In this document: one piece after another, positions 1 through 64,000 of the stretch
Layout: each line of letters starts with the position of its first letter
Numbering within the stretch: the stretch's first letter is position 1
From: Candidatus Aenigmatarchaeota archaeon
Lineage (GTDB): Archaea; Aenigmatarchaeota; Aenigmatarchaeia; CG10238-14; SCSR01
Reading direction: 5' to 3'
Length of the DNA stretch: 64,000 bases
Assembly: GCA_016181005.1 (NCBI GenBank)
Contig: JACPAE010000001.1
Span: 124,001 to 188,000 of the forward strand
The notes under the pieces: generated by a model
Told to the model about the DNA's origin: nothing
Databases searched by the model: none
Seen by the model: only the letters and a program-made list of their open reading frames with translations
Translations under genes and position numbers: made by a program

Positions 1-1113
1 TAACATTACTGCATATTCCGGTTGATCTTTTACCATTTCTGATTCATCAAAAATTTTTATATGCATACCGGGAGAATACTTATTGGCTTTAGACATATTT
101 GTTTCTACAAGATAGTCGAGTAAGTTAGAGTCGATTTTGCAAAAGTTCAGCAACGTTGTGCTTTTCGCAGGGGCTCCAATGCCGATTATTCGGTGTCCTT
201 TTGATTTCAAGTCATGCAGTAGGTTCCTCAATTTTATCCTGGTTTCGTTCACACGTTTCCTAAAGTTTTCAAATGACTCTTTTGTATTTAAGCCCTTTTC
301 CTGTTCAAGAATAGTTGCGACAGAATCCTTTATTGTATGTACACCTCTCTTACATGCAAAAACTAATATTGAACCTCCTTGGTTTTGAGTCCTTTCAGCA
401 TGAAAGACATCCATGCCAAATCTCTTGAACAAATTAATCAAGGCTTCCAACGAATAGTACCTCAGATGCTCGTGGTATATTTCGTCGTATTGTAGTTTTT
501 CAACCATGTCTAGAAGATAGTGCGACTCTGTGATGAACACTCCAGAATCTTCAAGGAGCATTTTCACGCCATTGATTAATGATGCCAGCTCTTTTACATG
601 AGCAAACACGTTCAAGCCTGTTATGATTTTTGCCTTTCCATGATTTTTAAGAATATCTTTTGCCAAATTCTCATCGAAAAACTCATTTATGGTAGGTATT
701 CCCTTTTCTATTGAAACCTTTGCTACACTGGATGGATCTACGCCCAGAATCTTGACATTGTGGGGTATGTAGTTTTCTAACAATGTCCCATCATTTGAGC
801 CTACGTCTATAACAAAGTCGTTTTCTTTCAGGTTATATTCCTTTATCAGCCTGTCTACAAGCATATTGGCGTGCTTGACGAAAACCTTGTTTGATGACGA
901 CATGTAAACATAATGATCTGTGAACAGTGCCTTTGGGTCGACTGTATTGCTCAATTGTACAAGCTTGCAGTCTTCACAGTATACGGCCTTCAAGGGATAG
1001 AAAATTTCCTCTTTGTTCAATCTTTCATCAGACAAGAAATCGTCGCTGGGTGGATGATGTCCTAAATCCAAAACAGTGTAAAGCCTATTGCCAGAACATA
1101 CTTGGCATTTCAT
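1..1113 (-). CDS. NDP-sugar C-methyltransferase, partial
   Basis: The frame starts at an ATG at 1113 and is still open at the window edge, so the C-terminus is missing; 371 codons are visible. Two CxxC pairs (residues 3-6 and 46-49) form the N-terminal zinc site. A SAM-binding motif, VIDVGSNDGT, lies near residue 101, and YHEHLRYYS follows in the middle domain. This three-part layout is that of sugar C-methyltransferases of the TylCIII type, which methylate C3 of a 4-keto-NDP-sugar. The neighbouring dTDP-deoxysugar genes support that role. The exact sugar is not determined. A divergent glycosyltransferase gene starts 94 bases away. Confidence 0.85.
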   Translation of the reverse strand, partial: MKCQVCSGNRLYTVLDLGHHPPSDDFLSDERLNKEEIFYPLKAVYCEDCKLVQLSNTVDPKALFTDHYVYMSSSNKVFVKHANMLVDRLIKEYNLKENDFVIDVGSNDGTLLENYIPHNVKILGVDPSSVAKVSIEKGIPTINEFFDENLAKDILKNHGKAKIITGLNVFAHVKELASLINGVKMLLEDSGVFITESHYLLDMVEKLQYDEIYHEHLRYYSLEALINLFKRFGMDVFHAERTQNQGGSILVFACKRGVHTIKDSVATILEQEKGLNTKESFENFRKRVNETRIKLRNLLHDLKSKGHRIIGIGAPAKSTTLLNFCKIDSNLLDYLVETNMSKANKYSPGMHIKIFDESEMVKDQPEYAVML

Positions 1114-1207
1114 AGTATAATCTATACTGGAAAAGGCTTTAAATCTCTTGATGCCGTTAAAATATTAAACCTTGTTCTAGAAAGGTAATATTCAGGGAAA
1201 GGTAAAA

Positions 1208-2800
1208 ATGAGGTTTGATCTGACGTCAAAGGACTTTATAGCAGTCCTATTGATCCTAATAGTCTTTGTGTTCGTCCTTGAAACTACGAGCATGATTAAA
1301 TCGAACGTAATTTTTGGCGACGAGGGCTTTCACGCCGGTCTGGCCAAGTGGATTTCAGAAAATAAGGAGTATCCTAAATGGAACCCTCTAGGATATACAA
1401 ACGTTTTCAAGACTGGATATTCAAGACCGCCTCTATTCAACATTTTGGAGGCAGGATTTCTTTTTGTACTTGGAAATCATGAAATAGTTCTTAAGATATT
1501 ATCTCCGATTATAGCTGCACTTATAGGCATCTCATTCTATATTCTAATCAAAAACTTGTACAATAAGGAAATAGGTTTTATTGCCACTCTGATTTTCATA
1601 GGATTTCCTTCATTTGTAACTTATAGCCTGTTGGTGTTTGATGAAATTCTCTTTGTGTTTTACATGGTGCTGTTTATGCTGACGCTTTCTATGGGTGTGA
1701 AGACTGGCAACAACAAGTATTGGCTACTGTCCGGCATCTTTGGTGGATTGGGTATGCTAACTAAGAATGCAGGTATAATGGTCCCATTATTTCTATCGCT
1801 TGCTTTCCTGTATCTGGTGATAAAAGAAAAGGATTTGAAACTTTATGTAAAGAAGTTTTTGTTTCTTTTAATCATAATTGCTTTGGTTTTCGGACCTTTC
1901 GTATTAAGGAACTTGGAACTTTATAACACTATTGCATGCTACGAAATACCGTTCGCCCCAATAGACCAAAGCGGATGTGATCTCAAAACCTTTGAGGAAG
2001 TGAGAGCATTTGATGTTAGGAATCTGTCTGGAAGCACAGAGTCTGATATATTGAAGGTTGGGTTAGTTAGTTTTGTTGACTTTGCTTACGGGAACTATTG
2101 GTTTGTTTTAGTTGGTTTGTTCGGGGGGTTTGCACTCTTTCTAACCCAGCAGAATAAGGTTAATTCTCTGTTTCTAATCATGCTTTTTCTAGTTATATTC
2201 ATTATTTATGGTTCTTACAGCAGAGCAGAAGATGTTGCAAGGCAGATACTTTTCTGGTCTGGCATACTTGCCTTGATAAGTGCCGTGTACTGGGGTGAAA
2301 TATACAAACTGTTGGAAAAATATAACAAATATCTTGGTATTGTAATACTTGTTGCTATTGTTTTCCTTTCTTACCAAAACATAACTGAAAAGGTTAAGAC
2401 CATGGAGAACGCCAAGCGATTTTCTCCTGAATTTTTCCAAGCATGTGATTGGGTTAAATCCAATTTATCAAAAGATATTATACTGATGACGTTTTGGGGA
2501 TACAGAGCATCTTACAGCTGTGAGAGAATTATAAGTCCGGGATGGGCTGATATAAGACTGAACGATGATCCGGCAGACATTGTAAGAGTTGCTGAAATGC
2601 ATGGAATAACGCATTTCTTCATACAAAAATTCAGCATAACACAAGAGCCATCTAGAGAAAGTTATTCTGTCGCTTTCGTGAAATTGCTTGAGGACAATCC
2701 GGACAAATTCGAGAAATTATATGAAAACGGACCACCATTTGACCAGTGTCTGCAGCAGGGGCTCTGCAACGGTAATATCATTTATAAAGTAGTCTATTGA
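1208..2800 (+). CDS. GT39/ArnT-like membrane glycosyltransferase
   Basis: A 530-residue multi-pass membrane protein. An N-terminal membrane helix is followed by an extracytoplasmic loop with an acidic pair (GDEGFH, about residues 37-42), as in the catalytic loop of GT-C enzymes, then about ten hydrophobic segments and a soluble C-terminal third. Enzymes of this class move a sugar from a polyprenyl-phosphate carrier to an acceptor on the outer face of the membrane. The ATG at 1208 follows a purine-rich GGTAAAA stretch. The stop overlaps the next gene by four bases, implying co-expression with the lipid-carrier transferase. Donor and acceptor are unknown. Confidence 0.8.
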   Translation: MRFDLTSKDFIAVLLILIVFVFVLETTSMIKSNVIFGDEGFHAGLAKWISENKEYPKWNPLGYTNVFKTGYSRPPLFNILEAGFLFVLGNHEIVLKILSPIIAALIGISFYILIKNLYNKEIGFIATLIFIGFPSFVTYSLLVFDEILFVFYMVLFMLTLSMGVKTGNNKYWLLSGIFGGLGMLTKNAGIMVPLFLSLAFLYLVIKEKDLKLYVKKFLFLLIIIALVFGPFVLRNLELYNTIACYEIPFAPIDQSGCDLKTFEEVRAFDVRNLSGSTESDILKVGLVSFVDFAYGNYWFVLVGLFGGFALFLTQQNKVNSLFLIMLFLVIFIIYGSYSRAEDVARQILFWSGILALISAVYWGEIYKLLEKYNKYLGIVILVAIVFLSYQNITEKVKTMENAKRFSPEFFQACDWVKSNLSKDIILMTFWGYRASYSCERIISPGWADIRLNDDPADIVRVAEMHGITHFFIQKFSITQEPSRESYSVAFVKLLEDNPDKFEKLYENGPPFDQCLQQGLCNGNIIYKVVY

Positions 2801-3825
2801 TTACTGATAATATGATAACTATAATTGCTGGGGTTCTTGTTTCCTTTTTTGTAACTTGGTTTCTTACACCATTTCTAATCAATTACTTTAAGAATGTGGG
2901 TATTGTAGGCATAGACCAACATAAAAAGGACAAGCCTATTTTACCTTCTTCAGGAGGAATTTCTGTCGCAATTGGCATACTATGTGGACTGTTGACATTT
3001 GTCGGCTTGGAGACATTTCTTTTCGGCATATCCGGTGACATCCTAAGCCTGCTTGCGATAACATCATCTATACTAATAGTTACTTTGGTCGGACTATTTG
3101 ACGATTTGAATGTAGCCTCGAAAAGGGTTATTGTAAAGGACATGAAAGAAATAAGGATTGGTCTGCCTCAATGGGCAAAGCCTTTGTTGACATTACCAGC
3201 TGCAATACCTCTTATGGTTATAAGTGCTGGGAACTCCCATATCAACTTGCCATTGATAGGATTGATTGATGTGGGCATCCTATATCCACTTGTCCTGATA
3301 CCTATTGGCATCGTAGGTGCCAGCAACGCGGTGAATATGTTGGGCGGTTTCAACGGTGTAGAGGCCGGTATGGGTATTTTTTACATGCTGGGTTTGGGTA
3401 TGTTTGCCCTTCTTACACACAATGATATTGCTGTGCTGTTTTTCATAGCAACTGCCGCCCTTTTGGCATTTATAAGATTCAATTGGTACCCAGCCAGAAT
3501 ACTTCCAGGCGATTCTATGACATATCTTCTTGGATCTGTTTTAGCGGCTGGTGTAATAGTCGGCAACATGGAAAGGTTTGGTATTATACTGATGCTGCCG
3601 TTTTTGGTCGAGTTTGTTTTAAAGCTAAGATCCGGATTCAAGGCAACCAGTCTTGGGAAGCTAAGAAAGGATGGCGCTATAGAGAATATATATGGCAGTA
3701 AAATCTACAGCCTGACGCACATTGTTATGAATATTGGGAGATTTGGGGAACGTAGCATAACTGTAATACTTGTTTCGCTCGAAATTTTACTTGTTCTCAT
3801 TGTTCTTGGTGTTTATCTTCTTTAG
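2797..3825 (+). CDS. GlcNAc-1-phosphate transferase, MraY/Alg7/AglH family
   Basis: A 342-residue polytopic membrane protein with the family signatures: PSSGG near residue 50, the catalytic acidic pair in GLFDDLN (about 105), NAVNMLGGFNGVEAG (about 180) and PGDSMTYLLGS (about 240). The family transfers a sugar-1-phosphate, usually GlcNAc-1-P, from UDP-sugar to polyprenyl or dolichyl phosphate, the first step of lipid-linked oligosaccharide synthesis. The start is TTG at 2797, inside the stop of the upstream gene; an ATG at 2812 is the alternative. The 3' end overlaps the convergent flippase gene by 39 bases. Confidence 0.88.
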   Translation: MITDNMITIIAGVLVSFFVTWFLTPFLINYFKNVGIVGIDQHKKDKPILPSSGGISVAIGILCGLLTFVGLETFLFGISGDILSLLAITSSILIVTLVGLFDDLNVASKRVIVKDMKEIRIGLPQWAKPLLTLPAAIPLMVISAGNSHINLPLIGLIDVGILYPLVLIPIGIVGASNAVNMLGGFNGVEAGMGIFYMLGLGMFALLTHNDIAVLFFIATAALLAFIRFNWYPARILPGDSMTYLLGSVLAAGVIVGNMERFGIILMLPFLVEFVLKLRSGFKATSLGKLRKDGAIENIYGSKIYSLTHIVMNIGRFGERSITVILVSLEILLVLIVLGVYLL

Positions 3826-5319
3826 AAGAAGCTTCTTAACCTCTTTCAGATATTTTGAAGATTTGGGGAATTTTTCCGATAGAACGTCTATTGTTTTTAT
3901 GTCGTTTTCATTATAGAATTTCAGAAAGTATAAAATTACAAAATGGGACAAGGTGAATATAACTGACAATATGCCGCCTATTATAAGGTTTGGAATGAAA
4001 AATGATGTTAAATAAAGTATCCCATACACTATGAACGCACTCAGCAATATTTTTACAACATATGGAAAGTCTATTTTGAAATTGATGTACTTTTTCAGAT
4101 AGTAAAGGCTTATTCCAACCATTAGAAGAGTTGACATGAGATAAGCCAAGGCTGTTCCAAGTATTGAAAAGTAGTGTGTTAGTGTTACTGAAGTTATTAT
4201 ATAGAATGCTGTAGACACCACAGCTATATTTTGGAATGTTTTCATCCTGCCTATAGCATATAGAGTTCTTGACAAAAGTGTGCCTATGCCGAAAAACAAA
4301 GCTGCCGTGATTAGTATCGGCACTATATTTGAGGCTGGGAAAAATTCCGCTCGTCCTATAAGGTAAATCAATTTTCTAGGAAATATTGAAACGAAAAACA
4401 AAATTGGGAGAGCTATTAGTAGAGAGTATCTGAGTGCAATGTTGAGTAGAAAGCTTTGTTGCTTTACAAGCTCCTTTTTCGCAGAAAGTCTCGAGGAGAT
4501 AGGAAACAATGCATCAGACAATATTCTTGGTATGAAGTATATTTGTGTTGATAATATCATACCAACCGCGAAAAGACCTGTAGCATACGGCGATTGTAAG
4601 ATTGATACTATAAGATACTGTCCATTAAACAGCATCATCCAAAACAGCTGAGTTATAAAAGACGGTACCGCATGCTCCCTTAGACTTTTCAAATCTGGAA
4701 TTTTGAATTTTGTGACGAAAAGTTTCAACGTGCCCATCCTCAACAAGAATATGCTGATAGAACCAACAAGATACCCTATAAGGAAGCCGAATATTTTGAA
4801 TCCAAAAAATGCAAGTACTCCCGCAGTTAGAAACTTTATAGAATCTCCTAGCATGGCGGAAATGGCCAAGTATTTGATTTTTTGATAACCTCTTAAAATG
4901 CCCGCTAAGAAAAATGACATTGAAATGGGTAAGAGCATTGCAATGCTAAAGAATAAAACATTTTGAGGTATCTTTATGAAAGCGGCTATCTCATTTGAAA
5001 AAAGAAATATTCCAAGTATGGAGACTATGTTGAAAATAGTTGTCAAAATCAGCGTGAAGAATAGTACCGACTTTAGATACTCGAGTTGATTCTTTCCAAG
5101 ATAGTATGCTGTCAACCTTTGTATTGTGTTCTCCATACCGAAAATAAGAAGGGCTGATACCATTGAAGCGAAGTTGAATGCAATAGCCAATATCCCAAGC
5201 TGATCAGGAAGCAAAGTTTTTGCCGCAAGAAGTTGGAAGAGAAAATTTAATATTATTGAACTTATCCAAGAAATGAAAAGCCAGACTGTATGTGAAACTA
5301 GACTCCTTTTCACTTCCAT
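3787..5319 (-). CDS. Oligosaccharide flippase (Wzx-type)
   Basis: A 510-residue, almost wholly hydrophobic protein with about 12-14 predicted membrane segments and a short lysine/asparagine-rich tail. The N-terminus runs straight into helix 1, as in Wzx and MATE-like polysaccharide exporters, which flip lipid-linked glycans across the membrane. It sits between the lipid-carrier transferase and the dTDP-sugar genes. The assignment rests on hydropathy, length and context rather than on a catalytic motif. Confidence 0.8.
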   Translation of the reverse strand: MEVKRSLVSHTVWLFISWISSIILNFLFQLLAAKTLLPDQLGILAIAFNFASMVSALLIFGMENTIQRLTAYYLGKNQLEYLKSVLFFTLILTTIFNIVSILGIFLFSNEIAAFIKIPQNVLFFSIAMLLPISMSFFLAGILRGYQKIKYLAISAMLGDSIKFLTAGVLAFFGFKIFGFLIGYLVGSISIFLLRMGTLKLFVTKFKIPDLKSLREHAVPSFITQLFWMMLFNGQYLIVSILQSPYATGLFAVGMILSTQIYFIPRILSDALFPISSRLSAKKELVKQQSFLLNIALRYSLLIALPILFFVSIFPRKLIYLIGRAEFFPASNIVPILITAALFFGIGTLLSRTLYAIGRMKTFQNIAVVSTAFYIITSVTLTHYFSILGTALAYLMSTLLMVGISLYYLKKYINFKIDFPYVVKILLSAFIVYGILYLTSFFIPNLIIGGILSVIFTLSHFVILYFLKFYNENDIKTIDVLSEKFPKSSKYLKEVKKLLLKKINTKNNENK

Positions 5320-5341
5320 TATAGAACCGCCGTATTGGAAT

Positions 5342-6427
5342 TTATAAAGCTATAAATGAATGTTCACCTACGATGAGCCTGGAAGATTTGGTTTTATCTG
5401 AAGGTACTATATTCACTTTTCTTCCTATAACACTGTCCGTTATCTTGGTTTCACAGTCTATTTTTGCCTCGCCTATAACTATGCTACGCTCTATCCAAGC
5501 ATTTTCCACAACAGTCTGGTCACCAATCGATGCATAAGGACCTATTACAGAATTTCCGCCTATTATGCAGTTGCTTCCGATGATAGTAGGCCCTTTGATT
5601 GTTGCTCCTTTCTTGACTATAGTACCGTCACCTATGCTAACTTTACCCTGTATGTCGGCTCCTTCCTCAATTTTCCCTTTGTTGGAGGATATTATTTCAT
5701 CTAGCAGAAGCGTATTCGCTTCCAGTATTCCTTCTGCATCCCCAGGATCCTTCCACCATTCTGCGTCTATTATCCGATAGTCGACCTTGCTTCCATCATC
5801 CAGCAACCCCTGTATGGCTTCTGTTATTTCATACTCGTTTCTCCAAGACGGCTTTAGTTTGTCTATCTCGTTGAAAATTGCTTCATTGAAAAAGTATATG
5901 CCAACTAATGCAAGATTGTTCGGTGAGGTTATTGGCTTTTCTATAAGCCTGATTATCTTCCCGTCTTTGATCTCTGCGACACCAAATCTTTGTGGGTTTG
6001 GAACATCTTTTAACAAAATCATTGCGTCCAAGTCCCCATTTTTGAAGGTGTCGACGTATTTTTTAATTCCTCCCTTTAGTATGTTGTCTCCAAGATGGAC
6101 AATGAATTTTTTATCTGCATTATCATTAACCAGAAATCCTCTGGCTACTTTAACTGCATGTGCCAGTCCTCTAGGCGCGTCCTGCTCTATGTAAGTAATC
6201 TTGATTCCGAACTTTGACCCATCGCCTATGGCATCTTTTACCTCCCTTATCTTTTCTTCTGTGTGACCTACAATAATTCCAATGTCAGTTATACCAGCAT
6301 TCTTTAAAGTTTCTATCGGATAGTATATCATCGGCTTGTTCGCAAGAGGTATCAAGTGTTTGTTGCTTGTGTGGGTTATAGGCCGCAATCGAGTCCCAAG
6401 ACCACCAGATAAAATCAACCCCTTCAT
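5342..6427 (-). CDS. rmlA: Glucose-1-phosphate thymidylyltransferase, long form
   Basis: The nucleotidyltransferase signature LSGGLGTRLRP follows the start, with a VHLGDN motif near residue 110. A C-terminal left-handed beta-helix region of hexad repeats gives the longer form of about 360 residues typical of archaea and actinobacteria. It makes dTDP-glucose from glucose-1-phosphate and dTTP. I take ATG 6427 because MKGLILSGG is the usual N-terminus; TTG at 6442 and GTG at 6436 are in-frame alternatives. RmlB and an RmlC-like gene lie about 3 kb away, split off by a divergent glycosyltransferase gene. Confidence 0.88.
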   Translation of the reverse strand: MKGLILSGGLGTRLRPITHTSNKHLIPLANKPMIYYPIETLKNAGITDIGIIVGHTEEKIREVKDAIGDGSKFGIKITYIEQDAPRGLAHAVKVARGFLVNDNADKKFIVHLGDNILKGGIKKYVDTFKNGDLDAMILLKDVPNPQRFGVAEIKDGKIIRLIEKPITSPNNLALVGIYFFNEAIFNEIDKLKPSWRNEYEITEAIQGLLDDGSKVDYRIIDAEWWKDPGDAEGILEANTLLLDEIISSNKGKIEEGADIQGKVSIGDGTIVKKGATIKGPTIIGSNCIIGGNSVIGPYASIGDQTVVENAWIERSIVIGEAKIDCETKITDSVIGRKVNIVPSDKTKSSRLIVGEHSFIAL

Positions 6428-6492
6428 TTTCTTCACGGTCAAAACATATTAAGTGTTAATCTATTAAAGATATCGAATATATGCCACATAAA

Positions 6493-7254
6493 CTAGAGGT
6501 GTGCTATTACACTCCTAACATGCGGATTTACAAGGTTGTCCTGCTTTAAAAGCTCTTTAATCTGGTACAATGTCACCCAAATAAATCCGTTGGGAACTTC
6601 AATTTCCTTATCCTCATCCGCCTCTACAAGCATGTTGTATGTACGTTTCATATAAAACCTTCCACCGTCCTCAGGTAGCCACTGTGCATAAAGCACCTTA
6701 TGCTTATCTGGATTTTCAAAGAACTCAGAAAACAAGGGCTTCCTTCCCTTGTGTAACTGTTTCAGGTTGCTAAACGTCACTTGCAAAGTTGCAGACAACT
6801 GGACTTTGCCATAGTTCCCAGGCTCGGCCTTGGCCTCGAGTAAATAGTGCGGTATGCCGTTGAATCTTTTCATTAAGATGCCTGCTATACCACTCTCATT
6901 ACCTTGATCTATCATAGGCTGGTCCCATCCTTGTCCGGCTTCACGGAACTCTGAATTTGATATCCTTACACCAATAACTGAAAAGAAACCTCCGGACTCG
7001 TGGACAAGATTCCCTGTCTTTTCGTCGAAACTCCAACCTTTAGCATCTTTAAGATTAATCTTTTCAACTCTCATCTTACATTCTTTGGCTCTATCTTCCA
7101 ACCATTTCCTGACTTGCTCCAGATTGTTAAACTGGTTTTGATCGAAAATGCTTTCTGAAAAATGCTCGGCCATTGCCACTAAATTTGGATTCTCGTCCAA
7201 TTTTTGTATTGCCTCAAGCAAGGATTTTTTAACGCCTTCGTTTCTTCTAGGCAT
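6493..7254 (-). CDS. NDP-hexose 2,3-dehydratase, single-repeat form
   Basis: The 253-residue protein contains one copy of the NDP-hexose 2,3-dehydratase repeat: W-x-F-D-x-x-T-G, HESGGFFSVIG, WDQPMIDQG, EAKAEPGNYGKVQLS. The family (TylX3, OleV, Gra-orf27) normally has two tandem copies and about 440-470 residues. The reaction removes the 2-hydroxyl of a 4-keto-6-deoxy-NDP-hexose and opens the route to 2,6-dideoxy sugars. I start at ATG 7254, which lies just after the upstream stop with GGTGAT in front; the longer frame from 7302 would overlap the previous gene. A homodimer could replace the missing repeat, which is inference. Confidence 0.82.
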   Translation of the reverse strand: MPRRNEGVKKSLLEAIQKLDENPNLVAMAEHFSESIFDQNQFNNLEQVRKWLEDRAKECKMRVEKINLKDAKGWSFDEKTGNLVHESGGFFSVIGVRISNSEFREAGQGWDQPMIDQGNESGIAGILMKRFNGIPHYLLEAKAEPGNYGKVQLSATLQVTFSNLKQLHKGRKPLFSEFFENPDKHKVLYAQWLPEDGGRFYMKRTYNMLVEADEDKEIEVPNGFIWVTLYQIKELLKQDNLVNPHVRSVIAHL

Positions 7255-7258
7255 GAAA

Positions 7259-8227
7259 TCACCTATTAAACTCGAAAATCTTTTCAAACAGCATCTGAGC
7301 ATTTAGCGCATCCTTTAAATTCGGTGAGGACTCTAGCAACTTGCCTTCAACCAAGTCTCCGAATTTGGAGATCTGGGCATCATAACCGAATGGGTCCGGC
7401 TTCCAAAATACTGAATTTGATTCGCTGAAGAGCATTATTTGAGTTTCTGACTGGTTGAATTTTGTTAGAATAAGCTTATCCGCATTTTCAATGTATGCAT
7501 GATTATTTTTGTCATCGATAGCTTCTATCCTTTCATGCACAGGAAGTCTCCAGTTTGCGGATGATGTGTAAAATAAATTAACCGTGCATCCATTTTCAGT
7601 TAGAATCGATGTTGAAATGGTTTTTCCTCTTTTGTTGTCGTTTAAGATAGAAGAAAACTTTGCATTTACTTCTTTAGGTTTTCCCAGTAACCAGCATAAC
7701 AAATCGCAATAATGAATAAGGTTTTGCAATACACCTGCCTCTCCTTCCTTGCGTCCATGTTGTGTGAAGAAAGACATTGTGCAGCCTACCAGATTCCCCA
7801 ACTCACCTGACTTTCTCAGCTCGTCAAACTTTATGATGCCAGGATAAAATCTTTTGTTGAATGCAACCATTAACCTGTTTGATCGATCTCCATTGGTTTC
7901 TATGAATTCCTTGATGCTTTTCGATGAGGACGATACAGGCTTTTCCAAAAGGACGAAAAGATTGTTGTTCAGAGCCACCTGAGCTATCGAAAGATGCGAA
8001 TCGACATCGGTAGCTACAAGCACACAGTCGACTTCACCTGATTCCATGAGTTTGTTGGCGTCAGAGTATATTTTTGCATGAGGAAATTGTGATTTGATAG
8101 GCTCCAACTTGTCCACTTTCCTTCTGCACAATGCTGTTATCCTGAATCTTTGGTCCTTAATTATTGCTGGTATGTGAGCCTTCTGCGTTACTACACCGCA
8201 ACCAATTAAGCCTATTCTTATTACCAT
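7259..8227 (-). CDS. Gfo/Idh/MocA oxidoreductase, probable NDP-sugar 3-ketoreductase
   Basis: 322 residues. The N-terminal Rossmann domain has GLIGCGVVTQKAH and the family EKP motif (LLEKPVSS, about residue 98), followed by the alpha/beta substrate domain. It ends four bases before the 2,3-dehydratase start, so the two are co-translated or nearly so. In 2,6-dideoxysugar pathways the dehydratase product is an unstable 3,4-diketo sugar that a family member (OleW, TylC1) reduces at C3. That role here rests on gene pairing. Other NDP-sugar dehydrogenase activities are possible. Confidence 0.78.
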   Translation of the reverse strand: MVIRIGLIGCGVVTQKAHIPAIIKDQRFRITALCRRKVDKLEPIKSQFPHAKIYSDANKLMESGEVDCVLVATDVDSHLSIAQVALNNNLFVLLEKPVSSSSKSIKEFIETNGDRSNRLMVAFNKRFYPGIIKFDELRKSGELGNLVGCTMSFFTQHGRKEGEAGVLQNLIHYCDLLCWLLGKPKEVNAKFSSILNDNKRGKTISTSILTENGCTVNLFYTSSANWRLPVHERIEAIDDKNNHAYIENADKLILTKFNQSETQIMLFSESNSVFWKPDPFGYDAQISKFGDLVEGKLLESSPNLKDALNAQMLFEKIFEFNR

Positions 8228-8331
8228 TATACACCATGCCAGCTAAAGCAGCATGTGACTTCGTTGTTTAATAAAGTATTAAAAGGTAACATTTAAGTAA
8301 TTAGTTTCGATGCACGCGTAAAATTTTCGGT

Positions 8332-9339
8332 GTGACGATGCAATTGCCTTCAGTCTCTATAATAATAGTAGGTTATAACAGCAAACCACATTTTGATAGT
8401 TGTTTTTCCTCAATTTCAAGGATCGGTTATTCCAAAACCAAATACGAGGTTATACTTGCCGACAATAATTCGAAAGACGGTTCTGTCGAATATGTGAAGG
8501 AAAAATTCAAATGGGTCAGAATACTGCCTTTAAAGGAGAACTACGGAGTCGCAATAGCAGTTAACAGAGCTGCAAAAATAGCGAAAGGAAAATATATAGT
8601 CATCTTGAACCCTGACACGGAAGTTGAGAAAAAATGGCTTGTCGAACTTGTAAAAGTAATGGAATCCGATAGAACTATTGGTGCGTGTGGGTCTAAGCTT
8701 TTGTACTATGATGAGAGGGACAAGATAAATACTATAGGAGGATTTTGGAGCGTGCTCGGCTTCTCTGGCTCTTTGGGTGAAGGGGATAATAAAATTAAAC
8801 ATACTAAGATGAAGGAGGTCTTTTTCCCTACAGGCTCTTCGCTCATGGTAAGAAAAGATTTGTTTCTGTCTGTTGGGGGATACGATGATGACTATTTCAT
8901 GTATGTTGAGGAACCTGACCTATCTTGGAGATTGTGGAATATGGGATATAGGATTGTTTCAGTGCCGTCCTCGATAGCTTACCACAAGGTTGGCGCAAGT
9001 GTGAAGAGAGGTGATGGGGGATTCAGGTCAATGGTCTACTACCATACAACAAAAAATCGTCTGGCTACAATAGTAAAGAACGCGACTTTTCTTAACGTGG
9101 CATGGATGCTGCCTACAAGCATACTTGCACACATTTTCCAATCCCTAGTATTCTTGGCTAGAGGCAGGTTGGATGCTTCGTGGGCTGTTTTGAAAGGTAT
9201 ATTGTGGATTGCACCCAACTTCGGTAAGCTGGTCGAAAAAAGAAGCCGCTTAGTTCACAACGGCAACACTTCTAAATTGATGATAGGTGTTGCCGACAGC
9301 ATCAAGATTTTCTTCTGGAAATTTAAAAAACACTTCTAG
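8332..9339 (+). CDS. GT2 family glycosyltransferase (rhamnosyltransferase-like)
   Basis: A 335-residue GT-A enzyme. The N-terminal strand SVSIIIVGYNS, the ADNNSKDGS motif and a DxD-like NPDTEVE site (about residue 95) bind the nucleotide sugar. YMYVEEPDLSWR-type residues near 195-205 are typical of WbbL-like rhamnosyltransferases. A C-terminal hydrophobic stretch suggests membrane attachment. GTG at 8332 and ATG at 8338 are both possible starts, the second leaving a more usual N-terminus. It lies between the two blocks of dTDP-sugar genes, so transfer of the island's deoxysugar is likely but not shown. Confidence 0.85.
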   Translation: MTMQLPSVSIIIVGYNSKPHFDSCFSSISRIGYSKTKYEVILADNNSKDGSVEYVKEKFKWVRILPLKENYGVAIAVNRAAKIAKGKYIVILNPDTEVEKKWLVELVKVMESDRTIGACGSKLLYYDERDKINTIGGFWSVLGFSGSLGEGDNKIKHTKMKEVFFPTGSSLMVRKDLFLSVGGYDDDYFMYVEEPDLSWRLWNMGYRIVSVPSSIAYHKVGASVKRGDGGFRSMVYYHTTKNRLATIVKNATFLNVAWMLPTSILAHIFQSLVFLARGRLDASWAVLKGILWIAPNFGKLVEKRSRLVHNGNTSKLMIGVADSIKIFFWKFKKHF

Positions 9340-10293
9340 TCAAGCGTTTGACCACCATGACTCATTGTCGATATACCATTGGACAGTCTTCTTTATGGCA
9401 TCGCCGAATGTTGTACTAGGTTTCCATCCCAACCCATTCCTTATTTTCGTGTCGTCCAATGAATACCGTTCGTCATGCCCTAGTCGATCGGTTATAAAGG
9501 ATATCAGACTTTCTGGCTTGCCCAAGATTTTTAGTATTTGTTTCACTAATTCGAGATTTGTCTTCTCATTGCCGCCCTTTATGTTGTAAGTCTCGCCTAG
9601 TTTTCCTTTATGGAGGACTATGTCAACCGCCTCGCAGTTATCTAACACATATATCCAATCCCTAACTTGCTGGCCATTCCCATATATAGGTACCGGCTTG
9701 TTTCTCAAGGCATTTATCACTATTTTTGGTATGAATTTTTCAGCATTTTGAAATGGTCCGTGGTTGTTCGTTGTTCTTGTTATTAGAATCGGTGTATTGA
9801 ATGTTTCAAAATAACTTTTTGTTAGCAACTCTGCTGCTGCCTTGCATGCTGCATATGGATTTCTTGGATTTAACGAATCTGTTTCCTTAAATGATCCGTT
9901 TTTTATGCTTCCATAAACCTCGTCTGTCGATATCTGTACAAATCTTTCCACATTGGTTTCCTTTGCAGCTTCTAGGAGCCTTCCAACACCCAATACTTCT
10001 GTGAGTATGAATGACTCGGAATCTACTATACTTCTATCCACATGGGTTTCTGCGGCAAAATTCACAACAAAGTCACAATCTTTAACTGCTTTTTCCACGT
10101 CTCCCTTATTGCATATATCGCCGTGAATGAATTCTATTTTGTCCATCACGCTTGCCAGATTCTCTTTTTTTCCAGCATAGGTCAGCTTGTCCAGGACTAC
10201 AATTCCATAGTCTGGATGCTTTTCGAGCATATAGTGCACAAAATTACTGCCTATGAAGCCACAACCACCCGTAACTAGCACTTTCTTACTCAT
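9340..10293 (-). CDS. rmlB: dTDP-glucose 4,6-dehydratase
   Basis: 317 residues with the extended-SDR signatures: GGCGFIGSNFVHY at the NAD site, THVDRSI, STDEVYG, and the catalytic Y-x-x-x-K in NPYAACKAAAE. RmlB converts dTDP-glucose to dTDP-4-keto-6-deoxyglucose, the branch point for deoxysugars. The start shares one base with the stop of the epimerase upstream (TAATG). It ends back to back with the convergent glycosyltransferase gene. Confidence 0.93.
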   Translation of the reverse strand: MSKKVLVTGGCGFIGSNFVHYMLEKHPDYGIVVLDKLTYAGKKENLASVMDKIEFIHGDICNKGDVEKAVKDCDFVVNFAAETHVDRSIVDSESFILTEVLGVGRLLEAAKETNVERFVQISTDEVYGSIKNGSFKETDSLNPRNPYAACKAAAELLTKSYFETFNTPILITRTTNNHGPFQNAEKFIPKIVINALRNKPVPIYGNGQQVRDWIYVLDNCEAVDIVLHKGKLGETYNIKGGNEKTNLELVKQILKILGKPESLISFITDRLGHDERYSLDDTKIRNGLGWKPSTTFGDAIKKTVQWYIDNESWWSNA

Positions 10294-10826
10294 TAAATCA
10301 CTATTCCATATTCTTCCAATTTTTCTTTTATCTTCGGTATTGTTTTAAAATCTATTTTCTCATAGTCTTCCTTGTCATAAGGATGTGATGACATTGCTAA
10401 AACTGCTACTGGCTCATCTGTCAGCGGCAAGAAAACATGGTAAACACCTGTAGGCACATACACGTGCGCCATTTTTGAATCCTCTATTGTTATGGCTGGA
10501 TCTCTGGCATTGCTAGGCGGTTCCGATCCTAGAATTATGGAGAACACTTTGTTGAACGTAGATGAATTCTTTCTCGTGTCCCAAAAAAACCAAAGTGCAG
10601 TGCCTGATAACGTGTAAAAATTCTCTATCGTTTTCTTGTGCAGGCAACCTGCACGTGGAATATGCTTCTTATTTGCGACTGATATGTAAACATTTTTCAC
10701 TCCAGCACTAAAAAAGGGATCCTGCATTCCTAATGGGGCCAATTCAGCCAGAAATCCTCTGTTGTCCTTCAATACTTTGTTCAGCCTTATCATTAGGCCT
10801 TCTATATCAGTCTTTATTATTTCCAT
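10293..10826 (-). CDS. rmlC: RmlC-like dTDP-4-keto-6-deoxyhexose epimerase
   Basis: A 177-residue cupin matching RmlC length and layout. The catalytic His lies in RAGCLHKKT, and ALWFFWDTRKNSSTF corresponds to the RmlC D-x-R-x-x-S-x-T strand. YVPTGVYHVF corresponds to the PxGfaHgf loop. It would epimerise C3, C5 or both of the RmlB product. The shorter FdtA/QdtA ketoisomerases (about 140 residues) fit less well. First gene of a minus-strand pair with rmlB. No RmlD reductase is seen, so L-rhamnose may not be the end product. Confidence 0.75.
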   Translation of the reverse strand: MEIIKTDIEGLMIRLNKVLKDNRGFLAELAPLGMQDPFFSAGVKNVYISVANKKHIPRAGCLHKKTIENFYTLSGTALWFFWDTRKNSSTFNKVFSIILGSEPPSNARDPAITIEDSKMAHVYVPTGVYHVFLPLTDEPVAVLAMSSHPYDKEDYEKIDFKTIPKIKEKLEEYGIVI

Positions 10827-10907
10827 AAATCTTACTTTTGAGCTATAGATTTAAGTTTATCAGTCTACATCTAAAAATGAACATTTGGGTCTATTGTTGC
10901 TGGTAAT

Positions 10908-12782
10908 ATGTGTGGAATAGCAGGCATTGTTGGGGAGGAAAACAAGGACTTGATCAAGTCTATGTGTGATGTCATAGAACATAGGGGTCCTAATGATTCT
11001 GGGTATTTATTAGACAAGGATTTGTCGCTAGGAATGAGAAGACTAAGCATTATAGACTTGGCTGGTGGAAAGCAGCCTATACATAACGAAGACGAAACAG
11101 TGTGGGTGGTCTATAATGGCGAAATATACAATTATCTGGAAATAAGGTCCGAGCTGGAAAGCTTCGGGCATAGATTTTATACCAAGTCAGACACCGAGGT
11201 ATTCGTTCATGCTTATGAACAGTATGGGGATATGTTTGTGGAAAGACTGAGGGGGATGTTCGGTTTTGCTTTGTGGGATATGAAAACCAGAAAACTGATC
11301 CTTGGCAGAGACAGGTTAGGGAAGAAGCCTTTATACTATACACTGCAAAACGGGAAGCTTATATTTGGGTCTGAGATTAAATCCATACTGCAGACAGGCG
11401 TAACTCGGAGAGTTAATTGGCGAGCCGCTGATGACTTTATGTCTCTTGGCTATGTGCCTGGACCAATTACTATGTTCGAGGGCATATACAAACTTCTGCC
11501 TGGCAGCATACTTGTTTACCAGAATGGTGAGGTAAAGATTTCTAAATACTGGGAAGTGAGCATATCCAATGATCCTGTATCTGAAGCTGAGGCTGCGGAA
11601 AAGGTAATCGAACTTTTGAAGGAATCTGTGAGAATAAGGCTTATGAGCGAGGTCCCTCTTGGAGTTTACTTGTCTGGGGGGATTGACTCAAGTTCTGTTG
11701 TGGCTTTGATGAGCTCCATCGTCGAAGAGCCTATAAAAACATTTACAGTAGGCTTTGGAGAAGACGATATTGAACTGAAGTATGCGAGACTTGTATCCAA
11801 CAAGTTCAAAACTGACCATAGAGAATTGATTGTGCATTCCGATGTAATTAAAATATTACCCGATGTTATTTGGCATTTCGACGAGCCTTTGGCTGATGCC
11901 GCAGCTTTACCTACATATCAGATGTCGGAAGTTACAAAAAAATTTGCCACAGTTACTCTATTGGGGGAAGGTGGGGACGAAGCCTTTGCTGGATACGATA
12001 AATACAGGCAGATGCTATCACTGTCGAAATATTCGAAACTTGTGCCTTATCCGATTAGAAAGAACTTGATTCCACCAATAACTAATATGTTGTTGAAGAT
12101 TGTGCCTGGAGTTAAGAACAGGAAATATCTTGAATTCTTGACTAGAATTCTTCCGGCGACTAACAACGAGAGTGAAATGTATTATAACTTCATAATAGCT
12201 GGATTTGACAAAACGGACAAGGTTGAATTGAATGGTGGAGGCGTCCAAACAGGCTATTTAGACGGGCTTCTACAAGAGAACTTTTCGAACAGAGATTTGT
12301 TCACAAACATGATAGGATTTGATTTTAAGGTATGCCTTCCTGACAGGTTGTTAATGAAAGTCGATAAGATGACAATGGCCAATTCTATCGAAGCTAGAGT
12401 CCCTTTCTTGGACCACAAGTTTGTGGAATATGTGAATACTCTACCAAGAGATTTGAGATTGAATAAGTATATTCTAAGAAAATCTATGAAAGATTTGTTG
12501 CCTAAAGAGATTGTTAAGAGGAGGAAGAGGCCGTTCATAGTTCCGATTACAAAATGGTTGAATTCTGAATTGAAGGAAATATCAACACAGATAATTTCCG
12601 GCTATGAAAATGCTAATAAATTCAACTATAGCTATATCAAGAATCATATTATGAAGAACCCGAACAATCTGATGCATAATTATCAGATATGGAACTTGAT
12701 GATTTTCAGACTGTGGCATAAGATGTTTATAGAAACTGATTCTGTTAAGCGGCCTGGCTCATTAGACGCTCTTCTAGGTTAG
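10908..12782 (+). CDS. asnB: Asparagine synthase (glutamine-hydrolysing)
   Basis: A 624-residue class B enzyme. Cys2 after the initiator Met (MCGIAGIVG) is the glutaminase nucleophile. The N-terminal Ntn-hydrolase domain is followed by the synthetase domain with the PP-loop LSGGIDSSSV (about residue 258). Members in polysaccharide clusters either make asparagine or amidate a sugar carboxylate such as a uronic acid. The island also appears to make a uronic acid, so amidation is a reasonable inference; primary asparagine synthesis is the alternative. Four bases separate it from the next glycosyltransferase. Confidence 0.88.
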   Translation: MCGIAGIVGEENKDLIKSMCDVIEHRGPNDSGYLLDKDLSLGMRRLSIIDLAGGKQPIHNEDETVWVVYNGEIYNYLEIRSELESFGHRFYTKSDTEVFVHAYEQYGDMFVERLRGMFGFALWDMKTRKLILGRDRLGKKPLYYTLQNGKLIFGSEIKSILQTGVTRRVNWRAADDFMSLGYVPGPITMFEGIYKLLPGSILVYQNGEVKISKYWEVSISNDPVSEAEAAEKVIELLKESVRIRLMSEVPLGVYLSGGIDSSSVVALMSSIVEEPIKTFTVGFGEDDIELKYARLVSNKFKTDHRELIVHSDVIKILPDVIWHFDEPLADAAALPTYQMSEVTKKFATVTLLGEGGDEAFAGYDKYRQMLSLSKYSKLVPYPIRKNLIPPITNMLLKIVPGVKNRKYLEFLTRILPATNNESEMYYNFIIAGFDKTDKVELNGGGVQTGYLDGLLQENFSNRDLFTNMIGFDFKVCLPDRLLMKVDKMTMANSIEARVPFLDHKFVEYVNTLPRDLRLNKYILRKSMKDLLPKEIVKRRKRPFIVPITKWLNSELKEISTQIISGYENANKFNYSYIKNHIMKNPNNLMHNYQIWNLMIFRLWHKMFIETDSVKRPGSLDALLG

Positions 12783-12786
12783 ATTT

Positions 12787-13932
12787 ATGAAAATCTTATT
12801 CGTACATCCAAAAGGAGAGATTGGTGGCGGTGACCACAGTCTATTAACAATTATCAAAGCTATGGACAAAAGCAGGTTCAGGTCATACGTCATCGTGCCT
12901 AAAAAGGGACATTTGTTTACAGAGTATGAAACCCATGCTGAAAAAGCCCGGCAAGTAGATTTTACTGTACTTAAAACACCTGACAGTTTTGTCGAATTGG
13001 TTAGAATGCTAGCTGGATTTGTTCCTTCCATCTTCAGAATATGGAAACTAATTAAAAAATGGGATATAGATCTGGTTCATGTCAATAGTATTGTAGTGCC
13101 ATCAGCCGTTATAGCGGCTAAACTGGCTGGAAGAAAATGCGTTGTACACAAAAGAGAGATAATTGTTTCTAGAAAACTTGTTGGGAATATTTTGGACTTT
13201 GTTACAAACCTTTTTGCCGACAAGGTTATAGCAGTCAGTAATGCAACTAGAAACTATTCCAAGTTTATTGGTGGGAAGACTGTTGTCATTTATAATGGTG
13301 TAGACATTTCTTCTTTCAGCTCAAGGAAAGGAGAGAGTAGCCTAACTTATTTGCATAAACTCCATGGAAAAAGAAAACTTGTTGGTGTTTTCAGCAGAAT
13401 AGAACCTTGGAAGGGGCAGAAAATCGTAGTTAACGCTCTCAAACAAGTAGTTGGTGAGATAAGGGACATCAAAGTCTTTATCTTCGGCGTGCCTTACACA
13501 GCGCGTGGGAAAGCTTATTTCAGGGGACTTAAAAACAGTGTTAGTGAATATGGTTTGGGTGATTTCATAGAGTTTCCTGGTGTGGTCATATCATTGAAGA
13601 AAATTTACAGCGAATTTGACATTATACTATTGCCGTCTATTGACCCAGAGCCATTTAGCAGAGTATTAATTGAGAGTATGGCTGCCGGAGTTCCTGTTAT
13701 CGCTACTAACATCGGTGGAAATGTTGAAGGTGTTATAGATGGTAAAACTGGTATTTTGGTTAAGCCTAACAATCCGGACGACTTGGCAGATGCTATGATA
13801 AAATTGCTTAAAGATGGTGAACTTAGGGGGAAAATGAGAAAGTTCTCCTTAGAGTATGTAAAGAAGAATTTTGATATCAAAGACAGCATACTATTAGTGG
13901 AAAAGGTGTATGATGAAATGGTGAAGAAATGA
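12787..13932 (+). CDS. GT4 family glycosyltransferase
   Basis: 381 residues with a GT-B fold. The N-terminal MKILFVHPKGEIGGG loop, the Rossmann start VFSRIEPWKGQK of the C-terminal domain (about residue 205) and the E-x7-E signature in PEPFSRVLIESMAAGVPVIA are diagnostic. It transfers a sugar from an NDP donor with retention, on the cytoplasmic face. Its stop overlaps the next gene (ATGA), so it is coupled to an NDP-sugar epimerase. Specificity is unknown. Confidence 0.88.
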   Translation: MKILFVHPKGEIGGGDHSLLTIIKAMDKSRFRSYVIVPKKGHLFTEYETHAEKARQVDFTVLKTPDSFVELVRMLAGFVPSIFRIWKLIKKWDIDLVHVNSIVVPSAVIAAKLAGRKCVVHKREIIVSRKLVGNILDFVTNLFADKVIAVSNATRNYSKFIGGKTVVIYNGVDISSFSSRKGESSLTYLHKLHGKRKLVGVFSRIEPWKGQKIVVNALKQVVGEIRDIKVFIFGVPYTARGKAYFRGLKNSVSEYGLGDFIEFPGVVISLKKIYSEFDIILLPSIDPEPFSRVLIESMAAGVPVIATNIGGNVEGVIDGKTGILVKPNNPDDLADAMIKLLKDGELRGKMRKFSLEYVKKNFDIKDSILLVEKVYDEMVKK

Positions 13933-14876
13933 TTGGTGTTACTGGTTGTGCGGGGTTTATAGGATCGTCACTGACTGAGCAACTGCTTAAAAACGGCGAG
14001 CAAGTTGTAGGTATAGACAACTTCGCTGATTTCTACCCAAAACCTATGAAGCTTTCAAACCTTGAGAATCTTCAAAAATTCAGTACATTTACCTTTATAG
14101 ATGGGGATATTTGCAATCAGGATGTCGTGAAGAACTTTTTGCAGGATGTAGACATTGTTTATCACATGGCTGGAACAGGCGGAGTCAAACTATCTGTTTC
14201 TAATCCTTCTTTGTATTTTAAATCTAATGTTTTGTCTACATTCACATTGCTGAATTGTGTAAGAGGCTCTGATGTTGATAAAGTTGTTTATGCTTCTAGC
14301 TCATCTGTGTATGGTAATGCGTCTTTAGAAGACTTGCCTGTGAGTGAAACTTTCACCTGCAATCCAATATCGCCATATGGTTGGAGTAAATTTGCTGCAG
14401 AAACTTGTTGTGCAACGTTCAGTAAAACATACTCTATTCCAACTATTTCGCTAAGGTACTTCACTGTTTACGGCCCCAGACAAAGGCCTGATGAAGCTGT
14501 TCACACATTTGTCAGAAATATGCTTAATGGTGAATATGTGGAGATTTATGATGACGGCAATCAAATAAGAAACCTCACTTACATAGACGATGTAGTTGTG
14601 GCTACGATTTCGGCCGGCAAATCTAACTTATCTGGTGCTGTGTTTAACATAGCGTCCAAAGATACTATAAGTGTTAAGGCACTTGTTGATGTTATAAGTA
14701 GTGTTGTTGGAGTAAGGCCTAAAATCAAGTTTGTCGAGTCACCAGCTGGGGTAGCTTACAATACACATGGTGATATATCAAAGGCCAGATCCATTTTGGG
14801 TTTCGAACCGAAAATACCGCTAAAAGTCGGTGTTGAAAGGTTTGTTGAATGGTACAAGCTACATAACAAGGGGTGA
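13929..14876 (+). CDS. NAD-dependent nucleotide-sugar epimerase/dehydratase
   Basis: 315-residue extended SDR: NAD site GVTGCAGFIGSSL at the start, YASSSSVYG with the catalytic Ser, and Y-x-x-x-K in SPYGWSKFAAE. The sequence PRQRPDEAVHTF with a C-terminal GDISKARSILGFEP is typical of GalE/WbpP-like epimerases. It could epimerise UDP-GlcNAc or UDP-Glc, or act as a 4-ketoreductase for the dTDP sugars, since no RmlD is present. It is translationally coupled to the preceding GT4 gene. Confidence 0.8.
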   Translation: MIGVTGCAGFIGSSLTEQLLKNGEQVVGIDNFADFYPKPMKLSNLENLQKFSTFTFIDGDICNQDVVKNFLQDVDIVYHMAGTGGVKLSVSNPSLYFKSNVLSTFTLLNCVRGSDVDKVVYASSSSVYGNASLEDLPVSETFTCNPISPYGWSKFAAETCCATFSKTYSIPTISLRYFTVYGPRQRPDEAVHTFVRNMLNGEYVEIYDDGNQIRNLTYIDDVVVATISAGKSNLSGAVFNIASKDTISVKALVDVISSVVGVRPKIKFVESPAGVAYNTHGDISKARSILGFEPKIPLKVGVERFVEWYKLHNKG

Positions 14877-14878
14877 CT

Positions 14879-15781
14879 CTACTCTCTTACTCCATATTTT
14901 TTTGACATGAAGTTATTGATATCCAAAACTGCTTCTAAACCTTTGGTTTCCACATTCCTTTCTTTGAGGAAAGATACAAAAGCTTCCAAATCCTTAGGCA
15001 GGCAATTGCCACCGAATGCTTTCCCATGAACGGTTCCGTATTTGCCTATTCTATTGTCTGTGCTTACAATTTCAGCCACCTTTTTTGAGTCTATACCAAA
15101 AGCTTGGCATATTAGAAACAGTTCGTTCCAATAAGATATCTTGCTGGCAAGATTAAGATTGTGTGCGTATTTAATCATTTCTGCTGTTTTGGCATCTGTC
15201 CTGAAAATAGGCACGTTAAGTGGCTTGAAAAGCTCTTCTAATACTTCGCCGGATTTATGATCATATTCGCCTATAACAATTTTGTCTTCGAATTTTTTGA
15301 TACTAAATGGATTAGCTTCATACCATCTTTTCAGTTCCGGATCCGTGGTGGTTTTGTTCACCTGCGTCAAGAATTCTGGGCTGGCGCACAAACCAAAGTC
15401 TTTTCCACATACTTTGCCTGAGTAATTCTCCAAAATTTCCTTTACAATAGTCTCTGTTGTAGTTGGTATGACTGTACTTTTAACAACAACCAAATGATAT
15501 GTGTCCTTCTGTTTCAATTGTTTGCCTACGGCTTCGGTTGCAGACTTTATGTAACTCAAGTCTATTTTGCCGTCCTTTGTCGGAGTCGGCACGCATATGA
15601 AAGATACATCGCTTTTTCCCATGGCTTCCGTTATGTCATCTGTGGCTTTGTATCCATCATTTTTAAGTCTCTCTATAAGCTCCTTGTTAATATCGTAGAA
15701 AATTACATCATTCTTTCCTAGAAGGAGCTGACCTATTGAGGCCCCTACATAACCCGAACCGATTATACTTACCTTTGCCAA
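14879..15781 (-). CDS. UDP-sugar 6-dehydrogenase family, lacking the C-terminal domain
   Basis: 300 residues, whereas UDP-glucose/UDP-GlcNAc dehydrogenases usually have 390-450. The NAD-binding domain (SIIGSGYVGASIG), the substrate-loop CVPTPTK, CASPEFL, the central helical domain and the catalytic Cys in GGNCLPKD (about residue 261) are all present. The usual C-terminal nucleotide-binding domain is absent. These enzymes oxidise C6 twice to give a uronic acid. Last gene of the minus-strand set with aminotransferase and acyltransferase, matching a WbpA role. Whether the short form is active is open. Confidence 0.75.
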   Translation of the reverse strand: MAKVSIIGSGYVGASIGQLLLGKNDVIFYDINKELIERLKNDGYKATDDITEAMGKSDVSFICVPTPTKDGKIDLSYIKSATEAVGKQLKQKDTYHLVVVKSTVIPTTTETIVKEILENYSGKVCGKDFGLCASPEFLTQVNKTTTDPELKRWYEANPFSIKKFEDKIVIGEYDHKSGEVLEELFKPLNVPIFRTDAKTAEMIKYAHNLNLASKISYWNELFLICQAFGIDSKKVAEIVSTDNRIGKYGTVHGKAFGGNCLPKDLEAFVSFLKERNVETKGLEAVLDINNFMSKKYGVRE

Positions 15782-15833
15782 ACAATCACGCTAATATTTT
15801 CACATTGTTTTAGGTATAAAAAGATTTGATAGA

Positions 15834-16949
15834 CTATGAAAAGAATTCTTTTATCTTAGTAGACACGTAGGTTATCTGCTCATCTGTCAACTCAGGGTAC
15901 ATTGGGATGCTAAGTATCTCCTTTGAAACCTTCTCTGTAACTGGCAAGTCTCCTTCCTTATAACCCAAAGCTTTATAGGCCTGTTGAAGATGTAATGGAA
16001 TAGGATAGTATATCTGAGTAGATATACCATTCTGTTTCAAAAAGTCTGCCAACTGATCCCGTTTACTTGTTCTTATTGTATAAACATAAAAAACATGCTT
16101 ACAATCGTCCGCTTGGACAGGTAGTATGAGATTTTTTACACCTGACAAGAGCTCGTTATATAGCTTTGCATTCTTTCTCCTCTGTTCATTAAACTTTTCC
16201 AAAAATTTTAGTTTGACATTCAGAATTGCAGCCTGTATGTTAGCCATCCTATAATTAAATCCGATTATGTCGTGCTCGTATTTCTTTCCTTTGGCCCTTC
16301 CATGGTCTAGCAACATTGAAACCTTTTCGGCTATAGCTTCGTCATTAGTCACGACACATCCTGCATCGCCGAATGCACCCAGATTCTTAGCCGGAAAAAA
16401 ACTGAAACAGCCTATATCGCTCACGGGTACTCTCTTCTCTTTATACTCTGCACCGTGTGCTTGTGCACAATCTTCTATCACAGCAAGGCTGTACTTATCT
16501 GCCAACTCTTTTATCGCGTCCATGTCGCACGACTGTCCATAGAGATGGACAGGTATAATTGCCTTTGTTTTATCGTTTATTTTCTGCTCGATATGTTCAG
16601 TGTTAATGTTGTAGGTGTTTTCGTCTATATCCACAAACTTTGGTAAAGCTCCCGCATGCACGATTGAAGCCGCCGTCGCTGTAAAGGTGTTTGCAACTGT
16701 TATAACCTCGTCTCCCTTTTGTATACCTGTGGCTCTAAGTGCCAGTTCCAAAGCAGTTGTGCATGAACTGCAACCGATAGCAAATTTTGAGCCGCAGAAT
16801 TTTGCAAAATCTTGCTCAAATTCTTCTTTTGCTTTTCCTTTTATGAATTGTGTACTATCTATTACATCCTGAATAGCAGTGTCTATGTCATTTTTTAATT
16901 TCAAATATTGTGTTTTGAGATCTACCAATGGAATTTTCATTTTAGCCAT
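15834..16949 (-). CDS. DegT/DnrJ/EryC1/StrS sugar aminotransferase (WbpE-like)
   Basis: The PLP lysine lies in FFPAKNLGAFGDAG, after the EDCAQAHGA motif that carries the PLP-contacting Asp. Length (371 residues) and the N-terminus IPLVDLKTQY are typical of NDP-3-keto-sugar aminotransferases such as WbpE and WlbC. I use ATG 16949; the ATG at 16970 would overlap the upstream acyltransferase stop at 16954. It would place an amino group at C3 of the ketone made by the Gfo/Idh/MocA enzyme at 19845-20837. Confidence 0.85.
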   Translation of the reverse strand: MAKMKIPLVDLKTQYLKLKNDIDTAIQDVIDSTQFIKGKAKEEFEQDFAKFCGSKFAIGCSSCTTALELALRATGIQKGDEVITVANTFTATAASIVHAGALPKFVDIDENTYNINTEHIEQKINDKTKAIIPVHLYGQSCDMDAIKELADKYSLAVIEDCAQAHGAEYKEKRVPVSDIGCFSFFPAKNLGAFGDAGCVVTNDEAIAEKVSMLLDHGRAKGKKYEHDIIGFNYRMANIQAAILNVKLKFLEKFNEQRRKNAKLYNELLSGVKNLILPVQADDCKHVFYVYTIRTSKRDQLADFLKQNGISTQIYYPIPLHLQQAYKALGYKEGDLPVTEKVSKEILSIPMYPELTDEQITYVSTKIKEFFS

Positions 16950-16953
16950 TAGA

Positions 16954-17694
16954 TTATCTATTACCTTCATCGTTTATGAATCGAACGATTTGTGCAGGTA
17001 TTCCCATTACCAGTGCACGAGACGGTACATCTTTTGTGACTACTGCAGACGATGCTACTATTGCGTTATCCCCAATGACCACACCCGGAAGAAGGCTAGC
17101 ATTTGCACCAATTGCTGCCCCATTGCCTATTTTTGGACCTTTTATATGTTCCTTCCCATGTCCTCCCTTACCGAATGTGTTATCGTTGGTAGTTGCTACC
17201 AGTGTACTGATAAAGACGTCTTCACCAATTTCGCAATTGCCTGTTATATGCGTGAGATCCATTATCTTCGTTCTGTTACCGATATGGGAATTGTAGCTTA
17301 TGGTCACACCCCTCCCAATTACACAGAACTCTCCAATAGTCACTCTTTCTCTTATCGATACGTTATCACCGATGAGAGTGTTTTTTCCAATAAAAACATC
17401 GTAATAAATGATTGCATTTGGGCCGATTGAACAATTTTCTCCGATAATTATTCTTTCTTTTTCGTACTCTGGTTCTCTGGTCAGTGCACCTGAGTTTTTT
17501 GGACGCTTTCCCAAGTATGCTCCTGGAAAGATTTCCACATTATTGCCTATAGTTACACCTGTCTCTATTATTACATTTGGGTGGATGGTAACATTATTTC
17601 CCAGAATAACACCGGATTTGATAATGGCGAAATTTCCTATTGAAACGTTTTCTCCAATTTGGGTCGTCTCTACTATAGCAGTTTTTTCTATCAT
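16954..17694 (-). CDS. Hexapeptide-repeat sugar N-acyltransferase
   Basis: A 246-residue left-handed beta-helix protein built of imperfect I-G-x-x-x-x hexads from residue 2 to about 230, ending with VVTKDVPSRALVMGIPAQIV, the usual C-terminal signature. The broken-up middle (about residues 60-85 and 160-180) forms loops that would carry the catalytic His. WbpD, QdtC and FdtC are relatives that acylate an amino sugar with an acyl-CoA. It overlaps the upstream dehydrogenase fusion by four bases, tying acyl transfer to 3-hydroxyacyl-CoA production. Confidence 0.82.
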   Translation of the reverse strand: MIEKTAIVETTQIGENVSIGNFAIIKSGVILGNNVTIHPNVIIETGVTIGNNVEIFPGAYLGKRPKNSGALTREPEYEKERIIIGENCSIGPNAIIYYDVFIGKNTLIGDNVSIRERVTIGEFCVIGRGVTISYNSHIGNRTKIMDLTHITGNCEIGEDVFISTLVATTNDNTFGKGGHGKEHIKGPKIGNGAAIGANASLLPGVVIGDNAIVASSAVVTKDVPSRALVMGIPAQIVRFINDEGNR

Positions 17695-18683
17695 TCTTCC
17701 AACCTCTGTGTATCGAGGGTTTCGAGTATATCTTTCACTACATCCTCACCGATAAGCGAGATTATCTGGAAGGGTCCCATTACATGGTTTAATCCTAGTT
17801 TTATAGCTTCATCAATCTCTTCTTTGCTAGCAATCCCTTCTTCTACCATTTTTATGGCTTCTTTCAACTGAACCATAAGCAAGCGGTTTACGATGAAACC
17901 TGGTGAATCGTGTACAACGATAGGTTTCTTGCCTAATCTCTCACAAAAATATAGTGCATCTTTTATTAATCTATCCGGTGTACTGTCAGTCTTCACTACT
18001 TCCACTAGCTTCATTTTGTTGACAGGATTAAAGAAATGGAGCCCTATCGTTCTGTTTTCTGCTCCTTTCGGAGAAAGGTAGGAAATTGGAATTGATGAGG
18101 TGTTTGAAGCTATAGTGCATTGCGTTGTTTGGCTGACTTTCTCAAGTACTTTTCTTTTTATTTCCTTGTCCTCACTCACGCATTCTATAACAAGACCGCA
18201 TGGGGCAAGATCATTAAAATCTGTCGTTATTTTTAATAGTTGAATTTTTTTTCCAGTGTTATCGTGATCATTTGATTTTGATAGAATAGAATACAAAGAT
18301 TCACGGATTGTGTCTTTCTTATTGTTGTCTCGTGTCTTGACTATCGTCTTGAACCAATTATCTATAAGCAACGCTGCAATTCCAATTCCCATTTTCCCGC
18401 TACCTATAACACCAACTATAATATTTTCGTTGTGGTGGTAATCCTGTATTATATGCGTTCCTCTAGCTACATCAGACCCTCTTTTAATTAATTTTTTCTC
18501 GTTACCATTATCTGCTAGAAGCAGGAAATAAGGCGCGTTGTGTTTCTTAGAACCTGACAATACCTCACTCGAGTAAAGTACCTTAAAATCAGATAGTTTA
18601 TTTTCTACAATATTTCCATCGCAATAAATACATTCTTTTATTTCGTGGTTCCATTTACGATGGCAGTTAGAACACTCAAACAT
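17691..18683 (-). CDS. DUF35-like zinc ribbon/OB domain fused to 3-hydroxyacyl-CoA dehydrogenase
   Basis: 330 residues in two parts. Residues 1-85 hold a zinc ribbon (CxxC at 4-7, CxxC at 18-21) and a beta-rich OB-like segment, as in DUF35 proteins. Residues 88-325 are a complete 3-hydroxyacyl-CoA dehydrogenase: NAD site GVIGSGKMGIGIA, ASNTSSIPI, the catalytic His in GLHFFNPV, and the C-terminal DSPGFIVNRLL. DUF35 proteins in archaea normally bridge thiolases and HMG-CoA synthase. Here the bridge appears fused to a reductase and the gene overlaps a thiolase by eight bases. Expected reaction: acetoacetyl-CoA to 3-hydroxybutyryl-CoA; chain length is inferred. Confidence 0.8.
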   Translation of the reverse strand: MFECSNCHRKWNHEIKECIYCDGNIVENKLSDFKVLYSSEVLSGSKKHNAPYFLLLADNGNEKKLIKRGSDVARGTHIIQDYHHNENIIVGVIGSGKMGIGIAALLIDNWFKTIVKTRDNNKKDTIRESLYSILSKSNDHDNTGKKIQLLKITTDFNDLAPCGLVIECVSEDKEIKRKVLEKVSQTTQCTIASNTSSIPISYLSPKGAENRTIGLHFFNPVNKMKLVEVVKTDSTPDRLIKDALYFCERLGKKPIVVHDSPGFIVNRLLMVQLKEAIKMVEEGIASKEEIDEAIKLGLNHVMGPFQIISLIGEDVVKDILETLDTQRLEE

Positions 18684-19806
18684 ATATATTTCCTTTTAAT
18701 ATTGTTACAACAGCACTTCCACCAGAACCTCCTATATTATGAGCTAGTCCGTACGCACGTTTTTTTACCTGTCTATCTCCAGCCTCTCCACGAAGTTGAG
18801 TGACTAACTCGGTAATTTGAGCCACTCCAGTGGCTCCTATTGGATGACCGTCTGCTTTGAGACCGCCGTCTGTGTTAACTGGGAATTCGCCTGTAATACT
18901 GGTATTCAAGTCGGACGCTTTGCCGAATTTGCAAAACCCAATTGATTCGAGAGAAACGAGTTCATTTATCGTGAAACAGTCATGAATTTCGGCTAGTGAA
19001 ATGTCATTTGGTTTTATAGAGGCTTTGTTAAATGCCATTTTTGACGCTTTTTCAGTAGCTTTCATTTTAATGATGTCTTCCCGTTGGGTGATTGATAATG
19101 TATCAACAGCCATTTCACTAGATAATATTTCGACATCTCTTTCGCTGGATTTTGTTGCCGATAGTATTACTGCAGCAGCTCCGTCTGAGATTGGACTGCA
19201 ATCGAATAGGCGCAACGGACTGCAAACAACAGGTGATTCTTTTATTTCATTCAATGTGACTTTCTTGTGGTAAAAATGAGCGAGTGGATTCTTGTTTGCA
19301 TTCTCGTGGTTTTTTAGAGATATTCTATCCAACGCTTCGTGAGTAACACCATATTTATCGAAATATTCTGAAGCAATTAGAGCGTATGCTGCTGGATATG
19401 TCAATCCATTATCTTGTTCCAGCCGTAAGTCGGCAGCAGACGCGAGTGCATCAGTAACTGTTGACACGTCACGATTGGTCATTTTCTCAACACCTACAAC
19501 CAACACGTTTTCATAATTGTTTAAAAGTTTTGTAGCTAGATTGAATGCCGCACCACCGCTTGCACAAGCACTTTCTACTCTGATGCTCTGTTTATCAAAC
19601 CCTGGAAGAAGGCTGGCTATTAATGAGTTTAAATGAGATTGGTTGTCTATCGTTCCTCCAAAAAAATTTGAGACAATGCATGCATCTATATCTTCTACAC
19701 TAATTTTAGCGTCTTTTTTTGCATTTAATATCGCTTCGTACATCAATTGTGGTATCTGTTCTCTAAGCACACCAAATTTCGTGCGACCTACGCCACGTAT
19801 GAACAT
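18676..19806 (-). CDS. Archaeal acetoacetyl-CoA thiolase-like protein
   Basis: 376 residues of the SCPx/archaeal thiolase type. The nucleophile Cys lies in VESACASGGAAFN (about residue 82), the GGLKADGHPIGATG motif supplies a catalytic His, and HNIGGSGG replaces the second Cys motif of bacterial thiolases. Archaeal members condense two acetyl-CoA with a DUF35 partner. The downstream gene encodes a DUF35-like domain fused to a dehydrogenase and overlaps this one by eight bases. A TATA-like box 27 bases before the ATG suggests a leaderless transcript starting here. Confidence 0.85.
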   Translation of the reverse strand: MFIRGVGRTKFGVLREQIPQLMYEAILNAKKDAKISVEDIDACIVSNFFGGTIDNQSHLNSLIASLLPGFDKQSIRVESACASGGAAFNLATKLLNNYENVLVVGVEKMTNRDVSTVTDALASAADLRLEQDNGLTYPAAYALIASEYFDKYGVTHEALDRISLKNHENANKNPLAHFYHKKVTLNEIKESPVVCSPLRLFDCSPISDGAAAVILSATKSSERDVEILSSEMAVDTLSITQREDIIKMKATEKASKMAFNKASIKPNDISLAEIHDCFTINELVSLESIGFCKFGKASDLNTSITGEFPVNTDGGLKADGHPIGATGVAQITELVTQLRGEAGDRQVKKRAYGLAHNIGGSGGSAVVTILKGNIYV

Positions 19807-19825
19807 ATCTAGAATATAAATGAAA

Positions 19826-19838
19826 GTGTTTATATACT
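19826..19838 (-). promoter_or_regulatory. TATA-like box of the thiolase operon
   Basis: GTATATAAAC on the minus strand is centred about 27 bases upstream of the thiolase ATG at 19806. That is the usual archaeal spacing for a leaderless transcript. It would give the thiolase, dehydrogenase, acyltransferase and aminotransferase genes their own promoter. Confidence 0.5.
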
Positions 19839-19844
19839 TGTTTG

Positions 19845-20837
19845 CTATAATGCATTTTCTAGATTAACCGGCACTCCGTTTTGTGCAGATTTCATAGCAG
19901 CTTCGAGTATTTTGACTATTTCCAAGCCAACTTTTCCATCGGATATTGGCCTCTTTCTGGTTTGAATACACTCAATAAAATGTTTCAACTCCTCTTTAAG
20001 AGGTTCTATATTTTCTAGGCTAAGTGCTGATTTACCGCCTTCGCGCGTTATTATCTTATAATCACCGAATGAATTGGATATTGGGTAAGATCCTGAATCA
20101 TAAACAACAAGTTCGTTCTTCATCGAATCAACAAAAGCACTTTTCTTTTCACCGACTATCCAAAAATCACGGAGCTTTACAGGGGATAACCAACCAACTT
20201 GAGAATACCCTAGAACACCGCTTTTGAATTTTGCAACTATAAGAGCAAAATCTTCAAACTCTCTTTTTAAAGTATTGGTTGTTATTGCAGTTATTTCTGT
20301 CGGTCGTTCATCTAAAATATTTGTTATTATATCGAAATCATGAACTGCGAAATTAAAAATTACACCACAGTCTTCACGTGGCTTTCTGAGACCCATTCGC
20401 ATTAATGAAAGGTAGTGTATATTACCGAACTCTCCAGAAACTTTTAATTCTTTAGCCTTTTTGACAGCTGGATCAAAGCGGAATGTATGACCTACCATTA
20501 GTATTACGTTGTTTTTTTCAGCTGTTTCCACCATATTTTCAGCGTCAGTTCTATTAAGCGCCAATGGCTTCTCAACTAACACATGTTTTCCAGCGTTCAT
20601 ACATTCTATGGCTATTGAGGCATGTGTTGAAGCCGGTGTACATATACTTATTGCTTCTATATCGCTGTTTATGATATCTTTATAGTTTTTTGTAACACTG
20701 GTACCCAATTTTTGGGCATCTTTTAAAGCGTTGTCATTCAAGTCAGAAACCATTTTTAACTCAATGTTTTCAAGTGAACGATATATTCGTATATGATTAC
20801 GCCCCCATTGACCTGCACCTATTACACCTACTTTCGT
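19845..20837 (-). CDS. Gfo/Idh/MocA sugar dehydrogenase (WbpB/WlbA-like), non-standard start
   Basis: The first in-frame ATG is at 20753, but the frame stays open upstream and encodes the missing Rossmann motif KVGVIGAGQWGRNH. The frame closes at a TGA four codons before this motif, and no ATG, GTG or TTG lies between. ACG at 20837, preceded by GGTGATGAT, is the best-placed start and gives 330 residues, the normal family length. The EKP motif is present (LVEKPLA). WbpB-type enzymes oxidise C3 of UDP-GlcNAcA. A one-base indel after the out-of-frame ATG at 20844 is the alternative explanation. Confidence 0.75.
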   Translation of the reverse strand, partial: TKVGVIGAGQWGRNHIRIYRSLENIELKMVSDLNDNALKDAQKLGTSVTKNYKDIINSDIEAISICTPASTHASIAIECMNAGKHVLVEKPLALNRTDAENMVETAEKNNVILMVGHTFRFDPAVKKAKELKVSGEFGNIHYLSLMRMGLRKPREDCGVIFNFAVHDFDIITNILDERPTEITAITTNTLKREFEDFALIVAKFKSGVLGYSQVGWLSPVKLRDFWIVGEKKSAFVDSMKNELVVYDSGSYPISNSFGDYKIITREGGKSALSLENIEPLKEELKHFIECIQTRKRPISDGKVGLEIVKILEAAMKSAQNGVPVNLENAL

Positions 20838-20849
20838 GTATCATCACCT

Positions 20850-20882
20850 TTTCAGATTTATTTATAAATCTTAAAGTTTAAA
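20850..20882. promoter_or_regulatory. Divergent AT-rich promoter region
   Basis: The 52 bases between the oxidoreductase and alg14-like genes contain a near-palindromic TTTATTTATAAATC and a TTTAAAAAG. These read as TATA-like elements on both strands at plausible distance from each start. Assigned from sequence only. Confidence 0.45.
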
Positions 20883-20889
20883 AAGGAAC

Positions 20890-21348
20890 ATGAAAATTTT
20901 GATGCCGACAAGCCCTGGTGGACATTTGAAACAGAGCCTATTGCTGGCCAATCGTCTTAAAATGAAGTTTGATTTAGTTTTCGTAACTTACAAGACGCCT
21001 CTAACAAAAGAAATTTTAAAAAACTACAATACAGAGTTCGTTATAGATCCGTATAGGGGAATAAAATCACTGTTTAGATATCCTGTCCTAGTACTTCAAG
21101 CTTTAGGTATACTACTAAAAGAGAGACCCAATGCAATTGTTACTCCCGGTTCAAATATACCTATACCATTCTGCTACTTGGGCAAACTGTTAGGTATAAA
21201 GGTTATTTTCATAGAAAGCTGGTCTAGGGTCAAGACTCGTTCCACATCTGGTAAATTTGCATATAAGATAGCAGATCTATTTTTTATTCAATGGAAACCC
21301 TTAAAAAAACTCTATCCTAAAGCTGTATATGCCGGTAGGTTTATGTGA
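20890..21348 (+). CDS. alg14: Alg14-like glycosyltransferase subunit
   Basis: 152 residues. The N-terminal PTSPGGHLKQ loop and the FIESWSRVKTRS segment (about residue 108) are hallmarks of Alg14/EpsE-type proteins. These anchor and activate the Alg13 catalytic subunit and supply half of a GT-B active site. The eukaryotic pair adds the second GlcNAc to dolichyl-PP-GlcNAc. The stop overlaps the alg13-like GTG start by four bases, so equimolar synthesis is likely. Confidence 0.85.
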   Translation: MKILMPTSPGGHLKQSLLLANRLKMKFDLVFVTYKTPLTKEILKNYNTEFVIDPYRGIKSLFRYPVLVLQALGILLKERPNAIVTPGSNIPIPFCYLGKLLGIKVIFIESWSRVKTRSTSGKFAYKIADLFFIQWKPLKKLYPKAVYAGRFM

Positions 21349-21788
21349 TATTCGTAATTGCTGGGGAACCAAGTTTTGAAGAATTGATAAAAGAAATCGA
21401 TAGAATAGTACCGGAATTAAAAGAACCTGTAATAGCGCAGATAGGAAACGGTAAATATATCCCAAAAAATTGCAAATGGTTCAGAGTTCATTTTCCTCTA
21501 TATCCATATTATAAGAAAGCAGATATTATTGTGTCGCATCATGGCGCAGGCACTATATTTGAGGTGCTGAAATTTCACAAAAAGCTTATTTGTGTGGAAA
21601 ATGCTTTCAAAGGACGCAATCCGGATCTCATGAGTGAGTTAAGTAAAGGAGGGTATTTGATTGATTGTAAAAAAATTAGTGACTTGAAGAAATGTATTAG
21701 TTTGGCTAGAAAAACAAAGATAAAAAAATACAAGTCCCCTAAATGTGAAATTGGCGAAACAATTATAAAATTTTTGAACCGGGATTAA
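21345..21788 (+). CDS. alg13: Alg13-like glycosyltransferase catalytic subunit
   Basis: 147 residues matching the GT28 C-terminal domain. VSHHGAGTIFEVL (about residue 65) and GRNPDLMSELSKGG form the UDP-sugar pocket. The start is GTG inside the alg14 stop. With Alg14 it would extend the lipid-linked sugar made by the transferase at 2797-3825. The 3' end overlaps the convergent polymerase gene by four bases. The sugar transferred is not determined. Confidence 0.85.
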   Translation: MIFVIAGEPSFEELIKEIDRIVPELKEPVIAQIGNGKYIPKNCKWFRVHFPLYPYYKKADIIVSHHGAGTIFEVLKFHKKLICVENAFKGRNPDLMSELSKGGYLIDCKKISDLKKCISLARKTKIKKYKSPKCEIGETIIKFLNRD

Positions 21789-24481
21789 GTTAATCGTGTT
21801 GGCGACAAGTACCGAGACTTTACACCATTAAACTCAAACAACAGTTCGCCGTGACATTGCAGGCATTTTCCTGCTAACGGCACTGCCTTGTACAGTGTGT
21901 CGCAATTTAGGCAAGAAAACGAGTCGTACGCTGGTAGGGGCTGCTGCAGGGTTTCTCCGTTTGTCGGCTTTATCCTGTTGCCCCTGAACAATTCTTTCAG
22001 TAACATCTGCCTTCCCAGTCCTGTCAATTCGTTTTTACTAATCCCGATGACTTCAAAGACCCTTTCCAAAGGAGGCAATATCTGATTCTCAATATAGTAT
22101 CTTGAATCGACTGCTATCTTATTTTCCTTCACGTAATCAGGATCCTCCGCGCGTTCGGACAGCAGCTGCATTCCTTTGACTATAACAAACCCCACGCGGT
22201 CACCAACGCCTGGCGACGAACCGTTTCTCTTCTTCAATTTCTTAACAAGCTCGACGTGAGGTTGTATCCCTTTATATGAACTTATTGCCTTGGATATGCT
22301 TTTCGTAATCACTAGGTCTTCAATGGGAACCTCGTTTCTTTCAAGCCTTTGCGTGATATCCTTAACGTACCTAAATGCCTTTTTTGTATCCTGCTCTTTC
22401 AACAAAATATTTAATACTTCAAACAACGTCTTGGTTGTAGCGTCGCACCAGTCGCGTCTGACTGTCTCAATGCCTTTCATCACTATTTCTTCTTTCCATT
22501 CACCGTCAATTTTTTCATAGCTTAAACCTGCATATCTTTTTTTCGAAAGAATTAAAAGCGACTTGTAAACACTTTCAATTTTTAACTGGACTATGCCGTC
22601 GAGTTCTGTATTCACCAATTTTTCGACTTCATGACCGATTCTAACCGCCTCGTCTAAATCTCTCGTATTAGTCTTGACCATTATTGAATCTGTGTCCCCG
22701 TAGACTACCTGGTAGCTGGTGCCTTTTTCCACTATCTCCTTAGTCCTGTTTATCAGAAACCTACCGCATCCAGTGATCGTATTCGCGATTTCCATGATGT
22801 ACAATCTCGCCCTTAGGTATCCTGTGTATCCGTAGAATGCGTTCGTCATTATTTTAAGGGCAAGCTGTTTTGCCTCCAGGATTCTCTTAATCTCCCCACT
22901 AGATTTCCTTACACTGTCTCTAACCTTGTCCCTTTCAAATATCAACCGTTTTAAAATTGCAGGTATGACACCTTCCCTAACTTTTGGCGAGACGAACTTT
23001 GTCTCATAGGGTGTCGTTATGGTGTCCGCTCCATTGTTTTCATCCTTGATAAGCGTTGTTGGACAGATATTGTAAGCTATGAAAATAGACGGGTACATCG
23101 ACTTGAAATCAAGATAAACCACAGATTCTGTATGCAGCCCAAGCGTCGGTTCTAGCACCAGCGCGCCTTTTAGTGTTTGTATCTCGGTTTCTTCGGAGTG
23201 CGTTCCATCGACTGGTTTGTCTGGCAGTATGAAGCTATGAAGGTTGAACTCTCGCAGCAGAAGGTTCTCAACCCTTTGCGCCTCCCCACCGTCAAGGCAG
23301 TCCTGTAGTAGAAGTCCAGACACCTTACTCAACTCAAGAAACTTGTCTATAAACGACTTTTCTAAGAGAAGTCTTAGTGGGAGCACGGAATCTTTTTCCG
23401 CATAGTCTATCAGCTTTGACAGCTGTTCTTCCGTTCCGTGCCAGTATGAATATATTTCGCTGTGCGGGATGTTTATTTTTTCATCGTTCAGAAGTGCGCG
23501 GGACACGTCACCCAATCCCAAACGCTTCAATCTTAGATTTCCTTTTTGTATTGACTCTTTAATCAAGGCATACGTGTCTACAATCACCCTGCCTGTAACA
23601 GTGTTCCTGAATTGTTGTCCGAATTTTCTTGAAGAAGCCGGTTTTTGATTGCACCTTCCTATTGTTTGATGGAGCTTGTTTTCTCTAAGCCTATCGAGGA
23701 TGTATGGAAAATCGAAGCCGTTTATATTATATCCTACCAACAGGTCTGGGTCGTAGGCTTCGATCACTCTTAAGAATTCTTGGAGCATTTCCTTCTCTGA
23801 AGAGAAGACTTTTACGTTGCTTCTTACTCTAGTCCTTTTTGCGACCAGGGACAGGCTCTTGTGGTTATTGTAGTCGGGATTAAATGTAAGGCTTATTATT
23901 CCGATTTCATCTTTTCTAGAATCTGGTATGACATCTTTAGATATCGTCTCTATGTCTATGGAGAGATACTTGAAACTGCCATTCTCAGGGTTCTCAACTT
24001 CGGCAAAATCCTCGACGTCCATCGAAATGTCGCACTTTACCGTGTTAGTCTTGGACGGCCTGCCTTTTACGTTAAGCCATTTAAAGCCGGATATTCCCAT
24101 GTCTGCCATAAACCTGTACTTGAAAAGTATGTCAGACTCGAACACCGATTGTACAAAACTCTCCTTCTTTAGCGATTCCCTTACTTCCGGTACCTTTGAC
24201 GGATCTGTCAAGGTTACTTTCAGCATCTTCGTTTTTTCCTTTTGGTAATTAATCGACTTGAATCTCTCAACTTCTTCAATGTTTTTTATTATTTGGAAGT
24301 TTTTTTTCAGAAATTCCACCACCTTGTCCTTCTGTTTCGGCAGTACGTAGAAATAGGGATAGAACCCCCTATAAAAACCGCAGACAGCTTTACCTTCCTT
24401 GGTTTTGCCGAAAAGTCTGACTATTGGAGCATTGTCAAGAACTATATAATCGCAGTCTAGAAGCTGAAATTGAATTTCCAT
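21785..24481 (-). CDS. polB: Family B DNA polymerase with a DP2-like C-terminal zinc ribbon
   Basis: 898 residues. Exonuclease motifs: LSIDIET, GYNINGFDFPYIL, YAEKDSVLPL. Polymerase motifs: LDFKSMYPSI (A), KIMTNAFYGYTG (B), VVYGDTDS (C); all catalytic acids are kept, so the enzyme should be active. After the thumb a tail of about 60 residues carries CxxC-x11-CxxC (CLNC ... CLQC) followed by a KSRYL-like end. This resembles the C-terminal zinc finger of the PolD large subunit, which binds the small subunit. The gene follows a DP1-like gene by seven bases. Confidence 0.92.
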   Translation of the reverse strand: MEIQFQLLDCDYIVLDNAPIVRLFGKTKEGKAVCGFYRGFYPYFYVLPKQKDKVVEFLKKNFQIIKNIEEVERFKSINYQKEKTKMLKVTLTDPSKVPEVRESLKKESFVQSVFESDILFKYRFMADMGISGFKWLNVKGRPSKTNTVKCDISMDVEDFAEVENPENGSFKYLSIDIETISKDVIPDSRKDEIGIISLTFNPDYNNHKSLSLVAKRTRVRSNVKVFSSEKEMLQEFLRVIEAYDPDLLVGYNINGFDFPYILDRLRENKLHQTIGRCNQKPASSRKFGQQFRNTVTGRVIVDTYALIKESIQKGNLRLKRLGLGDVSRALLNDEKINIPHSEIYSYWHGTEEQLSKLIDYAEKDSVLPLRLLLEKSFIDKFLELSKVSGLLLQDCLDGGEAQRVENLLLREFNLHSFILPDKPVDGTHSEETEIQTLKGALVLEPTLGLHTESVVYLDFKSMYPSIFIAYNICPTTLIKDENNGADTITTPYETKFVSPKVREGVIPAILKRLIFERDKVRDSVRKSSGEIKRILEAKQLALKIMTNAFYGYTGYLRARLYIMEIANTITGCGRFLINRTKEIVEKGTSYQVVYGDTDSIMVKTNTRDLDEAVRIGHEVEKLVNTELDGIVQLKIESVYKSLLILSKKRYAGLSYEKIDGEWKEEIVMKGIETVRRDWCDATTKTLFEVLNILLKEQDTKKAFRYVKDITQRLERNEVPIEDLVITKSISKAISSYKGIQPHVELVKKLKKRNGSSPGVGDRVGFVIVKGMQLLSERAEDPDYVKENKIAVDSRYYIENQILPPLERVFEVIGISKNELTGLGRQMLLKELFRGNRIKPTNGETLQQPLPAYDSFSCLNCDTLYKAVPLAGKCLQCHGELLFEFNGVKSRYLSPTRLT

Positions 24482-24488
24482 ACTCTAG

Positions 24489-25574
24489 TTATAAGAAGCT
24501 AGTTTTAAATATTTCCCGCGTCTGCAAATCGACATGCCATAAAATAGGAACTGCGCTATCTCCGCCTAACAAGACTGTTGTTCCCTTGTAATTGTAAACT
24601 GCTGGGTCCCCTTTAGTCATGATGATAATGTCCGGCACTATGTCAAGGAAATATATGTTGCCTTCATGAAGACTGCTGGAAGGATTTAGATTCCGCCTTT
24701 TAAGCAGCAGCGTCATTGTTTTTTCCATGTCAATATCCCACTTTTCCGCATAATGGGACAAGAGATTGCTACTTGTCAGGAAAATTTTAACGTTGTTGAA
24801 TTCAATTAGGGCTGGGTTGGGATACAACATTTCTTCCTTGTTATTCGCTTCCCCTCCGAAAAAAAATATTTCATGTTCGCTTAAATCGGCTTTCAGCCTT
24901 CCTATATCAATATCGGTTTCCAACAAAAAAATCTTTGTGGAAGGTTGTTTTCGTACCAACTCCAATAACTTGCCATAATTTTTTATGTCGAGTTTTGTTG
25001 GAAGGATTGTGATATGACTGGGTTGTTCGCTTTTTACAACAGCCCTTTTAATTTCTATGTCAGGAAATATCACCTCTGTTACTTTAATGAATCCTTCTTC
25101 CTTTTCACAGACTAGCGCGACAATATCATTTTCAAGCAGGTGTTCTAAAATCTCTGGGGACGCTTCAAGAGTTAAACTGCCTGTATTGTCCTCTATTTTA
25201 ATTTCCCTTTCACCAACTTGTGTGACCAATGCGATTAACGTGAACTTTGGCAGTTTGTCGGAGATTCTGTTTGCCGATATTAGATTTTCGAGATTTTTTT
25301 TAGCTAAAAGAGTTTTTATAAAACTGTACCGGTAGTTGATGAGTTCCGTTGCATCTTCTACAGAATACCTTTTCTTAAGCTCAAGTTGTTTGAGGATTTT
25401 GACAGACCTTCCCTTTAATATAAAATCTTCGCTTAGAACAAGTGGCAGCTCTTTTAGCGACATGCTCGTTATTTCTTCTAGCCTCTCAGGATGATTATAA
25501 AGTGTGTCCAATGCTTCGCTATTGACTTGAATGCCCTTATTTAGGAAGTGCTTTAGAATTTCGGACTTGTCCAT
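24489..25574 (-). CDS. PolD small-subunit (DP1) homologue with lost phosphoesterase residues
   Basis: 361 residues, against about 470-620 for active DP1. An N-terminal helical region leads to the YRYSFIKTLL segment, an OB-fold (IKIEDNTGSLTLE ... VTEVIFPDIEIKRAV, about residues 118-180) and a calcineurin-like fold. LLLKRRNLNP and FLDIVPDIII align with the DP1 segment around IDEVPD. The metal motifs are gone: GNHD appears as GGEAN and GHVH as TKGDP. The loss of these residues mirrors eukaryotic polymerase B-subunits. It lies directly upstream of polB in one operon, so it is probably the polymerase partner. Confidence 0.8.
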   Translation of the reverse strand: MDKSEILKHFLNKGIQVNSEALDTLYNHPERLEEITSMSLKELPLVLSEDFILKGRSVKILKQLELKKRYSVEDATELINYRYSFIKTLLAKKNLENLISANRISDKLPKFTLIALVTQVGEREIKIEDNTGSLTLEASPEILEHLLENDIVALVCEKEEGFIKVTEVIFPDIEIKRAVVKSEQPSHITILPTKLDIKNYGKLLELVRKQPSTKIFLLETDIDIGRLKADLSEHEIFFFGGEANNKEEMLYPNPALIEFNNVKIFLTSSNLLSHYAEKWDIDMEKTMTLLLKRRNLNPSSSLHEGNIYFLDIVPDIIIMTKGDPAVYNYKGTTVLLGGDSAVPILWHVDLQTREIFKTSFL

Positions 25575-25591
25575 ACCCTCGTTCTAGTTTT

Positions 25592-25858
25592 TTACTTTTT
25601 TAAGGTATATACTATGAGGCCGTCCTTGGCGCTGATTTTTGAGTGGGGTAATGGAAGAGGTTGTATCTTCCCGGCTTCGACAAGCTCCTGAATGTACTTG
25701 TTGACCGTATTCCAGCTGACGTCGTGGTCGGTCAGCTTTGATATCTCTTTTGAGATTGTGGATGTTGTAACTGGTGTGCTGAACGTAGTTAGTATTTGTA
25801 CAATTCGGTTTTGCACTTCCCTGCGAATGTTGGGTCGCCCACGCTTCATAAAGAACAT
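25592..25858 (-). CDS. Small winged-helix DNA-binding protein
   Basis: 88 residues, basic at the N-terminus (KRGRPNIRREVQ). A winged helix follows: TSTISKEISKL is helix 2, SWNTVNKYIQELVEAGKIQPL the recognition helix and wing. First gene of the operon leading to the DP1-like and PolB genes; the next start is 17 bases away. A TATA-like TTTATAAAAATC ends about 25 bases upstream. ATG 25849 is an alternative start. Whether it regulates its own operon or is a replication factor is unknown. Confidence 0.72.
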   Translation of the reverse strand: MFFMKRGRPNIRREVQNRIVQILTTFSTPVTTSTISKEISKLTDHDVSWNTVNKYIQELVEAGKIQPLPLPHSKISAKDGLIVYTLKK

Positions 25859-26180
25859 CTAAATATTGGCGTTGATTTTTATAAACTTTTAAACTGTTTT
25901 TCCATATGTTCAAACTTTTCTTTATGTAGGTGTATTATGGTCAATTTAGTTTAAAAAGATAAAAGTAGGTTCAATTAATAATAACGATGTTATAATATAA
26001 TTATATTATTTATTTATTATTTATATTAAGTGCCGGCCGTTGTGATCTGGTTAAACGAACTTTTAGCTGAAGGCTTGCCTAAATGGGATGAAAAAATGCA
26101 GGTATTGGACGAAAGGCCATGGATTTTATATGAACTTCCATAATTAAGGTTAGAATGTTTCAACTTATTCTTAGGAAACC
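25859..26180. other. AT-rich intergenic region
   Basis: About 320 bases with runs of A and T (particularly 25976-26029) between the polymerase operon and the next minus-strand gene. It contains the promoter of the winged-helix gene at its left end and one possible small plus-strand ORF (26030-26143). I see no RNA gene or repeat array. Confidence 0.6.
26030..26143 (+). CDS. Possible 37-residue small protein
   Basis: A GTG-started frame of 37 codons with a plausible composition (hydrophobic WLNELL, then charged, ending LYELP). It follows an extreme AT-rich stretch that could act as a promoter. A TAA sits directly in front, so it is not the end of a longer gene. No family is recognised and chance cannot be excluded. 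Confidence 0.25.
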   Translation: MPAVVIWLNELLAEGLPKWDEKMQVLDERPWILYELP

Positions 26181-26597
26181 TCATAAAAATTTAGTCAAAC
26201 CACTAATTAGGAAAAACTTTGTGATAACAGCTCTCACAAAATTATCTTTATTTCTAACTGGAGAATAGCTTACAGGGTTCGAGTGTTTTATCTTTAATAA
26301 CAGTTCAGTTTTCACCAGTCTCTCAAGACGTTTTCTAAAACCTTCCACACCTATCCTCATCTTATGAACAGTCTTCATCTCATGGTATAGTATTGGAAAG
26401 CAGTGCGGTTGGCAGTCAAATGGGTAGTCCTTTCCAGTCATGTAGAATTTACGCAGTATCTGAACATCAACGAAATCCAACCTCTCGGCAAGTTCGATTG
26501 CCAAGTTGGCGGCAGAGTTATTCTCCTCTAAGAGGGAATCTTCACGAAGCGGTGAAATAAAACTTTGTTCCATAAACAACAGCTCAGGAAATACCAT
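26181..26597 (-). CDS. Putative winged-helix protein of unknown function
   Basis: 138 residues. Predicted helices around AERLDFVDVQILRKFYM and MRIGVEGFRKRLERLVKTELLLKIKHSNPVSYSPV look like a winged helix-turn-helix with a wing. One CxPxC (FDCQPHCFP) lies in the middle, which could bind metal or a disulphide. ATG at 26573 would remove eight residues. No family is recognised with confidence. Confidence 0.6.
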   Translation of the reverse strand: MVFPELLFMEQSFISPLREDSLLEENNSAANLAIELAERLDFVDVQILRKFYMTGKDYPFDCQPHCFPILYHEMKTVHKMRIGVEGFRKRLERLVKTELLLKIKHSNPVSYSPVRNKDNFVRAVITKFFLISGLTKFL

Positions 26598-26637
26598 TTC
26601 AAGCTTGCCTTTAAAATGAATTTATATTCTGCAGAGG

Positions 26638-27315
26638 TTATATCAAGTTACTTAGTTTAACATCAACTTTGCCATCATCAACGCTCACCAAGCCGAAATA
26701 TCCTTCAGGGAACCGTCCACTATTGATGACTTTTGTCCCCTTTATAATGTCAACACCACTACTTTCATGTATGTGAGCGCACACAGCAGCATCCGGCTGG
26801 TTGGCTTCTATAAATTCCCTTACAGCCAGAGAGCCGACATGGGCCCCGGTTGGAATCAGGTCTATTTTTGTGTTGAATGGAGGGACATGCGTAACCTGGA
26901 TTTTAATATCAGCACGTTTCACTTCACCAAAAGCATTTTCCAGACCCAGCATGATTTCACCTTCAGCAGGCTCGAAGGGGGTTTTGAATGGAGTTCTCGC
27001 ACCTCCATAGCCGTAAAACCCAACACCATCAATCACCTTTCCCTCACCATGCACACTTATACTCTCCTTCTTCAGGAATTCTATCACATCTTTATCCCAG
27101 CTCCCCGGTACTGTGATAATAGGAGCGTGCAACGATTTCAGCTCCTCCAAGATTATCCTAACAATGTCAGTTCTGCTAAACCCTTTCGGTACAGCATAGT
27201 CTGTAAAATCACCCGGGCAGACGATGGCATCAATGCTGAGCACAGACATCTTATCCAGAAACTTCATTATGGCCTCTATGTCTCCGTGGATGCATCCAAG
27301 AACTGCTATGTTCAT
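26638..27315 (-). CDS. Calcineurin-like metallophosphoesterase
   Basis: About 225 residues. Metal motifs in order: CIHGDIEA (D-x-H variant), CPGDFTDY (GD), VPGSWDKD in place of GNHD, THVPPF, and CAHIHES (GHxH variant). This matches the archaeal predicted phosphoesterases of the YfcE/MJ0936 type. The GNHD motif reads GSWD, as in several archaeal relatives, so activity is likely but not certain. ATG 27315 gives the usual MNIAVLG start; 27321 and 27363 are alternatives. It is divergent from the Hjc-like gene. Confidence 0.8.
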   Translation of the reverse strand: MNIAVLGCIHGDIEAIMKFLDKMSVLSIDAIVCPGDFTDYAVPKGFSRTDIVRIILEELKSLHAPIITVPGSWDKDVIEFLKKESISVHGEGKVIDGVGFYGYGGARTPFKTPFEPAEGEIMLGLENAFGEVKRADIKIQVTHVPPFNTKIDLIPTGAHVGSLAVREFIEANQPDAAVCAHIHESSGVDIIKGTKVINSGRFPEGYFGLVSVDDGKVDVKLSNLI

Positions 27316-27352
27316 TGACATTAATTTTATCTTGAAAGTGAAATATTTAATC

Positions 27353-27673
27353 ATGCTGAACAAGCGGAAAGGCTACAGGGTAGAAAGGAAGATAAAGCTT
27401 CTTTTGGAGAAGCATGGATGGACAGTTGTACGTGCAGGAGCTAGCCTGGGTGTTGCCGACTTGATTTCCATCAAGAACAAAAAGTGCATCCTATTGCAGA
27501 TCAAATCGACAAACAAGAACACGCTGTATTATTACGGTTATGACAGAGCCAGCTTCGAGGGGTTCCCATTCTACCTTGTGGTGGACTTTGGATACGGTAA
27601 AATAAGGGTGATGCACCCAAAGAAGGTTGTTGGTGTGACAGACGGCGTAGATTTTAACAAGTTTCTGCGCTGA
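27353..27673 (+). CDS. hjc: Hjc-like Holliday-junction resolvase family protein
   Basis: 106 residues: KGYRVERKIKLLLEKHGW at the N-terminus with the catalytic Glu, VVRAGASLGVADLIS with the Asp, and ILLQIKSTNKN where Hjc usually has E-x-K. The Gln at that place is a change within the PD-(D/E)XK motif (D ... QxK), seen in some nucleases of the fold. Hjc cuts four-way junctions in recombination. ATG 27353 is chosen because the longer frame runs through the promoter region of the divergent phosphoesterase. Confidence 0.75.
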   Translation: MLNKRKGYRVERKIKLLLEKHGWTVVRAGASLGVADLISIKNKKCILLQIKSTNKNTLYYYGYDRASFEGFPFYLVVDFGYGKIRVMHPKKVVGVTDGVDFNKFLR

Positions 27674-27710
27674 TTAATACAACGAAAAAACAAATTTTAT
27701 TCAGAGCAAA

Positions 27711-28490
27711 ATGTCAACCCGGTATTTAATCAACCCGGAGAACAGGATAGCGCTGATTACAAACTCAAATGTAATGTACGGACTGGAGAATACTACAATG
27801 CACAGCATAGTGCAAGCGATTCCAGGTGCGCAGCGAAGGCTTCCAGTTCTCACAGAAAAGGGAAATTTGGCAGGGATACTGACGTACACGGATTTGATCA
27901 AGGCATTATTAGGCGGCAGAGCGCCGCACTCAAGGCTCGAGTCTTTTATGACAAGGGAAGTTGTCAGTTGCGGACATGACAGTTCCGTATATGCTGTGAT
28001 GAATATCCTTAGGAACTCAGGCGTTGGAGGAGTTCCTGTGCTGCGGGGCAGAAAACTTTTCGGGCTAGTGAATGAGCGCGACTTTCTAAATGTACTGGCA
28101 TTAAAACCGAACACATCAACTGTGGAGGAGATTATGACTAGAAAGCCATTTTACATAAACAGCAGTTTGCCAATCCTAGACTGCATTAAAAGCATGGCTG
28201 GAACGAAATACAGGAGGTTTCCTGTAGTGGAGAACAAAAAGCTTGTCGGGATCGTCACCAGCTACGACGTACTTACCCATCTTAGGAAAGTGAACTTTAA
28301 CATCGCGGAACTGAGCGACCCTGTGAGGGCGGTGGCAAAGCCGGCGATTACTCTTTCTAAAGGCGATGATGCCGCGGAAGCTATCAGGATCATGAAAGAA
28401 AATTCAATAGGCGGCATTCCGGTTGTCGAAGATGGAAGGCTGGAAGGAATCGTCACGGAATACGATTTTATCAGAAAAGTTAGTGTCTAG
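27711..28490 (+). CDS. Four-CBS-domain protein
   Basis: 259 residues made of four CBS motifs, each ending in a G-I/L-V/L-T/N-x-x-D pattern: GILTYTDLI (about 60), GLVNERDFL (about 115), GIVTSYDVL (about 180) and GIVTEYDFI (about 248). Two Bateman modules bind adenine nucleotides or SAM in known members. There is no attached enzyme domain. The stop overlaps the convergent thpR gene by four bases. The ligand is unknown. Confidence 0.88.
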   Translation: MSTRYLINPENRIALITNSNVMYGLENTTMHSIVQAIPGAQRRLPVLTEKGNLAGILTYTDLIKALLGGRAPHSRLESFMTREVVSCGHDSSVYAVMNILRNSGVGGVPVLRGRKLFGLVNERDFLNVLALKPNTSTVEEIMTRKPFYINSSLPILDCIKSMAGTKYRRFPVVENKKLVGIVTSYDVLTHLRKVNFNIAELSDPVRAVAKPAITLSKGDDAAEAIRIMKENSIGGIPVVEDGRLEGIVTEYDFIRKVSV

Positions 28491-29017
28491 CGAAGGTATG
28501 AAATATGGAGTTTGGAGTAAGATGGTGCACCGCTTCCGAGAATGCTCTTAAAAAGGCACACTTCATCCACAGGCATCGACATGCCGCTACTTTCTATCTT
28601 TTCCAAGCCATCTTTAAACACTGCCTTGTCTATAACCTTTCTCACACGGCATATCGTCAAATGCGGCGGTTTGCTATCGCCGTCGATGGCCGACGCCAAA
28701 TCCAGGCGTAATTTCTCCAGATCGTGGCTGTCGAGCGACAGGGCTATGACCTTTACATAATCATCGCTTGGTATGGCAACGATTTTCTCAATAGCGACCT
28801 CAAACTTTTCACGGGTTCCCACAACATCGTCCATAACTTTAGATATCTCTGGAATCTTCATCTCCGGAATCTCTCCGAGGAAGGACAATGTTATGTGGAG
28901 GTTTTCTGGTTCGACGAACTTTGCTTCAATCGGCAGTTGTTCAATCGCTCTCTTAAGTGTGTTAACATGTCGCACCACATTTTCAGGCAGAGAAATCCCG
29001 ATAAAACACCTGACCAT
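28487..29017 (-). CDS. thpR: RNA 2',3'-cyclic phosphodiesterase
   Basis: 176-residue 2H phosphoesterase with the two H-x-T-x motifs HITLSF (about residue 45) and HLTICRV (about 132). The N-terminus MVRCFIGISLP is typical of ThpR/LigT. It opens 2',3'-cyclic phosphates of RNA ends, as formed during archaeal tRNA splicing. That is notable because every tRNA gene in this window has introns, although I infer no specific link. Confidence 0.9.
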   Translation of the reverse strand: MVRCFIGISLPENVVRHVNTLKRAIEQLPIEAKFVEPENLHITLSFLGEIPEMKIPEISKVMDDVVGTREKFEVAIEKIVAIPSDDYVKVIALSLDSHDLEKLRLDLASAIDGDSKPPHLTICRVRKVIDKAVFKDGLEKIESSGMSMPVDEVCLFKSILGSGAPSYSKLHISYLR

Positions 29018-29059
29018 AATCTTTATTAAATTATTCTACGAATAATATAGTAGAGTTAT

Positions 29060-29323
29060 ATGGGAGAAGTCAAGATAAGAGCTGGGGATATTGTAGGAAA
29101 GACAATAATAAGCGAAGAGACTGGAAGGAAGTTCGGAATTGTCACCAACATCGATTTTATAACTGACAGCGGGGAGCTGTTGAACATTGTCGTAGACCAG
29201 CCTACAAGGCACCTGTCAGAGATGAACCTGAAATCGGACGACGCTGGAAAGCTCTTGATTCCGTTCACTGCAGTCAAGTCAGTCGGAGACTTTATAATCA
29301 TAAGCGAAAGCGAGCTCATTTAA
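29060..29323 (+). CDS. PRC-barrel domain protein
   Basis: 87 residues forming one PRC-barrel: IVGKTIISEETGRKFGIVTNIDF with the typical G-x-x-x-D pattern, and LLIPFTAVKSVGDFIII. Short archaeal PRC-barrel proteins of this size are widespread and some are linked to cell division or RNA processing. The 3' end overlaps kae1 by eight bases on the other strand. Confidence 0.85.
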   Translation: MGEVKIRAGDIVGKTIISEETGRKFGIVTNIDFITDSGELLNIVVDQPTRHLSEMNLKSDDAGKLLIPFTAVKSVGDFIIISESELI

Positions 29324-30293
29324 GCCAGGGAATTTCAACCTCGTCTGTTCTCCAATTTTGAAGCACACCACTATTCTCTATAGCAACCTTTTGTCCAGAG
29401 CCATATGCTAGAATACCGTTCCATGCTATCATTAACCCATTATCGCCTGCGTACTCTTTAGGGACTACATGCATCTCGGCATTTCTTTCATCGCACATAA
29501 TTTTCATTATTTCCTGCAGCCTTTTGTTTGCAGCTACCCCACCGACAAGAAGAACCTCTTTTTTATTCGTATGAGCTAAAGCTCTTTCCGTAACTTCTGT
29601 TAACATAGAAAAACAAGTTTCTTGCATAGAATACGCAATTGCCTCTTTACTAACACCTTCTTTAAACTTTTCTATCGCGTCAGTCATTATTCCAGTGAAT
29701 GATATATCCATCCCTTTCACCACATAAGGCAATTGTACAAAGTCGCCATTCCTTGCAAGTATTTCTATTTCCGGTCCACCAGGCATTTGCAAACCCATTT
29801 CACGTGCAAGAACGTCTAAAGCGTTGCCTATTGGGATGTCGAGCGTCTCGCCAAAGACCCTGTATTTTCCATTAGCATAAGCCAAAATCTGCGAGTTCCC
29901 GCCAGAAAGATAAACCACCACTGGATCAGTCGCACCGGTCTTTACCTTTCCTATCTCTATGTGCGCCACGCCATGATTGACTCCAATTAATGGTTTGCCC
30001 CACTTTAATGATAAATATCTTGCCAGTGTAGCCCCTACTTTTAATGCATTCGGTATTCCCATACCTTGTGAAAATGCTATGACGTCGACACTGTTTAAAT
30101 CAACCTTTTCTTTAACAAAGCCAAGTAGCTGTGGTGCAATTGCTATGTGATGGTCAGCAAGATCGCTTGGAATAAAGCCTTTGCCTATCGTGGGTGTGAA
30201 CATGTCTTTAACGTTCACTAGCACTTCACACTTGCCGTCAACTACACCTATGCCAATTGTGTGTGCAGTTGCCTCCAAACCAAAGGATATCAT
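29316..30293 (-). CDS. kae1: tRNA N6-threonylcarbamoyladenosine transferase Kae1
   Basis: 325 residues of the Kae1/TsaD ASKHA fold. GLEATAHTIGIGVV opens the protein, the metal-binding His pair lies in GVNHGVAHIEIG (about residues 106-112), and YLSGGNSQ and VGGVAANKRL bind the nucleotide. It transfers threonylcarbamoyl to A37 of ANN-reading tRNAs within the KEOPS complex. It is not fused to the Bud32 kinase, unlike in many archaea; Bud32 is not in this window. Confidence 0.95.
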   Translation of the reverse strand: MISFGLEATAHTIGIGVVDGKCEVLVNVKDMFTPTIGKGFIPSDLADHHIAIAPQLLGFVKEKVDLNSVDVIAFSQGMGIPNALKVGATLARYLSLKWGKPLIGVNHGVAHIEIGKVKTGATDPVVVYLSGGNSQILAYANGKYRVFGETLDIPIGNALDVLAREMGLQMPGGPEIEILARNGDFVQLPYVVKGMDISFTGIMTDAIEKFKEGVSKEAIAYSMQETCFSMLTEVTERALAHTNKKEVLLVGGVAANKRLQEIMKIMCDERNAEMHVVPKEYAGDNGLMIAWNGILAYGSGQKVAIENSGVLQNWRTDEVEIPWLK

Positions 30294-30337
30294 ACAACCA
30301 CTATAAAACAGAAATATTATAAATAGCTATTCTATTC

Positions 30338-32530
30338 ATGCTCGTCGAAGATCTGGCAAGGTACGGGATTCCCGAAAAGTACATAGAGAAGATGAAGGAG
30401 GAGAAGGTCAGGACATTGTATCCTCCTCAGGCACAGATAGTTGAGAAGGGGCTGTTCAAAGGAAAGAACCTTATATTGTCCTTACCGACGGCGAGCGGCA
30501 AGACTCTGATTGCCACGATGGCGATGGTTCATACCCTTTCGGAATCTGGTGGAAAGGTTGTTTACATTTCACCGCTTGTTGCTCTGGCGTACGAGAAGCA
30601 CGGATATTTCAAGAATTTTTTCGGAAAGGATTACAAAACCGGGATAACCGTTGGCGACTACGATTCTTCAGACCAATGGCTCGGAGAATGCGACATCATT
30701 TGCATGACCACGGAAAAGTTCGACAGCATCCTAAGGCACAACGTGCAGTGGGTAAATAGAGTAAGGCTTGTCATTGTCGACGAGATTCATATGATTGACG
30801 ATCCTTCTCGCGGGCCTACGCTGGAAGTTTTGATAACAAAATTAAAGATGATAATACCTCACGCGCAGGTTCTGGGTCTTTCGGCTACGATAAGCAATGC
30901 AGATGAATTGGCTAAATGGATCAACGCCACTCTTGTGGTCAGCGATTTCAGGCCGGTGAAGCTTTACGAAGGAGTGTCATTCAATTCAAGAATTCATTTC
31001 AATGAGAAAGATGGTTACGATCTTGATGAAGGAATTGACATAGAGAACTCGATTGTTAAGGACACGATGAGGATGAACAAGCAGGTGCTGATGTTTACTT
31101 CAACAAGGAAGAATGCAGAGAGTCTTGCTGAAAGGCTGTGTCAGACTACGAAATTAGGATTAAAGAAAGGCGAAGAATACCAGTTGCAGGTATTGTCGGA
31201 TGAGATAGAGAGTATCCTTGAATTACCTACAAGACAATGTAGAAGAATAGCAAATTGCATTAAATCGGGTGTGGCATTTCACCACGCGGGATTATTAGGA
31301 CAACAAAAAAGGATGATAGAAGAGAATTTCAAAAAGGGCTTAATCAAAGCAATTGCAGCGACTCCGACTTTGGCTTTAGGAGTCAACCTTCCAGCATTCA
31401 GAGTGCTGATTAGAGACGCTAAAAGATACTATGCCGGTGTGGGATCTATGTACATACCTGTCATGGAGTACAAGCAGTTTGTCGGAAGGGCCGGAAGACC
31501 TACTTATGATAGCTTTGGTGAATCGATACTGCTTGCAAAGACGGAAGGGGATGCAAAGGATTTGATTAAGCATTACATTTACGGCGAGCCGGAGAAGATT
31601 AGGTCCAAGCTTGCATCAGAGCCAGCTTTAAGGATGCACATACTGTCGCTGATTGCGAGCGGATTCTGCAATTCAAAGGGCTCATTAACGGAATTTTTCT
31701 CAAGGACATTTTATGCACATCAGTACTCAGACATGTCGTTGCTGGAAGAGCATATTTCAGAAATAGTAAAGTCTCTCTCTGAATGGAGATTTGTTGTAAG
31801 TAAAGGTGGAATTATTTCGGCCACGATAATCGGTAGGAGAATTTCCGAGCTTTACCTTGATCCATTGACTGGGAAAAGGTTCGTTGACGGAATGGCTATG
31901 TTAGATAAGAGGAAAGTCGCCGACTTGAGTTTTATGCAGTTGTTATCGAATTGCATAGAAATGAAGCCACTGCTTTCCGTCGGAATTAAGGAAACTGAAG
32001 AGGTCGAGCAGTTCTTGCTTAGGAACAGGTCGAGCATACTGGAAGAGATACCGGAAGAGTTTGATACGGAGTTCGAAGATTTTATGCGGTCGGTAAAGAT
32101 GTCGATGATCCTTGAAGGATGGATACATGAAATGACCGAGGAACAGATATTGTCAAGGTTTAATGTTGCTCCAGGCGAAATGACATCGAGGCTGAGGAAT
32201 GTTGACTGGTTGCTTTATGCATTGCACGAGGTCGCACTGCTTGAAGGACACAAGGATATTCTATCTCATGTTAGAAAATTGAGGGTGAAAACAAAGTACG
32301 GGATAAAAGAGGAGTTGATACCGCTCGTAAAGCTTGAAGGAATAGGGCGCGTGAGAGCTAGAAAGCTGTTTAATGCTGGATTGGAGTCCTTGGAGAAATT
32401 GAAAAGGGCGACAGTGGAAAGTTTGTCGAGATTATTGGGAACGAATATTGCGAACAGCGTGAAGAAGCAACTGGGAGAAAAGCACGGAAAGATAAAAGAA
32501 GAGAAGCAAGCCACGTTAAAGAAGCCCTAA
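30338..32530 (+). CDS. hel308: Hel308-type Ski2-like DNA helicase
   Basis: 730 residues. Motifs: Q-like YPPQAQIV, Walker A LPTASGKT, Ib YISPLVAL, DEIH in VIVDEIHMI, SAT in GLSATISN, IV VLMFTSTR, VI QFVGRAGRP. The C-terminal part has the winged helix, ratchet and a helix-hairpin-helix (LVKLEGIGRVRARKLF). Hel308 unwinds lagging-strand forks and D-loops in archaeal repair. GTG or ATG near 30338 starts the MLVEDLARYG N-terminus. Confidence 0.92.
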   Translation: MLVEDLARYGIPEKYIEKMKEEKVRTLYPPQAQIVEKGLFKGKNLILSLPTASGKTLIATMAMVHTLSESGGKVVYISPLVALAYEKHGYFKNFFGKDYKTGITVGDYDSSDQWLGECDIICMTTEKFDSILRHNVQWVNRVRLVIVDEIHMIDDPSRGPTLEVLITKLKMIIPHAQVLGLSATISNADELAKWINATLVVSDFRPVKLYEGVSFNSRIHFNEKDGYDLDEGIDIENSIVKDTMRMNKQVLMFTSTRKNAESLAERLCQTTKLGLKKGEEYQLQVLSDEIESILELPTRQCRRIANCIKSGVAFHHAGLLGQQKRMIEENFKKGLIKAIAATPTLALGVNLPAFRVLIRDAKRYYAGVGSMYIPVMEYKQFVGRAGRPTYDSFGESILLAKTEGDAKDLIKHYIYGEPEKIRSKLASEPALRMHILSLIASGFCNSKGSLTEFFSRTFYAHQYSDMSLLEEHISEIVKSLSEWRFVVSKGGIISATIIGRRISELYLDPLTGKRFVDGMAMLDKRKVADLSFMQLLSNCIEMKPLLSVGIKETEEVEQFLLRNRSSILEEIPEEFDTEFEDFMRSVKMSMILEGWIHEMTEEQILSRFNVAPGEMTSRLRNVDWLLYALHEVALLEGHKDILSHVRKLRVKTKYGIKEELIPLVKLEGIGRVRARKLFNAGLESLEKLKRATVESLSRLLGTNIANSVKKQLGEKHGKIKEEKQATLKKP

Positions 32531-32547
32531 CGAAACAAATTAATATT

Positions 32548-32835
32548 ATGATGAAATGGTACGGAATAGCAGGCATATTCATAATTTTACTTGCCCAATT
32601 TACAATGATTCTACGAATCCAGCCCTTTTTGACATTCTTTACACCGATTGTATGGATAGGCTACATCATTCTAATAGACAGCTTTGTTTACGCTATAAAA
32701 GGCAACTCCTACCTCGTCAACAAAAAGCACAAACTCTTCATAATGTCTTTAATATCAGTTAATTTTTGGTTCATTTTCGAGATATATAACAAATTCCTTC
32801 TTCTCAGACGGTTAACCATACCTAAAGCCACTTGA
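32548..32835 (+). CDS. Membrane protein, probably C-terminally truncated
   Basis: 95 residues with three hydrophobic segments: an N-terminal helix, FFTPIVWIGYIILIDSFVYA and ISVNFWFIFEIYN. The W-x-G-Y-I-x-x-x-D and F-W-x-x-F-E-x-x-N pattern is what I recall from a family of polytopic proteins of about 280-300 residues. Here the frame ends 20 residues after the FE motif with unrelated sequence, so it may be the broken remnant of such a gene. Confidence 0.5.
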   Translation: MMKWYGIAGIFIILLAQFTMILRIQPFLTFFTPIVWIGYIILIDSFVYAIKGNSYLVNKKHKLFIMSLISVNFWFIFEIYNKFLLLRRLTIPKAT

Positions 32836-32901
32836 GGTAAAGTTGATTTACTGGTCATTAAACATCACTAAATAGTAGTGTATGGAAAGAAATAAATACT
32901 A

Positions 32902-32991
32902 TGGGGTCGCTGGGATTCGAACCCAGGTTTTTCGGCTCAAAGCTTACGAACTCCCGAAGCTCGTGTCTTAACCAAGCTGGACTACGACCCC
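32902..32991 (-). tRNA. tRNA-Pro(CGG) with a 16-nt intron in the variable loop
   Basis: Acceptor GGGGTCG/CGACCCC, discriminator A and T-arm CTGGG-TTCGAAT-CCCAG are clear. The anticodon arm is CGAGC-TTCGGGA-GTTCG, anticodon CGG at 32954-32956. Between it and the T-arm lie 20 bases instead of 4-5. Removing 32929-32944 leaves the variable loop TAAC and a 74-nt tRNA. The intron forms a bulge-helix-bulge: central helix TTCG/CGAA, 3-nt bulges TAA and AAA, inner stem GCT/AGC. The 5' ten bases overlap the trmI 3' end. No CCA is encoded. Confidence 0.88.
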
Positions 32992-33728
32992 GTAAGTTTC
33001 CTTGCAAATATCAGCCATCCTGTGTGCACAAGCCCCACATTATGCGGCCTTGTCGTTCTTTCAGTCTTCCACTCTCTGACAATATTCTCTACGGTCTTTA
33101 TATTGGAAAAATATTTCCTCAAAGCTTTCGAGACTTTGATGACCTCTTCAATCGTTGGAGAATAAACAACAAGCCACCCTCCAACCTTCAATGACTTGTA
33201 AGCATGCTTGACGACTTTCTCAGGATGCTGAAGGTCCAACGTAACGATGTCTACATTCTTTTCGCTAATGCCTTTGGAAATATCCTTCTCCTTTAGCTTT
33301 ACATTTTCCAGTCCGGATACCTTTATGTTACCCTTGGCTATCTTTGAAAATCTCTTGTCCTTCTCATATGTCACAACTTTCCCTTTTGGGAGAAAATTCG
33401 CTATCATTATCGACATGTAACCGCTGCCGGTTCCAGCATCAACAACCAAACTATCTGGGAAAATTCCCGTGTAAGCCAAAATCATTCCTATATCTTTCGG
33501 TAGCACAACTTGCGCACCGCGTTTGAATTTTTTGCTGATTAAATCTAGAATAGTAGGTTTTGCGACCAAGAACTCTTTACCCAAATGTGTCTTTATCTTC
33601 CCGCCGAATTTACTTTTCAATAAATCCTTCGATCTTATGATTCCACTTTTCGTATTGATGTCACTACCAGCTTTGATTAAATACGATTCATTTTTTCCTA
33701 ATAGCAGAACAAGTTCTTGCGATCTCAT
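32982..33728 (-). CDS. trmI: tRNA (adenine-N1)-methyltransferase TrmI
   Basis: 248 residues. A small N-terminal domain is followed by a Rossmann methyltransferase with VVDAGTGSGYMSIMIA (about residue 97), the VTYEKDKRF acidic loop and VTLDLQHPE at the catalytic site. Archaeal TrmI makes m1A57/58 in the tRNA T-loop. The stop codon TAG is also nucleotides 8-10 of the tRNA-Pro gene, so processing of the tRNA would cut the trmI message. Confidence 0.9.
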   Translation of the reverse strand: MRSQELVLLLGKNESYLIKAGSDINTKSGIIRSKDLLKSKFGGKIKTHLGKEFLVAKPTILDLISKKFKRGAQVVLPKDIGMILAYTGIFPDSLVVDAGTGSGYMSIMIANFLPKGKVVTYEKDKRFSKIAKGNIKVSGLENVKLKEKDISKGISEKNVDIVTLDLQHPEKVVKHAYKSLKVGGWLVVYSPTIEEVIKVSKALRKYFSNIKTVENIVREWKTERTTRPHNVGLVHTGWLIFARKLTGS

Positions 33729-33738
33729 GATTAGTTTT

Positions 33739-34704
33739 CTATTTCTGTCTACTTAATTCCTTTTCCAGTTGCATCAAAGCATTTACACGTTTAAAGGTCA
33801 AAGGGTGAGTCCTAAATACTTCACTGATTCTAACCCACAAGTTTTTTTTCTCCCACTCCATCGCACTTTTGATTTCTTTGTCGCTTATGTGGAGGTCAGA
33901 ATACTCGGAAGAAAACTTGGAAATTTCCATCGAAGATGTTATAGGATCGGCGATGTAAAACGATCTTAAAGCGTCACGCGAAGCCTCTTTCTTGTTTACG
34001 CTAAGGCCATATGTAATTTTGGTTAAAGCCGATGCTAGCACGCTTGGTTTAGAAACCCTCCCGCCAAAATCGTCAGCATAGTATTCCCTGTATCTGGACA
34101 ATGCCAGAACAAGGAGATTTGAAATTATGTAAACGAGATATGCCCCAATTCCAATCAAAATAGCTGCACCAGCACTTCTTCTGTCCCCATCGCCTCTACC
34201 ATAAACCAGACCTATAAAGACATAGTAGGCTATGAGTGGTACAACGCTGGCAAATGTCATCACAACCATATCTTTATGCTTGATATGCCCCATCTCATGC
34301 CCGATAACAGCCTTCGCCTCTTCTCTACTTAGGGTGTTAAGTAAACCTTGTGTGACAGCCAAAGTTGCAGAACCCGGAGTTCTGCCGAAAACAAAAGCGT
34401 TAGGCGCACCGCTTCTGGCAAGAGCAATCTTCTTCGGCATCGGAACTTCATGCTTTTTAGAGTACTCTCTTACAGCCTCCCAAATCCATGAGTATTCGTT
34501 CTTTCCAATCTCCCTCATGTTTGAGGTCATCCAAATTATCGACGGTCCAACCATCCATTGTATGAAAACTAGAACAAAAGCAAATATGACCATGAATATC
34601 GTCGAGATGTTGAAGTAGAAACCGACGGCGGCGAGCAGTCCGAACAATAGGCCGAACAGTAATATAACAGTCATGTTCATTAATAGCAACAGTTTGAGAG
34701 GCAT
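33739..34704 (-). CDS. htpX: HtpX family membrane zinc protease
   Basis: 321 residues. Two N-terminal membrane helices, then the zinc motif VIGHEMGHIKHKD (about residue 138), a second pair of helices (about 155-210) and the third ligand Glu in YREYYADDF. HtpX degrades misfolded membrane proteins, with the active site in the cytoplasm. The C-terminal HPLTFKRVNAL tail is typical. Confidence 0.93.
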   Translation of the reverse strand: MPLKLLLLMNMTVILLFGLLFGLLAAVGFYFNISTIFMVIFAFVLVFIQWMVGPSIIWMTSNMREIGKNEYSWIWEAVREYSKKHEVPMPKKIALARSGAPNAFVFGRTPGSATLAVTQGLLNTLSREEAKAVIGHEMGHIKHKDMVVMTFASVVPLIAYYVFIGLVYGRGDGDRRSAGAAILIGIGAYLVYIISNLLVLALSRYREYYADDFGGRVSKPSVLASALTKITYGLSVNKKEASRDALRSFYIADPITSSMEISKFSSEYSDLHISDKEIKSAMEWEKKNLWVRISEVFRTHPLTFKRVNALMQLEKELSRQK

Positions 34705-34729
34705 AGTAAATGATGTAACTTGCGAGCTT

Positions 34730-34969
34730 TTAAAAGTTTCTCCTCAACAAAAGAAAGGCTATTATCAGAATCACAGAAACAGCTATGAGGATGTAGAAGA
34801 CTTCCTTGCTGGTAGCCGCACCGAAAACTGGTATAGGTCCGATAAAAATAACGCCGCCGCCTTCGACCTTAGATTTCCCAGACTGTACTTGTGAGACTAT
34901 ACCCGCAAGTAAAATTACAAATCCTATGATTATTATTACTGCACCCAAAGGCACCAAGTCTTCAAACAC
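34730..34969 (-). CDS. DUF131/TIGR00304 small membrane protein
   Basis: 79 residues: an N-terminal membrane helix (IIIIGFVILLAGIV), a glycine-rich loop GGGVIFIGPIPVFGA and a second helix before a basic end RRNF. The GGVIFIGPIPIVFG-like loop is the hallmark of this archaeal family of unknown function. It overlaps the NnrD gene by eight bases, so the two are co-expressed. Confidence 0.85.
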   Translation of the reverse strand: MFEDLVPLGAVIIIIGFVILLAGIVSQVQSGKSKVEGGGVIFIGPIPVFGAATSKEVFYILIAVSVILIIAFLLLRRNF

Positions 34970-35849
34970 CTTTAATCACGTTTGGAATTTCTTCTATCAA
35001 ATCGGTCGGGAGCAAAGACTCACCGAACTTCTTAGCGGCCCATTCGCCAGCCTTGCCATTAATGTAGGCACTTGCGGCGGCAGCTCTAAAAGTATCTACA
35101 CTTCTGGCCAGCATAGCCGCGCATATACCAGTCAAAGTATCCCCACAACCGCCTTTAGTCATCAAAACATTACCTGTCTTATTCAAAAGAATATCCTTAC
35201 CATTCGAGATAACGTCGACATGTCCTTTCAGTAGAATTGTTATCGGTGGATTCAGAGGGCATGCATTCGACTTGCCGCAGTTAATTCCGTATGCAACCTT
35301 TCTAACAGCATCAACCCGTTCATTGATATTGCCAGATACGTTGATTCCAGCCAATTCCAAGAACTCGTTTGCGTGCGGCGTTAAAACAATTTTCTTTCCC
35401 CTCAGGCCGTCTTTGATCGAACTTACAGCACGTATGGCATCGGCATCTAGCACCATTGGCAAATCAACCTTTCTAACAAGCATGTTAATTGCCTGTCTGG
35501 TTTTCTGAATCCTCCACAAACCCGGTCCTATAGCCAGTGCAGTCACCCTCTCCACCTCAACCATGTCCAGGATAGTCTTGACATGCCTCGGTTCCAGCCG
35601 TTTACCTTCAAGGGGGTTAGTTATCAGTGATGGAGAATAGTTCGCAGCAACGTCCATCGACCGTCTGGGTCCGACTAGATATACAAGATCGCATCCAGCC
35701 CTAGCAGCTGACATTCCAACAAATATCGGAGATCCTGTGTGACTCTCGCTGCCTGCAACTACAAGCAGTTTCCCGAATTGACCCTTATGAACCCATTTGC
35801 CGCGTTTCCTGTAAACGCCTCTTAAAACCGACTTTTGCACATATTCCAT
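34962..35849 (-). CDS. nnrD: ADP/ATP-dependent NAD(P)H-hydrate dehydratase
   Basis: 295 residues matching the YjeF C-terminal (ribokinase-like) domain: GQFGKLLVVAGSESHTGSP, VLDADAIRAV, LTPHANEF, GCGDTLTGICAAML. It repairs hydrated NAD(P)H. The epimerase domain that archaea usually have fused at the N-terminus is absent, so the S-epimer-specific repair may stand alone or the epimerase lies elsewhere. Confidence 0.92.
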   Translation of the reverse strand: MEYVQKSVLRGVYRKRGKWVHKGQFGKLLVVAGSESHTGSPIFVGMSAARAGCDLVYLVGPRRSMDVAANYSPSLITNPLEGKRLEPRHVKTILDMVEVERVTALAIGPGLWRIQKTRQAINMLVRKVDLPMVLDADAIRAVSSIKDGLRGKKIVLTPHANEFLELAGINVSGNINERVDAVRKVAYGINCGKSNACPLNPPITILLKGHVDVISNGKDILLNKTGNVLMTKGGCGDTLTGICAAMLARSVDTFRAAAASAYINGKAGEWAAKKFGESLLPTDLIEEIPNVIKGV

Positions 35850-35883
35850 AATTTAATTAAAGGTTACTCCAGTAAATACTCTT

Positions 35884-36909
35884 ATGAAAGCGTACCTGGT
35901 GAAGACGCTTATAGGGATATTCGCCGTAGACGAAAGGAGGAAAGTAATCCTGTTCAGGCCTTATTCCAAAAACCCGGAGGAAATAGCGTCAAAATTCCTC
36001 TCTGAAGATTCAGACGAATTCAGGCAAGTCAAGCAGGAGGTTTCACGCAAGGGAATCAAAGATATTATTGAAAACGACAAGAGCATCGCCGAGTTTGTAA
36101 ACCAGAACCTGCTCAAGTATGCGATGGAGAACAATTTCGCCAAGAGCAACATAGAGTTCAACCAGCTTCTGACTCAAATCAACCTTGAAATCTCGAAGCA
36201 GAAGGTCAAAAAAGCTACTGGAAGGGACAACCTAATTATCCATACGGTCAATGCAATCGACGAGATCGACAGGGCAATAAACATTTTTGTAGAGCGTCTG
36301 CGGGAGATGTACGGCCTGCACTTTCCCGAGATGGACCGGGCAGTTGCGGACCATGAAAAGTTTGCAAAGTTTGTTGAAAAGTTCGGCTCAAAAGAGTTGA
36401 TTGAGGACGGTGACTTGAAGCAATTGGCCAGGCATAGCATGGGAATGGAGTTTACAAAGCAGGATGTGGAAATGTCAAGGACGCTTGCAGGGAATATAGT
36501 GAAATTGTACGAGATAAGGAAATTTGCGTCTAATTATTTAAGCAACATTTTGAAGGAGATTATTCCCAACTTTTCTGCCCTTGCAGGGGACATTGTAGCT
36601 GCAAGACTTGTGGCTAAAGCCGGTGGACTGGAAAGGCTCGCTAGGATGCCCTCTTCAACAATCCAGCTGCTTGGAAGCGAGAAAGCATTGTTCAGATTCC
36701 TCAAGTCGAGAAAGAAATCAAAGTCGCCAAAGTACGGAATAATTTACAACCATCCGCTCATACAGAACGCTCCAGATGAAAAGCGCGGAAAGATAGCGCG
36801 CCTGCTTGCCTCCAAGCTTTCGATAGCCGCCAGGATTGACTATTATTCAAAGGAATATAAGGCCGACCAGATGAAGAAGGAATTGGAGAAGAAGGTTAAG
36901 GAAATCTAG
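35884..36909 (+). CDS. nop5: Nop5, C/D-box RNP core protein
   Basis: 341 residues in three parts: an alpha/beta N-terminal domain that binds fibrillarin, a coiled coil (about 110-220) and the Nop domain with GDIVAARLVAKAGGLERLARMPSSTIQLLGSEKALF motifs (about 238-275). The tail is lysine-rich. It bridges L7Ae on the guide RNA and fibrillarin. The fibrillarin gene follows after 10 bases, the standard archaeal pair. Confidence 0.95.
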   Translation: MKAYLVKTLIGIFAVDERRKVILFRPYSKNPEEIASKFLSEDSDEFRQVKQEVSRKGIKDIIENDKSIAEFVNQNLLKYAMENNFAKSNIEFNQLLTQINLEISKQKVKKATGRDNLIIHTVNAIDEIDRAINIFVERLREMYGLHFPEMDRAVADHEKFAKFVEKFGSKELIEDGDLKQLARHSMGMEFTKQDVEMSRTLAGNIVKLYEIRKFASNYLSNILKEIIPNFSALAGDIVAARLVAKAGGLERLARMPSSTIQLLGSEKALFRFLKSRKKSKSPKYGIIYNHPLIQNAPDEKRGKIARLLASKLSIAARIDYYSKEYKADQMKKELEKKVKEI

Positions 36910-36919
36910 GCTGTGTTTT

Positions 36920-37582
36920 ATGGCTAAAAAAGCAGTTCACGGCATCCATTTTATAGGAGATAAGATTGTTACGGAAAATCTTGTGACTGGCGTGAAAGTT
37001 TACGGGGAGAATTTAATTAAGGAGAATGGCCAGGAATACAGGACATGGGACTTTTGGAGAAGCAAGCCAGCCGCAGCAATTAAAAAGGGATTGAAAAATT
37101 TTCCGCTCGAAAAGGGGATGAATGTACTTTATCTGGGAATAGCCAACGGCACAACAGCGTCTCACTTCTCAGACATTGTGGGAGCCGAGGGTCTGATATA
37201 CGGCGTGGAGATTAGCGAAAGGCCTTTCCGAGAACTGCTGCCTACAGCACAGAAGAGGGGAAACATAATTCCGATACTCGCGAACGCAAGAAAGCCTGAG
37301 GATTATGAGAATATAGTACTAGGCAAAGTTGATATGGTTTATGAGGATGTTGCAAGTGGCGACCAGATGGAGATACTGATAAGGAACTGTGAAAAGTTCC
37401 TCAAACCGAACGGCTATGCAGTAATCGCCATTAAATCGCAGTCCATAGATGTCACAAAACCGCCTCATCAGACATACAAGGAATGCCTGCTGGTGCTGGA
37501 AAAACATTTTGAGATTCTGGAAAAGGTCGAGCTGGATCCTTATGAAAAATATCATTTATTTGTTGTGATGAAATGGAAATAA
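36920..37582 (+). CDS. flpA: Fibrillarin, 2'-O-methyltransferase
   Basis: 220 residues with the fibrillarin start YRTWDFWRSKPAAAI, SAM site VLYLGIANGTTASHFSDIVG (about residue 70), YGVEISERPFRELL and the K-D-K-E tetrad region ending AIKSQSID. It methylates rRNA and tRNA 2'-hydroxyls under guide RNAs. The third base of the 3' end abuts the convergent zinc-ribbon gene with no gap. Confidence 0.95.
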   Translation: MAKKAVHGIHFIGDKIVTENLVTGVKVYGENLIKENGQEYRTWDFWRSKPAAAIKKGLKNFPLEKGMNVLYLGIANGTTASHFSDIVGAEGLIYGVEISERPFRELLPTAQKRGNIIPILANARKPEDYENIVLGKVDMVYEDVASGDQMEILIRNCEKFLKPNGYAVIAIKSQSIDVTKPPHQTYKECLLVLEKHFEILEKVELDPYEKYHLFVVMKWK

Positions 37583-37762
37583 CTATTTTAGCAACCTTTC
37601 ATAGTATTTTCGCCTTAATGTCATAGCTTCCCTAAATTTATTGAATCTGACAACCTTGTCGAAAGGAAAACCGATATTACACGTTCTGCAAAAAATCCTC
37701 TTTTGTCCAAAACCATCCATAAATTCAAAGAGTCTAATCGAATTGCATCTAACGCATCTCAT
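37583..37762 (-). CDS. Small zinc-ribbon protein, type 1
   Basis: 59 residues: CVRC (residues 3-6) and CRTC (25-28) form a zinc ribbon, then a basic helix rich in Arg and Lys. A strong Shine-Dalgarno AAGGAGGAG precedes the ATG. It matches the protein at 44096-44284 along the segment MDGFGQKRIFCRTC versus IDGFSQRRIFCRGC, so the two are paralogues. Likely nucleic-acid or protein binding; no family name is known to me. Confidence 0.75.
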   Translation of the reverse strand: MRCVRCNSIRLFEFMDGFGQKRIFCRTCNIGFPFDKVVRFNKFREAMTLRRKYYERLLK

Positions 37763-37832
37763 TTACTCTCCTCCTTTTTCTGAACTTTGTAAGTACCAGC
37801 CTTATCCAACTGCTGGGTTTCATAGCGAATCC

Positions 37833-37970
37833 TCAGTAGCCCTCTGAATAAGAACTAGGCGACAGCAACCTTAGCTGATTAGAAGAGAATCTGTGCAAGA
37901 TACTTCCGCATCTATAGCAGAACATCACATTGTTTTCATACATCATACTACATGTTTCACAAACGTTCAT
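37833..37970 (-). CDS. Small zinc-ribbon protein
   Basis: 45 residues with CETC (4-7) and CYRC (18-21), spaced as a treble-clef or rubredoxin-like ribbon, followed by a tail rich in Ser and Leu. It starts eight bases after the stop of the next zinc-ribbon gene upstream and is probably in the same operon. The tail may be shorter or frameshifted: the -1 frame downstream also looks coding. Confidence 0.6.
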   Translation of the reverse strand: MNVCETCSMMYENNVMFCYRCGSILHRFSSNQLRLLSPSSYSEGY

Positions 37971-37978
37971 ACAATCAT

Positions 37979-38134
37979 CTATTTCACGCAGTTCAAGCAG
38001 CCGATGTATCCTCCCCTTTCCACTATCTTGCTTGGTGTCACTTCATCCGAACATGCCGGGCATATTATCACGATCGGCATTCTTTGCTGCTGAAGGGGAA
38101 GCTTCATCAGGGGCTTTAGAGCCTGATATACCAT
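37979..38134 (-). CDS. Small zinc-ribbon protein, type 2
   Basis: 51 residues with CPAC and CLNC near the C-terminus. The pattern IICPACSDEV-x10-GYIGCLNC matches VCPSCSSEV-x10-GLIRCSYC in the protein at 38938-39096, including a KLP segment upstream, so they are paralogues. ATG 38134 is about 30 bases from a shared TATA element and fits a leaderless start; ATG 38107 and 38164 are alternatives. Confidence 0.65.
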   Translation of the reverse strand: MVYQALKPLMKLPLQQQRMPIVIICPACSDEVTPSKIVERGGYIGCLNCVK

Positions 38135-38159
38135 GTAATCATTGCATAAGGAGTTTAGT

Positions 38160-38174
38160 AACATATAAATACTT
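38160..38174. promoter_or_regulatory. Shared TATA-like element, Lrp gene and zinc-ribbon operon
   Basis: ACATATAAATACT reads TATAAATA on plus and TATTTATA on minus. It lies about 27 bases before the Lrp ATG at 38196 and about 30 bases before ATG 38134 on minus. One symmetric element could serve both directions. Confidence 0.5.
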
Positions 38175-38195
38175 TCCTATTCAAAAAATAAACAT

Positions 38196-38720
38196 ATGTC
38201 ACCTAAAATTAATGAGAGAGCGACAAATGTTAAAGAGCCTTTAAAAGCAAAATCATCAGACAGTGGACAAATGTCAACTGACGAAATAGACAGGAAAATA
38301 CTCAAGCTTCTGGTTCAAAATGCTCGGTTGTCTTTTCGCGAACTCGGCCGGCAGCTGAAACTTTCAACAGGTGCTGTCATCGAACGGTTGAGGAAGCTGG
38401 AGGTTAAAGAAGTGATTTCAGGTTATTCTGCCAACATCAATACAAAAAAACTCGGATTTGACATAACAGCAATAATCGAGCTTGTAGCGCCGAAGATGAT
38501 TCTGAAAAGGGCAATGGTGGAACTGTCAAACTCACACAATGTTTATGCTATATACCACACAGCAGGAACTATAGACGTCATAATAATCGCGAAATTCAGG
38601 AGCATTGAGGAGTTGAATGTGTTTCTCGAAAGCCTCTACAGCAAATTAGAAGTGATAAGGACGGAAACGAGAATAGTCTTCAATACGATTAAAGAAGATT
38701 TCAGGACGCTGATTCAATAG
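38196..38720 (+). CDS. Lrp/AsnC family regulator
   Basis: 174 residues. After a 30-residue polar extension, TDEIDRKILKLLVQNARLSFRELGRQLKLSTGAVIERLRKLE is a full Lrp-type helix-turn-helix. The RAM ligand domain follows with VYAIYHTAGTIDVIIIAKF (about 118-136). Lrp proteins sense amino acids or small ligands. Its promoter is shared with the divergent zinc-ribbon operon, which it may regulate; that is inference. Confidence 0.9.
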   Translation: MSPKINERATNVKEPLKAKSSDSGQMSTDEIDRKILKLLVQNARLSFRELGRQLKLSTGAVIERLRKLEVKEVISGYSANINTKKLGFDITAIIELVAPKMILKRAMVELSNSHNVYAIYHTAGTIDVIIIAKFRSIEELNVFLESLYSKLEVIRTETRIVFNTIKEDFRTLIQ

Positions 38721-38839
38721 TCAGCATAGTCCCGCGGCGTCTTCCATTCGTCAGTGGATTCCACAAGCATATTACCACATATCCCACATGCTTCGTTATC
38801 ATCACCGTACTGTAGTCGGCACATCCTGCATAGCTTCAT
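38714..38839 (-). CDS. Small zinc-ribbon protein
   Basis: 41 residues: CRMC (4-7) and CGIC (18-21) followed by an acidic tail with EWKTPRDYAD. The ATG at 38839 follows GTGATTTC. The end overlaps the convergent Lrp gene by seven bases. The spacing between the Cys pairs equals that of the 45-residue protein at 37833-37970. Confidence 0.6.
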   Translation of the reverse strand: MKLCRMCRLQYGDDNEACGICGNMLVESTDEWKTPRDYADY

Positions 38840-38937
38840 GAAATCACTAAGAAAAAGGAAGAAGTCGGAGAACATTTCGGTCTAATGGAATCCTCCAAGG
38901 GGGTTGTTCTCCAACTTCGGTTGATCGGCCAAAAGGG

Positions 38938-39096
38938 TTATCTGCAATACGAACACCTTATTAGTCCCTTGTCTTCAACTATTTCGTGCAAGTCCACTTC
39001 ACTGCTGCAGGACGGGCAGACGAATGCTACAACACGCAGAGGTTGTTCGATGTCGTACGATTTTACAAATGATATCGGCAGTTTTTTAAGCGGCAT
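38938..39096 (-). CDS. Small zinc-ribbon protein, type 2 paralogue
   Basis: 52 residues. A basic N-terminus (MPLKKLPISF) leads to CPSC (27-30) and CSYC (48-51). It is paralogous to 37979-38134. A TATA-like CTTTATAAG lies about 35 bases upstream on the minus strand. The gap to 39287 (190 bases) holds this promoter and AT-rich sequence with TTTATATAAG, probably part of the promoter region of the plus-strand regulator gene. Confidence 0.65.
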   Translation of the reverse strand: MPLKKLPISFVKSYDIEQPLRVVAFVCPSCSSEVDLHEIVEDKGLIRCSYCR

Positions 39097-39286
39097 TTCT
39101 CATCTGAAAGTAGGAATATGGAAAGGCGCTTATAAAGCATCTTTATAATGATATTTATAAAAGTCGTTCTATGTACTTGAAAACCATAAAGTTTATATAA
39201 GCCTTTCTATAAGAAAATTCACACTATTGTTAAAAAGTTCATAGTATTTATGCACATGCTATCAAGATTTTAATAAAAGGGATAAT

Positions 39287-40228
39287 ATGCAAGCGACACT
39301 GATAGAAAACAACGGTACTGGAAGAATTGCTTACGATTCTTTAGTTGTAAATGACCCTAAAGCACTTTCATCATTAAATAGCAAGCTCGCGATGAAAATT
39401 GTTAAAACTTTAGCCGAGAAACCACAATCAGCTATAGATATTTCTAGAAAATTGAAAATGCACGAACAAAAAATTTATTATCATATGAGGAGATTGGAAA
39501 GAGCAGGTATAATTTATACAATTTCCAATGAAAAAAGGCATGGAATGGTCGCAAAGATTTACAGCATAGTTTCTCCTGTAATTGCCGCTAAGCTGCATGA
39601 AAAAGGAACAGAGATTAAAGATGGCGAGCATACCGAAGTACCTACAAATGTTCTTGAATTCTTCAAGCCGTTTATTCAAGCCGGTAGATTTAACGCAAAA
39701 ATAATTATAGGAGACCCAACACCACACGGAACGTATAATGTCGGCGGTCTTGATGGTGTTCATGTTATAGATTTGTTGCTTTTCTTAGGCAGATTTATTA
39801 GTAACTTTGACAGCCCGAATTACAAATTAGATACCGAGGTTAGAGAGAATGATTTAAAAAATAATATGATTTTGATAGGTAACAACAAAACAAACTCAAT
39901 CATAGATAAAATAAATTCCAAGTCTTATGTCTACTTCGACACGCAAAAATCTTCCATAATATCAAAGATTACGGGTGACACTTACAAAGATGATAGATGT
40001 GGTATCGTGTTAAAATTCGATAACCCGTTCGACAAAACTAAAAAAGTGATGATTATAGGCGGAATGAGGACACGAGGAACAAGAGCAGCCATGATAGCAA
40101 TATTAAAAATTCTAAGCAACAACCTTTTAAATATTAAAAACAATGAAAATTTCCACTATATAGTCCAAGGAATGGATAAGGACAGTGATATGATAATAGA
40201 CGATGCGGTTATATTGGAGGGTAATTGA
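39287..40228 (+). CDS. Winged-helix regulator with a large C-terminal sensor-like domain
   Basis: 313 residues. Residues 30-100 are an ArsR-like winged helix: KIVKTLAEKPQSAIDISRKL, then KIYYHMRRLERAGIIYTI. The C-terminal 200 residues form an alpha/beta domain with ILIGNNKTNSI, GDTYKDDRCGIVLKF and GGMRTRGTRAAMIAIL. This part resembles the repeating cores of archaeal S-layer C-terminal domains, but I am not sure. First gene of an AT-rich plus-strand set, so it may control the cluster. Confidence 0.65.
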   Translation: MQATLIENNGTGRIAYDSLVVNDPKALSSLNSKLAMKIVKTLAEKPQSAIDISRKLKMHEQKIYYHMRRLERAGIIYTISNEKRHGMVAKIYSIVSPVIAAKLHEKGTEIKDGEHTEVPTNVLEFFKPFIQAGRFNAKIIIGDPTPHGTYNVGGLDGVHVIDLLLFLGRFISNFDSPNYKLDTEVRENDLKNNMILIGNNKTNSIIDKINSKSYVYFDTQKSSIISKITGDTYKDDRCGIVLKFDNPFDKTKKVMIIGGMRTRGTRAAMIAILKILSNNLLNIKNNENFHYIVQGMDKDSDMIIDDAVILEGN

Positions 40229-40229
40229 A

Positions 40230-40805
40230 ATGGTAGTTTACAGTCCGTATAGAAGCTTAGCAAGAGTTCACAAAGAAGTAGTAGGGGACAGTTTTTTCCT
40301 TTTCCCATTAGGGTGGGGTGCAGCAAGCGAAGCCAATATTTTGGAAGAAGAGTTGCGTAAAGAAGGGATTTCTGTAGTAAGGTACGATTTTGTGGTTAAT
40401 GATGTAGGAAGTAGCGATGGCTATAGACATGTTGAAAACCGTCTTGAAGAAGTAGCTTATGATTTGAACCATGGGGTTGCTAGAATAATTAAACCAACTG
40501 GATATGATGTTATAGAAATACCTCCAGTCTCCTTTGATTTGCAAAGACCTATGGTACCTTTGGAGGATTATGTTAGACGTACAGGCCTAGGACTTGTCGG
40601 AGGTATAGAATTTTGCTATCGCCTAAAACCACTAGTGAATGGCGGGATGATACACCCATCAACTATCAACAGGGATATAGAAATGAGAATGCCTGCAGAT
40701 TCCAATCCTGAAATGTTAAAAAATGTAGGAGATGTTTTACATCCAGATTATCTTGTTAGATTACCTCATATAACTCCTTTAAGACAGAGAGTTGTGAGAG
40801 TATGA
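40230..40805 (+). CDS. Unknown protein, AT-rich island
   Basis: 191 residues from ATG 40230 (a longer frame from 40203 overlaps the previous gene). No family is recognised. Visible are a FFLFPLGWGAASEANILEEEL segment that looks like a strand-loop-helix, a Gly-rich GLGLVGGIEF and a His-rich end (HPSTIN, HPDYLVRLPH). It could be a metal-dependent enzyme, but no catalytic set can be named. The stop overlaps the next gene by four bases. Confidence 0.6.
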   Translation: MVVYSPYRSLARVHKEVVGDSFFLFPLGWGAASEANILEEELRKEGISVVRYDFVVNDVGSSDGYRHVENRLEEVAYDLNHGVARIIKPTGYDVIEIPPVSFDLQRPMVPLEDYVRRTGLGLVGGIEFCYRLKPLVNGGMIHPSTINRDIEMRMPADSNPEMLKNVGDVLHPDYLVRLPHITPLRQRVVRV

Positions 40806-41362
40806 CAACTGGTTCCAGACACATTACGAACGGTCTTTATATAGCGGATTTCGCTGTAAAGGGGGAAGAATATCAGCCTCTTGTTAACTTTTTAAGTTCT
40901 GAACAAAGCTGTAGAATAGCAGACAATATTTACAATCCTTCTGGATTACTTGTAGTTTTTCAAGTGTATGATGGAATGAATAATAGGGCATCTGATCTTT
41001 ACTATGATTGGAATCAAAAAGGAGCTGTTAATAGAGTGCACTCAAGCGGTGTGTTAAAGCCAGTTGCTAGCTATCGAGGACTTGGAGGCGGTTTCAATTG
41101 GGCTAAGCTGACGTATCCTCGTAGGGCACTAGAAGCCTTGAAGACGGATATAGCTGGGGAAAGAAGAATTGGTGAAACCTTTTATACAGAAGAAGGTTGG
41201 TTGTATTCACGTGTTAAGATTCCAGAATCTGAGGCTTCACGCGAAATACAAGAACTGTTAACTAGAATAGAGGGAGCAAATAGTTTCAGATACCTTTCTA
41301 TAATAAAGGAATTGAAAAATGTTTGGAATTTATCTGATTATCAAGAACTTCCATGGTCTTGA
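40802..41362 (+). CDS. Unknown protein, AT-rich island
   Basis: 186 residues, translationally coupled (ATGA) to the gene before. Soluble, with a DLYYDWNQKG segment, a glycine-rich SYRGLGGGFNW and a charged C-terminal helix. No family is recognised. Six bases later the deoxyribosyltransferase-like gene begins, so the three genes probably act together. Confidence 0.6.
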   Translation: MTTGSRHITNGLYIADFAVKGEEYQPLVNFLSSEQSCRIADNIYNPSGLLVVFQVYDGMNNRASDLYYDWNQKGAVNRVHSSGVLKPVASYRGLGGGFNWAKLTYPRRALEALKTDIAGERRIGETFYTEEGWLYSRVKIPESEASREIQELLTRIEGANSFRYLSIIKELKNVWNLSDYQELPWS

Positions 41363-41368
41363 ATTATT

Positions 41369-41842
41369 ATGCCAAAAGCTTACATAACAGCACCATTCAC
41401 AGAAAAATCTGTTATCAAGGATAAAGAACATGTGTACGGTGAAATAAAAGAACAGTCTTTCATTAACTTCCTAAATACAATAGAGTCTGTGTTGAGAGAG
41501 TTTGGATTCTCAACTTTTCTACCACATCGTGATATTCATCAATGGGGTAAGATTTATATTGAACCAGAAATTGTTATGAAACAAGTTCTAAAAGAAATAA
41601 AAGAATGTGATTTATTTATTACATGCCCGGAATATAGCAAAGGGCCGAATGTTGAATTAGGTATGGCAATTGCACTAGGAAAGAAAGCCGTAATAATTCA
41701 GAATGAAAATGAAAAACTTAGTTTGGTCCACGCTGGATTGAAAGGATTATCACCAACTTCAATAATAAGATTTAAGGACATAATGGATATGAAGGATAAA
41801 CTTAGAAGAGAGTTGTCTGCGTCTACTGGGATACCTGTTTAG
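41369..41842 (+). CDS. Nucleoside 2-deoxyribosyltransferase-like protein
   Basis: 157 residues: KAYITAPFTEKS at the N-terminus, a flexible loop with FLPHRDIHQWG, the acidic ECDLFITCPEYSKGPNVELGMAIALGKKAVI block whose VELG carries the catalytic Glu. The family cleaves or transfers N-glycosidic bonds of (deoxy)nucleosides or nucleotides; MilB-like members hydrolyse CMP derivatives. The 3' end overlaps the convergent aminotransferase by 20 bases. Substrate unknown. Confidence 0.78.
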   Translation: MPKAYITAPFTEKSVIKDKEHVYGEIKEQSFINFLNTIESVLREFGFSTFLPHRDIHQWGKIYIEPEIVMKQVLKEIKECDLFITCPEYSKGPNVELGMAIALGKKAVIIQNENEKLSLVHAGLKGLSPTSIIRFKDIMDMKDKLRRELSASTGIPV

Positions 41843-42932
41843 ATAATTCTCTGATTTTCTCAAGTAGCCTTTCATTTTCTTCTGGTGTGCCAACAGTTAT
41901 TCTTAAGCAGTCTGACAATCTACCACTATCAAAATATCTAACGAGAACTTTATTTTCAGCTAATCTGTCATATAGCATTTTTGCTACCGCTGGTGACCTA
42001 CCTCTTGCTAAGACAAAGTTAGCCTGTGAAGGTCTTACATAAAATCCAAGTTCAGTTAAGTCTTGAGTTAATTTAGCTCGTTCTGCTTTGATTTCTCCCA
42101 CCAGTTTTCTTGTATGTTCAATAGATTCTGGTTCAAGTGCAGCTAATCCCATAAGATAAGTTACGATTGTTACGTTGTAAGGCAATCTAACAGCCTCGAC
42201 TCTTGAGATAATATCAGGATGACCTAAAGCATATCCTAACCTTTCTGCAGCAAGTCCGAATGCTTTAGAAAATGTCCTAGTAACTATTAGATTAGGATAT
42301 CTGCCACTTCTCACTAATTCTAAAGCATCGTCTTCTGCAAAATCTGCATAAGCTTCGTCATCAACAAATATACCATCAAGTTCTGCAACTAACCTATCCA
42401 AATCTTTAATAGGTGTAGCTGCCCCACTTGGGGTATTTGGACCCGAAAATGTTGCAAGCTTGGGTTTTGCTTTTATTATTTCATCTATCGGTAACGTATA
42501 TCCATCAGGTAATTCTATTATTACTGGCATAGAACCAGTAAGTTTTTGATAGTTTGGCCACATTGAATAATCGGGGCTGCCATACGCGTATCTGTCACCC
42601 TTATCTAAAAATACTAATCCTATGTTCTGCAAAACTTCGTCAGAACCATTACCGAAACTAATCTGTTCTGGCTGTATCTTAAGATATGCAGATAATCTTT
42701 TCTTCAACTCTTTATGATCTCCAGGAGGATACCTATGTAGAAGATGAGGGTGGGTTTTAATGTAATCTAGAACTTCCAATACCCTAGGTGCAGGAGGATA
42801 CGGAAATTCATTTTGATTTAATTTGGCCCAGTTTTCATAATCGCTAATTTGCACACCACCAACATACGGAGACATTTCACGTATGCTTGGCCTAACAAGG
42901 TCCAATACAGATTCTACATTTCTGTCAGTCAA
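41823..42932 (-). CDS. HisC-like class I/II aminotransferase
   Basis: 369 residues. LVRPSIREMSPYVGG at the N-terminus is typical of histidinol-phosphate aminotransferases, with GNGSDEVLQN, SGPNTPSG and the PLP lysine in TRTFSKAFGLAAERLGY (about residue 220). The start is TTG, with a TATA-like AAGTATTTAAACG about 30 bases upstream. No other his genes are present, so it may act on another phosphorylated amino or keto substrate. Confidence 0.82.
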   Translation of the reverse strand: MTDRNVESVLDLVRPSIREMSPYVGGVQISDYENWAKLNQNEFPYPPAPRVLEVLDYIKTHPHLLHRYPPGDHKELKKRLSAYLKIQPEQISFGNGSDEVLQNIGLVFLDKGDRYAYGSPDYSMWPNYQKLTGSMPVIIELPDGYTLPIDEIIKAKPKLATFSGPNTPSGAATPIKDLDRLVAELDGIFVDDEAYADFAEDDALELVRSGRYPNLIVTRTFSKAFGLAAERLGYALGHPDIISRVEAVRLPYNVTIVTYLMGLAALEPESIEHTRKLVGEIKAERAKLTQDLTELGFYVRPSQANFVLARGRSPAVAKMLYDRLAENKVLVRYFDSGRLSDCLRITVGTPEENERLLEKIRELSKQVSQ

Positions 42933-42990
42933 CTAAACACCTATGTGAGTTTAGTTATGTAGATTTTAGCGTTTAAATACTTAACTAAAT

Positions 42991-43800
42991 TTAAATGTAG
43001 TTCTGTAAAAGTAAATTATGAACATAAGGATTACCAGCTATCATTGAATTTTTCACTTTCACAAACCCATTTCTAACAACAGTAAACCATTGACTGCCTC
43101 TACCATTTGTTACTCTACCGCCAGCTTCTTCTATACCGAGTGCAGATATCAAATCGTGCATGTCAGCTTCTCTGAAAATGTATACCAAACCATCAGCGCT
43201 TCCACGAGCCACCATCCAAATATCTACAGCATCTGACGCAGATGTTGGAGTATAATCAGTTATTCTCCTTAGTACATCCAAATACCTTCCAGCATATTTT
43301 CTATCAGGCCAGTGATTAAAAATTATATCAAGATTTTCTCGTCTATCGCTAACGTGGATCCGTTCACCATTAAGATACGCCCCACCTTCTTTAATAGCCC
43401 TGTATAATTCTTTTGTTACAGGATTGTAAAATACAACATAAACAGGTCGACCATTTTTCACAAGTCCTAAAGTAACCCCAAATCCAAATTCTTTTCTCTT
43501 TCTTGCAAAATTATGTGTGCCTTCCAAAGGATCGACATATAAAATACCGCTATTACCTAATCTTAAAGGAAATTCCATGTCTTCTAATTTTTCTTCAGCA
43601 ACAATTACGTAAGGTAGATTTGCTTCTTTCAACCGTGTTATAATCAATCTTTCTGATTGAATATCTGCATTGGTTGCGAAGTCATGCTCACCCTTTTGTA
43701 ATAGCTCCAGTTCTGTATTATAGAGGCTTAATAACAGACCACCAGCTTCTTGAGCTATGTCGTCTAAGGTTGAACTTTCTCGTTCTTCAACTATAGGCAT
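42991..43800 (-). CDS. Inositol-monophosphatase family phosphatase
   Basis: 269 residues. Metal motifs: VAEEKLED (first Glu), YVDPLEGTHNF (DPLDGT variant, about residue 90) and the later DMHDLISALGIEEAGG. Family members remove phosphate from inositol, fructose-1,6-bisphosphate, PAP or histidinol phosphate. A TTTAAATATT box 25 bases upstream of ATG 43800 gives it its own promoter. The adjacency to a HisC-like gene recalls the HisC-HisN pair, which is inference. Confidence 0.82.
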   Translation of the reverse strand: MPIVEERESSTLDDIAQEAGGLLLSLYNTELELLQKGEHDFATNADIQSERLIITRLKEANLPYVIVAEEKLEDMEFPLRLGNSGILYVDPLEGTHNFARKRKEFGFGVTLGLVKNGRPVYVVFYNPVTKELYRAIKEGGAYLNGERIHVSDRRENLDIIFNHWPDRKYAGRYLDVLRRITDYTPTSASDAVDIWMVARGSADGLVYIFREADMHDLISALGIEEAGGRVTNGRGSQWFTVVRNGFVKVKNSMIAGNPYVHNLLLQNYI

Positions 43801-43851
43801 AATTCTAAACTAGAATGAAAATATTTAAAGAAAAAGAAAGGGGGATAAGGA

Positions 43852-43962
43852 TCAAGAGCAACTTCCTTCTTGGAAGCCACAATTAGGGCATAGGATTAAA
43901 CAGTTTCTTATCTCATTCATGCAGTTGTTGCCACATATCACGCAATGATAGTTCAAGGCCAA
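43852..43962 (-). CDS. Small zinc-binding protein with eight cysteines
   Basis: 36 residues from a TTG start, directly behind a stop and a GAGGTAG sequence. Cysteines: CVICGNNC, CLILCPNC and a final CSC-like end, enough for two metal sites or a compact zinc ribbon. It lies seven bases behind the 37-residue ORF. Very small, but the dense CxxC pattern makes chance unlikely. Confidence 0.5.
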   Translation of the reverse strand: MALNYHCVICGNNCMNEIRNCLILCPNCGFQEGSCS

Positions 43963-43968
43963 CTACCT

Positions 43969-44082
43969 CTATACAGGCACTATACAACCCATCATCTTTC
44001 CTTTGTCCATGTAACTAATTCTTATCTTTCTTCTGCCTCTATCTAGCAGCAATGTCTTCGTTACCGTTGCTATCTCATTCAT
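43969..44082 (-). CDS. Small basic protein, 37 residues
   Basis: MNEIATVTKTLLLDRGRRKIRISYMDKGKMMGCIVPV: see only as a short beta-rich, Arg/Lys-rich protein without a cysteine pair. The ATG has a strong Shine-Dalgarno (AAGGAGGGG), which argues that it is translated. It is between two zinc-ribbon genes on the same strand. Function unknown. Confidence 0.5.
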   Translation of the reverse strand: MNEIATVTKTLLLDRGRRKIRISYMDKGKMMGCIVPV

Positions 44083-44095
44083 TTAATCCCCTCCT

Positions 44096-44284
44096 TTAAA
44101 AGTGCTTGATTACCGCCCTATTGTTATAGTAAGTCGTGCTAAACTCACTCAATTTCCTTTGCTCAGCAGTGATTGCTGGAATCTCAAGGAAACTCCCCCA
44201 ACATCCCCTGCAAAATATTCTCCGCTGAGAGAAGCCGTCTATAAATTTCATCATCCTATGGGACCCGCATCTGAAGCATTTCAC
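44096..44284 (-). CDS. Small zinc-ribbon protein, type 1 paralogue
   Basis: 62 residues from GTG 44284, chosen because MKCFRCGS then aligns with MRCVRCNS of the paralogue at 37583-37762; the longer GTG frame starts at 44323. Cys pairs CFRC and CRGC, then a charged C-terminal helix. GGTGGAATGT precedes the start. It follows the DHH phosphoesterase gene on the same strand. Confidence 0.7.
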   Translation of the reverse strand: MKCFRCGSHRMMKFIDGFSQRRIFCRGCWGSFLEIPAITAEQRKLSEFSTTYYNNRAVIKHF

Positions 44285-44376
44285 ACATTCCACCAAAATA
44301 GAATTCGTCAAACAACTATACACGCCTTTCGGAGGGGGTCATTTCCACATCTTTTCAGAAGAAGCCAATCCAAGCC

Positions 44377-45492
44377 TTATTTCACTTGTTCCAAGCCTTT
44401 TTCCAAGTTTTTTAGCCAAGAATTCGTGTATTTTACCAGGAATCTTGCTCCAGCCGCCTGAATATGCCCTCCTGAATTAGAGCCAGGTATGCCAGCAACC
44501 GACTTTGAAGCCAGTTCGTCCAAGTCCACCTTACTTCCACCACCCCTTCTAAAGCTCGCATCAACATACTTCCCTGATTTCTGGTATATCACAAGAACAT
44601 CATTTTTCATCTTTCTCGACAGGAAAGTAGCCAGCGGCGATTTCATGTTCAGTTTCGACTTTACCTCGTACACAACAATCCCCTTCCTTTGTTTCCTGCT
44701 TTTGTCAAAGTCATTCACAAGCCTATTGAACTCCTTTTCGCTCAGGTTGTGAAATTCCAGCAGCTTCCTGCTTTCGTCAAATCTTCCGTCCAAAATCTCC
44801 TGATAACTTTTTGCTTTTATCAGGGCAGTCAGTGCAAGAACAGTACCGTCGATCCCACCCACAACCCTACCGCTGTCACAAATCTTTGCCAGTTTTCCAA
44901 GCAGGGATTTGTCGAAAAGAATTTCGTCAATATTGCGATTGTTCCCCACAAGTTCGCCATAGTCCCTTTTAACGCCCTCAAACAAGTCATTACAGTTTTT
45001 AAGCCCCATATCGGAAAGAGTTCCAATGCCTGCTATCCATGAAACATCTTTGGCGTCAGAATAGTTTTCGTAAAGCTTGTAGCAAAGGTAAGTAGCAGGG
45101 ATGTACGCATGCTTGTCATAGATTCTCGGATTCACATAAGCAACCTTCACGTAGCCTTTTGGCATATGGTGGTCGATAATCAAAATATCAGAAATTTTTC
45201 TTAGTTCTGCCAAAACCTCCACACCTACGGTTCCTATGTCAACAATGATAACATGGTCAGACTTTGATTTCCTTATTCCCGCCAAAACGCTTTCAGTGAC
45301 TTGGGAGTTAAGTTCGGAAACTATGAGAGTGCTTTCAATGCCATGCAGTTTTTTCAGCAGCTTGTAAATTATGGTAGCTGAGCAGATTGTGTCATTATCA
45401 TGGCCGTAAACAATGGCCACCTTGTCCCTAGGCTTTATCCCGTTTATGAATTGTATCCCGGGCTTTATTGTATCTTCAATCAAGCTTGCCAT
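44377..45492 (-). CDS. DHH family phosphoesterase (archaeal RecJ/GAN-like)
   Basis: 371 residues. Motif I VYGHDNDTICSA, motif II VIVDIGTVG, motif III IIDHHMPKG (DHH) and the DHHA1 substrate domain with GRVVGGIDG and GGHIQAAGARF. The family includes archaeal RecJ-like exonucleases, nano-RNases and GINS-associated nucleases. Motif I reads D-x-D rather than the common DxDG, but the acids are present. Substrate is not fixed by sequence. Confidence 0.85.
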   Translation of the reverse strand: MASLIEDTIKPGIQFINGIKPRDKVAIVYGHDNDTICSATIIYKLLKKLHGIESTLIVSELNSQVTESVLAGIRKSKSDHVIIVDIGTVGVEVLAELRKISDILIIDHHMPKGYVKVAYVNPRIYDKHAYIPATYLCYKLYENYSDAKDVSWIAGIGTLSDMGLKNCNDLFEGVKRDYGELVGNNRNIDEILFDKSLLGKLAKICDSGRVVGGIDGTVLALTALIKAKSYQEILDGRFDESRKLLEFHNLSEKEFNRLVNDFDKSRKQRKGIVVYEVKSKLNMKSPLATFLSRKMKNDVLVIYQKSGKYVDASFRRGGGSKVDLDELASKSVAGIPGSNSGGHIQAAGARFLVKYTNSWLKNLEKGLEQVK

Positions 45493-45528
45493 AAGATTAG
45501 AATTGGATATCGAAGCAATTTAAATTCT

Positions 45529-45825
45529 TTATCCGAACAATGAGCTCAATCCAGCGGAAGCCTGTTCGGCAGCCTTGGCTTCCTCCTCTTCATCCTTCTT
45601 CTCCTCTTTCTTCTCTGCTACGCCAGCAGCCGGCGCGGTTGCAGCAAAAGAAACAGCTTCCTTCAACGCTTCATCAATATTAACCCCTTCCAAACTTACA
45701 ACCAGTGCTTTTATCTTCACATCGTCAACCTGTGCGCCCGCACTCTCCAAAACCTTTTTCACATTACCTTCGTTAATCTCATGCTTGCTCTCATGCAATA
45801 TCAATGCAGCCCTTAACTCCATCAT
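45529..45825 (-). CDS. rpl12: Ribosomal protein P1 (archaeal L12)
   Basis: 98 residues: helical dimer domain LRAALILHESKHEINEGNVKKVLESAGAQVDD, an Ala-rich hinge, an acidic KKEEKKDEEEE stretch and the conserved tail GLSSLFG that recruits translation factors. Last gene of the L1-L10-L12 operon, adjoining L10. Confidence 0.96.
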   Translation of the reverse strand: MMELRAALILHESKHEINEGNVKKVLESAGAQVDDVKIKALVVSLEGVNIDEALKEAVSFAATAPAAGVAEKKEEKKDEEEEAKAAEQASAGLSSLFG

Positions 45826-46569
45826 TCATTTCACCAATTTTCTTTTAAGCGCAATTTCCTGTTGATTTACTTTTGCTATCAAGTATTTAATGTTTTCTTT
45901 TGTTGGATAGCCGATGTTGATGGAGAACATCAAGTCTTCCCTTATTGCCTCTCCGAGTTTCTTTGGATATGTCTCAACCATTTCTAAAACATCCCTAGGA
46001 TACAGCATTCCGTCGTAGAACGAGTCCACCTTCAGCTTGACTTCTGCGGCTTGAATCTTTAATTTTCTCAAAACACCGGCAAGATCCTTGGAAATCACGG
46101 CATCCCTCTTCAAAATAGTGGAAGCTTTTTTCACGGCAATCTTCCCGCCTTCCACGCCAGCTATTATCCCCACTTTCTGCAGCTCGCTGATGGCAGGGCC
46201 CGGCAGCAATTCTGTAGGTCCAGGCTGCACTGCTACATCCGAAAGCGCCACGTCCCCTTCCTTTGCATAGGTTTTGAATCTCATAGAATTGATTTTCTTG
46301 AAAATAGCGAACGGTTCTGAATTGGACAGTATAAGCGCAGGTTGCTTCGGCAGGTGCTCAATCATAGGCTTGAACCTAGACTCTTCCAGAGCCATTTTAA
46401 GCAAAGACTTTTTACTTATCTTGATAACAACCTCATTTCCCAGATTTTTCTTAATTTCCTGCAACTGCTTTGCAGGCATCTTCAGCATATCGACAAGCCC
46501 AATAGTGTTGTACATACCCAAAAGCTGTTTCAACACCCGCAATTCCTTCTCCTTGTTTTCTGCCGGCAT
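45826..46569 (-). CDS. rpl10: Ribosomal protein P0 (L10e)
   Basis: The start ATG 46569 shares one base with the L1 stop (TGATG); the longer frame from 46731 runs inside L1. 247 residues: the rRNA-binding domain with ELRVLKQLLGMYNTIGLVDM and PTELLPGPAISELQKVGI, then the L12-binding helices. The acidic C-terminal tail that most archaeal P0 carry is not present: the protein ends IALKRKLVK. Confidence 0.92.
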   Translation of the reverse strand: MPAENKEKELRVLKQLLGMYNTIGLVDMLKMPAKQLQEIKKNLGNEVVIKISKKSLLKMALEESRFKPMIEHLPKQPALILSNSEPFAIFKKINSMRFKTYAKEGDVALSDVAVQPGPTELLPGPAISELQKVGIIAGVEGGKIAVKKASTILKRDAVISKDLAGVLRKLKIQAAEVKLKVDSFYDGMLYPRDVLEMVETYPKKLGEAIREDLMFSINIGYPTKENIKYLIAKVNQQEIALKRKLVK

Positions 46570-47189
46570 CAGTTCACCTCCACCTTTACAGGTTCGCCCA
46601 TAGTAAACTTTAGCAGTACCTTCCCCATATTCTGCCTGCCTCTTGGCAACTTTGTTTCCAAAAACTTTAGAATTTCCGCGACATTTTCGGCCACCTTGTC
46701 GCCGGCCATATCCTCCTTTCCCACGATGCACTGTACGACAGGAGCCGACTTGACAATTAGCCGGACACTTTTCTTATAATTTGCAACCATCCTTTTGGCA
46801 TCACCCGTGATAACTTTCGGCATCTTGTTCCTAGGAGCAAGCACCTGTCCCATGACTCTTCCTATGAGTGGCATAAGCGAAGCCTCTGAAAGAAAGAAAT
46901 CAGTCCTGTTGCCAAGCTTTTTCGCACTTCTCTTGTTCGCAGCAACCTTCTGCAAGTCGTCGCTGTTGAAAACCTGGCAATCCAATCCTGTCAAATTGTC
47001 GGAAAAAACAACAACCTCAGCATCCTTGCCCCTCCCGTGCGGCAAAATAAAATCCTCGGCAAACTTGCTCTCAGGCCTTTTAAGGTCGAGACCCTTCAAA
47101 GCTACAATAAGGTCGACACTCTGCACAAAACCCTTTTTTCCCTGCGAGTTCCGCAGTGTCTGCAACGCCTTTAATATCTCATCTCTCAT
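46569..47189 (-). CDS. rpl1: Ribosomal protein L1
   Basis: 206 residues beginning MRDEILKALQTLR, with FAEDFILPHGRGK and the LAPRNKMPKVI L1 signature (about residue 117). It forms the stalk that guides E-site tRNA. GGAGGG lies before the ATG. Upstream, CTGCCTAGGCAG (47200-47211) is a perfect 12-base palindrome that could take part in leader regulation, unproven. Confidence 0.95.
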   Translation of the reverse strand: MRDEILKALQTLRNSQGKKGFVQSVDLIVALKGLDLKRPESKFAEDFILPHGRGKDAEVVVFSDNLTGLDCQVFNSDDLQKVAANKRSAKKLGNRTDFFLSEASLMPLIGRVMGQVLAPRNKMPKVITGDAKRMVANYKKSVRLIVKSAPVVQCIVGKEDMAGDKVAENVAEILKFLETKLPRGRQNMGKVLLKFTMGEPVKVEVN

Positions 47190-47219
47190 GGTAACCCTCC
47201 TGCCTAGGCAGTCCAGCGG

Positions 47220-47262
47220 GCCGAATAGATTTTATAAGGTTTAAATTTAAATAGATTTAACT
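47220..47262. promoter_or_regulatory. Divergent promoter of the L1 and S13 operons
   Basis: The AT-rich stretch between the two ribosomal operons contains TTTATAAGG/CCTTATAAAA and TTTAAATTTAAATAG, which serve as TATA-like elements on both strands at suitable distances from ATG 47189 and ATG 47275. Confidence 0.55.
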
Positions 47263-47274
47263 TTTAGTGTTAGC

Positions 47275-47880
47275 ATGGGTTCCAAAAAAACGAGCGTAAA
47301 GGATCCTGAAAAGGAGAAGCAGAAAAAGGAAAAGGAGGATAAGAAGAGGCCTGAGAGCAGGCCGGCCGGCCCCAGGCAGGTCATACGCGTGGCAGGCACC
47401 GACCTTGACGGCGACAAATCTGTTGTCAGAGCTATAAGGAAGATAAAGGGAGTCGGCTACAATCTAAGCAACAGCATCTGCCTTGTGTCCGGAATAAATC
47501 CTTATGCAAAGCTTTCATCACTTGGGGAGCAGGATATAAAGCAAATAGAGGGCGTTATCAAAAACCCCATTGGAGCAGGAGTCCCAAAATTCCTTGCCAA
47601 CAGGCAGAGGGATATGGCGACCGGGAACGACGTCCACTTGACAAGCTCTGACTTGGATGTCGCCAAAAAATTCGACGTGCAGAGGTATGTCAACTTGAAA
47701 ACCTATCGCGGCTGGAGGCACATGTTCGGCCAGCCTGTAAGGGGCCAGAGGACGAGAAGCACTTTCAGGCAGAAAGGAAAGGTGGTGGGAGTGATTAGGA
47801 AGCAGGCTTTACAGAAGGCTGGGGCTGCGCCAGCGGCAGCTGCGCCGGCATCGCCAGCGAAAGCGCCTGAAAACAAGTGA
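47275..47880 (+). CDS. rps13: Ribosomal protein S13
   Basis: 201 residues. A charged N-terminal extension (about 33 residues) precedes IRVAGTDLDGDKSVVRAIRKIKGVGYNLS; TYRGWRHMFGQPVRGQRTRS is the S13 signature. The Ala/Pro-rich C-terminal tail is unusual in length. First gene of S13-S4-S11-RpoD, the conserved archaeal order. Confidence 0.96.
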   Translation: MGSKKTSVKDPEKEKQKKEKEDKKRPESRPAGPRQVIRVAGTDLDGDKSVVRAIRKIKGVGYNLSNSICLVSGINPYAKLSSLGEQDIKQIEGVIKNPIGAGVPKFLANRQRDMATGNDVHLTSSDLDVAKKFDVQRYVNLKTYRGWRHMFGQPVRGQRTRSTFRQKGKVVGVIRKQALQKAGAAPAAAAPASPAKAPENK

Positions 47881-47881
47881 T

Positions 47882-48382
47882 ATGATGAAAAGGCAGAGAA
47901 AACTCTATCACACGCCGAAAAGGCCTTGGGACAAGGAAAGAATAGAAAGCGAAAGGGAAGTAATGAAAAGCTTCGGGCTGAAAACCAAGCGGGAGATATG
48001 GAGAACTGCATCTTTATTGAGAAAATACAGGAAGCTCGCACGTGAGCTTGCCGCAAGGAGAAACATGGACAAGGAAATGATAATTATAGAAAAGCTGGCA
48101 AAGCTCGGCATCCTAAAGAAGAATGCAACCTTGGACGACGTGCTCGGCCTTACGCTCGAGGACTTTCTCAACAGAAGGCTGGAGACGGTCGTGTACAAGC
48201 GCAAGCTGGCAAACACGCCAAAGCAGGCAAGGCAATTCATCGTACATGGAAAGGTTTTGATAAACGACAGGAAGGTCAGATTCCCGAGCTATATAGTTCC
48301 TGTTGGCGAGGAAGAGAAGATTATGGTTAAGATGAACGTGGCAGTAAAGCAGGGCGAGGCAAATGGAAAGGCAGCCGAGTAG
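47882..48382 (+). CDS. rps4: Ribosomal protein S4
   Basis: 166 residues: [18 protein letters not shown] at the N-terminus and the S4 RNA-binding domain [23 protein letters not shown] ... [24 protein letters not shown]. It overlaps the S11 start by 20 bases. Confidence 0.96.
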
Positions 48383-48790
48383 AGAGGAAAAGTGGGGAGT
48401 AGCCCACGTCTACAGCACCGACAATACCACAATAGTCCATATAACAGACATCACAGGCAGCGAGACGATATCTCGTATCTCTTCCGGGATGATGACGGAC
48501 AAGGATAGGGAAGGCGGAATGCCGTTCCCTGCAATGCTTGCTGCAAGAAAGGCTGCGGAATTAGCGGTCGAGCACGGACTCACTGGAATCCACATAAGAG
48601 TGAGGGCAAGAGGATCCCAATATTCAAAATCAGAGGATCCCAATATTCAAAATCCCCTGGAAAGGGCGCACAGCCTGCCATCAGGGCATTGGCGAGGGCC
48701 GGGCTGAGAATCGGAACCATAGAAGATGTTACTCCTATCACACATGGGCACTTGCGCAAAAAGGGCGGACGTTTGGGTCGCCGTGTCTAA
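48363..48790 (+). pseudogene. rps11: Ribosomal protein S11, frame broken by a 23-bp tandem duplication
   Basis: The first frame (48363-48707) reads a normal S11 up to [14 protein letters not shown], then turns to unrelated residues. The proper C-terminus, [19 protein letters not shown] and the end RRV-stop at 48790, continues in another frame. The shift comes from a repeated 23-bp unit (48610-48632 and 48633-48655). Removing one copy restores a full protein of about 134 residues. Since S11 is essential, an assembly or sequencing error is likely, or another copy exists. Confidence 0.9.
48610..48655. repeat. 23-bp tandem duplication inside rps11
   Basis: Two adjacent copies of a unit starting GAGGATCCCAATATTC, 22 of 23 bases identical (last base a versus c). 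The length is not a multiple of three, so it shifts the frame of rps11. Confidence 0.95.
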
Positions 48791-48972
48791 GTAAAGCAAA
48801 TGCTTGGTGTGCCGCTGGCAAAGGAAGATATTCAACCTTTTTCAGTCGGTAAAAAGGCAATATAGGCCTATTCTATATGGAAATCTCTGGTATAAACGGA
48901 AAAAGACTTTTGACCAAAAGCAAACTTTTAAATGGTACCATTCCCACTTTCTTTTTAACGAAACGTGGTCTA

Positions 48973-49188
48973 ATGGAACTAAGAGCAACTTTAGGCAAAC
49001 TAGGATTGCTTGGCAGTTTTGCGATTGCCATAATAGGCGAGGTGCTAGGCGCTGACGCCATGAAATTCGCATCCTTGCTGATCGGCGGAACTTCCCTAGT
49101 GATTCTTCTGAATTATGCTGAAGGAAAGAGCAGGGCGATAGGCGACGACGTTTCTCGCTACCTCAAGTTTCTCAAGTGGCCGAAATAA
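48973..49188 (+). CDS. Small two-helix membrane protein
   Basis: 71 residues from ATG 48973, with two hydrophobic stretches (LGLLGSFAIAIIGEVLG and FASLLIGGTSLVILLNY) and a charged tail ending LKWPK. A TATA-like TTTTAAATGG lies about 40 bases before this ATG, within the longer frame from 48877, which supports the short start. It overlaps the RNA polymerase D reading frame region. No family is recognised. Confidence 0.55.
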   Translation: MELRATLGKLGLLGSFAIAIIGEVLGADAMKFASLLIGGTSLVILLNYAEGKSRAIGDDVSRYLKFLKWPK

Positions 49189-49238
49189 AGTTTAAATTGT
49201 TTCAAAACCCAAATCTACTACTGTTAATTCGTGGTTTG

Positions 49239-49928
49239 ATGAAAGTGCAGCTTGTGGGAAAGACAGATTACGAGATGAAGTTCATTCTTGAGGATGTGCA
49301 GTTTCCCTTCGCCAATGAGCTCAGAAGGATAATGATGACCGAGATTCCGACCATGGCAATAGAATATGTGGATTTTGTGAAGAACGACTCGGCGCTGAAC
49401 GACGAGATTATCGCCAATAGGCTCGGTCAGATGCCGCTCAAGTTCGACAAGAGGGGATACAATGTCACAAAGGAGTGCAAGTGCGACGGCAAGGGGTGCA
49501 GCCTGTGCCAGGTGAAGATGGTGCTGAAGAAGAAGGGACCAGGCGTCGAGCTTTTTGAGGGCCAGGAGATAGAGCTTGAGGCTGTTGCCACGCTTGGGTT
49601 TGGCAAGGAGCATTTAAAGTGGCAGGGAGCTGTTGTCGGCTATTCGAACTTGTTCGAGGCAAAATCAAAGGCAGGCCAGATGAAACTTTGCAGGAACCAT
49701 CTGAGCCATGTGAAGGATGTGAGGGGAATAGAAGTTCAGCCTGTTGAGTGTGCTTTGTGCAAATCCATAAATGAAGACGGCGATGAGTTCAAGCCAGTGA
49801 ACGAAAGTTTTCTTTTCTCTGTCGAGACTGCTTCCGGATTGAATGCAGACGAGATAGTTGCTGATTCTGCCAAGATTCTTGAAGAGAAGATGAAAGAATT
49901 CGACAAGGCATTGAAGAAGCTCAAATAA
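49239..49928 (+). CDS. rpoD: DNA-directed RNA polymerase subunit D
   Basis: 229 residues from ATG 49239 (MKVQLVGKTDYEMKF is the usual N-terminus; the longer frame from 49176 overlaps the preceding gene). Dimerisation motif FPFANELRRIMMTEIPTMAIE, Rpb3-like zinc motif CKCDGKGCSLC (about 86-96), a second Cys group (CRNH ... CALC) in the insert and the C-terminal dimer helix. It pairs with subunit L in enzyme assembly. Confidence 0.96.
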   Translation: MKVQLVGKTDYEMKFILEDVQFPFANELRRIMMTEIPTMAIEYVDFVKNDSALNDEIIANRLGQMPLKFDKRGYNVTKECKCDGKGCSLCQVKMVLKKKGPGVELFEGQEIELEAVATLGFGKEHLKWQGAVVGYSNLFEAKSKAGQMKLCRNHLSHVKDVRGIEVQPVECALCKSINEDGDEFKPVNESFLFSVETASGLNADEIVADSAKILEEKMKEFDKALKKLK

Positions 49929-49953
49929 GTATTTCTACCTACAACTTTATTAC

Positions 49954-50105
49954 GCAGGGGTCGCCTAGTCTGGTCAATGGCGCGAGAGGGGTATAGGTTA
50001 CTTTCCCTCAGCGATGCTTAAGCATCAGACTGAATTAAGCCCTGATAAAAGATGAAGAAACCTCGTGAGTTAGTCTCTTCGCGAGTTCAAATCTCGCCCC
50101 CTGCA
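49954..50105 (+). tRNA. tRNA-Leu(TAA) with two introns and a 7-nt central exon
   Basis: Acceptor GCAGGGG/CCCCTGC with discriminator A, D-arm GCCTAGTCTGGTCAATGGC, class II variable arm and T-arm GCGAG-TTCAAAT-CTCGC define tRNA-Leu, but the gene is 152 nt. Excising 49987-50015 (29 nt) and 50023-50059 (37 nt) gives an 86-nt tRNA with anticodon arm CGAGG-CTTAAGA-CCTCG; anticodon TAA at 50019-50021. Both introns fit bulge-helix-bulge geometry with cuts after the second bulge base: intron 2 has inner stem CATC/GATG, intron 1 has GGGG pairing with the CCCTC strand. The middle exon is GCTTAAG. Confidence 0.82.
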
Positions 50106-50168
50106 CTTTAAGGAAATGAACCCTAGTTAATTTTATATACAGCGTTTAATAATTTGTTTTGTAGTTAA

Positions 50169-50957
50169 GTGATAAATAAAGAAAACTTATTCCAAACATT
50201 TAGAAGTAGAGAAAGTGCGGAAAGATGTAGTGATATCTGTAGAACACGAGAGTGGTTTTCAAATGAAAAACCTGAAATATTCGCCTTTTTAGTCGCGAAG
50301 ATTATGGGAGATGGTAATTTAGATGAAAATTTCACAAGTAGATTTATTTCTAAAAATAAGAAGGATCTAGAAGCTTTGGAAAAGTTATTAAATGAAGAAT
50401 TATTTATTCCTGTTCAAAAAATGAAAATAAGAAGCAAAATAGCATTTGGTAGATCGTTCGTCTTACAGGTTAATGACTCAACTTTTGGGAGAGTATTGAA
50501 AATCCTAGGAGCGCCACAAGGTAGAAAAACAAACGTGTCTTTTAATATTCCAAATTGGATAAATTCAGAATTAACTAAAAAGACATTTTTGCAAGGCATA
50601 TTAGAAGATGAATTAGCTGGTTTCAGAATAAATCGTGGTTTTCCTAATGCACCCAATTTCAAAATGGCTAAAAATCCACTACTTAAACAAGATTTGTTAG
50701 ACTTTATAAATGGCGTGAAGAATCTGATTGAAGAATTTGATGTTAAATGTAGCAAAGTTATAGATGGTGGAATGACAAAGTCTGGAAATGTAGAATCGTT
50801 GTTTTGGATACAAAGTAATGCACAAAATATTATTTCATTCTCTGAAAATATTGGTTTTAGATTTAATGCTGAAAAAACCGAAAAAATGAATAAAGTAGTC
50901 ATAATAGCTCGTGAAATCTTAGATAGAAAATTTGATAGCCTCAAAAGAGGCATCTGA
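50169..50957 (+). CDS. LAGLIDADG-type homing endonuclease, stand-alone
   Basis: 262 residues from a GTG. Two degenerate LAGLIDADG helices: FLVAKIMGDGNL (about residue 41-52) and FLQGILEDELAG (about 140-151), each followed by the beta-rich DNA-binding unit; ends with a helical region. Homing endonucleases cut long target sites to spread their gene. It is free-standing, AT-rich relative to the flanking ribosomal genes, and begins 63 bases after tRNA-Leu. Could also be a domesticated regulator. Confidence 0.72.
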   Translation: MINKENLFQTFRSRESAERCSDICRTREWFSNEKPEIFAFLVAKIMGDGNLDENFTSRFISKNKKDLEALEKLLNEELFIPVQKMKIRSKIAFGRSFVLQVNDSTFGRVLKILGAPQGRKTNVSFNIPNWINSELTKKTFLQGILEDELAGFRINRGFPNAPNFKMAKNPLLKQDLLDFINGVKNLIEEFDVKCSKVIDGGMTKSGNVESLFWIQSNAQNIISFSENIGFRFNAEKTEKMNKVVIIAREILDRKFDSLKRGI

Positions 50958-51036
50958 AAATCCCACCCCCGCATTCTATTTATCAACCTTTTTAGCAAGC
51001 TACAATATTTAAAAATGTTGCCATCTACATAGTAGT

Positions 51037-51306
51037 ATGCCTGAAAAATTATTATATCGTCAGATAGTTACAGATAGGAAAACAGGACAACGCACAACAG
51101 CATATGTAATCGAGCATTATAGAATCGGTTTTCTTGGGTGGTTTCAAGATCTTTTTTCGGAGGGAGCCGCAGAAAACTATGAATTTAGGGTTAAAGCAGA
51201 AAACGGTAGGATTATTAACGTGGGAAAATATGATACCTTAAAGGAAGCTAGAAACAGGTTCGATACATACGTAATAGATGTTGAAGTAAACCCCCCGAAA
51301 GTATAA
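51037..51306 (+). CDS. Conserved-looking small protein of unknown function
   Basis: 89 residues, soluble, with a YRQIVTDRKTGQRTTAYVIEHYRIGFLGW beta-rich first half and a basic/acidic second half. No motif of a known family is seen. ATG 51037 follows a TATA-like AATATTTAAAAAT about 27 bases upstream, so it is probably transcribed. Confidence 0.5.
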   Translation: MPEKLLYRQIVTDRKTGQRTTAYVIEHYRIGFLGWFQDLFSEGAAENYEFRVKAENGRIINVGKYDTLKEARNRFDTYVIDVEVNPPKV

Positions 51307-51317
51307 ATGAATCTGCT

Positions 51318-51659
51318 TCAAAACTTCATCAAGCTGTCAACCAGCTTCTGAGTAGCATCTTCACCGGTTTCATCCTCAGGCTTTATAACATCCTTAACCA
51401 ATTTCTCTATTGTCTTCCTCTTCTCCTCGTCACCAATCTCAACAATTGCCCTAAACGGTTCCTCTAGATTCCCAAGCAACTCGTTAGTCTTGTCCAACCT
51501 CTTCTGCATCTCAATCAAAGCAGTCCACAACTGTGCATTCCTAGCATCACCAGAATTCTCATAAGCGTACCGATACTTTTTCACAGAATTTAGCAATGAA
51601 AGCAAAATTTGCCTGTCTTCATCACCCAAATCATTTTTCCAATCTTCCTTGTTTGCCAT
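51318..51659 (-). CDS. Helical protein of unknown function
   Basis: 113 residues, mostly helix with charged heptads: ILLSLLNSVKKYRYAYENSG and MQKRLDKTNELLGNL suggest a helical hairpin or coiled coil; the C-terminus is acidic. No family is recognised. Convergent with the 89-residue gene and divergent from the FKBP gene. Confidence 0.55.
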   Translation of the reverse strand: MANKEDWKNDLGDEDRQILLSLLNSVKKYRYAYENSGDARNAQLWTALIEMQKRLDKTNELLGNLEEPFRAIVEIGDEEKRKTIEKLVKDVIKPEDETGEDATQKLVDSLMKF

Positions 51660-51733
51660 AAACTGAAATCGTTCTTCAAAAATAAATCGTTGTGAAGCAA
51701 ACCCTTTTAAACTTTATGGGGCAAGTTGGTAAA

Positions 51734-52399
51734 ATGAAAGACGGAGATTTTGTAACAATCGAATTTACCGGAAGGACGAAGGACACAAACGATGTTTTTG
51801 ACACCACGAACGGCGAGGCCGCGATACTTGCAGGAATTTACAATCCAAAGGCCAACTACGGTTCCGTTCCGGTCATTGTCGGAGCAAACCAAGTTATTCC
51901 AGGAATGGATGAAGCCATCAGAGAAATGAATGTGGGAGAAAAGAAAACAATTGAATTGACTTCTGAGAAAGCTTTCGGCGAAAGAAAGACAGAACTGGTG
52001 ACTCTGGTACCAATGTCAACATTCAAGGAAAGCAACATGGAGCCTGCACTTGGAAGGACGGTTAATGTCCGCGGAATGGAAGGTAAGATTGTCAGCGTTG
52101 ACGGCGGAAGAGTGAAGATTGATTTCAACCATCCGCTTGCAGGCAGGACGATCGAATACGAGATTGAAATAAAGAGCGAGCTGAAGGAGACCATTGAAAA
52201 GGTCCAGGGCATTGTGAGGTATTTCACTGGCCTAAAGATGGAGGATTCAAACCCAGTTATAAATGACAGCGAAGTCTCGATAAGCATCCAGAAAGCAGAT
52301 TTCCCAAAGGCAGTCAAGAAGAACATAGCCGACACAATCATGAAATGGATGAACATGACCAAGGTAAGCTTTCTCGACGTCTTTGAGAAGGAAAATTAA
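51734..52399 (+). CDS. FKBP-type peptidyl-prolyl isomerase (SlyD-like)
   Basis: 221 residues: FKBP strands MKDGDFVTIEFTGRTKDTNDVFDTT, IPGMDEAIREMNVGEKKTIELTSEKAFGER, then the inserted IF domain, NVRGMEGKIVSVDGGRVKIDFNHPLAGRTIEYEIEI, and a C-terminal extension of about 70 residues. Long archaeal FKBPs combine proline isomerase and chaperone activity. I choose ATG 51734: CTTTTAAAC at about 51701-51709 is placed as its TATA box, so the frame from 51692 would start inside the promoter. Confidence 0.9.
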   Translation: MKDGDFVTIEFTGRTKDTNDVFDTTNGEAAILAGIYNPKANYGSVPVIVGANQVIPGMDEAIREMNVGEKKTIELTSEKAFGERKTELVTLVPMSTFKESNMEPALGRTVNVRGMEGKIVSVDGGRVKIDFNHPLAGRTIEYEIEIKSELKETIEKVQGIVRYFTGLKMEDSNPVINDSEVSISIQKADFPKAVKKNIADTIMKWMNMTKVSFLDVFEKEN

Positions 52400-52438
52400 G
52401 CATTTATTGTTAATCAGTGAAATAAATATAAGGTTTTT

Positions 52439-54640
52439 ATGGGAGTAAAACAGCTGGCAGAAAAGCCGGTTAGGGACAAGGCCAACGAATACGACGAAAA
52501 TCTCAAGCAGATGATTGAGCAGAGGAGGACCAGCATAAAGGTTGTTGGATGCGGTGGATCCGGCGGCAACACTGTAACAAGGTTGATGCAGGTTGGAATA
52601 ACTGGAGCCGAGACGGTTGCACTCAATACAGATGCCGTGGACTTGCTGAATACGGAAGCCGACAAGAAGCTCGTTATAGGAAAGGAGCTGACACAGGGTC
52701 TTGGTGCGGGCGCCAACCCGAACGTTGGAATGGAATCCGCGAAGGAAAGCAAGGACGAGATTAAGAAACTCTTGCAGGGAGCGGACATGGTGTTTATTGC
52801 GTGCGGACTTGGTGGGGGGTGTCTACGAGGAAGCTCCACTATATACACTAATCCACAAGGCCCTGTGAGAATAGATTCTATAAATACAGGCTCCTTTGTT
52901 TACTCTTTGGAGGAAGGAAAACTTGTGAAAAAGCCCGTAGTAGCTGCTATGAAAACCGGCATCAAAAAAGTATATGAGGTTAGAACAAGGAACAACTCTT
53001 TGGTCGCTTCCTACGACCATCCGTTTCTGAAAGTGGTGCCAAAGATAACGGACAAGCGTGGTAGATTTTCCAGGTTCTCTTTCGAATGGGTGGGAGCTGA
53101 GGAGTTAAAACCTAATGACCTTGTGGTCATATTGAGGAAGGCACCAGAACTCGACGAGCCAAATCTGGAGATAGAAGACGGCTTTTATGCCACCCAGAGC
53201 TTTTGTAGGTTGTTCGGCTTTCTTTTGGGCGACGGCTGGGTGTCGAGAAGCAAAGACAGTTGGAAAATCCATTTCTCTCCCTCAAAAGACGAAGAAAGGA
53301 ACAACAGATACATTTCGCTTGTCAAAGAAATATTCGGACTTGAGATGAAAAGGCACGACAATTGGTATTATGCTAATTCCAAGCGCGTATACGAGCTTTT
53401 GTGGAAACTAGGATTAGACAGGCACGCTAAAGAAAAGGAAATCCCATCATGGTTGTTCAAACTACCGGATTCCTATAAAAAGGAATTTATCCTCGGGCTA
53501 GCAGACGCCGATGGTCATTACTATCGCCAAAGGAAATCTAACGGAAAAGAGAAAATTGAGCTCAGATTTGAAATGAGCAGTAAAAAGCTCATAAGACAGT
53601 TGAAGGTTTTATGCGATTATCTCGGTTTGAGATCTAGCAACATCTCGTCAAGAACTCGTGAAGTCAAACCGCCAAACTCGAAACAAAAGTTGATAAGCAC
53701 ATCTTGGGAAGTGCGAGTCTACAAACTTTACCAGCTAAACAAGTCTCTGGAGAAATCACGGGAAAGAGACGGTATAGGTTTCTTGTACGGTTATAGGGGA
53801 ACTATTCGGCCAGAGTTTTTCAAGCACTTCGGCTTTACAAGAGTCAAATCAGTCAAATATTTGGGCGAGGAAGACGTCTATGATATAACTGTGGATGGAA
53901 GCCATAATTTTGTCGCCGAAGGTTTCCTTGTGCATAATACAGGAACAGGTAGCGCACCTGTTGTCGCCGAGATTGCAAAGAAGGTGGGTGCTCTCACAGT
54001 CGCCATAGTCACTATGCCCTTCTCAATGGAAGGGAAGAGCAGAAGCAATAATGCCCTTGAAGGCTTGAGAAATCTTGAAAATGTTGTAGATACACTGATA
54101 GTTATTCCGAACGACAAGCTGCTGGAGATAGTTCCGGACGTCAGCATAACTACCGCATTCAAAGTCTGCGACGAGATTCTCGTGAATGCCGTAAAGGGGA
54201 TAACAGAGCTTGTGACAAAGCCAGGACTTGTCAATCTTGATTTTGCCGATGTGAGGACGATAATGAGGGAGAGCGGCCTTGCAATGATAGGCCTTGGCGA
54301 AAGCAACTCTGAGAACAGGGCATTCGAGTCCGTGGAAAGAGCTTTGAATAATCCATTGCTTTCGGTCGACATCAACGGTGCTGTCGGCGCGTTAATCAAT
54401 GTCGCCGGCGGGCCTGAAATCACGATAAGGGAAGCGCAACAAATAGCAGATGCAGTGTCGTCCAAGCTGTCTCCTGACGCAAGGATAATCTGGGGGGTGC
54501 AAGTGGACAAGTCGATGGGTGAAAATGTAAGGACAATGCTTGTCATCACAGGAGTCAATACACAGCAGGTACCCGGCAAAGATGGAGTTCGCAAGAAGAG
54601 AGACATAGAAAAGTTCCTAGGAATAGAATTTGTAGAGTGA
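52439..54640 (+). CDS. ftsZ: Cell-division GTPase FtsZ, interrupted by an intein
   Basis: 733 codons. Without the intein (residues 128-500) a normal FtsZ of 360 residues remains: GCGGSGGNTV, ALNTDAVDL, the split tubulin signature GLGGG + TGTGSAP, and NDKLL, RTIMRESGLAMIG in the T7 region. FtsZ polymerises into the division ring. The order ftsZ-secE-spt5-rpl11 is the typical archaeal arrangement; secE starts inside the ftsZ stop. Confidence 0.96.
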   Translation: MGVKQLAEKPVRDKANEYDENLKQMIEQRRTSIKVVGCGGSGGNTVTRLMQVGITGAETVALNTDAVDLLNTEADKKLVIGKELTQGLGAGANPNVGMESAKESKDEIKKLLQGADMVFIACGLGGGCLRGSSTIYTNPQGPVRIDSINTGSFVYSLEEGKLVKKPVVAAMKTGIKKVYEVRTRNNSLVASYDHPFLKVVPKITDKRGRFSRFSFEWVGAEELKPNDLVVILRKAPELDEPNLEIEDGFYATQSFCRLFGFLLGDGWVSRSKDSWKIHFSPSKDEERNNRYISLVKEIFGLEMKRHDNWYYANSKRVYELLWKLGLDRHAKEKEIPSWLFKLPDSYKKEFILGLADADGHYYRQRKSNGKEKIELRFEMSSKKLIRQLKVLCDYLGLRSSNISSRTREVKPPNSKQKLISTSWEVRVYKLYQLNKSLEKSRERDGIGFLYGYRGTIRPEFFKHFGFTRVKSVKYLGEEDVYDITVDGSHNFVAEGFLVHNTGTGSAPVVAEIAKKVGALTVAIVTMPFSMEGKSRSNNALEGLRNLENVVDTLIVIPNDKLLEIVPDVSITTAFKVCDEILVNAVKGITELVTKPGLVNLDFADVRTIMRESGLAMIGLGESNSENRAFESVERALNNPLLSVDINGAVGALINVAGGPEITIREAQQIADAVSSKLSPDARIIWGVQVDKSMGENVRTMLVITGVNTQQVPGKDGVRKKRDIEKFLGIEFVE
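52820..53938 (+). mobile_element. Intein with LAGLIDADG homing endonuclease in FtsZ
   Basis: 373 residues from Cys (CLRGSSTIYT) to the C-terminal HN (VAEGFLVHN), with Thr as the +1 extein residue. Splicing blocks: A at the start, B (SLVASYDHPFLKV), C and E LAGLIDADG helices (FGFLLGDGWV and FILGLADADG), and F (VYDITVDGSHNFVAEGF). It sits in the GGG|TGTG GTP-binding loop, so FtsZ cannot work before splicing. The endonuclease motifs retain their acidic residues, so it may be active. Confidence 0.95.
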
Positions 54641-54813
54641 TGCAATTGCGGTTGAAAGAGACACTTTCTAACTATGTGAGGATACTTAGGATTGCGAAAA
54701 AGCCCGACAAGGAAGACTATTTTGACACCTTCAAGACCGTCGTGCTGGGAATTTCTGTCGTCGGCGTGATAGGATTTATATTTTATTTTGTATCGGTTTT
54801 ACTGATTGGTTGA
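54640..54813 (+). CDS. secE: Preprotein translocase subunit SecE/Sec61-gamma
   Basis: 57 residues: an amphipathic N-terminal helix with LRIAKKPDKEDYFDTFK and one C-terminal membrane helix (TVVLGISVVGVIGFIFYFVSVLLIG split here as one segment). This is the SecE signature (K-P-x-x-x-E-F/Y). The ATG uses the final A of the ftsZ stop. Too short for many gene callers, yet clear. Confidence 0.93.
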   Translation: MQLRLKETLSNYVRILRIAKKPDKEDYFDTFKTVVLGISVVGVIGFIFYFVSVLLIG

Positions 54814-54814
54814 A

Positions 54815-55252
54815 ATGATTTACACGATAAAGACAGTTGTCGGCAGGGAGAACGTGGTCGCTGACGCAGTTGCATCCAGAGTATCCTCGGAAAACTTGGG
54901 CATCAAGGCCGTAGTTCATCCGGAAGAGATAAAAGGTTACGTCTTTGTCGAAGGGAGCATCGACGACTTGGAAAAGATTGCCAAGGACTTGCCGCACTCG
55001 CGCGGGCTAATCAAGAAGCCAGTCGAGCTGAGCCAGATAGAAAGATTTCTGCAGCCGAGGAAAGTCGAGGTGGAGCTTGACGTGGGCGACACGGTAGAAA
55101 TTATCGGTGGACCGTTCAAAGGAGAGAAAGGAAAGGTTACGAGATACGACAAGGTAAAAAGAGAAATCACCCTCGAACCCATTGAGACGTCTGTGCCTAT
55201 TCCCATAACAGTTTCTGTAGAATTTATTAAAGTTTTAGGAAAAAAGAAATAA
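54815..55252 (+). CDS. spt5: Transcription elongation factor Spt5 (NusG)
   Basis: 145 residues: NGN domain (MIYTIKTVVGRENVVADAV ... GYVFVEG) and KOW domain (DTVEIIGGPFKGEKGKVTRYDKVK). ATG 54815 follows the secE stop directly. Spt5 binds the RNA polymerase clamp, stabilises elongation and couples to the ribosome. Confidence 0.96.
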   Translation: MIYTIKTVVGRENVVADAVASRVSSENLGIKAVVHPEEIKGYVFVEGSIDDLEKIAKDLPHSRGLIKKPVELSQIERFLQPRKVEVELDVGDTVEIIGGPFKGEKGKVTRYDKVKREITLEPIETSVPIPITVSVEFIKVLGKKK

Positions 55253-55312
55253 TAAATTAATTTTCTTCACCAGGCCTATTTAAAATAATACGTTTAAGAA
55301 ATAAGTGATGCT

Positions 55313-55753
55313 ATGGCCAAGAAAGAACCAAGAAGTGCAACGGTGAAATTACTTAAGGCAGAATTGAAGATAGACACTGCAAAAATAACAGAAGAAGACA
55401 AAGCCAAAGGAGTAACTCATGTCGCAGATGTAAAGCTTGAGGGTGTTGTCAAGGTTGCAAAGGAAAGGATGGAAAATTTATCATCGAGAGATTTGAAGGG
55501 CTCAGTTAAAGTTGTTCTTGGAACACTTAATAGCTTTAATGGAGTTTTGGTTGAAGGAAAGAAGCCAAAAGAGTTAAGTAAAGAAATAGATGAAGGAAAA
55601 GATAGTGGAACCCATGCACCATTATACCTTTTACTCATCTCCTCAGGAGTTAAAATAGGAATATTACAATCCAATATTGCTGTTAACGTACCTGGTCCTT
55701 TTGGTATAATAGACCTTTCTCTTATAGGAAATAAGAAAATAACATCATCGTAA
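55313..55753 (+). CDS. rpl11: Ribosomal protein L11, C-terminal domain only, run-on 3' end
   Basis: The visible L11 part is the rRNA-binding C-terminal domain: EGVVKVAKERMENLSSRDLKGSVKVVLGTL and VEGKKPKELSKEIDEGK (about residues 43-97). The N-terminal domain with the PPLGPALG motif is absent, and only 60 bases separate the ATG from Spt5, so it is not upstream. The last 50 residues resemble no L11 and lie antisense to the next gene, so the natural stop seems lost. TATTTAAAATA upstream is a likely TATA box. Confidence 0.8.
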   Translation: MAKKEPRSATVKLLKAELKIDTAKITEEDKAKGVTHVADVKLEGVVKVAKERMENLSSRDLKGSVKVVLGTLNSFNGVLVEGKKPKELSKEIDEGKDSGTHAPLYLLLISSGVKIGILQSNIAVNVPGPFGIIDLSLIGNKKITSS

Positions 55754-55953
55754 TCAGCAACTCCTTCTAGTGCTATCCTTATATTAACGGCATATGGCAC
55801 ACCAAGGTTTCTGGCTTCTCTCGGCGATAAAATACCAAATTCTCTTATTAGTTTTTCTTTATTATGCCTTTCACCATTTAGATTGAAATATGGATCAAAA
55901 GAATGAGTGTAACCAAAAAAGTCTGATCTAACTTTAGGTAAAATACTACTCAT
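55417..55953 (-). CDS. Unknown protein overlapping L11 antisense
   Basis: 178 residues; only the first about 120 look like genuine protein (FDPYFNLNGERHNKEKLIREFGILSPREARNLG, then DYDDVIFLFPI). The last part runs antisense through rpl11, suggesting a lost stop codon. No family is recognised. It starts 21 bases downstream of the tRNA-Ala 3' end on the same strand. More AT-rich than the neighbours, possibly acquired. Confidence 0.5.
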   Translation of the reverse strand: MSSILPKVRSDFFGYTHSFDPYFNLNGERHNKEKLIREFGILSPREARNLGVPYAVNIRIALEGVADYDDVIFLFPIRERSIIPKGPGTLTAILDCNIPILTPEEMSKRYNGAWVPLSFPSSISLLNSFGFFPSTKTPLKLLSVPRTTLTEPFKSLDDKFSILSFATLTTPSSFTSAT

Positions 55954-55974
55954 AAAGACTCTCTCATAAATTAG

Positions 55975-56078
55975 TGGACTGGTGGGGATTTGAACCCCAG
56001 GCCTTCTGCTTCAGCGACCTCTATGCCATCTGCGGAATCACTCTATGCAGACGATCTACCAGACTGATCTACCAGCCC
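55975..56078 (-). tRNA. tRNA-Ala(GGC) with two introns and a 5-nt central exon
   Basis: Acceptor GGGCTGG/CCAGTCC has the G3-U70 pair that marks tRNA-Ala. D-arm GATCAGTCTGGTAGATC and T-arm TGGGG-TTCAAAT-CCCCA are intact. The gene has 104 nt. Removing 56028-56044 (17 nt) and 56010-56022 (13 nt) leaves a 74-nt tRNA with anticodon arm TCTGC-ATGGCAT-GCAGA. Intron 1 has a perfect central helix CTGC/GCAG with bulges ATA and ATG; intron 2 has TGGC/GCTG (two G-U) with bulges ATA and AAG. The exon between is GGCAT. Confidence 0.78.
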
Positions 56079-56103
56079 ATATATCTAATTGGAGAAAATA
56101 AAA

Positions 56104-56268
56104 TTAACCTTTCTTCAACTTGGCCCACTTTAATTTCTTCCTATCCCTTCCCATCTTAAAACTCTTCCCACACTTGGAACTGCACCAATAGCTTACGTTG
56201 CCGGTTGGTCCAACAAACATCTTTCCAGTTCCCCTAGCAATGTTGGAATTGCAGAATGAACATTTCAT
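56104..56268 (-). CDS. rpl24e: Ribosomal protein L24e
   Basis: 54 residues: zinc ribbon CSFC (3-6) and CSSKC (29-33), with the GTGKMFVGPTGNVSYWCSSKCGKSF pattern of eL24 and a basic tail. Directly follows S28e, as in most archaea. The protein is short and easily missed. Confidence 0.93.
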   Translation of the reverse strand: MKCSFCNSNIARGTGKMFVGPTGNVSYWCSSKCGKSFKMGRDRKKLKWAKLKKG

Positions 56269-56273
56269 CCTAA

Positions 56274-56483
56274 TTACCTGGCTTCCATCTTTCCGGCTGA
56301 CTCCATCTCAGTCTCTCTTAGCATAAGAACGTCCTTTATCCTAATCGGACCAATTACATTCCTAGTCAAAATCTTTCCCCTGTCTGGTCCATCCATCACC
56401 CTGCATCTTACCTGCATCACACCCTTAACACCAGTCCTGCCCATCAATTGCAATACCTCGGCCGGGTAAGATTCTCCTGCCAT
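56274..56483 (-). CDS. rps28e: Ribosomal protein S28e
   Basis: 69 residues with an OB-fold: [52 protein letters not shown] in order (quoted here in parts) matches eS28. Four bases after L7Ae, five before L24e. Confidence 0.95.
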
Positions 56484-56487
56484 TCAA

Positions 56488-56856
56488 TCACTTCTTCAGA
56501 GCCTCGATGCCCTTTACAATCTCTTTTACAAGATCGTCGCCTTCACCGGCGTCGACAATGCAAATAGCGGACGACTGCACATCCAGTCCGGCAGCCCTTC
56601 CCAGCTCGGTCTTCATAGGAACATAGATGTAAGGTATTCTCTTCTCGTCGCACAGCGCTGGCAAATGCATGACAATCTCTTCAGGATCAACATCAGAAGC
56701 TATCACCAAGAGTCTCGCATTGCCCCTCTCGACCGCCTTTGTGCTTTCATTCACACCTTTTCTTATCTTCCCGGTGTTCCTCGCTGCCTCCACAGCCTGC
56801 AATGTCTTTTCACCCAGCTCCTTTGACACCTCGAACCTAACATATGATTTCGGCAT
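56488..56856 (-). CDS. rpl7ae: Ribosomal protein L7Ae
   Basis: 122 residues: [63 protein letters not shown] and the RAAGL motif that reads the kink-turn. L7Ae serves the ribosome, C/D and H/ACA RNPs and RNase P, matching Nop5/fibrillarin elsewhere in the window. Confidence 0.96.
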
Positions 56857-56875
56857 ACTACCACATCCTCTATTT

Positions 56876-58537
56876 CTATTTATGCGTAAAGTATAAAACA
56901 GTTTCCCTACCTTGTTTGTTCACTCTTGCAAAGCCGATTCTTGGAAACTGCACCAATGAGCCGACCTTCAACTTTTTAATACTGGGCTCGGCAACACCCT
57001 TTACAACCTTACCGTCAGGCATCACCACCTTGATTTTCGCATTCGGTCCCGAAACCCAGTGGATTTTCTGGATATCATACTTGACATTCTCCGATGTCAC
57101 CACCGAATTCTTGTCCAGTTTTGCCGAAAACAGGTTCATAAAGCCGACTTCCCTTCCTTTAAAATTCCTATAATCCTCCTCTTCCACGTAAATCGCATTC
57201 GTATCCACATGAATTCTTCTTCTCCCTCTTCCGGGAAAATCAGGGTGCAACTGGGCTTCGACAGTTCTTGGTTTCGAGTTCTTTACGGAAATTTTCACAG
57301 GATTCAAAACAGCAAAATACCTGTTTGCCTTCGAGTCTATCAATTTCCTGTTATCCGCATAAAGAATCTCCACAGGCATCTTAACATCAGCTAAACTTAG
57401 CCCCATGTTAATTATAAAATTCCTAATGGCATGAGGTTGAACGCCTCTTTTCTCCAATGACTTGAGGCTCCAAGTTCTTGCGTCATCCCATCCACTATAA
57501 ACTTTCCTTTCAATTAACTTTCTAGATTCTGTTTTACTCAGCCTTACGCCTTCTAAGTTAAGAATTCCATAATGCAAAATTTCCGGCTTATTCCATCCCA
57601 TCGCATTCCAAATAAACTCCTCCATCATGTCTTCTATAACCAAATCCTTCCCGCGCAATATGTGTGTCACACCCAGCATATGATCATCAACAGCCCAAGA
57701 GAATTCTAGCATCGGCCACACTTTATATCTTTTTCCAACTCGGGGATGCCTCCTTTCTGCAACCCTAAACAAAACTCTATCCCTAAATGCAGGGTTAGGA
57801 TGCTGCATGTCCGTTTTTAATCTTAAAGTCACTTTCCCCTCTTTGTACCTACCATTTAACATCTTTTTCCATTTCTCAGTATTCCTTTCGCTTGTCTGTT
57901 CTCTGTGTTTGCAGACAACTCCGTTAGCTCTATTATCGCGCAAAGTTTTTGCATCACATTCACAAACGTAGGCAATATTTTTCTTTATCAAATCTTCTGC
58001 GAGTTTGTAGAAAATTTTAATTCTATCTGATTTGTAAACTATTTTGTGATATTTAACACCCAGCCATTTCAAGTCGTCTGTTATCATTTTGTAAGCTTCT
58101 GGAATTATGAACTTCTCCTCGCTCCCTATCGTGTCGTCAAAAACAAGCAGAAGCCTTCCTTTGTAGCGCTTCACGTATTCGTCATTCAAAATGGCCATTC
58201 TAGCGTTTCCTATATGCAATGGACCGGACGGATACGGCGCAAGCCTCATCACGACCTTCCCTTTCGCATTCGGAAGTTCAGGCAGCCCAGTTTCAACAAT
58301 TTTCTTCTCCTCCAGCCTTACCCCCAGCTTGCCCAAAAGATTTCTCTGCTCCTCCAACGTCTGCGAGTTCACATCGTCTACTATTTTCTTTACCTCTGCA
58401 ACAACTTGAGAGATATCTGACTTGAGCGACGGCTCCTCTGCAAGGACCTTCCCTATCACGGCCTTGACTTCCGCCTTGCCTCCATACTCAACCGCATTTA
58501 GAAGAGCATGCTTGTAAATTACATCCCTCATATCCAA
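56876..58537 (-). CDS. gltX: Glutamyl-tRNA synthetase (archaeal type)
   Basis: 553 residues. HIGH-like [14 protein letters not shown] (about residue 102), KMSKS-like [10 protein letters not shown] (about 340), and the beta-barrel anticodon domain of the archaeal/eukaryotic GlnRS-like type. It charges tRNA-Glu, and in archaea also tRNA-Gln before amidation. The N-terminal about 90 residues are helical. Confidence 0.95.
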
Positions 58538-58553
58538 TTAGAGAATTGGTAAG

Positions 58554-59384
58554 CTAATAAAATATTACAGATGCATAGCCTGTGACCGGCAGCATTGTCT
58601 CGTCTATGTCGGCGGACGTGCCGTAGCCTACTACCCTACCCCTTTTCGCACCCATCTCCTTTGCGGCAAAAATAGTCGTGGCAATAGCACCATACCCACA
58701 CACTCCTTTATTTTCACCCTTCACCCTGCTGAACAAGTCCTTGCAGTCCAGCTTTGTTATACTTTTGAAGAGTTGTCTGTCCGCAATTTCAACGAATTCC
58801 TTCTGTGCGGCCTTGGAAAGGTCAGAACTGCCTATGATTTTCCACCCGCCCATGGCCTTGGCAAGCTTCCCAATCATCCTCCCGACAGCTCTGCAGTTCT
58901 CAAGGAATTCCTTGTCCGGCAATTGGTCGTTCACTGCAATAGGTAGCATCTTGAACTCCCCAATTTTGTGCAGCAGAAACGGGAGCTGTACCTCTATCGA
59001 GTACTCCTGTTCGTGTGCAAACGCGTCGAACTCCACCATTCCACTTTCCTTCAGCAACCTGTCCGCAAAAAAATCATCAACCACAACCTCTCCAATAGGA
59101 GTCTTCCACAAACAGTTCCTCATCGTGGTAAAAGCAGAGCCGTATGCGGCATGGTTGCTGCCTATGATTACAAAATTCGACTGGTCCACAGCGGAATAAA
59201 ATTCCGTGGCCACTTTCCCGGAGTATATGTATGACGAATGCGGAACCAATGCCGCAACTACCCTCTCCTTCAGCTTTTTTGTCTTTGCATTCTCTAGAAA
59301 ATAATCCAGCTGCTTCCTCAAATTGTCTGGATTTAGGTCATAAAGCATGCCTGCTGCGATTGGAGATCTGAGTATCACTACCAT
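58554..59384 (-). CDS. MEMO family protein
   Basis: 276 residues: VVALVPHSSYIYSGKVA and NFVIIGSNHAAYG near the N-terminus, AHEQEYSIEVQLPFL, SSDLSKA and VCGYGAIATTIFAAKEMGAKRGRVVGYGTSAD. The conserved His residues resemble class III extradiol dioxygenases. Present in all archaea, function unsettled. Ends 16 bases before gltX. Confidence 0.93.
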   Translation of the reverse strand: MVVILRSPIAAGMLYDLNPDNLRKQLDYFLENAKTKKLKERVVAALVPHSSYIYSGKVATEFYSAVDQSNFVIIGSNHAAYGSAFTTMRNCLWKTPIGEVVVDDFFADRLLKESGMVEFDAFAHEQEYSIEVQLPFLLHKIGEFKMLPIAVNDQLPDKEFLENCRAVGRMIGKLAKAMGGWKIIGSSDLSKAAQKEFVEIADRQLFKSITKLDCKDLFSRVKGENKGVCGYGAIATTIFAAKEMGAKRGRVVGYGTSADIDETMLPVTGYASVIFY

Positions 59385-59505
59385 TGAATTAAACTTGGCG
59401 CGTCAGAAATTAATCTTTAACACTAGCATTCCAAAGTATGTCTTTTTAAATAAATGAATAAGTATAAATATTTTACAGGGGAACTTTAATTAAGGGTGCG
59501 ATGTC

Positions 59506-59790
59506 TTGGCAATAAAACAAAAATTCGGTCCGAAACTTTTTTTCAGACTAAAGCCTGTGAAAATGCTGACATCGCTCAAGTCCGGCCCTAAATACGCGAC
59601 CATAATATCAAAGGAAACTGACTGCACCTATTCCCACACTGTCAAGCTGCTGGATATGTTCCAGGAATACGGCCTTGTCGACTTTGAGAAGAAGGGAAGG
59701 ATAAAAATAGTCAAGCTCACAGACTTTGGAAATGAGGTTGCAAAAAACATGGACACGATTCTTACAAGCCTTGCCAAAGCTAGGGTGTAG
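59506..59790 (+). CDS. Small winged-helix transcription regulator
   Basis: 94 residues from TTG 59506 with GGTGCGATG upstream. Winged helix: FFRLKPVKMLTSLK, YATIISKETDCTYSHTVKLLDMFQEYGLVDFEKKGRIKIVKLT and a C-terminal helix for dimerisation. MarR/ArsR-like, small archaeal type. Followed after seven bases by an acidic protein gene. Confidence 0.75.
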   Translation: MAIKQKFGPKLFFRLKPVKMLTSLKSGPKYATIISKETDCTYSHTVKLLDMFQEYGLVDFEKKGRIKIVKLTDFGNEVAKNMDTILTSLAKARV

Positions 59791-59797
59791 TGTCAAC

Positions 59798-60028
59798 ATG
59801 CCGGAGAACAAAGGTAAACTTTTGAAGGAGTATGAGAAGATGATAAGAGAGCCCGGCAAGTACACCGAGGAGCAGTTCCAGGAAATAGAGAAAGAGCTCA
59901 GCGAGGATGTGCATGAGACTTCCGAGGGCCTTGGTATAGAGGATGAAGAGAAAAAAGGCGAAGAGGCTTACCCTGAAATAGCGGACTCGATAAAGAAAGA
60001 AGCTGACGAAGAAGAGGATGAGGATTAG
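59798..60028 (+). CDS. Small acidic protein
   Basis: 76 residues, about 40 percent Glu and Asp, helical with no hydrophobic core visible: MPENKGKLLKEYEKMIREP then EQFQEIEKELSEDVHE and an acidic tail EADEEEDED. Likely intrinsically disordered or a DNA mimic; no family recognised. Co-transcribed with the winged-helix gene, so perhaps its partner. Confidence 0.6.
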   Translation: MPENKGKLLKEYEKMIREPGKYTEEQFQEIEKELSEDVHETSEGLGIEDEEKKGEEAYPEIADSIKKEADEEEDED

Positions 60029-60032
60029 CGGA

Positions 60033-60953
60033 TTAACTCAACAGTTCCAAGCTTTTCATCCCTTTCGCATACCATTCCTTCAGTTGCTCTTCAGTATAAA
60101 GCTCATATTCCTGCGAGAGGTATCTTGCATGCCCTGTTAGCCTGTCGACAATCGGGCCAGGTACACCAGCAGATATCATCTGCGTTTTGAAATATTTCCT
60201 CAGAGAATGTGCATGGAGTTCATACCTCTTCCCGATCTTCTTGCTCACCTTCCTGAAGACATTGTGCAGAATGAACTGCAGGTTCTGGTAACTCATCTGG
60301 CTTCCATCATGCGTTGCGAATAAATGTGCATCAGGGCCGAGCTGGTGTCCGTTGTTCTTCCTGTGATCCATGTAAGACTGCAGTACTTTCTTCGCCTCTT
60401 CCGACATGAAAGTAAGCCTTGATTTCCTTTCCTTAGCTGTCAATCCCTTCACCCTGACGGTTGCAGGCGAAGAGTTTAGGTCTACATCAGACAATTTAAG
60501 ATTTCTCAACTCACCGATTCTGAGCCCGGAAGAAGCAAGCATTAAAATTATGGTCTTTGCCCTTGAGCTGGAGTGCGACAGAACGTTCTTCAAGTCAACT
60601 TTTGACGGCAGCGTATCCTCATGTACATTATACATCTTCATAGTCACTTTTCCCTTCAAGTCTATTCCGTTTGACAGGAAAAGCTTCTTCACCGATGCAC
60701 CCCAAGCACCTACGGTCTTAGGCGCCATGTTCTGGTTCGCAAGCGCAATTACAAAATCCTTGTAAGTCTCTTCCGGGTCCAGCGATTTCTCCCGCAACTT
60801 CTCCACAAAACCGTCAAGGTCATCAATCTTCATTGTCTTGGCAAAAAGGTTAACGCCCTTTAGATATGTCTTGGCGGTGTTGTCGCTCCTCGTTAGAAGC
60901 TTTAGCTCACCAAGCATCTTGTTCACAGAGTTGAACTTCATTAGATGTTCCAT
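60033..60953 (-). CDS. xerA: Tyrosine recombinase (XerA-like)
   Basis: 306 residues. SAM-like N-terminal domain followed by the catalytic domain: Arg in SSGLRIGELRNL, His/Arg in HAHSLRKYFKTQM, GH in RLTGHARYLSQEYELYT with the nucleophile Tyr. The length and form match archaeal XerA, which resolves chromosome dimers; a provirus or plasmid integrase is the alternative. No att or dif site was identified. Confidence 0.82.
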   Translation of the reverse strand: MEHLMKFNSVNKMLGELKLLTRSDNTAKTYLKGVNLFAKTMKIDDLDGFVEKLREKSLDPEETYKDFVIALANQNMAPKTVGAWGASVKKLFLSNGIDLKGKVTMKMYNVHEDTLPSKVDLKNVLSHSSSRAKTIILMLASSGLRIGELRNLKLSDVDLNSSPATVRVKGLTAKERKSRLTFMSEEAKKVLQSYMDHRKNNGHQLGPDAHLFATHDGSQMSYQNLQFILHNVFRKVSKKIGKRYELHAHSLRKYFKTQMISAGVPGPIVDRLTGHARYLSQEYELYTEEQLKEWYAKGMKSLELLS

Positions 60954-60981
60954 GATACCACTATGTCAACTTAAGAATTTA

Positions 60982-61644
60982 TCACTTCTCATTCCTGTCG
61001 CACTTGCTCCTGTACTCGCACATGTTGCACATCCAGTTCATATCGTCATTCCTCTTCGCCTCGTCTATCGGCAGGACGTCCTTTACCAAAAGCTCGTGCA
61101 AGACTCTGAACCTTTTAATGATGTCCATGCTGTGCATTTCGTCATACGGTATTTCAAATGCCCTTGTCTTCAAGTTCTTCTTGTCTATGTAGAGTATGAT
61201 TCCGTCCTTGATCCCTGTGGCATGCATGTAGAACTGCAGCTGCATAACGTGGTTCTTGTTGGCTGTATCAGCCCTTCTTATGTCCGCAACTGACTTCACC
61301 TCGATTATCATCTTCCTTCCGTCCTCAACGGCTATGACAACGTCGTCAAGCCTGCCCGAGACCATGAAATCCTTAAAGTCCTTCTTTATCGGAATCTCAG
61401 ACTCGAGAAACTTTATCTTGTCCGCATTCTTCTCGTTCTTGAAGACATGCATCACAAAATCATGCAGAAGGTTGCCAACCTCGAAAATCTTCAGCCTGTC
61501 CGGGTCAGTTTCCATCGGATGCTTGTAGGAATACCAAACCTTCCTTATGCAGTTGCCGATCTCCGAAGGATAGTATCTTCCTATCTCTTTCGGCTTCCTT
61601 TCCCTTTTGATGTGCGCCTCTATGAGCTTGTCAAAGTCTATGAT
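60982..61644 (-). CDS. Cas4-like PD-(D/E)XK nuclease, non-standard start
   Basis: The first in-frame ATG is at 61515, but the open frame continues upstream with IDFDKLIEAHIKRERK and YYPSEIGNCIRKVWY, which fits the N-terminal Cys region of Cas4-like nucleases. From the TFS stop (61705) to 61515 there is no ATG, GTG or TTG; ATC 61644 or ATA 61641, five to eight bases after GGTG, are the likeliest starts. Core motifs: GRLDDVVIA (Asp), IIEVKS (E-x-K), QLQFYMH (Q-x-x-x-Y) and C-terminal CNMCEYRSKC, which with Cys of the N-terminus could hold an iron-sulphur cluster. No CRISPR is visible. Confidence 0.78.
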   Translation of the reverse strand: MIDFDKLIEAHIKRERKPKEIGRYYPSEIGNCIRKVWYSYKHPMETDPDRLKIFEVGNLLHDFVMHVFKNEKNADKIKFLESEIPIKKDFKDFMVSGRLDDVVIAVEDGRKMIIEVKSVADIRRADTANKNHVMQLQFYMHATGIKDGIILYIDKKNLKTRAFEIPYDEMHSMDIIKRFRVLHELLVKDVLPIDEAKRNDDMNWMCNMCEYRSKCDRNEK

Positions 61645-61704
61645 GGAAACACCTACTATAATTAGAATGCGACATTCACATAAAGCTGACCAGAGCCCAT
61701 TTCC

Positions 61705-62028
61705 CTAACTGTATTCCCGCCATCTCCAGCTGCATTCCTTGCATTGGTAGAACCTTGTCGGCGGCTCGTCACCTCCCCTTGTCTGCTGCATCGTCCAGTA
61801 TGCGTCCCTTATAACGCCGCACTTTGGGCACAGGATTTGCGTAACAGGAAACTCCTCCTTCTCATCCTCTACAACTATGACCTCCTTCTTCTCAATCTTC
61901 CTGGTGTCCGACAATTCCAGCTTTTCGTTCAACCTCGTTTTGTTTCCGCACGAGCGGCAATAAAGAAACTTTGCACTGAATTCAGTCTTCACATTCATCA
62001 GGTTCCCGCATTTGTCACAGAATTTCAT
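61705..62028 (-). CDS. tfs: Transcription factor S (TFS)
   Basis: 107 residues with two zinc ribbons: CDKC...CRSC (4-28) and CPKC...CKEC (68-100). The hairpin between the second pairs carries the acidic pair in TRGGDEPPT that stimulates RNA polymerase cleavage activity; the usual archaeal form is RSADEP. It rescues backtracked RNA polymerase. Confidence 0.93.
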   Translation of the reverse strand: MKFCDKCGNLMNVKTEFSAKFLYCRSCGNKTRLNEKLELSDTRKIEKKEVIVVEDEKEEFPVTQILCPKCGVIRDAYWTMQQTRGGDEPPTRFYQCKECSWRWREYS

Positions 62029-62061
62029 AGATTGAATAATAGCAGAAAGGATATATTAGGT

Positions 62062-62205
62062 ATGGTGATAGTAAAGCGGGGCTTCCGATGGCTCCTTTAC
62101 ACCAAAGATAGAAAGAGGGTTCTGGGCAAGTTCAGGGCAAAGAAGGATGCACTGAAGAGGGAGAGGCAGATAATATTTTTCAAGTATGCCAAAGGCAGGA
62201 AATGA
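62062..62205 (+). CDS. Small basic protein
   Basis: 47 residues: IVKRGFRWLLYTKDRKRVLGKFRAKKDALKRERQI (in parts) is a KDRxxVLGxF...A..RE pattern found in short proteins of archaea and viruses that resemble a processivity or nucleic-acid-binding mini domain. ATG 62062 is preceded by AAGGATATATTAGGT. The longer frame upstream is antisense to tfs. Confidence 0.5.
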   Translation: MVIVKRGFRWLLYTKDRKRVLGKFRAKKDALKRERQIIFFKYAKGRK

Positions 62206-62232
62206 TTTAAAGAGCGACTTGCATTTATTTTC

Positions 62233-62778
62233 ATGGCTATGGAGTCGCAGGCAAAGCTCAAGACCGGAGACAAAGCACCTGGTTTCAGCCTGAAGGGAGT
62301 CGACGGAAAGAATTATTCCTCAAGTGATTTTTCAGACTCGGAAGGCCTGCTGGTTGTTTTCATGTGCAACCACTGCCCTTATGTAAAGGCAAGACTTGAC
62401 GCAATAATTGGCCTGCAAAATAAATTCGGCGGAAAAGTTTCGATCGTTGGGATAAACAGCAACGACCCGAATTACGAGGGCGAAGGCTTTGAGAACATGG
62501 AGAAATTCGCAAAGGAGCGCGGCATAAACTTTCCTTATCTTTTCGACGAGACTCAAGAGGTTGCCAAATCCTACGGGGCCACGTGCACTCCGGACCCGTT
62601 CCTTTTCGACAAATCCATGAAGTTGGTGTATCACGGCAGGATTAATGATGCCCTCACTTTAGACGGCGAGCCTAAGGAAGACATAATGGAAGACAACATG
62701 AACAAGCTTCTGAAAGGAGAGGAGATTGCAGAGGATTTCCTTCCGTCTATGGGATGCTCAATCAAATGGAGGCAATAA
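62233..62778 (+). CDS. Thioredoxin-fold peroxiredoxin/TlpA-like protein
   Basis: 181 residues: GDKAPGFSLKGVDGKNYSSSDF, the active-site C-x-x-C of MCNHCPYVKA (about residue 46-52), GINSNDPNYEGEGFENM and the YGATCTPDPFLFD segment. This is the redoxin family of thioredoxin-like thiol oxidoreductases, cytoplasmic since there is no signal peptide. Confidence 0.88.
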   Translation: MAMESQAKLKTGDKAPGFSLKGVDGKNYSSSDFSDSEGLLVVFMCNHCPYVKARLDAIIGLQNKFGGKVSIVGINSNDPNYEGEGFENMEKFAKERGINFPYLFDETQEVAKSYGATCTPDPFLFDKSMKLVYHGRINDALTLDGEPKEDIMEDNMNKLLKGEEIAEDFLPSMGCSIKWRQ

Positions 62779-62995
62779 AGAATAAAATGTCCCCGGCCGA
62801 GGGACAAAAATCTTGGCTTACGCCAAGTTAGTTTCTAAGAAACCACTATCGCTTTCTTGATTTCTTAGCGCTTCTTTTAGCCACTTACTTTCACCTCTTG
62901 GTCACCAGAAACAAAGTTTTGGAAAACCATGCTTCCAGCATCTATATCACTATAGAGTGGTTAAACTTTAAATATCTTTCGGTAAATCGATAAAA
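62779..62995. other. Intergenic region with two hairpins and a micro-ORF
   Basis: Two stable stem-loops: GTCCC-CGGCCGA-GGGAC (62792-62808) and CTTGGC-TTAC-GCCAAG (62814-62829). On the minus strand each is followed by T-rich sequence (ATTTTATTC, ATTTTTGT), as in intrinsic terminators. A 12-codon minus ORF (62846-62884, MAKRSAKKSRKR) starts at GTG with GAGGTGAAAG upstream. It may be a very small basic peptide gene or a structured RNA. Confidence 0.5.
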
Positions 62996-63859
62996 CTATA
63001 TTACATGCCTGGAATTGATTAAATTCATCCTTCCAGTTTCATCATCAGAAAAAATAAGTGTGCCACTCGAATCTCTTCTTTCCGGATTAAATCCAAGAGC
63101 ATTCGCTAGCCTTTCAATTTCTCCAAGCATAGTTGCATGCGAAATACTTACACGACCGTTATTTTTCGTTCCTTGGCTTGCTAGAATAACATCAAAAGCA
63201 GATTGCTGCAAATCAGGATTTAATTGAGACAATACTTGTGAATATCCCAAGTCTTCCATAAGCCATGTGTATACTGCTTTGGACCTTACTGCAACTTGTG
63301 GATATTCCGCAGAAGTTCTTTTTCTGAATACAGTTGACCTGATGTTATGAACACTCCTTATCCTAGGTACAACAAAGTTCTCATAAAAATCAAAATCATC
63401 GCTTTTGCCACTCAACTGTATAGTGTACCTATCGTCCTTTGCTAATGGTGCACCATCCATTAAGTAAACCATAAGAAGCTCAACAGCCTCTGAAGTGAGT
63501 TCAAGAGGGAGCCTAACCCCTTGAAACCAGTCTTTTCTTGACGGTTGGAATTTTCCCCATTTCTTCCTCTCCTCAACAAAAGGGATGTCACCTGTAATTT
63601 CATACCTCAGCAAAACTATAACCGGCGTACTCAAGCCGTATTTACATTCAAAATATTCTAGTTCTTCTGCAAAATATCTCTTTAGTTTTTTGTGCACAAT
63701 TTTAACAGTAAAGTCAACTTCTGAAGACAGGTTTTCGTAATTAATTGCCCTGGCATCACCACGTCTTTCATACAAAGATTTTGCAGCTGATATAAGGTCA
63801 GGTATTTGAAGTTCTCGCATTCTCCTAATAATATAATGAAGATTTAAGAAATTTAACAT
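62996..63859 (-). CDS. LAGLIDADG-like homing endonuclease, stand-alone
   Basis: 287 residues. The first unit has LLMVYLMDGAPLAKDDRYTIQLSGKSDD and VAVRSKAVYTWLMEDLGY; the second, weaker, AFDVILASQGTKNNGRVSIS and LANALGFNP. The N-terminal 120 residues are a helical region with an HTH-like IINYENLSSEVDFTV part. The LAGLIDADG helix is degenerate (MDGAP). AT-rich compared with flanking genes. Could be a mobile endonuclease or a derived transcription regulator (WhiA-like). A TATA-like AATTATATAT lies upstream. Confidence 0.6.
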   Translation of the reverse strand: MLNFLNLHYIIRRMRELQIPDLISAAKSLYERRGDARAINYENLSSEVDFTVKIVHKKLKRYFAEELEYFECKYGLSTPVIVLLRYEITGDIPFVEERKKWGKFQPSRKDWFQGVRLPLELTSEAVELLMVYLMDGAPLAKDDRYTIQLSGKSDDFDFYENFVVPRIRSVHNIRSTVFRKRTSAEYPQVAVRSKAVYTWLMEDLGYSQVLSQLNPDLQQSAFDVILASQGTKNNGRVSISHATMLGEIERLANALGFNPERRDSSGTLIFSDDETGRMNLINSRHVI

Positions 63860-63900
63860 TAAAGCGAAGATTTAAATCCATTGAAACGAAAATTAAAGGA

Positions 63901-64000
63901 ATGGAAGCCTACTGCATGAAGTGCAAGACGAAGAGGGAAGTAAACAATCCCGAGGAGACTGTCACCGAAAAGAGAATAAGGATTATGAAGGGCACGTGCA
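63901..64000 (+). CDS. Small zinc-binding protein (DUF5679-like), partial
   Basis: 33 codons visible, cut by the window end. AYCMKCKTKREVNNPE and a second Cys in KGTC match the N-terminal half of a small double-CxxC zinc protein, DUF5679-like (YCVKCxxKREMxN... GxCPxCG). The last Cys pair lies outside the window. Confidence 0.65.
   Translation, partial: MEAYCMKCKTKREVNNPEETVTEKRIRIMKGTC

Follow-up and report, generated by a model that had tools for sequence, protein, structure and literature searches.

In a small archaeon of the Aenigmatarchaeota, the replicative DNA polymerase is very probably made up of the products of two adjoining genes, one catalytic and the other structural. The first product is a B-family polymerase (PolB), and its C-terminal tail would dock onto the second, a homologue of the PolD subunit DP1. 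Both genes lie in the window, by which we mean the whole stretch of 64,000 nucleotides that was analysed. It has long been asked how the eukaryotic B-family polymerases acquired a docking tail derived from PolD and an inactive DP1 partner, and the operon in the window has a eukaryote-like layout as the apparently sole replicase of its host. The phylum also holds graded intermediates, from an intact DP1 with DP2, through a DP1 in which GNHD and motif IV alone are changed, to a DP1 without motifs, so that the proposed steps can be tested with recombinant proteins.

Because Kazlauskas et al. (2020) described this arrangement, the finding stands but is not new in kind, and the window is a further case of the B6-aenigma1 type. 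Their main text reports B6-aenigma1 PolBs in Aenigmarchaeota with one DP2-like motif, an inactive DP1 and DP2 missing, and already proposes the link to the eukaryotic polymerases (PMC7544198). The window resembles this description and its inactive DP1 of the Aenigma_GB_GCA_002789635 type: a probably delta-like PolB with exactly one C-terminal metal motif, which is DP2-like, is accompanied by an inactive DP1 in an Aenigmatarchaeota host without DP2. Nothing of substance separates the two as far as that main text goes, the missing RR pair of the window tail aside. Neither an operon nor adjacency or neighbourhood of the PolB and DP1 genes is mentioned in the main text of PMC7544198, and a literature search for the same arrangement returned no other paper. 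Added here are the mutual exclusion of tailed PolB and DP2 over 156 genomes, the adjacency in 30 loci and the series of DP1 motifs, parts of which may already be contained in the supplements of PMC7544198.

The polymerase core and its zinc tail

The features of the two genes are as follows.

21785–24481, minus strand: catalytic subunit of a B-family DNA polymerase, probably B6-type and delta-like, 898 aa, from Pfam, PDB matches and motifs
21986–22012, minus strand: RQMLLKELF, putative PIP-box-like clamp motif ahead of the zinc tail, from the relatives' alignment
21788–21916, minus strand: C-terminal zinc tail, homologue of Zn-III of PolD DP2, with cysteines at 21902–21913 and 21854–21865, from the tail profile, NCBIfam and conserved cysteines
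21878–21892, minus strand: place of the DP2 docking loop KxRRxP, here YKAVP with RR lost, from the relatives' alignment
24489–25574, minus strand: B-subunit-like homologue of DP1, 361 aa, with an OB and phosphodiesterase fold and its catalytic motifs lost, from profile and AlphaFold
24843–24857, minus strand: GGEAN in the place of GNHD, catalytic motif III, from alignment with active DP1s of the phylum
24603–24617, minus strand: TKGDP in the place of GHxH, motif V, from alignment

The translated PolB frame contains SIDIET, NINGFDFP, YAEKDS, LDFKSMYPS, KIMTNAFYG, YGDTDS and KKRY. The intact catalytic motifs claimed in a sequence-only reading of the window are thus borne out, the exonuclease and polymerase sets both being complete and in agreement with Pfam (DNA_pol_B, 5.2e-117; exo1, 7e-37). 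The top solved relative is the catalytic subunit of human Pol delta (3.3e-108), with an archaeal PolB a close second (8.6e-105), and the core, judged from these solved relatives rather than from its placement in a tree, is consistent with the delta-like clade of B6-aenigma1. A viral origin of the tailed PolB was considered and rejected: among the matches listed, the best relative is 27% identical and none reaches the cysteines. The PolB stop overlaps that of a convergent Alg13-like glycosyltransferase gene (21345–21788, plus strand) by four bases, at 21785–21788.

The polymerase ends in C-x2-C-x12-C-x2-C (CLNC-x12-CLQC, 21854–21913) followed by 22 residues; the two cysteine pairs expected from the sequence-only reading are present, and its spacing of 11 residues is corrected to 12. 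All four cysteines and this spacing are kept in 50/50 tails, the cysteines also being invariant in a set of 22 relatives, and they would presumably bind zinc. That the tail resembles the C-terminal zinc finger of DP2 had been suggested in the sequence-only reading and is confirmed by profile comparison. The tail profile matches solved DP2 structures (6knb_B at 9.1e-11, another at 1.6e-8) exactly over Zn-III, models of DP2, the PolD large subunit, were matched first by all 30 relatives' tails in an NCBIfam scan, and the window tail alone matches DP2 models at 3.5e-5. The proposed likeness of the KSRYL end also holds, NGVKSRYL aligning with GTISKYL of a canonical DP2 from the same phylum. An unrelated zinc ribbon was rejected as the identity of the tail, generic zinc models giving weaker, scattered matches in few members where DP2 models match 30/30.

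In PolD, Zn-III of DP2, which bears KxRRxP, sits in the groove between the OB and phosphodiesterase domains of DP1, the RR pair acts in DP2–DP1 docking, and a peptide of 20 residues from Zn-III has nanomolar affinity for DP1 (PMC6355029). The RR pair is kept in 29 of 50 tails and lost in the other 21. The window tail has lost it too, with YKAVP instead of YRRxP, and may therefore dock less tightly or in a different way. The window tail also stops short of the DP2 helix that comes after Zn-III. Ahead of the tail, K/R-Q-x-x-hydrophobic is found at the PIP-like position in 48/50 relatives, and this motif is probably a PCNA binder.

A DP1-like protein without catalytic motifs

The DP1 homologue that the sequence-only reading had placed seven bases upstream of PolB (spacer 24482–24488) is indeed one. 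Its profile matches the DP1 chain of a PolD structure (6knb_A) at 8.5e-29, the homology being seen with the profile, while a single-sequence phmmer search against the PDB gave no match. The AlphaFold model (pLDDT 80) forms a complete OB-phosphodiesterase fold and superposes over about 305 residues on P. abyssi DP1 (Z 24.8) and on the Pol delta B-subunit (Z 23.3), with which Foldseek agrees. The loss of GNHD and GHVH noticed earlier likewise withstands alignment with active DP1s: GEAN and TKG stand in their places and every catalytic motif is gone, motif I falling in an alignment gap. Going by the Mre11 motif, we take the histidine of GNHD to be H451 of P. abyssi DP1. This residue, which corresponds to Mre11 H85, is essential for nuclease activity (PMC4996933).

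The window protein is thus in all likelihood devoid of exonuclease activity and kept as a scaffold. Its gene might instead be a decaying relic beside a PolB that works alone, with a tail that is either vestigial or a binder of DNA or of some other protein. Such decay would fit the many families in which the phosphodiesterase part has shrunk or the motifs have been erased, some proteins measuring only about 310–340 aa, as well as the missing RR pair of the window tail. The OB part and the C-terminal NYKGT/TRE stretch are nevertheless conserved despite the catalytic loss, the gene is open and adjoins PolB in nearly all lineages, the model still gives the full fold, and persistence throughout a phylum is not what one expects of a relic; we consider this explanation improbable. 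In one relative (L033), in which the two genes are in frame, a read-through fusion was modelled with AlphaFold at pTM 0.59; the tail blocks reach pLDDT values of about 59 to 82, and the linker before the tail is predicted to be disordered.

Upstream of the DP1-like gene lies a small winged-helix-like gene (25592–25858, minus strand; weak Pfam match), and further on a small gene (26181–26597, minus strand) without a family match, similar genes ending in INGLTKFL being found at the same place in relatives.

Genome content and gene linkage

The window genome (740 kb, 92.2% complete) encodes one PolB (PF00136). A profile search of it for DP2 (PF03833), in which the controls were detected, found none, and the three same-genus relatives (G001–G003) each have one PolB match and no DP2. 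A complete PolD elsewhere in the genome is thereby rejected, and with it the case of a decayed DP1 beside a complete PolD, although a completeness of 92% leaves room for a missed polymerase. With no DP2 and no other PolB in the genome, the PolB–DP1-like pair is likely to be the replicase of the organism.

Across the phylum, the tail profile matches 141 of 156 genomes and DP2 is present in ten, all of one family (f12). In f12 the best matches of the tail profile fall on DP2 frames of about 1100–1470 aa; in the other families they fall on PolB frames, which are about 900 aa long with some longer exceptions. Tailed PolB and DP2 are mutually exclusive over the 156 genomes. At each of the 30 loci examined, PolB has the DP1-like gene as its neighbour; one of these loci has about 650 bases between the two, and another, at a contig end, has only part of the DP1-like gene. 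In three families (f9, f15 and f32) the two genes are nearby on opposite strands, and in a related family orc1/cdc6 comes directly before the DP1-like gene and PolB after it.

One genome of the window's family (G015, 96% complete) yielded no tailed PolB, DP1 or DP2; because the PolB and DP1-like genes adjoin, a single assembly gap could account for this. Contig G120:C1 has two DP1-like genes (458643–459602 and 706021–706941), one adjoining PolB and the other elsewhere.

A proposed two-subunit replicase

In the replicase that we propose, PolB would use active sites of its own both to polymerize and to proofread, and its zinc module, derived from Zn-III of DP2, would dock in the OB-phosphodiesterase groove of the DP1-like protein. 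This partner, its exonuclease function gone, would persist as a scaffold in the manner of the eukaryotic B-subunits, and the PIP-like motif ahead of the tail probably binds PCNA. That the pair is instead an accessory or mobile-element polymerase, the chromosome being copied by another enzyme, accords with the mobile-element source proposed for this PolB in the main text of Kazlauskas et al. (PMC7544198) and with the second PolB of many relatives, but it is very unlikely given that the window genome has a sole PolB and no DP2, that the major clades of the PolB tree match the EF-2 and RpoA1 trees, as for a vertically inherited chromosomal gene, and that no close viral relative is found among the matches listed.

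Comparison with known polymerases

With PolD, the window pair shares a DP1 homologue and a Zn-III docking module, but it has a PolB core instead of DP2, its DP1 lacks the exonuclease motifs (GEAN and TKG in their places), and its tail lacks both the helix and the PIP box that follow Zn-III in PolD. In Thermococcales the gene cluster has the order cdc6–DP1–DP2, and in the related family with the orc1/cdc6 gene, PolB stands where that cluster has DP2. With the eukaryotic Pol delta, alpha and epsilon and their B-subunits, the pair has in common the PolB core, for which Pol delta is the closest solved structure, the zinc tail and an inactive DP1-derived protein as predicted partner. The eukaryote-like PolB and B-subunit pair suggested in the sequence-only reading is therefore upheld by homology, fold, linkage and genome content, with binding between the two predicted. 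In metal motifs the pair differs: the eukaryotic C-terminal domain has two and the window tail one, and a further cysteine pair is absent from the 150 residues before the tail in all 50 relatives. Like the window protein, the B10 PolB of Heimdallarchaeota is archaeal and carries a C-terminal motif rich in cysteines; its C-terminal domain, however, falls outside the DP2 cluster in the main text of PMC7544198, whereas the window tail matches DP2.

Motif decay and the history of PolD in the phylum

The seven aligned DP1s of f12 have the full set of five motifs intact, and GNHD is missing from every one of the 67 DP1s aligned from the other families. SDLH, GDxxD and GHxH are mostly retained in five of these (f7, f17, f25, f26 and f27), the best-kept proteins of f17 departing from active DP1 at GNHD (GNMD) and motif IV (IHD or VHD for YHG). 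The window's family, f1, is mixed, with several motifs in G005, G009 and G010 and none in the window, and in most remaining families all motifs are gone. Loss of GNHD outside f12 is universal in this sample, and the alignments point to a stepwise decay of the other motifs.

The sole PolD family, f12, falls within the tailed-PolB families in the EF-2 and RpoA1 analysis, whereas its DP1 lies outside the DP1s of those families. The combined EF-2 and RpoA1 tree places it beside the f7-like families (99/96) and rejects a group of all tailed families without it (p-AU 0.017), a grouping not rejected by RpoA1 alone (p 0.137); the PolB tree reproduces the main clades of the combined tree. The DP1 tree sets f12 outside the two tailed-PolB groups tested, with a p-AU of 0.02 against its joining the f7-like set, in a tree where rate artefacts are likely because the DP1s of the tailed groups evolve fast. 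Taken together, the nested position of f12 and the outside position of its DP1 suggest that the ancestor probably had a tailed PolB and that f12 kept or regained PolD. A possible course, which we put forward tentatively as somewhat short of an even chance, is a swap from PolD to PolB preserved in stages: a DP2-tailed PolB would have taken over DP1, the GNHD histidine would have been lost early, the remaining motifs would have decayed independently in different lineages, and f12 would have retained PolD from an ancestor with both enzymes or reverted to it.

Several frames in the phylum are unusually long. One f12 DP1 frame (L092, G054:C21) measures 858 aa and has a long, intein-like in-frame insertion in phosphodiesterase motif II (GDLC/CDG). 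PolB frames of about 1320–1400 aa with the tail occur in G047:C67, G074:C6, G076:C9, G078:C2, G087:C32 and G090:C98 and probably contain inteins, the PolB match of G047 being interrupted near residue 597.
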